Part shown: positions 1-18,820 of the stretch, piece after piece
Layout of the letters: each line of letters begins with the position of its first letter
Numbering within the stretch: position 1 is the first letter of the stretch
Program-made: the position numbers and the translations under genes
Source: a bacterium
GTDB lineage: Bacteria; UBA9089; CG2-30-40-21; SBAY01
Assembly (NCBI GenBank): GCA_040757115.1
Contig: JBFLYA010000063.1
Location: forward strand, 1-18,820
Reading direction: 5' to 3'
DNA length: 18,820 bases
The notes under the pieces: model-generated
Told to the model about the DNA's origin: nothing
What the model saw: only the letters and a program-made list of their open reading frames with translations
The model's database searches: none

Positions 1-45
1 TAGCATAAATAAAATATTCTGTCAAGAAAAATTTTAATATCAAAA

Positions 46-187
46 TTAGAAAATACTGAAAAATAACATCCTGGTATTATACTGCCTATTAGCGGTTTTT
101 ATTTTACTGCATTATAAATTTTTTTCTTGCAATTATCCCATAAATAGTGTATTATTATTATAATATTGAATTTAGAAAATACTGAAA
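46..187. repeat. 16-bp direct repeat pair in front of intI
   Basis: The 16-mer TTAGAAAATACTGAAA occurs exactly twice, at 46-61 and 172-187, on either side of the proposed intI promoter; the second copy runs into the ribosome binding site. Paired direct repeats upstream of an integron integrase could be integrase or repressor binding sites, or the scar of an insertion. The sequence alone does not decide. I see no clear attI core (GTTRRRY) paired with them. Confidence 0.6.
127..155 (+). promoter_or_regulatory. Probable intI promoter
   Basis: TTGCAA at 127-132, a 17-bp spacer and TATTAT at 150-155 resemble a housekeeping promoter facing intI. The ribosome binding site AGTGAGGA at 187-194 lies 6 bp before the ATG at 201. 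The surroundings are very AT-rich, so chance matches are possible. Confidence 0.45.
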
Positions 188-688
188 GTGAGGATATCAG
201 ATGAATCTTCTGGAACAAGTTAGTGATGTTATGCGGAAAAAACATTACTCAATTCGTACTGAACAAACTTATGTAGAGTGGGTAAAGCGATTTGTACTTT
301 TTCATAACAAAAAGCATCCAAAATATATGGGAGAGAAGGAAATTTCGCAGTATCTTTCTTACCTGGCAACTAAACAGAATGTTTCTGCAAGTACACAAAA
401 TCAAGCTCTTAATGCTATTGTCTTCCTCTATAAACATGTTCTTGAAATTGAATTGGGTGACTTTGGTCATATAGAGCGAGCTAAGAAACCAGAGAGGCTA
501 CCGGTAGTGATGGATAAGGCAGAAGTAAATCGTGTTTTATCAGTAATCTCAGGTACCTATGGGTTGATGGCAAAGCTCATTTATGGTTGTGGACTACGAC
601 TTATGGAATGTATCCGTTTGCGAGTTAAGGATATTGATTTTGCCCGGAATCAAGTGATTGTGCGAGATGGAAAAGGGATGAAGGATAG

Positions 689-863
689 AGCGGTTATTAA
701 CTGGAAGTTTACATAGGATAATACCCATAAATAAGGCATGAGAATAATCGTTCCGTTAGGAACATAATATCGGTAGGAATAGATAGACAAATCAATCAGT
801 TCCGTAGGAACGATATATTGGTAGAAAATTTAATTCTAAGTAAAGTTTTGAATAATAACTGCT
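689..863. mobile_element. MITE-like insertion inside intI
   Basis: A non-coding insert of about 175 bp has imperfect terminal inverted repeats: AGCGGTTATTA at 689-699 against TAATAACTGCT at 853-863. Similarity continues inwards for about 30 bp (AAGTTTAC against AAACTTTAC). The host sequence ATAGAG is present on both sides (685-690 and 864-869), consistent with a short target duplication. Whether the AG belongs to the element or to the duplication is ambiguous. It encodes no protein, so it would need a transposase supplied from elsewhere in the genome. Confidence 0.82.
750..827 (+). repeat. Tandem palindrome-bearing repeat inside the MITE
   Basis: Two diverged direct copies of about 30 bp lie at 750-779 and 799-827. 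Each starts with a palindrome (GTTCCGTTAGGAAC in the first, GTTCCGTAGGAAC in the second) followed by an AT-rich stretch ending in GGTAGRAA. The structure is like a REP pair of small hairpins in the same orientation. Confidence 0.7.
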
Positions 864-1390
864 ATAGAGTAACTATGCTACCGGAAAGTTTAAAACCATT
901 GCTATCAGAACATCTAAAACGGGTTAAGGTATTGCATGAACAAAACCTCAAGAATGGTGTTGGAGAGGTACATCTGCCTTTTGCGTTAGAGCGGAAATAT
1001 CCTAATGCAGGTAAAGAATGGGGTTGGCAATATGTTTTCCCATCAAAGAAGATATCTAAAGACCCGCGTAGTGACAAGATGCGTCGGCATCATGTTAATG
1101 AAAGTGGGCTGCAAAGAGCAATCTATAGTACTGCTCGTGCAGTTGGTCTTTCAAAACCAGTTAGCCCTCATACATTTCGACATAGCTTTGCTACACACTT
1201 ACTGGAGGCAGGGTATGATATCCGAACAGTACAGGAATTGCTTGGTCATAAGGATGTATCCACTACAATGATTTATACACATGTTATCAATAAAGGTGGG
1301 ATGGGAGTACAAAGTCCACTGGATATGTTAAATGATTTCTTAAACTGTGGATATTGTTGGAAACCCTATGTAACGCTCTCAACTTAAACC

Positions 1391-1449
1391 GTCTAATGAT
1401 AGAGTTGAGCGGCGTGCGTTAGCACGTCCGCTCCAACAATTTGTTAGGA
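1391..1449 (-). other. attC: attC site 1 (cassette recombination site)
   Basis: This is a 59-bp attC. On the minus strand it starts with R'' TCCTAAC (1443-1449) and ends with R' ATTAGAC (1391-1397), which is degenerate at its first base. Between them the arms GTTGGAGCGGACGTGC and GCACGCCGCTCAAC pair around a TAAC loop. The 5' arm on the minus strand has two unpaired extra bases (a G and an A), the asymmetry that sets attC polarity, so the site points leftwards. It lies 3 bp past the intI stop and 4 bp after the stop of the cassette gene at 1454. Confidence 0.9.
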
Positions 1450-1453
1450 GGTA

Positions 1454-1663
1454 TTATAAGTCTATTTGTGAAGTATCAATATCAAATATTTCTTTGAATC
1501 CTTTTTTGCCTTTTTCTGTAACATCAAATACTGTCTTTTTACCTTCTTTTGGGCTTATCCATTCCATTTCGATTAAGCGTTTGAATAATATAGGTGCAAG
1601 TTTTCCTCCTAAATGCTCGAAGCATTTACCTACAGCAGGTAATTTCCATTTTGTTTTAGCCAT
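1454..1663 (-). CDS. Small winged-helix protein (ArsR-type C-terminal half), cassette gene
   Basis: A 69-aa protein and the second gene of the integron cassette. Residues 14-58 (CFEHLGGKLAPILFKRLIEM, then EWISPKEGKKTVFDVTEKGKKGF) resemble the C-terminal winged-helix module of ArsR-like regulators: a Cys/His-containing turn, a helix with LGGKL, the aromatic W, and a wing ending in the T-x-x-G-x-x-x-F pattern. There is no separate N-terminal HTH, so it is either a stand-alone wing domain or a reduced regulator. The start lies 9 bp after the preceding DUF3795 gene, which suggests co-transcription; the SD (GTGAG) is weak. The stop lies 4 bp from attC1, the usual tight fit of a cassette gene. Its target is unknown. 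Confidence 0.75.
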   Translation of the reverse strand: MAKTKWKLPAVGKCFEHLGGKLAPILFKRLIEMEWISPKEGKKTVFDVTEKGKKGFKEIFDIDTSQIDL

Positions 1664-1672
1664 TTCTTCGTC

Positions 1673-2026
1673 TCACTTTTTTCTTTTAATTGATTGACGC
1701 TTATATTGAGCCATATTTTCAGCATGCCCTTGTATTCCCATTTCACGAATTTGTTGAATACATGATGCTCTGTCAGATTTGAATATTAAACCGAAGATTT
1801 TAGAAAAAATATTGTTAAACTTTTTGCACTCATTAGGATTCGTAAATTCTTTACAGTCAGCACATGATGAGTATTGATTCTCAATACAGCATGATCTAAT
1901 TTTGCACCATGACGCTTTTTGGTTATCGTGGCAAGCTGGGCATTTATCTCTAAGATACGCCCCGCAGTCACCACAATAAAGACCACAATATGCTACCAAA
2001 TTTTGATTGGCCACAATTTCTTTCAT
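1673..2026 (-). CDS. DUF3795 cysteine-rich protein, cassette gene
   Basis: A 117-aa protein of the DUF3795 family, recognised from its cysteine pattern: CGLYCGDCGAY near residues 14-24, then CPACHDN, WCKIRSCC and SCADCKEF, followed by a KFN segment and a late CIQQIREMG motif. The many CxxC and CC pairs suggest metal or Fe-S binding; the biochemical role of the family is not known to me. The frame is open upstream to 2083, but that part reads through attC2. The ATG at 2026 follows a purine-rich AGAGAGAAT and lies 17 bp inside the cassette, as expected for the first gene of a cassette. The C-terminus is Lys-rich. Family assignment is confident, function is not. Confidence 0.88.
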   Translation of the reverse strand: MKEIVANQNLVAYCGLYCGDCGAYLRDKCPACHDNQKASWCKIRSCCIENQYSSCADCKEFTNPNECKKFNNIFSKIFGLIFKSDRASCIQQIREMGIQGHAENMAQYKRQSIKRKK

Positions 2027-2043
2027 TTTATTCTCTCTGAGAA

Positions 2044-2175
2044 ACCTAACACTGAATTCAGCGGCGGCGGGGAGAATTGCCACTAAACTTTGTAAACATG
2101 ATTACCCCTTGAGATACTACAAAACTTTCAATCACGGCACAGTCTCCCGCCGTCCGCTGCAACGAATTGTTAGGT
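2044..2175 (-). other. attC: attC site 2 (long, about 132 bp)
   Basis: Read on the minus strand, R'' is ACCTAAC (2169-2175), followed by AATTCGTTGCAGCGGACGG, very close to classic attC left arms. The site ends with the partner arm and R' GTTAGGT (2044-2050). The arms CAGCGGACGGCGG-GAGA and CAGCGG-CGGCGGGGAGA pair with extrahelical bases on the minus-strand 5' side, giving the same leftward polarity as attC1. The loop is long (about 65 bp), like the long VCR-type sites. With attC1 it bounds one complete cassette of roughly 650 bp. Confidence 0.92.
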
Positions 2176-2189
2176 CAATAGTAACTATT

Positions 2190-2357
2190 CACCACGAAGA
2201 GCACGAAGGACACGAAGATGTTACAGAACAAATCTCTTTATGCCTTCTTTCAATCTTTCCACATTGAAATTTATCAACAAGCCAACTTTAATATTTGCTA
2301 ACTTTATTAGATATTTCATCAAATTTCACTTCGTGTTCTCCCTGCCCTTCATGGTTT
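2190..2357. repeat. ACGAAG-type inverted repeat element
   Basis: The element is bounded by a CACGAAG-rich arm (2190-2217, with four CACGAAG-like units) and its inverted, diverged partner (2329-2357, reading CTTCGTGTTC then CTTCATGGTTT). The enclosed DNA is the 3' remnant of a GxxExxY gene. This looks like an internal-deletion derivative of a larger repeat-flanked gene. Confidence 0.65.
2221..2322 (-). pseudogene. C-terminal relic of a GxxExxY family protein gene
   Basis: On the minus strand, 33 codons ending in a TAA stop (2221-2223) read LMKYLIKLANIKVG, LLINFNVERLKEGIKRFVL. This is the highly characteristic C-terminus of the GxxExxY family (TIGR04256-type small nuclease-fold proteins). The rest of the gene, including its GxxExxY motif, is missing: at about 2322 the sequence passes straight into the upstream ACGAAG repeat arm. 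It therefore appears to be a deletion relic, not a functional gene. Confidence 0.8.
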
Positions 2358-2430
2358 AATCTCTTTTAGTCTAACAAGTTATTATACAGTTTTTCTGTAT
2401 TTTGTCCTACTTTATCACAATTGCCTCAAA

Positions 2431-2472
2431 TTGTCAAGAAAAGTATTGACAAAACGACAACTTTTGTATAAT
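2431..2472 (+). promoter_or_regulatory. Orphan promoter with palindromic operator-like element
   Basis: TTGACA at 2446-2451 and TATAAT at 2467-2472 are perfect consensus hexamers, but the spacer is only 15 bp. The -35 box is part of a perfect 7-bp inverted repeat, TTGTCAA (2431-2437) / TTGACAA (2446-2452). No + strand gene follows before coaE, which is on the other strand. It may be left over from a lost gene or drive a short RNA. Confidence 0.45.
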
Positions 2473-2615
2473 TCAACTGGCTAATCATACTTTTTGGGGT
2501 GTTATACAGAAAGAGGTTAATACCAGATAATTAATATACCAATGGATGTGTTCCTCCTGAAAATATCCGCAAGATTTTACCGCAGAGGACACAGATTTTT
2601 TTCTAAAAATAGATT

Positions 2616-2666
2616 TGGAGTGCAATGACCGTGTTATTATTGCATCATCACGGATGATGCACTCCA
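2616..2666. repeat. Hairpin nested in the 2566-2829 element
   Basis: TGGAGTGCA at 2616-2624 pairs with TGCACTCCA at 2658-2666, and an inner CCGTG/CACGG stem continues the pairing across a 4-base internal bulge on each side. The apical loop is about 15 nt. Confidence 0.7.
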
Positions 2667-2721
2667 TATTTTCATTCTCCTCGTGTTCACTTTCTGTGGA
2701 CATAAAGCGTTTTCTCTGAAA

Positions 2722-2781
2722 ATTGGGGTTTGGATTTCGGGGTTAGGGGATTTTTTTATTTCCGAATCCCGAAACCCCAAT
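2722..2781. repeat. Second nested hairpin
   Basis: ATTGGGGTTT (2722-2731) and AAACCCCAAT (2772-2781) are exact inverted copies. The flanking material (GGATTTCGGGG / CCGAATCCCG) also pairs imperfectly. A short open frame through it on the minus strand encodes low-complexity GIRDWGFGIRK and is not a gene. Confidence 0.65.
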
Positions 2782-2858
2782 CACGAATCCCTTTATTTCT
2801 GCGTTTCATCTGCGGTAAAATCTTGCGGAATACATTAAATCTTACAGAATCCTCCACA

Positions 2859-3137
2859 CTGTAGCACGCTAATAGAGTTTTGCAAAACCAGGAAACTGTA
2901 GTTTTTAAGCAGGTATTTAAAACCTCTATTTTTATCAATTTCCTCCAAAGTTCAAAATGCAAAACTCGTTTATAGTTTATAGTTTATAGTTGATAGTTTA
3001 TGGTCTATAATAAACTATCAACTATAAACTATAAACTTGAAATTTGATTTGTAATTTTGCATTTTGATATTTAATATTTATTTGTTGTCTCCCCCAAATC
3101 CTATTTTGCAGAACGCTGTAGCACGCTAAACATATAC
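2859..3137 (+). repeat. Dispersed CTGTAGCACGCTAA repeat (two copies)
   Basis: CTGTAGCACGCTAA is present at 2859-2872 and 3116-3129. The second copy extends as CACGCTAAACATATAC (3122-3137) and has a 15/16 match at 6381-6396. A shorter inverted copy (CCACGCTAAACA) lies at 6082-6093. The copies sit on both sides of the nadK-coaE operon. Confidence 0.6.
2953..3066. repeat. Nested long palindrome
   Basis: A perfect 27-bp inverted repeat (2974-3000 against 3011-3037, built from TATAGTT units) surrounds a 10-nt loop. An outer perfect 12-bp pair, CAAAATGCAAAA (2953-2964) and TTTTGCATTTTG (3055-3066), encloses it. The arms are far longer than needed for a terminator and no U-tract follows. Confidence 0.85.
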
Positions 3138-3157
3138 GGTTAGATTAACCATACCGA

Positions 3158-3781
3158 TTAAAATTGAGTTAGTGACCGCGCATTTAGTTCTTCCCACACC
3201 ATTTTCACCTTTTCTGCCACCCTTTTTTTAGAGCAGTCAGTATCAATCACAAAATCCGTTAATCTAACCTTTTCGGAAAGAGGTAATTGGGCAAAAATTC
3301 TCTTTTTAGCCCCATCTATCTCTAAATTATCCCGTTTCATCCCCCGCTTAATTTGTGTTGCCTCTGATGCCGTGACAACTATTATCTTATTTACCAGCGA
3401 AACCATGTTTGCCTCGATAAGTAACGGGGCATTGATAATGATTATTTTATTTGGTGTGGTATTTTGTATCCTTTCTATTTCTTCTTTTATTTTCTGGATA
3501 ATAGGGGGATGAGTGATTTCGTTTAATTTTCGTAGATAAGTCTCATTGTTAAAAGCCAAATCAGCGAGTCTGGTTCGATTAAGTGTTAAATCCTTATTTA
3601 GAATTTTTGCCCCAAAGTATTCCTTTAGATTTTGCCAGACTGGAGAATTTGGGGCAACAACCTCTCTGGCTATTTTATCGGCATCGATAATTACTGCCCC
3701 AAGGGATTGAAATATTTTGGTAACAGTAGTTTTTCCGGTAGCAAATCCGCCGGTCAACCCTACAATAAGATTTTTATTCAT
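3158..3781 (-). CDS. coaE: Dephospho-CoA kinase
   Basis: This enzyme phosphorylates the 3'-OH of dephospho-CoA with ATP, the last step of coenzyme A synthesis, in the cytoplasm. The protein has 207 aa, the normal length. The Walker A loop GGFATGKT lies at residues 11-18. DADKIAREVV (33-42) is the CoaE signature with the conserved Asp, followed by LNRTRLADLAF (67-77) and THPPI (90-94), all family landmarks. The start ATG overlaps the galT stop by 4 bp (ATGA), and AAGGGA a few bases upstream serves as SD. It is the last gene of the nadK-HEPN-galT-coaE operon. About 5-25 bp past its stop, 3134-3153 can form an 8-bp stem (TATGGTTA/TAACCGTA) without a T-run, so termination is unclear. Confidence 0.95.
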   Translation of the reverse strand: MNKNLIVGLTGGFATGKTTVTKIFQSLGAVIIDADKIAREVVAPNSPVWQNLKEYFGAKILNKDLTLNRTRLADLAFNNETYLRKLNEITHPPIIQKIKEEIERIQNTTPNKIIIINAPLLIEANMVSLVNKIIVVTASEATQIKRGMKRDNLEIDGAKKRIFAQLPLSEKVRLTDFVIDTDCSKKRVAEKVKMVWEELNARSLTQF

Positions 3782-4785
3782 TCTTTTATTTCCCTTAGAT
3801 TCTTTGCGGCGTCTTCAGGGATAACGGTATTGATATAAAATCCTGTGCCCCACTCAAATCCAGCCACATGGGTAATTCTGGGAATAACCTCAATGTGCCA
3901 GTGATAATCTTTTAAATTACCTGGAAGGGAAAAAGGTGTTGTATGAATTATATAATTATATGGAGGGTCGTTCAATAATTTCTTTAATTTTAGCAAGGAG
4001 AATTTTAGAATCTGGGCTAATGCTGGGATTTGTTCTTTATTAATAGTTTCATAAGACGCACAATGGACCTTAGGAAGGATACAAATTTCATACGGAAATC
4101 TGGAGGCATAGGGAGAAAAGGTAATGAAATGTTCGTTCTCCATTACCAATCGCACATTATCTCTTATTTCCTGATGAACAATGTCACAAAAAACACACCT
4201 ATCCTTGAAATTATAATAGCTTAAAGCACCTCTAAGTTCTTCCTTCACGCGTTTTGGAACAATGGGTGTGGCAATTAATTGAGAATGGGGATGGTCTAAG
4301 CTTGCCCCAGCACTACTGCGATGATTTCTAAAGACGAGTATATATTTAAATCGAGCATCCTTTTTCAAATCAATCATTCTCTCCCGATAACTCAAAAGCA
4401 CCTTTTCAACATAATCAGTTTCTAAGTCCTCTAAACTTTTATGATGGTTTGGTGTTTCAATTACTATCTCATGTGCCCCTACGCCATTCATCATATCATA
4501 TATTCCCTCACCCTGCCTATTTAACTCTCCTTCTATGCGTAATGCAGGGAATTTATTCGGAATAGTTCTCACCCACCAACCTGGTGTATTTGGTGCAGTG
4601 CCTCGTTCACGCAGACAAAGTATTTCCGGTGGAGTTAGTGCCTCATTTCCTTCACAAAATGGACATCTTCCACTATTTATTGTGAACTCTCCTTCTGGGA
4701 CATGAAAATCAGATGGTCGTTGTGCGCGCTCCGTCGCAATTATTACCCATCTACCAATAACCGGGTCTTTTCTTAACTCTGGCAT
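3778..4785 (-). CDS. galT: Galactose-1-phosphate uridylyltransferase
   Basis: A GalT-type HIT-superfamily enzyme that exchanges UMP between UDP-glucose and galactose-1-phosphate (Leloir pathway). It has 335 aa, the normal length. The N-terminus is RKDPVIGRWVIIATERAQRP. Zinc ligands CPFC are at 41-44. The active site HPHSQ is at 165-169, with H167 the expected nucleophile that carries UMP. A second CVFC pair is at 197-200, and HWHIEVIPR is at 295-303. The SD AAGGAGG lies 6 bp before the ATG, inside the end of the upstream HEPN gene (13-bp overlap), so the two are translationally coupled. No galK or galE is present here, so a broader nucleotidylyltransferase role in sugar-phosphate use remains possible. 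Confidence 0.94.
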   Translation of the reverse strand: MPELRKDPVIGRWVIIATERAQRPSDFHVPEGEFTINSGRCPFCEGNEALTPPEILCLRERGTAPNTPGWWVRTIPNKFPALRIEGELNRQGEGIYDMMNGVGAHEIVIETPNHHKSLEDLETDYVEKVLLSYRERMIDLKKDARFKYILVFRNHRSSAGASLDHPHSQLIATPIVPKRVKEELRGALSYYNFKDRCVFCDIVHQEIRDNVRLVMENEHFITFSPYASRFPYEICILPKVHCASYETINKEQIPALAQILKFSLLKLKKLLNDPPYNYIIHTTPFSLPGNLKDYHWHIEVIPRITHVAGFEWGTGFYINTVIPEDAAKNLREIKE

Positions 4786-5192
4786 TGTTTCCTCCTTTTT
4801 ATTTCCTTTTTAATATATTTTTGAACACCCTTGATAAATTGTTGGGCATCATTTAACATATGCAGTGCCTTTTCTTTATCTGAGTTAAAAATCCTTCCAT
4901 CATCATGTAACTTTTTAAAAGTAAGATATGGTTTAACATCTTTTTTATCAATAATCCCTGATTGCAAGAAATTTAACCCAAATTCTTCAATTGGCTGTGA
5001 ATCAGTATCCGGTTCTATTTGTTTAGCGTAGAGTATGGCTCTGGCACTATGATAGACCGCATGATGCACCTTCATCATTGCCTCCGCATAATTCCCCATT
5101 TTCCACATCGTTGTGGCTAATTTTATCTTTTCTTCACCTACTTTTAATCTGACCAGAGCTTCTTCCCATAATTGTGAAGAATCCTCTCTCAT
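4773..5192 (-). CDS. HEPN-domain protein
   Basis: A 139-aa, all-helical protein with the HEPN fold. The helical core MMKVHHAVYHSARAILYAKQ (residues 39-58) matches the A-x-H-A-x-Y-H-A-A-R-A-L-L type signature, followed by an acidic EPDTDS turn and a region similar to the F-x-x-x-F-x-x-x-G-I-I-D stretch. HEPN proteins are often RNases or nucleotide-binding partners of MNT nucleotidyltransferases. Here there is no MNT gene and no canonical RxxxxH motif, so I would not call it a toxin. It starts 1 bp after nadK and overlaps galT by 13 bp, so it is an integral member of the operon. The Lys/Arg-rich tail (KKEIKRRKQ) may contact nucleic acid. Confidence 0.8.
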   Translation of the reverse strand: MREDSSQLWEEALVRLKVGEEKIKLATTMWKMGNYAEAMMKVHHAVYHSARAILYAKQIEPDTDSQPIEEFGLNFLQSGIIDKKDVKPYLTFKKLHDDGRIFNSDKEKALHMLNDAQQFIKGVQKYIKKEIKRRKQCQS

Positions 5193-5193
5193 C

Positions 5194-6048
5194 TCACTTT
5201 CTAATCCTTCCTTCCCATTTTAATTTAGTCTGCAACACTTCATAAAAACTTCTCTTTTTTGGCTTAACCAATTTTATTATCTGTTTGGCAGATGTTATCT
5301 CAATCTCATCTTGCGGATTAAGTTTCACTCCTTGTTGTCCATCAATAGTCAGCATAATCTCTTCCTCATCTGATTCTACAACAATAGTGATTTTAGAAAG
5401 ATGAGGTATGACCATTGGTCGAACCGATAAGGTATGGGGACAGATAGGTGTAATGATAATTGTCTTCATTTCAGGGATAACAATAGGACCGCCCGCAGAT
5501 AATGAATAGGCGGTAGAACCTGTTGGTGTTGCCACAATTATCCCATCCCCTTGATATGTTGTCAGATATTCTGTATCAATCAGAACCTTTAAGGAAATAA
5601 CCCGGGCTAAAGTCCCTTTGGTAATCACGACATCATTTAATGCCTGATAAGATAATTTTTTAACTTTAGCCAATAACAGCATTCGTTCTTCAATGGTGAA
5701 TTTACCTTTCAGGACATCTTTAAGCGAGGAATATAATTCTTGTTGTGTAATTTCTGTAAGAAATCCCAATCCGCCAAAGTTTACCCCAACAATCGGGATT
5801 TCTTTTTCACCCATAACCTTAACTGCATGGAGCATTGTGCCATCGCCACCTAAGGCAATAACCAGGTCTGCAGTTTTTAAGGTTGCATCTGAGACTCCTA
5901 AATCTTTCTGGTTTAATCGCCGGGCAATCGTTTTTTCCATAAGTAAATTATATTTACCTTCTTGCGACAGCCACAACCTTAATTCTTCAAGGACATTTGG
6001 AGCCTCTTTTCGATTTGGGTTAATAAAAAGGGCAATTGTGTTTATCAT
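5194..6048 (-). CDS. nadK: NAD kinase
   Basis: This enzyme phosphorylates NAD+ to NADP+ in the cytoplasm. It has 284 aa, typical for bacteria. The catalytic loop GGDGTMLHA is at 67-75 (D69 activates the ribose hydroxyl), GVNFGGLGFL at 88-97, and ALNDVVI at 136-142 (the usual N-E is N-D here). The glycine-rich NAD-binding motif is at 167-188 (GDGIIVATPTGSTAYSLSAG), followed by PHTLSVRP at 204-211. It is the first gene of the operon. The ATG at 6048 has only a weak SD (TTAAG), and the promoter lies about 380 bp upstream at 6433-6461. The neighbours mix NADP, CoA and sugar-nucleotide functions, all housekeeping. Confidence 0.96.
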   Translation of the reverse strand: MINTIALFINPNRKEAPNVLEELRLWLSQEGKYNLLMEKTIARRLNQKDLGVSDATLKTADLVIALGGDGTMLHAVKVMGEKEIPIVGVNFGGLGFLTEITQQELYSSLKDVLKGKFTIEERMLLLAKVKKLSYQALNDVVITKGTLARVISLKVLIDTEYLTTYQGDGIIVATPTGSTAYSLSAGGPIVIPEMKTIIITPICPHTLSVRPMVIPHLSKITIVVESDEEEIMLTIDGQQGVKLNPQDEIEITSAKQIIKLVKPKKRSFYEVLQTKLKWEGRIRK

Positions 6049-6432
6049 CTTAATATCTATTAGGGGTAAGACATTAGTACCTGTTTAGCGTGGTCAGAGA
6101 GCACAAATGAATGGTACTGACTTAGTGCAAAACCACTTCAAACATAACAAATTGTGTAATACAAAATCAAAAATTAAATATTAAAATGCAAAATGACATA
6201 TCAAATATCAAAAATCTTAACTTCGTATTTAATTTATTGCCTGACAAGTATTTTTGCATTTTGCTTTGTCCTTTTGATTTTTACATTTTTGATATTTGCA
6301 TTAAGCGCTTCGTGGGATATTTTACATCGGTATTCTATTATTTACCAAAGAGTTACGCCTTAAATTAGGATCATTCAGAACACGCTAAACACATACTCAG
6401 GTTTTACCCCACCAACTCTTCCTTCTGTTTTA
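6049..6432 (-). other. Long repeat-rich 5' leader region of the nadK operon
   Basis: No gene is seen in these 384 bp. They hold AT-rich repeat words in both orientations (AAAATGCAAAA at 6183-6193 and TTTTTGCATTTT near 6250; ATATCAAAAAT near 6206 and ATTTTTGATAT near 6286) and two copies of the CACGCTAAACA repeat (6082-6093 minus, 6381-6396 plus). The inverted pairs are not nested, so they do not form one simple hairpin. No known riboswitch was recognised. Confidence 0.5.
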
Positions 6433-6461
6433 ATTATATCATACCATTTTAGATTTTGCAA
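6433..6461 (-). promoter_or_regulatory. Promoter of the nadK-coaE operon
   Basis: On the minus strand TTGCAA (6456-6461), a 17-bp spacer and TATAAT (6433-6438), with an extended -10 TG one base before it. It faces nadK with no other gene in between. Confidence 0.75.
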
Positions 6462-6539
6462 GAAGTTTTTTAGGTAAGCAGGAATTCTCGGTGAAAAATT
6501 AGATAGAGGTTCATTATTCCTTATTTTTCTCTCAAAATG

Positions 6540-6729
6540 TGTAACCGTTCAGGGGGATAATTTACCGCAGAGACACAGAGACGCAGAGAAGATATGGAAA
6601 TAAATCAGATAACATAAAAGATTATTAATGCAGACATGGAAATACATAGGACATTGTGACCAGATTTGTTAAGCGTCTCGTAAATAGATTTTAATTTTTT
6701 TCTCTGTGTCTCTGAGGTGAACAGTTACA
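6540..6729. repeat. MITE-like element with CAGAGACACAGAGA arms
   Basis: A 190-bp element bounded by TGTAACCGTTCA (6540-6551) and the inverted TGAACAGTTACA (6718-6729), with one mismatch. Inner exact inverted arms are CAGAGACACAGAGA (6568-6581) and its complement at 6701-6714. The left side has an extra GGGGGATAATTTAC stretch. The centre (6590-6700) carries no recognisable gene. Confidence 0.7.
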
Positions 6730-6744
6730 ATTACTTTTCTTTAA

Positions 6745-6758
6745 TAAAAAATCCCGGC
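6745..6758 (-). terminator. Terminator at the 5S 3' end
   Basis: On the minus strand the 5S closing strand GCCGGGA is followed directly by a run of T (6746-6751). The 5S terminal helix (TCCCGG/CCGGGA) plus this U-tract can act as the intrinsic terminator of the transcription unit. Confidence 0.6.
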
Positions 6759-6869
6759 AATGTCTTACTCTCCCACACCGTTACCAGTGCAGTACCATCA
6801 GCGTTAGAGGGCTTAACGACCGTATTCGGAATGGGAACGGGTGTTTCCCCTCTGCCATAATCACCGGGA
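6752..6869 (-). rRNA. rrf: 5S ribosomal RNA
   Basis: A 118-nt 5S rRNA. The terminal helix TCCCGG/CCGGGA closes at both ends. Conserved blocks include CCCGTTCCCATTCCGAATAC (loop B/C region), AAGCCCTCTAACGCTGATGG and GGTAACGGTGTGGGAGAGTA. It lies 2.77 kb downstream of the 23S 3' end on the same strand, separated by protein genes, instead of the usual 50-200 bp. Confidence 0.95.
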
Positions 6870-6962
6870 TTTTTTTTCAATTCTATCCTGTCTATAAATT
6901 ATAAAAGATATTATTCCAAAAAAAACTACAAGCATACACATTGGTATAAGAATGGCTTCCAT
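6861..6962 (-). CDS. Predicted 33-aa single-TM micro-protein overlapping the 5S start
   Basis: An ATG at 6962 opens 33 codons: a hydrophobic stretch (AILIPMCMLVVFFGIISFII, residues 3-22) followed by a basic tail (YRQDRIEKKSR), i.e. one membrane helix with a positively charged cytoplasmic end. The stop TGA lies inside the 5' end of the 5S (TCCCGGTGA), a 9-bp overlap. The start is 8 bp after the upstream gene stop, and GAAGGAG near 6976 is an SD at slightly long spacing. Consistent spacing and a coherent TM plus basic tail favour a real gene; length and overlap with an RNA gene argue for caution. Confidence 0.5.
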   Translation of the reverse strand: MEAILIPMCMLVVFFGIISFIIYRQDRIEKKSR

Positions 6963-6970
6963 TTTACCTT

Positions 6971-7168
6971 TTACACTCCTTCTTTATTAGGGAATATCAA
7001 TAATGCGCATCCAAATAATAAAATAAATACTATTCCACTCCCTACTAAAAGATACATATTAACTTTTCCTGAAATAATCTGTCCCAGGATAACAATTGAA
7101 AAGATATACTCAGCAACCTTTACAATATTTTCGGCTAAAAATTTTCTCTTTTCATTTGTAATTTTCAT
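6971..7168 (-). CDS. Small two-helix membrane protein
   Basis: A 65-aa protein with a charged N-terminus (MKITNEKRKFLAENIVKVAE) and two hydrophobic segments, about residues 21-34 (YIFSIVILGQIISG) and 39-59 (YLLVGSGIVFILLFGCALLI), joined by a short KVN loop. The charge pattern of the first part resembles small uncharacterised membrane proteins of the DUF6722 kind, but I am not sure of the family. The ATG overlaps the upstream lipoprotein stop by 4 bp (ATGA), so the pair is translationally coupled. Part of this gene is duplicated as a relic at 7838-7930. Confidence 0.7.
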   Translation of the reverse strand: MKITNEKRKFLAENIVKVAEYIFSIVILGQIISGKVNMYLLVGSGIVFILLFGCALLIFPNKEGV

Positions 7169-7410
7169 TTTATAGGTTTTTCTTTCGTCTCTATTTTCTC
7201 TTCTCTATCCTTGTCTAAAGCAAGTAATTCATTCTTTTTCTTCTCATACTCTTCTTTAGTAATTGTTCCTGCATCTACTAATTTTTTTAATTCTATAATT
7301 TCCTGGGCAATAGTAGGTTGATTATATTCCTTCGACAGAATAGAAATCTCACTTGCACATCCAGATAGTAATAACACAGATAAATTATAAATAACTATTC
7401 TCTTCCACAT
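7165..7410 (-). CDS. SHOCT-domain lipoprotein
   Basis: An 81-aa protein. A short signal peptide ends in the lipobox LLSGC, making C18 the lipid-modified residue (to be N-acylated by an Lnt such as the one at 16962). After a 15-residue linker comes a SHOCT-type domain, residues 35-68 (EIIELKKLVDAGTITKEEYE, then KKKNELL), with the signature L-x-x-L-x-x-x-G-x-I-x-x-E-E-Y/F. The tail is strongly charged. SHOCT domains are short oligomerisation modules. It follows the protease-like gene by 9 bp with no clear SD and overlaps the next gene by 4 bp. Serine after the lipobox linker start (CASE) gives no Asp+2 retention signal. Confidence 0.82.
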   Translation of the reverse strand: MWKRIVIYNLSVLLLSGCASEISILSKEYNQPTIAQEIIELKKLVDAGTITKEEYEKKKNELLALDKDREEKIETKEKPIK

Positions 7411-7419
7411 AATTAATTT

Positions 7420-7794
7420 CTAAAATTCAGTAAACTCTCTCCTTTTAAGCCCCGATAAATCAAGTGCGCCATCTTTCGGGCTCACGCTTATTTCCCATTC
7501 TTCCATAGTTAAGGCACCGATAAGTGCATCAATTTCTTTTCCATCCACTCTTCCTAAGTTATCAATTGGAACTACCTTTGTATCGAAAGCATATCCTTCC
7601 ATCTTGCCTTCCACAGCACAGTATTCCTTTACCTCTATTACTCTCCCTCCTAATGCTACTTTATAAGGTTCAGATAGCAGACGAATAGGAACACCTTCTA
7701 AGAAGTCTCTGATAATATAGGTATGCACAGAACCTGTATCAAATAGTGCATTTACCTTTCTCCCTTCTATTTCTATCTCTTTTACAATTCTCAT
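7420..7794 (-). CDS. Retropepsin-like (clan AA) aspartyl protease domain protein
   Basis: A 124-aa protein with the single-domain clan AA aspartic protease fold. NALFDTGSVHTYI (residues 15-27) contains the catalytic D19-T-G-S, and DALIGALTMEEWEI (89-102) is the second conserved psi-loop motif (the I-D-x-L-I-G type). The total length is what one half of a dimeric retropepsin needs, so the active enzyme would be a homodimer. There is no signal peptide or membrane segment. Such stand-alone domains occur in many bacteria with unknown substrates. SD-like AGGA lies 9 bp before the ATG. It is followed 9 bp later by the SHOCT lipoprotein gene, so the two are probably co-expressed. Confidence 0.85.
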   Translation of the reverse strand: MRIVKEIEIEGRKVNALFDTGSVHTYIIRDFLEGVPIRLLSEPYKVALGGRVIEVKEYCAVEGKMEGYAFDTKVVPIDNLGRVDGKEIDALIGALTMEEWEISVSPKDGALDLSGLKRREFTEF

Positions 7795-7837
7795 CTTAAT
7801 CTTCCTATTTTTAAAAATCTACATAGGATAACGATTT

Positions 7838-7930
7838 AAAAAATATATTCACCTACCTTTACAATATTTTCGGCTAAAAAATTCCTCTTTTCATTTTATA
7901 GATTTTTCTTTTGTCTCTCTTTGTTTGTCT
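7838..7930 (-). pseudogene. Relic copy of the lipoprotein/membrane-protein gene junction
   Basis: This stretch is a degenerate second copy of 7100-7200. The core CCTTTACAATATTTTCGGCT is identical at 7117-7136 and 7856-7875, and the similarity continues over the end of the lipoprotein gene (relic peptide KDKQRETKEKSIK before a TGA, against DREEKIETKEKPIK). An 11-bp deletion and an early TAG destroy the membrane-protein frame. It lies directly behind the 7942 gene, so an earlier copy of this gene pair stood here and was cut off. Confidence 0.75.
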
Positions 7931-7941
7931 TTTCTAAGACT

Positions 7942-8973
7942 TTATCCTTTTCCTAAACTTCCCATCCTTTTCCTGATTTCTCTAGGACAATAACATCCCA
8001 TTTCATTATCTTTTTGCCATCTTAATTCAACAAAATTAATTGTATTCTCCCTCGAAACCTTAAAAAGATCAAATATCGTATATGATTCTCTGAATGAATT
8101 TTTTGTGACTAATTCATATCCTACCCATTCTCTAACTGGTGACTTTGGAAAGGTATAATGTAGGGAGATGTTTTTTATCTCACAATCCATTCTCACACCA
8201 TCTTTTTCTATGATTATTGATCTTCTCTCTGTGACATCTTTTCTTTCCCCTCTTCTTCTATCTCTATCTCCTGGCAGAAAAACTCCTCTTCGAGCAATAA
8301 AACCCTCATATTCATCTTTCTTAATATTACTTGATAATAATCCTTTTAGACACATTTCATTTTCATCATTACTTTGAGGATATAACTTGAGTAATTTTAA
8401 GAATTCCTCCTGGGCTCTTTCAGGTATAATATCACACCTTCTTATAGAAGGAAAATAAGAATATAAATCAGGATACTTCTCATTAAAAATTTGATTAGAA
8501 TAGTAAATTTCAAAGAGTGGAGTATCAAGAGACAAACCAATTTTACCAATTTTCTTCGGCATCACTTTATATCCAATTTCCTTTCCCTCTAAGTTTGTAG
8601 CTTGCTTTGCTTCTAATGTTCCAAAAAATATTGTATAGAAATCTCTTTTTGTTAAAAGAAGAGTATCATTTATTTGGCCTTCCCTCTTTAAATATCCAAC
8701 ATATTGATACTCTAATAATGTGTCTAATAGAAACGCTTCAAATAGTGTAGTGTTTTGAGGAAGCATAATATTTTCACTTAAGAACTCTTTTTCAAAACTT
8801 TTGATTGGTCTATGCCGTTCAAATTTAAGACCACTAATAACAAAATTATTCACACTGTCTAAAATAGATTCACCATTTTCATCACTTTTCTTAAAAAGAA
8901 GACTTGCTTCCTTTCCTTTAAATTTATATCCTATCCTTTTTAATGAATTCTCTATTAACATCATCTCAGGCAT
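7942..8973 (-). CDS. Uncharacterised protein (343 aa)
   Basis: I do not recognise this protein. The frame is open from a TTG at 9060 (372 aa), but an ATG at 8973 preceded by GGGAGAGGGAG is the best-supported start. It is soluble, mixed alpha/beta and rich in Lys/Glu, with no signal peptide or membrane helix. In the TTG-start frame, residues about 100-140 are helical and aromatic (FEAFLLDTLLEYQYVGYLKR). A very basic block follows (GDRDRRRGERKDVTERRSI), then a beta-rich segment with CEIKNIS. The RRGER...C-x-I-x-N-I-S order faintly recalls a PilZ domain, but the spacing is not convincing. It follows the 99-aa gene and precedes the lipoprotein relic, within the 23S-5S spacer block. Confidence 0.7.
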   Translation of the reverse strand: MPEMMLIENSLKRIGYKFKGKEASLLFKKSDENGESILDSVNNFVISGLKFERHRPIKSFEKEFLSENIMLPQNTTLFEAFLLDTLLEYQYVGYLKREGQINDTLLLTKRDFYTIFFGTLEAKQATNLEGKEIGYKVMPKKIGKIGLSLDTPLFEIYYSNQIFNEKYPDLYSYFPSIRRCDIIPERAQEEFLKLLKLYPQSNDENEMCLKGLLSSNIKKDEYEGFIARRGVFLPGDRDRRRGERKDVTERRSIIIEKDGVRMDCEIKNISLHYTFPKSPVREWVGYELVTKNSFRESYTIFDLFKVSRENTINFVELRWQKDNEMGCYCPREIRKRMGSLGKG

Positions 8974-9046
8974 AATATTACTCCCTCTCCCTTTTTGTAA
9001 AAAAATCTCACTTTCTCTTTTTGTTGCCTGATATAAAGTATATTTA

Positions 9047-9346
9047 CTATCTTCTTTCAAGCATCGTTCTAAATTCTCTTAAGTTTCTTTTGGGTTCTTC
9101 TCCTAAAATTTCTTCTTCTTCCCATAGAGAATTAAAAAACTCCCACGCTTCTTCATATAACATTCTTTCTGCCACTTCCTTTGTCTTTTCTATATTTGGA
9201 TTTATTTTCCCAATGCCATAAAACTTTTTCAACCCTTCAAAATATGCAAATATCATTTCCTCTTCTTGTACAAACTTTATTCTCTTTTTCCATTTTTCAC
9301 CTATCTTTCTTAGAAATTCTCTTTTAAGAAGCATATCTTCAGGCAT
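9047..9346 (-). CDS. Uncharacterised 99-aa protein
   Basis: I do not recognise this protein. It is predicted helical and strongly charged, with a basic N-terminal third (LLKREFLRKIGEKWKKRIKF) and an acidic aromatic stretch (YEEAWEFFNSLWEEEEILGE) near residues 64-83. There is no membrane segment. The SD AGGAGGGGG is excellent, 10 bp upstream of the ATG at 9346, and a hairpin lies just before it (9365-9397). It is the first protein gene after the 23S and probably starts the block read on towards the 5S. No independent promoter is visible in the 300 bp upstream, so read-through from the rRNA operon is the simplest explanation. Confidence 0.68.
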   Translation of the reverse strand: MPEDMLLKREFLRKIGEKWKKRIKFVQEEEMIFAYFEGLKKFYGIGKINPNIEKTKEVAERMLYEEAWEFFNSLWEEEEILGEEPKRNLREFRTMLERR

Positions 9347-9364
9347 TTTAATTATCCCCCTCCT

Positions 9365-9397
9365 AAAGCATCCTTCCCCTTCAAAATTAGATGCTTT
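9365..9397. promoter_or_regulatory. Hairpin beside the SD of the 99-aa gene
   Basis: AAAGCATC (9365-9372) and GATGCTTT (9390-9397) form a perfect 8-bp stem with a 17-nt loop. On the + strand it is followed by T's like a terminator, but no + strand gene ends here. On the minus strand it sits right upstream of the strong SD at 9346 and could influence translation or mRNA processing. Confidence 0.5.
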
Positions 9398-9426
9398 TTT
9401 AACTTCAACTATAAGATAAATTTATT

Positions 9427-9585
9427 TTTTACTTATAGCGGTTATTAAGTAAAAGCGTTCCTGTTTTATGGATTATGAATTTAGGATTTGAGATTACAGT
9501 CTTCAATCCTCAATTCTTTTACCTTGTAATTCTCTATTCTTTATCTTTAATCCGTAATTCTTAAATTCGTAATTTATCAATTTGA
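9427..9585. repeat. Inverted repeats between the 23S and the first spacer gene
   Basis: These 300 bp past the 23S hold no gene. A perfect stem TTTTACTT (9427-9434) / AAGTAAAA (9447-9454) has a 12-nt loop. A looser palindrome of GATTATGAATTTAGGATT-type words lies at about 9460-9485, with inverted partners at about 9550-9580. No clear minus-strand promoter was found. Confidence 0.5.
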
Positions 9586-10138
9586 TTTTTGGTATATTAT
9601 ACTTTGAATAGTTACCAAAAAAGAAACAACTTAAAGTAGCACGGTCAAGTCGCACGACTTATTAGTACTGCTCAGCTCCCGATTGTCTCGAAGTTACTTA
9701 ATCATCCGAAGATAATCTTGTTTCTTTTCAACAATCAGGGTTCAATAGATTACTCTACTTACACTTGCAGCCTATCAACCTGGTCATCTCCCAGGAGTCT
9801 TCAGGTGGTCTTAAGAAGTCTAAAGACCTAACTACTTGGGAATTCTCTTGCGAGAATTTCTTTTCGAAAGATTTTTAGAAGCATCAAAAGATCCTAACAG
9901 ATAACTCAAAGAGAAATCTGTCCGAGATATCTAATCTTGGGGTGGGTTTCCTGCTTAGATGCTTTCAGCAGTTATCCCTTCCGAACATAGCTACCCAGCA
10001 ATGCCACTGGCATGACAACTGGTACACTAGCGGTTCGTCCACTCCGGTCCTCTCGTACTAGGAGTAGCACCCCTCAAATATCTTGCGCCCGCAACAGATA
10101 GGGACCGAACTGTCTCACGACGTTCTAAACCCAGCTCA

Positions 10139-10233
<95 letters not shown>

Positions 10234-10251
10234 ATATGGACTCTTGGGCAA

Positions 10252-10286
<35 letters not shown>

Positions 10287-10732
10287 ATAAGCGACGACCC
10301 TTCCACACAGAATCGCCGGATCATTAAGCCCTGCTTTCACATCTGCTTGACTTGTAGGTCTTGCAGTTAAGCTTCCTTGTGCCTTTATACTCTCCATGCG
10401 ATTGCCAAACGCATTGAGGAAGCCTTGGGACGCCTCCGTTACTTTTTAGGAGGCAACCGCCCCAGTTAAACTACCCGCCTGACATTGTCCCTCAACTGGA
10501 TTCACAGTCGTAGGTTAGAATCTAAATATAATAAGGGTGGTATCCCAAGGTTGACTCCACGCAGACTAACGCCCACGCTTCAAAGTCTCCCACCTATCCT
10601 GTACATACTATACCCAGATCCAATGTCAAGTTATAGTAAAGGTTCACGGGGTCTTTCCGTCTAGTTGCGGGTAACTTGCATCTTCGCAAATACTACAATT
10701 TCGCCGAGCCCCTCGTTGAGACAGCGCCCAAA

Positions 10733-10817
<85 letters not shown>

Positions 10818-10840
10818 TGGGGCTTCAGTTCAAAGCTTTA

Positions 10841-10920
10841 GAAAACAGGTAATTTAGTAATTAAGTGATTTCATGATAAGTCACTTCCTCACTTTTTCAC
10901 TTCCTCACTCTATTCTCCTG
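10841..10920 (-). other. 23S insertion 1 (helix 68 region)
   Basis: Between conserved 23S blocks (complement of CAAAGCTT and of CCTTAACC) lie about 80 nt of extra sequence. On the minus strand it contains GTGAGGAAGTGA twice and a stem AAGTGA/TCACTT. By position it falls in the helix 68 region. It may be excised as an intervening sequence or stay as an expansion. Confidence 0.7.
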
Positions 10921-10984
10921 ACCTCTCTCCTTAACCGTCCAGCACCGAGCAGGCGTCAGACCCTATACATCGTCTTACAACTTA

Positions 10985-11016
<32 letters not shown>

Positions 11017-11618
11017 TGGGCCATTTCTCTGCGACCTTTTCATGCTCAAAGAGTAAATCTTTTTACACTACTCAGGCACTCCTTTTCCCGAAGTTACGGA
11101 GTTAGATTGCCGAGTTCCTTAACGAGGGTTCTCTCGAGCGCCTTAGGATTCTCACCTCGCCTACCTGTGTCGGTTTTAGTACGGACACCTTCTAACCTGA
11201 CTAGAGGCTTTTCTTGGCAGTGTGGGGTCGGTCAGTTCCCGGAAATAAATTTCCAGTCCCCGATTACCTCTTGAGGTTTAATAACAGCTCGGATTTGCCA
11301 GAGTTGTCCCTCTACAGGCTTAGACAGTCACTTCCAATCGACTGATGACCTACCCTTCTGCGTCACCCCATCGCTCATAACGGTTAAAAGATGGTATCGG
11401 AATATTAACCGATTGCCCATCGCCTACGCTTTTCAGCCTCAACTTAGGATCCGACTTACCCTGGGCGGATTAACCTTCCCAAGGAAACCTTAGGCTTTCG
11501 GCGAACGGGTTTCTCACCCGTTTTTTCGCTACTTATACCGGCATCCTCACTTCCAGTTCGTCCAGCAGTCCTCACGGTCTGCCTTCACTCTACAATGGAA
11601 CGCTCCCCTACCATACAT

Positions 11619-11703
11619 AAGTTTATTGAATTTTTGAGTTAATTGCGTTTGTTGAGTTTTTCAACTCTACAAACTCTCTAAACTCTATGAACTCTATAAA
11701 CTT
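11619..11703 (-). other. 23S insertion 2 (helix 45 region)
   Basis: An 85-nt insertion closed by the perfect stem AAGTTTAT / ATAAACTT. On the minus strand the 5' arm is four diverged copies of an 8-9-nt unit (TAGAGTTCA, TAGAGTTTA, GAGAGTTTG, TAGAGTTG), and the tip is GAGTTG-AAAAA-CTCAAC. Its location, just after the conserved GGTAGGGGAGCG block, matches the helix 45 site where intervening sequences are known in other bacteria. Confidence 0.78.
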
Positions 11704-11761
11704 TTCTGTATCCATAGCTTCGGTGATGAGCTTAAGCCCCGTTATATTGTCAGCGCAGACA

Positions 11762-11795
<34 letters not shown>

Positions 11796-12079
11796 TGATG
11801 GCTGCCTCTAAGCCAACATCCTGGCTGTTTTTGTATCTCCACATCTTTTGCCACTTAGCTCATACTTAGGGACCTCAGCTGATGGTCTGGTTTCTTTTCC
11901 TTTTGACTATGGGGCTTATCCCCCATAGACTCACTCCCATAATACCAGTAACAGCATTCGGAGTTTGATTGAGTTTGGTAACCTGGAGGGGTCCCATAGC
12001 CCATTCAGAGCTCTACCGCCATTACTTACTTTATGAGGCTGTCCCTAAAGACATTTCGGGGAGAACCAGCTATCACTGA

Positions 12080-12117
<38 letters not shown>

Positions 12118-12772
12118 AAGTCTTTTCAACGACCGCAGGTTCGGACCTCCACGTGTGGTCAAACACGCTTCATCCTGGCCATAGATAGATCACTCAGCTT
12201 CGGGTCTACTAAATGCTACTAATAAATCGCCCTATTCAGACTTGCTTTCGCTACGGCTACATGGTTTTTCCCACTTAACCTTGCAACACTTAGTAACTCG
12301 CCGGTTCATTATACAAAAGGCACGCAGTCAGGCATTTCAGGATTAGATAATGGTTACTTAATCTTAGTTACCCAAGAGCTTTCTCCAAAATCCAATTTTA
12401 AACCTGCCATAGCCCTTCCACAGCTTGTAGGTATACGGTTTCAGGTACTATTTCATCCTCCTTCTGGAGTACTTTTCACCTTTCCCTCACGGTACTTGTC
12501 CACTATCGGTTGTTAGAGAGTATTTAGCCTTAGGAGGTGGTCCTCCCAAATTCCAACAGGATTTCCCGTGTCCCGTTGTACTCAGGAACTTAAACGCAGG
12601 AAGTTTATACTATTTCGCTTACAGGGTTATCACCTTCTCTGACTACTTTTTCCAAAGTGATTCAGCTATAGTATAAATTTTTGACTTCCCGGGTGCTACA
12701 ATATACCTCTACCCCATTTAAGTCCTCTTACCCCTAAACTTGCAAAGTAGTATAGACTTTAACGCAAATTCA

Positions 12773-12815
<43 letters not shown>

Positions 12816-12820
12816 GAACA

Positions 12821-12890
12821 TAATCATTTATTTAGTCTGTTGTTAAAAAGACAGAGTCTTAAAAACACATAACTAAATTTTTAATGATTA
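12821..12890 (-). other. 23S insertion 3 (5' domain)
   Basis: About 70 extra nt about 230-300 nt from the 23S 5' end. TAATCAT (12821-12827) pairs with ATGATTA (12884-12890), and an inner TTTAGT/ACTAAA stem continues it. It replaces a short loop between the conserved GAGGAAAAGAAA and GATTCCGTCAGTAGCGGCG blocks. Confidence 0.68.
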
Positions 12891-13170
12891 ATTTTTTCTT
12901 TCTTTTCCTCAGGGTACTGAGATGTTTCACTTCCCCTGGTTTTCTCTTAGACTCTATGTATTCAAGTCTAAGTGATGAAGCATGACCTTCACCAGGTTTT
13001 CCCATTTGGAGATCCCCGGATCAAAGTTTATTTGCAACTCCCCGAGGCTTATCGCAGCTTATCACGTCCTTCATCGTCTTCTAACACCAAGGCATCCACC
13101 GTAGACCCTTAGTAACTTGACCATGCCACTTTAAGTTGATTCTTTTTTAAGATGCTCAAGTTTCCCATAT

Positions 13171-13187
13171 TTAATTATCAAAGAGCG
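13171..13187 (-). promoter_or_regulatory. boxA-like antitermination element before the 23S
   Basis: On the minus strand CGCTCTTTGATAATTAA closely matches the bacterial rRNA boxA (TGCTCTTTAACAAT type) and lies about 50 nt before the 23S 5' end. This is where Nus factors would be recruited to keep RNA polymerase going through the 23S. No comparable boxA was found in the 16S leader. Confidence 0.65.
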
Positions 13188-13258
13188 TATATTATTTATG
13201 GCTTTGTTGCCATTTACTTTCTTCTCTGTAATAACATAATCTACTTTTCCCTTCTTTC

Positions 13259-13456
13259 CTAACTATAATGTGAACAACCAATATATTTAACTAAAAATTT
13301 ACCTTCTTTACATTGAATCATAACTTTTATATTTTTTAAACACTTCCAACACCATATTTCTGTTTCTTTTATGTCTCCTTCTTTGAAAATTTTAGAATCT
13401 ATTATTACTTCACTCGACTTAGAAACTTTTTCTCTTTTTATATTTACTTTTAACAA
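13259..13456 (-). CDS. Small Cys-containing protein in the 16S-23S spacer
   Basis: A 65-aa frame with a TTG start (13454-13456) behind a very strong SD, GGGAGGT. The N-terminus is basic; the middle reads IIDSKIFKEGDIKETEIW, followed by CWKC and later single Cys in MIQCKEGKF and IGCSHYS, a possible zinc-binding set (CxxC...C...CxH). I do not recognise the family. It lies 48 bp after the 53-aa gene and 137 bp before the 23S. The two proteins share a common pattern (ID..KI.KEG, then CKE-GK), so they may be ancient tandem duplicates. It would be transcribed with the rRNA. Confidence 0.6.
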   Translation of the reverse strand: MLKVNIKREKVSKSSEVIIDSKIFKEGDIKETEIWCWKCLKNIKVMIQCKEGKFLVKYIGCSHYS

Positions 13457-13504
13457 AATATCTTACCTCCCAATAATTTCAACAACGAGATTAAAAATGT
13501 CATT

Positions 13505-13666
13505 TCATTCTTTCCTCTGTTGACTTATTGGAAATATTTTTAATTTACCTTCTTCCTTACAAACAGAAAATTTTTTTTTATTTAGAGCTACAATTTCGCA
13601 CATTCCTTCCTTTATTTTTTCTGGATCAATTTCCAAAACTCTTTCTTTTTTTTGTTTATTTTCCAT
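13505..13666 (-). CDS. Small 53-aa protein in the 16S-23S spacer
   Basis: An ATG at 13664-13666 follows AGAGGTG at good spacing and opens 53 codons to a TGA at 13505. The protein is Lys/Glu-rich: MENKQKKERVLEIDPEKIKE, then GMCEIVALNKKKFSVCKEEG and a hydrophobic KLKIFPI end. It has two Cys and no membrane segment. Its SD starts about 20 bp from tRNA-Ala, on the same strand, so its mRNA must be cut from the rRNA precursor when the tRNA is processed. No family recognised. The strong SD and the similarity to the next protein are the main support. Confidence 0.58.
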   Translation of the reverse strand: MENKQKKERVLEIDPEKIKEGMCEIVALNKKKFSVCKEEGKLKIFPISQQRKE

Positions 13667-13690
13667 TTTTGTCACACCTCTTCTGATTTT

Positions 13691-13766
13691 TGGTGGAGAT
13701 GAGCGGGGTTGAACCGCTGGCCTCCTGGTTGCAAACCAGGCGCTCTCCCAACTGAGCTACATCCCC
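13691..13766 (-). tRNA. tRNA-Ala (TGC)
   Basis: A 76-nt tRNA with encoded CCA. The acceptor GGGGATG pairs with CATCTCC. D arm GTAGCTCAGTTGGGAGAGC, anticodon arm CCTGGTTTGCAACCAGG with anticodon TGC, T arm AGCGGTTCAACCCCGCT. It sits at the usual 16S-23S spacer place. Confidence 0.97.
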
Positions 13767-13814
13767 TCTTTGGGTAATTGGTAACTATTTTAACCATTTA
13801 CCACTTACCAAAAG

Positions 13815-13891
13815 TGGTGGGCCTATGTGGTCTCGAACCACAGACCTTACGCTTATCAGGCGTACGCTCTAACCACCTGAGCTATAGGCCC
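13815..13891 (-). tRNA. tRNA-Ile (GAT)
   Basis: A 77-nt tRNA with encoded CCA. The acceptor GGGCCTA pairs with TAGGCCC. Anticodon loop CTGATAA with anticodon GAT, T arm TGTGGTTCGAGACCACA. It precedes tRNA-Ala in the classical spacer order Ile-Ala. Confidence 0.97.
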
Positions 13892-15768
<1,877 letters not shown>

Positions 15769-15804
15769 AATTTGTTTTTTACTTTTGTTTTCCCCTAAGG
15801 CTAA

Positions 15805-15817
15805 AACTCCTATTCAG
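15805..15817 (-). other. 5' half of the 16S processing stem
   Basis: In the rRNA leader CTGAATAGGAGTT (minus strand) is exactly complementary to the sequence 14101-14113 beyond the 16S 3' end. Pairing extends with mismatches on the outer side (TTCCTTGAAAA against CTTTGAGGGA). This is the expected RNase III substrate that brings both 16S ends together. Confidence 0.8.
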
Positions 15818-15844
15818 TTTTCAAGGAACATTCCTCTGATTATA

Positions 15845-15873
15845 AGTATAACACTTCGTCTGTTTTTTGTCAA
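15845..15873 (-). promoter_or_regulatory. rRNA operon promoter
   Basis: On the minus strand TTGACA (15868-15873), a 17-bp spacer and TATACT (15845-15850) give a near-perfect housekeeping promoter about 75 bp before the 16S. The -35 box is about 20 bp downstream of the stop of the RmlD-like gene, so the two units are closely packed. Confidence 0.85.
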
Positions 15874-15892
15874 GTGTTTTTTTATATTTTTT

Positions 15893-16870
15893 TTAAAAAA
15901 TTTCTTTTTCCCCGTAACTATCTAAATTTATTAAAGTTGCAAAAGATGGATTTGGGAAATCCCTTTTTACATCCTCGTGTCGGGTTGAAGAAATAACACA
16001 ACTGTAACGAGTTTTTAATATTTCTAACCCCTCTTTTGGTGATAATAATTTCGTTTTTATTTCGTTTTGCACCTTGTCAATTTTAAGTCCTGCTTTTAGT
16101 GGTCGTGGAGCCTTTTGCCCCAGTTCTAATGTCGTTTTAGGAACTATCAAACTTTTATTTAACCCCAAAATCTCTGCTGACAAAATAGCAAATTCAAACC
16201 TATTCATCACCTCGCTACCAACTACATTGTAGATACCTCTTTTATCCCTTTGAATCAGTTCAATCGTTGCCTCTACCAGATTATCTCTGAATGTAGGACT
16301 ACCAATTTGATCTACCGGGATATTCATTATCTCCCCATTTGTGTTTTTTCGAATAAGTTGCATAATAAAATTTTTACCATCTCTATCATAGCCATAAACA
16401 ACTGTAGTTCTAATAATGAGGTAATCGTGCAAATTATCTATAATTGCCCTTTCTGCCTCTAATTTTGTTCTGCCATAATAACTAATTGGATTGGGCAAAT
16501 CAACCTCTGAATAAGGTCCTGCTTGTCCATCAAAGACATATTCTGTTGAGAAGAAGACGAGTTTTGCCCCAATTTCTTTAGCCATCAAGGCTACATTTGT
16601 TGTGCCTAAAACATTTATTTCAAAGGCCTCTTTTTGATGGTCTTCGCAATAATCTACATAAGTAAGTGCGGCAGCAAGAATAATCACGCTCGGTTTTATT
16701 TCTCTAATTAGTCGCTCAACACCTTCTCTATCGGTAATATCTAAATACTGAAGTTCATCCTTTACTTGCTGTTGCGGGTAGGATGTTCCGATAACCTCAT
16801 TCTCTTTTGATAAAATTTCATACAAAAGACTGCCAACAAATCCCGATGCTCCAATTATTAGTATTGTCAT
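15893..16870 (-). CDS. RmlD-like NAD(P)-dependent sugar-nucleotide reductase
   Basis: An extended short-chain dehydrogenase of the RmlD (dTDP-4-dehydrorhamnose reductase) type, 325 aa. The Rossmann motif GASGFVG is at 7-13, LDITDRE near 43-49, AAALTYVDYCE at 66-76, STEYVFDG at 108-115, and the catalytic YGRTK gives Y132 and K136; SPTFRDNLVEA at 191-201 is also typical. The family normally ends near residue 290. Here about 36 extra residues follow (SSTRHEDVKRDFPNPSFATL...), which look like read-through into foreign or repeat sequence. SD AAGGAG lies 7 bp before the ATG, and a strong promoter is at 16921-16949. No rhamnose genes are adjacent, so the substrate could be another deoxysugar nucleotide. 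Confidence 0.85.
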   Translation of the reverse strand: MTILIIGASGFVGSLLYEILSKENEVIGTSYPQQQVKDELQYLDITDREGVERLIREIKPSVIILAAALTYVDYCEDHQKEAFEINVLGTTNVALMAKEIGAKLVFFSTEYVFDGQAGPYSEVDLPNPISYYGRTKLEAERAIIDNLHDYLIIRTTVVYGYDRDGKNFIMQLIRKNTNGEIMNIPVDQIGSPTFRDNLVEATIELIQRDKRGIYNVVGSEVMNRFEFAILSAEILGLNKSLIVPKTTLELGQKAPRPLKAGLKIDKVQNEIKTKLLSPKEGLEILKTRYSCVISSTRHEDVKRDFPNPSFATLINLDSYGEKEIF

Positions 16871-16920
16871 CTTTACTCCTTACTGTTGGTGATTGATGAT
16901 TGGTAAACCCTGATATTAAA

Positions 16921-16949
16921 AGTATACTCGATTGAAAGATAAATGTCAA
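16921..16949 (-). promoter_or_regulatory. Promoter of the RmlD-like gene
   Basis: On the minus strand TTGACA (16944-16949), a 17-bp spacer and TATACT (16921-16926). It starts just past the lnt stop codon and is 50 bp before the reductase ATG. The boxes are the same as in the rRNA promoter. Confidence 0.85.
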
Positions 16950-16961
16950 ATGTTTTTTACA

Positions 16962-18533
16962 TTATCCAATCTTCTGACCACTTCCCACAAATATCAATAC
17001 TCCACATAGTATTAGACAGCTAAAGGCAAATATGTCTCCAAATTTTGTATAAAATGTCCTTTTATTCATCGGAGAGATATTAGAAATAATCACCCCTTCT
17101 TTGCCTATATCCAGAATTTCTTTAACCTCACCATAGGGGGTAATAATCGCCGATATACCGGTATTACCTGCTCTTAAAAAATACCTTTTGTTTTCCACAG
17201 CACGAAATATATCCATCGTAAAATGTTGATAATAAGAACCCTCTGTCCGCGACCAGGCATCATTAGTAATATTTACGATAAACTCTGCCCCATTTTTTAC
17301 AAATCTGCGGGTCAAATCACCAAATATCCCCTCATAACAGATAAGCACATTAAATCTTGCTGGTTTTTGAAACACGGTTAATTTTTTACCAGGTGAATAA
17401 TAGCCTGCTTGCGGAAGTATCTTTCTCATAATTGGCAGAATACCTTCTAAAGGAAGCATTTCACCATAAGGCACAAGATGTATCTTGTCGTAGAGCTCAA
17501 TTATTTTCCCTGAATTTGAGAATAAAAAGGCACTATTGTAATATTCGGTTTTTGTATTTTTAAACTCAATATGAGGTGCGCCAACAAGTAAATATGTTCG
17601 CATCTCCTTTGCCAGAGAAGATAATCTTTCTCTCAAAGAAGTAAGGAGATGAGGTGAATCAAGAATGGCGGTTTCGGTCCAGATAACCAGAGATGGTTGT
17701 TGATTTTTTGCCTTTCTGGTCAGACGAATTAGACCTTGAAGAATCTTCTCCTGGTTGATACTCCAATCCCAGCTTTTTTCTATGCCAATATTGCTTTGAA
17801 TAATAGCTACCTTTAAATCAGGGACAGATAACCCTTTTTGCATCACCATAAATCCATAAATGTAATACCCAACAATCACCAGGAGACAAAAAGGTAAGGC
17901 AAAAGGAATTCGGATATATTGATGGCTAAAAATTGGCTTTTGGGATTTTAATCTTTGAGTTTTCACCTCTGTGAGTCGTTGCAACTGAAGTAAAACTACC
18001 GCCACGGCTGAATTAACTAAAAGAATTAAGAAAGAAATGCCAAAAACACCTGTTTTATCTGCTATTTGAATAAGCATAAGATTTTGATACTGGGAATAAC
18101 CTAATATTCCCCACGGAAAACCACCAAACGGGAAAAAAGACCGGATAAACTCAATTGCTACCCAAACCAGAGGGGCAAGTAATACTTTAAAAAGCCTTAT
18201 TTTATTGTCAAGAAATTTAACGATTAATCCAAAAAAACCAATGTAACTTCCTAGAGTTAAAATAATCAGAAGCCAACCAATGCTTAACATCCATGCAGGG
18301 ACGAGATAGAGTTTTATCCCGGCTATCCAGTAAAGTAATCCACCAAAGAAAATCACCCCTGTCAGAAAACTAAAAATAAAATTTTTTAGTCGTCCTTGTT
18401 CTAACTTTAAAACTATCAATAAAGGAACCAACCCAATAAACGCCATTCCTGATAGGTTAAATGGCGGGAAGGCAAAAATTAAAAGGATACCCGAAAGTAG
18501 TGATAAAAAAAGTTTCAGGATAAAAAATAACAT
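16962..18533 (-). CDS. lnt: Apolipoprotein N-acyltransferase
   Basis: This inner-membrane enzyme adds the third acyl chain to the N-terminal Cys of lipoproteins, so the host probably has an outer membrane. From the ATG at 18533 it has 523 aa, close to E. coli Lnt (512). About six hydrophobic helices fill residues 1-230 (first one LFFILKLFLSLLSGILLIFA). The nitrilase-like domain follows with the full triad: Glu in VIWTETA (E287), Lys in YDKIHLVPYGE (K350) and Cys in VLICYEGIFGD (C399). A last membrane segment is near the C-terminus. The frame stays open to a GTG at 18629 and has an ATG at 18566, but neither has an SD and both precede the first helix and the likely promoter. The chosen ATG has no SD either and may be nearly leaderless. 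Confidence 0.93.
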   Translation of the reverse strand: MLFFILKLFLSLLSGILLIFAFPPFNLSGMAFIGLVPLLIVLKLEQGRLKNFIFSFLTGVIFFGGLLYWIAGIKLYLVPAWMLSIGWLLIILTLGSYIGFFGLIVKFLDNKIRLFKVLLAPLVWVAIEFIRSFFPFGGFPWGILGYSQYQNLMLIQIADKTGVFGISFLILLVNSAVAVVLLQLQRLTEVKTQRLKSQKPIFSHQYIRIPFALPFCLLVIVGYYIYGFMVMQKGLSVPDLKVAIIQSNIGIEKSWDWSINQEKILQGLIRLTRKAKNQQPSLVIWTETAILDSPHLLTSLRERLSSLAKEMRTYLLVGAPHIEFKNTKTEYYNSAFLFSNSGKIIELYDKIHLVPYGEMLPLEGILPIMRKILPQAGYYSPGKKLTVFQKPARFNVLICYEGIFGDLTRRFVKNGAEFIVNITNDAWSRTEGSYYQHFTMDIFRAVENKRYFLRAGNTGISAIITPYGEVKEILDIGKEGVIISNISPMNKRTFYTKFGDIFAFSCLILCGVLIFVGSGQKIG

Positions 18534-18543
18534 CTTGACTTTT

Positions 18544-18573
18544 AGTATATCAAATTTTATCCTCATTTGTAAA
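18544..18573 (-). promoter_or_regulatory. Possible lnt promoter
   Basis: On the minus strand TTTACA (18568-18573), an 18-bp spacer and TATACT (18544-18549). Transcription would begin within a few bases of the ATG at 18533, which implies a leaderless or very short leader mRNA and supports the shorter Lnt. Confidence 0.5.
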
Positions 18574-18583
18574 TAAATTTTTT

Positions 18584-18706
18584 CGACCTGTGAAATAGGT
18601 CGACCTGGGAAAACAAAATTATACTCCACTGCTTGGTGTAAGAAAAGGAGATATGGGGATTATGGAGATAAGGAGATAAATTCATTCTAAAATTTTGCGA
18701 CCTGTG
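18584..18706. repeat. CGACCTGTG repeat with hairpin
   Basis: CGACCTGTGAAATAGGTCG at 18584-18602 is a 6-bp hairpin (CGACCT/AGGTCG, loop GTGAAAT). CGACCTGTG appears again at 18698-18706. Between them (18646-18682) is a purine-rich run of GGAGATA/GGGGATT units. No gene is seen in this divergent intergenic region. Confidence 0.55.
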
Positions 18707-18742
18707 CGGTTGGGAATTATCAATAATGATGGGATAAGAAGT

Positions 18743-18770
18743 TAAAGAAAAGCGTTAATTTTGCCGATAT
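18743..18770 (+). promoter_or_regulatory. Sigma-28 (FliA/SigD) type promoter
   Basis: TAAA at 18743-18746 and GCCGATAT at 18763-18770 with a 16-bp spacer fit the motility sigma consensus TAAA-N14-16-GCCGATAT. It lies 36 bp before the ATG of the gene that begins at the window edge. The -10 element is a full 8/8 match. Confidence 0.7.
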
Positions 18771-18806
18771 AAATGGTAGCAACAATAAAAAAAGGAGGGC
18801 TACCAA

Positions 18807-18820
18807 ATGGGAAATTATAA
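18807..18820 (+). CDS. Start of a gene cut by the window edge
   Basis: ATG at 18807 behind a strong SD (AAAGGAGGG at 18791-18799, 7 bp spacing) opens a frame beginning M-G-N-Y before the window ends. The sigma-28 promoter just upstream suggests a late flagellar or chemotaxis gene, but four residues do not allow identification. Confidence 0.7.

Follow-up and report, generated by a model that had tools for sequence, protein, structure and literature searches.

Bacterial rRNA operons normally carry no protein genes, and the two kinds of transcript are usually handled differently, rRNA being made with antitermination and without translation and mRNA by transcription coupled to translation. The locus analyzed here raises the question of whether both can share one transcript: its 5S rRNA gene is set apart from the 23S rRNA gene by a block of protein genes. 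The window is the whole of an 18,820-nt contig (JBFLYA010000063.1; C63 of genome G000) from a 4.3-Mb MAG in 462 contigs, which is estimated by the tool used to be 99.87% complete and 1.4% contaminated. Its relatives place this uncultured bacterium in candidate phylum Desantisbacteria. A natural hybrid recurring in a phylum would show how rRNA and mRNA share one transcript and would give proteins direct growth-rate-coupled expression. It would also raise the question of how 5S rRNA matures when translation ends on its initial nucleotides.

Protein Genes among the rRNA Genes

The rRNA genes identified by cmscan lie on the minus strand in the order 16S, tRNA-Ile, tRNA-Ala, 23S, and 5S. In the direction of transcription, the features are as follows.

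15845–15873, minus: candidate rRNA promoter TTGACA-17-TATACT with extended −10 (TG), 11/12 matches
15816–15829, minus: boxA-like antitermination site in the 16S leader (GTTCCTTGAAAACT), exact pattern match
14159–15768, minus: 16S rRNA (cmscan, 1560 bits)
13815–13891, minus: tRNA-Ile (GAT) (cmscan match 13891–13818)
13691–13766, minus: tRNA-Ala (TGC) (cmscan match 13766–13694)
13505–13666, minus: 53-aa ORF between tRNA-Ala and 23S, GAGGTG ribosome-binding site, conserved in G001
13259–13456, minus: 65-aa Cys-rich ORF between tRNA-Ala and 23S, relatives in G001 and G013
13173–13186, minus: boxA-like site upstream of 23S (GCTCTTTGATAATT), pattern match
13115–13148, minus: 5′ arm of the 23S processing stem, pairing with 9650–9617 (duplex −50.6 kcal/mol)
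9709–13122, minus: 23S rRNA (cmscan, 2700 bits over 3414 nt)
9617–9650, minus: 3′ arm of the 23S processing stem, pairing with the 5′ arm
9047–9346, minus: P0002, 99 aa, opening the block, ribosome-binding site AGGAGG (ORF and homologues)
7942–9060, minus: P0001, protein without known function, 372 aa as listed (ORF and homologues)
7825–7922, minus: degenerate duplicate of the lipoprotein tail and memb1 start (89–91% identity)
7420–7794, minus: retropepsin-like aspartyl protease, 124 aa, LFDTGS motif (PF13650, E = 2.9e-5, above cut-off)
7165–7410, minus: SHOCT-domain lipoprotein, 81 aa (domain match, E = 3e-8)
6971–7168, minus: memb1, small membrane protein, 65 aa (homologue at the equivalent place in G002)
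6861–6962, minus: membrane microprotein, 33 aa, partner of memb1 (homologues beside the partner gene)
6752–6868, minus: 5S rRNA (cmscan)
6743–6751, minus: T-run directly past the 5S terminal helix (sequence reading; equal layout in relatives)

Between the cmscan ends of 23S and 5S there are 2840 nt, holding six ORFs on the same strand as the rRNA. The initial annotation, made from the sequence alone, had already seen that protein genes separate the 5S from the 23S, and the five that it listed are all real ORFs. The first gene begins at 9346, past an AT-rich spacer of ~300 nt, and two further ORFs between tRNA-Ala and 23S (13666–13505 and 13456–13259) had initially been missed. The assembly contains a single 23S and a single 5S gene, which answers its question of whether other 5S genes exist in the genome.

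The order and common strand of 16S, tRNA, 23S, and 5S are those of a linked operon. The distance from the 16S end (14159) to the 23S start (13122) is ~1.04 kb, below the 1.5 kb usually taken as the threshold for unlinked rRNA genes. What departs from a linked operon is the 23S–5S spacer, which is short elsewhere: among 20 5S loci from other phyla, three show no 23S end within the flank examined, and in all 17 loci with a visible one the 23S ends at most 315 nt from the 5S. Being located beyond the 23S processing stem, the block differs from an intervening sequence (IVS/S23p) of the 23S. Judging from this stem, the mature 23S 3′ end is probably nearer to 9650 than the cmscan boundary indicates. 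The 23S gene itself (9709–13122) exceeds the Rfam model by ~490 nt and shows AT-rich internal insertions near 10845–10915, 11620–11700, and 12830–12900.

Transcription Signals

Promoters were searched with a scan limited to sigma70-like consensus sites with 9/12 matches or better. At this threshold, the minus strand shows no site in the spacers at 9650–9347 and 7168–6869. Two matches of 10/12 lie within the coding regions of the block, at 7742–7714 and 9001–8972. Promoter-like sites number 41, versus 31.7 ± 6.2 in shuffles, a density that is not clearly higher. Hence, the proposal that neither the block nor the 5S has a promoter of its own holds for the two spacers and is weakened by the matches inside genes. 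No terminator-like hairpin was found by scanning the minus strand from 23S to 5S, so that the terminator right after the 23S, which would have spoken against read-through, is not seen there. The T-run past the 5S terminal helix, noted initially as a terminator, has the same place in the relatives and is likely an intrinsic terminator. As far as a sigma70-consensus scan extends, and with promoter-like matches inside genes, the sequence thus agrees with a single boxA-containing promoter and no internal terminator.

The two kinds of genes meet at the 3′ end of the block. The TGA stop codon of the microprotein lies inside the 5S gene, the ORF overlapping the cmscan 5S start by 8 nt; any mRNA covering the microprotein gene must therefore run into the 5S. 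Promoter, boxA, lack of a terminator, and this stop codon all fit the single unit of ~9 kb suggested by the initial annotation, in which co-transcription is a prediction from sequence.

Genes in the Spacers

The first two genes of the block, P0002 and P0001, match no family in the Pfam and NCBIfam scans. Profile searches against PDB gave no match for P0001 and a nonsignificant best hit for P0002 (E = 0.13), and an AlphaFold model of P0001 built from three sequences was unusable (mean pLDDT 36). The two genes have homologues forming the same adjacent pair in G014, where they are behind flagellar genes, and in G016; for P0001 the identities are 33% and 31%, respectively. The homologues suggest that P0001 likely starts at ATG 8973 (343 aa) and not at TTG 9060, and a GGAGAGGGAG-type ribosome-binding site precedes this ATG. 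The protease is under constraint (dN/dS ~0.13 versus the copy in G008). The only strong relative of the SHOCT lipoprotein among the 19 genomes is a protein of G013, which is also encoded behind a 23S. For memb1, the match with Pfam DUF6722 is below the cut-off. The microprotein, previously listed as probable, is substantiated by homologues adjoining the same partner gene, memb1, in G002 and G007, and the pair is found elsewhere in the phylum, e.g., behind nuo-type genes in G007. Defence matches were negligible in a PADLOC scan of the block proteins.

Of the two ORFs between tRNA-Ala and 23S, the one encoding 65 aa is 97% identical in G001 and has a relative with 73% identity in G013, which belongs to another family of the phylum. 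Between G000 and G001, the two ORFs together (P0004 and P0005) differ by 7 changes at 60 synonymous sites and by 4 changes at 294 nonsynonymous sites (p = 5.5e-4). This synonymous excess indicates purifying selection, as expected for translated genes.

Distribution in Desantisbacteria

A parallel is found in G002, a genome of the same family, where tRNA-Ile and tRNA-Ala are followed by a PrcB-like protein, a subtilase, a second tRNA-Ala, and 23S, and then by the memb1–microprotein pair, 5S, three proteins, and a second 5S. Its 23S processing stem has a stability of −47.0 kcal/mol. Its microprotein ORF ends ~200 nt upstream of the 5S, and hence the 8-nt overlap belongs to the genus of the window. 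Within this genus, the 23S of the sister species G001 precedes six or more genes that run in its direction and form a set different from that of the window: AAA ATPase, PP2C, and PIN (Pfam), FHA and Uma2-like (by eye), and others. Its 5S lies on a separate contig, which breaks 119 nt upstream of the gene, and the sequence there is 99% identical to the window. The microprotein–5S junction is conserved in G001, and the microprotein–5S–nadK side is collinear with it at 95–99% identity.

In another family, G008 and G013 share a 59-aa ORF behind the 23S that is under purifying selection (p = 1.3e-4), followed in G013 by a SHOCT lipoprotein. Directly upstream of the 23S there are five same-strand genes in G008 and at least one in G014, on contigs without 16S, and in G018 two genes on the strand of the 5S come immediately after it. 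Comparison with relatives, which the initial annotation had recommended for the ancestral 23S–5S spacing, gives a divided picture. Protein genes are found behind the 23S in at least 3 of the 6 Desantisbacteria genera with a readable 23S end, a count in which G001 and G013 show no 5S on the contig of their 23S. The 23S–5S spacers of G006, G007, G009, G010, and G014 are ordinary and free of cargo, so the habit is not universal in the phylum. Where cargo is present, its orientation is uniform: by hand count in seven Desantisbacteria genomes, 33/33 cargo ORFs are co-directional with the rRNA, versus 83% of neighbouring gene pairs on other contigs of the phylum (chance ~0.002 if genes are independent).

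Some additional features of these loci were observed. The 23S genes of G002 (L032, G002:C266, 5593–6859) and G001 (L065, L066) have group I intron matches and LAGLIDADG-type ORFs, with two such ORFs and one intron match in G002. In G001, overlapping contigs differ at one 23S site, where one has a short intron and the other a long one, so that this genome likely holds two or more alleles or copies. On the G008 contig L036 (G008:C99), a weak tRNA (592–664, 31 bits) resembling the tRNA-Ala of the window lies behind the 5S, and no tRNA or 16S was found upstream of the 23S. The record DYDG01000047.1 (L078), titled Marinifilum sp., has a Desantisbacteria-type rRNA operon, and its title looks wrong.

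A Probable Hybrid of rRNA and mRNA

The spacer proteins are probably made from the rRNA transcript, since the only rRNA operon detected carries these genes and relatives carry others in the same gaps. RNA polymerase would start at the 16S promoter, acquire processivity by boxA/Nus antitermination, read through 16S, the tRNAs, the two small ORFs, 23S, the six protein genes, and 5S, and stop at the 5S hairpin and T-run. Pairing of the 23S flanks in the observed stem would allow an RNase III–type cut to free the 23S. The 3′ remainder would then be a polycistronic mRNA ending in 5S, whose own ribosome-binding sites would serve its translation and whose trimming would free the 5S. The protein genes would be real cargo captured into rRNA spacers, with at least some capture events leaving duplicated neighbouring sequence, and the likely benefit would be strong, growth-linked expression of cargo, much of which consists of small membrane or exported proteins. 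We assign to this explanation as a whole, captured cargo included, a probability of roughly 0.7.

The most serious competitor is a block transcribed as an operon of its own, from a promoter after or inside the 23S, with the rRNA operon ending past the 23S and the 5S transcribed either from its own promoter or with the block. The promoter-like sites at 9001–8972 and 7742–7714 could serve such an operon, and there is a precedent for distance in Thermoplasma, where 23S and 5S lie 6 kb apart and the rRNA operon has been termed unlinked (PMC7761764). However, the scans show no terminator after the 23S and no promoter-like site in either the 23S–P0002 spacer or the sequence just before the 5S, and the microprotein stop falls inside the 5S; a separate downstream operon would also leave the protein genes upstream of the 23S unexplained. 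We consider this arrangement unlikely.

The junction between 23S and P0002 is seen in this contig only, G001 having other genes there. This counts against the hybrid operon and would suit an assembly chimera, in which the block was mistakenly joined to rRNA genes, as would the fragmentation of the MAG (462 contigs) and the repeat-prone nature of rRNA genes. The rRNA regions of MAGs are prone to assembly problems, and the G001 contigs break inside the 23S and upstream of the 5S. Yet the microprotein–5S–nadK side is collinear with G001, memb1 and the microprotein lie between 23S and 5S in the separate assembly of G002, and protein genes stand directly against rRNA genes in other independent assemblies. 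As the pair occupies this position in another genus and the microprotein–5S junction recurs in a sister species, the layout is unlikely to have arisen in assembly, and a chimera appears very improbable. Slimmer still are the odds of passive decay, with the spacer a tolerated insertion hotspot whose genes are junk or silent. The variation of cargo between genera and the degeneracy of one duplicated gene start would fit it, but the spacer ORFs are under purifying selection, their ribosome-binding sites are intact, and the orientation of the cargo is uniform.

Comparison with Known Arrangements

The hybrid operon favoured here shares with the standard linked bacterial rRNA operon its gene order, orientation, leader boxA, 23S stem, and terminal 5S with T-run, and differs from it by the 2.8-kb 23S–5S gap with six protein genes and by the two ORFs in the 16S–23S spacer. 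Unlinked or broken rRNA operons, as in Thermoplasma and in Buchnera, whose 16S operon holds several ORFs (PMC7761764), also have unusually spaced rRNA genes and ORFs near or within the unit. Unlike these, the rRNA genes of the window all share a strand and keep their usual order, with same-strand genes in the gap and only ~1 kb between 16S and 23S. Protein genes inside an rRNA operon have been engineered in Pseudomonas putida, where gene clusters inserted in rrn operons yield product, with expression that depends on the rrn promoter and varies with the distance to it (PMC6505042). There, transposons were used in the laboratory to place the genes in one of the seven operons, whereas the arrangement of the window is of natural origin, is conserved in part, and occupies the only operon detected. 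Proteins are also encoded within rRNA precursors by 23S intervening sequences, which encode S23p, and by rRNA introns, which carry homing endonucleases (PMC4990558, PMC11270868), but these sit inside the rRNA genes, whereas the genes of the window sit in the spacers between them.

Hybrid units thus have precedents in Buchnera and in engineered P. putida. In a search of the open-access literature, no natural bacterial case of protein genes between 23S and 5S was found described, nor was the recurrence across a phylum together with the duplication of RNA genes around the cargo.

Possible Routes of Cargo Arrival

Duplications offer a clue to how these genes entered. In G002 the cargo is bracketed by duplicated tRNA-Ala (112 nt, 88%) and 5S (142 nt, 96%), and in the window a duplication of 110 nt (lipoprotein tail and memb1 start) brackets the protease–lipoprotein part of the block. 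Both tandem duplication and Campbell-type recombination of a circle are compatible with these duplications, and the duplication of RNA genes around cargo points to a simple way in which genes could be captured. The memb1–microprotein pair looks like the older occupant in the family of the window, and P0002–P0001 and the protease–lipoprotein part look like later additions. One may tentatively go further, at somewhat less than even odds, and regard the rRNA operon of Desantisbacteria as a recurrent landing site. Co-directional, promoterless modules would enter every spacer (16S–23S, 23S–5S, and after 5S) by duplication of the adjacent RNA gene, which would keep the rRNA set intact. Production of envelope and exported proteins would thereby follow rRNA synthesis, in one case through an mRNA ending inside the 5S.

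Known mobile elements were also considered. No recombinase or transposase of the kind that a transposon or integrative element would bring was found among the block proteins in the Pfam, NCBIfam, and PADLOC scans. Integron cassettes were rejected as a source of the block, the only attC-like pair in the window (2044–2175) being outside it. This pair belongs to a degenerate integron on the same contig, in which an integron integrase (TIGR02249; 201–1387, plus strand), split into two ORFs by ~100 nt, lies ahead of a cassette that comprises a DUF3795 gene and the attC-like site.

The retropepsin family is multicopy. One copy is between rplJ and rplL in G000 (L071:5138–5515, G000:C12; gene names by eye), and a near-identical match leads one to expect the same arrangement in G001. 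Other copies are behind rplM–rpsI in G002 (L087, G002:C126) and behind rplY–pth in G008 (L081, G008:C10), names again by eye, between pilin genes (L090), and behind nuoA–nuoB (L100). The entry of this gene into ribosomal-protein operons is a post hoc pattern, to be taken as a lead. A genome of another phylum (L070, G019:C73, 12689–13071) contains a retropepsin gene with 75% DNA identity to that of the window, which suggests horizontal transfer.
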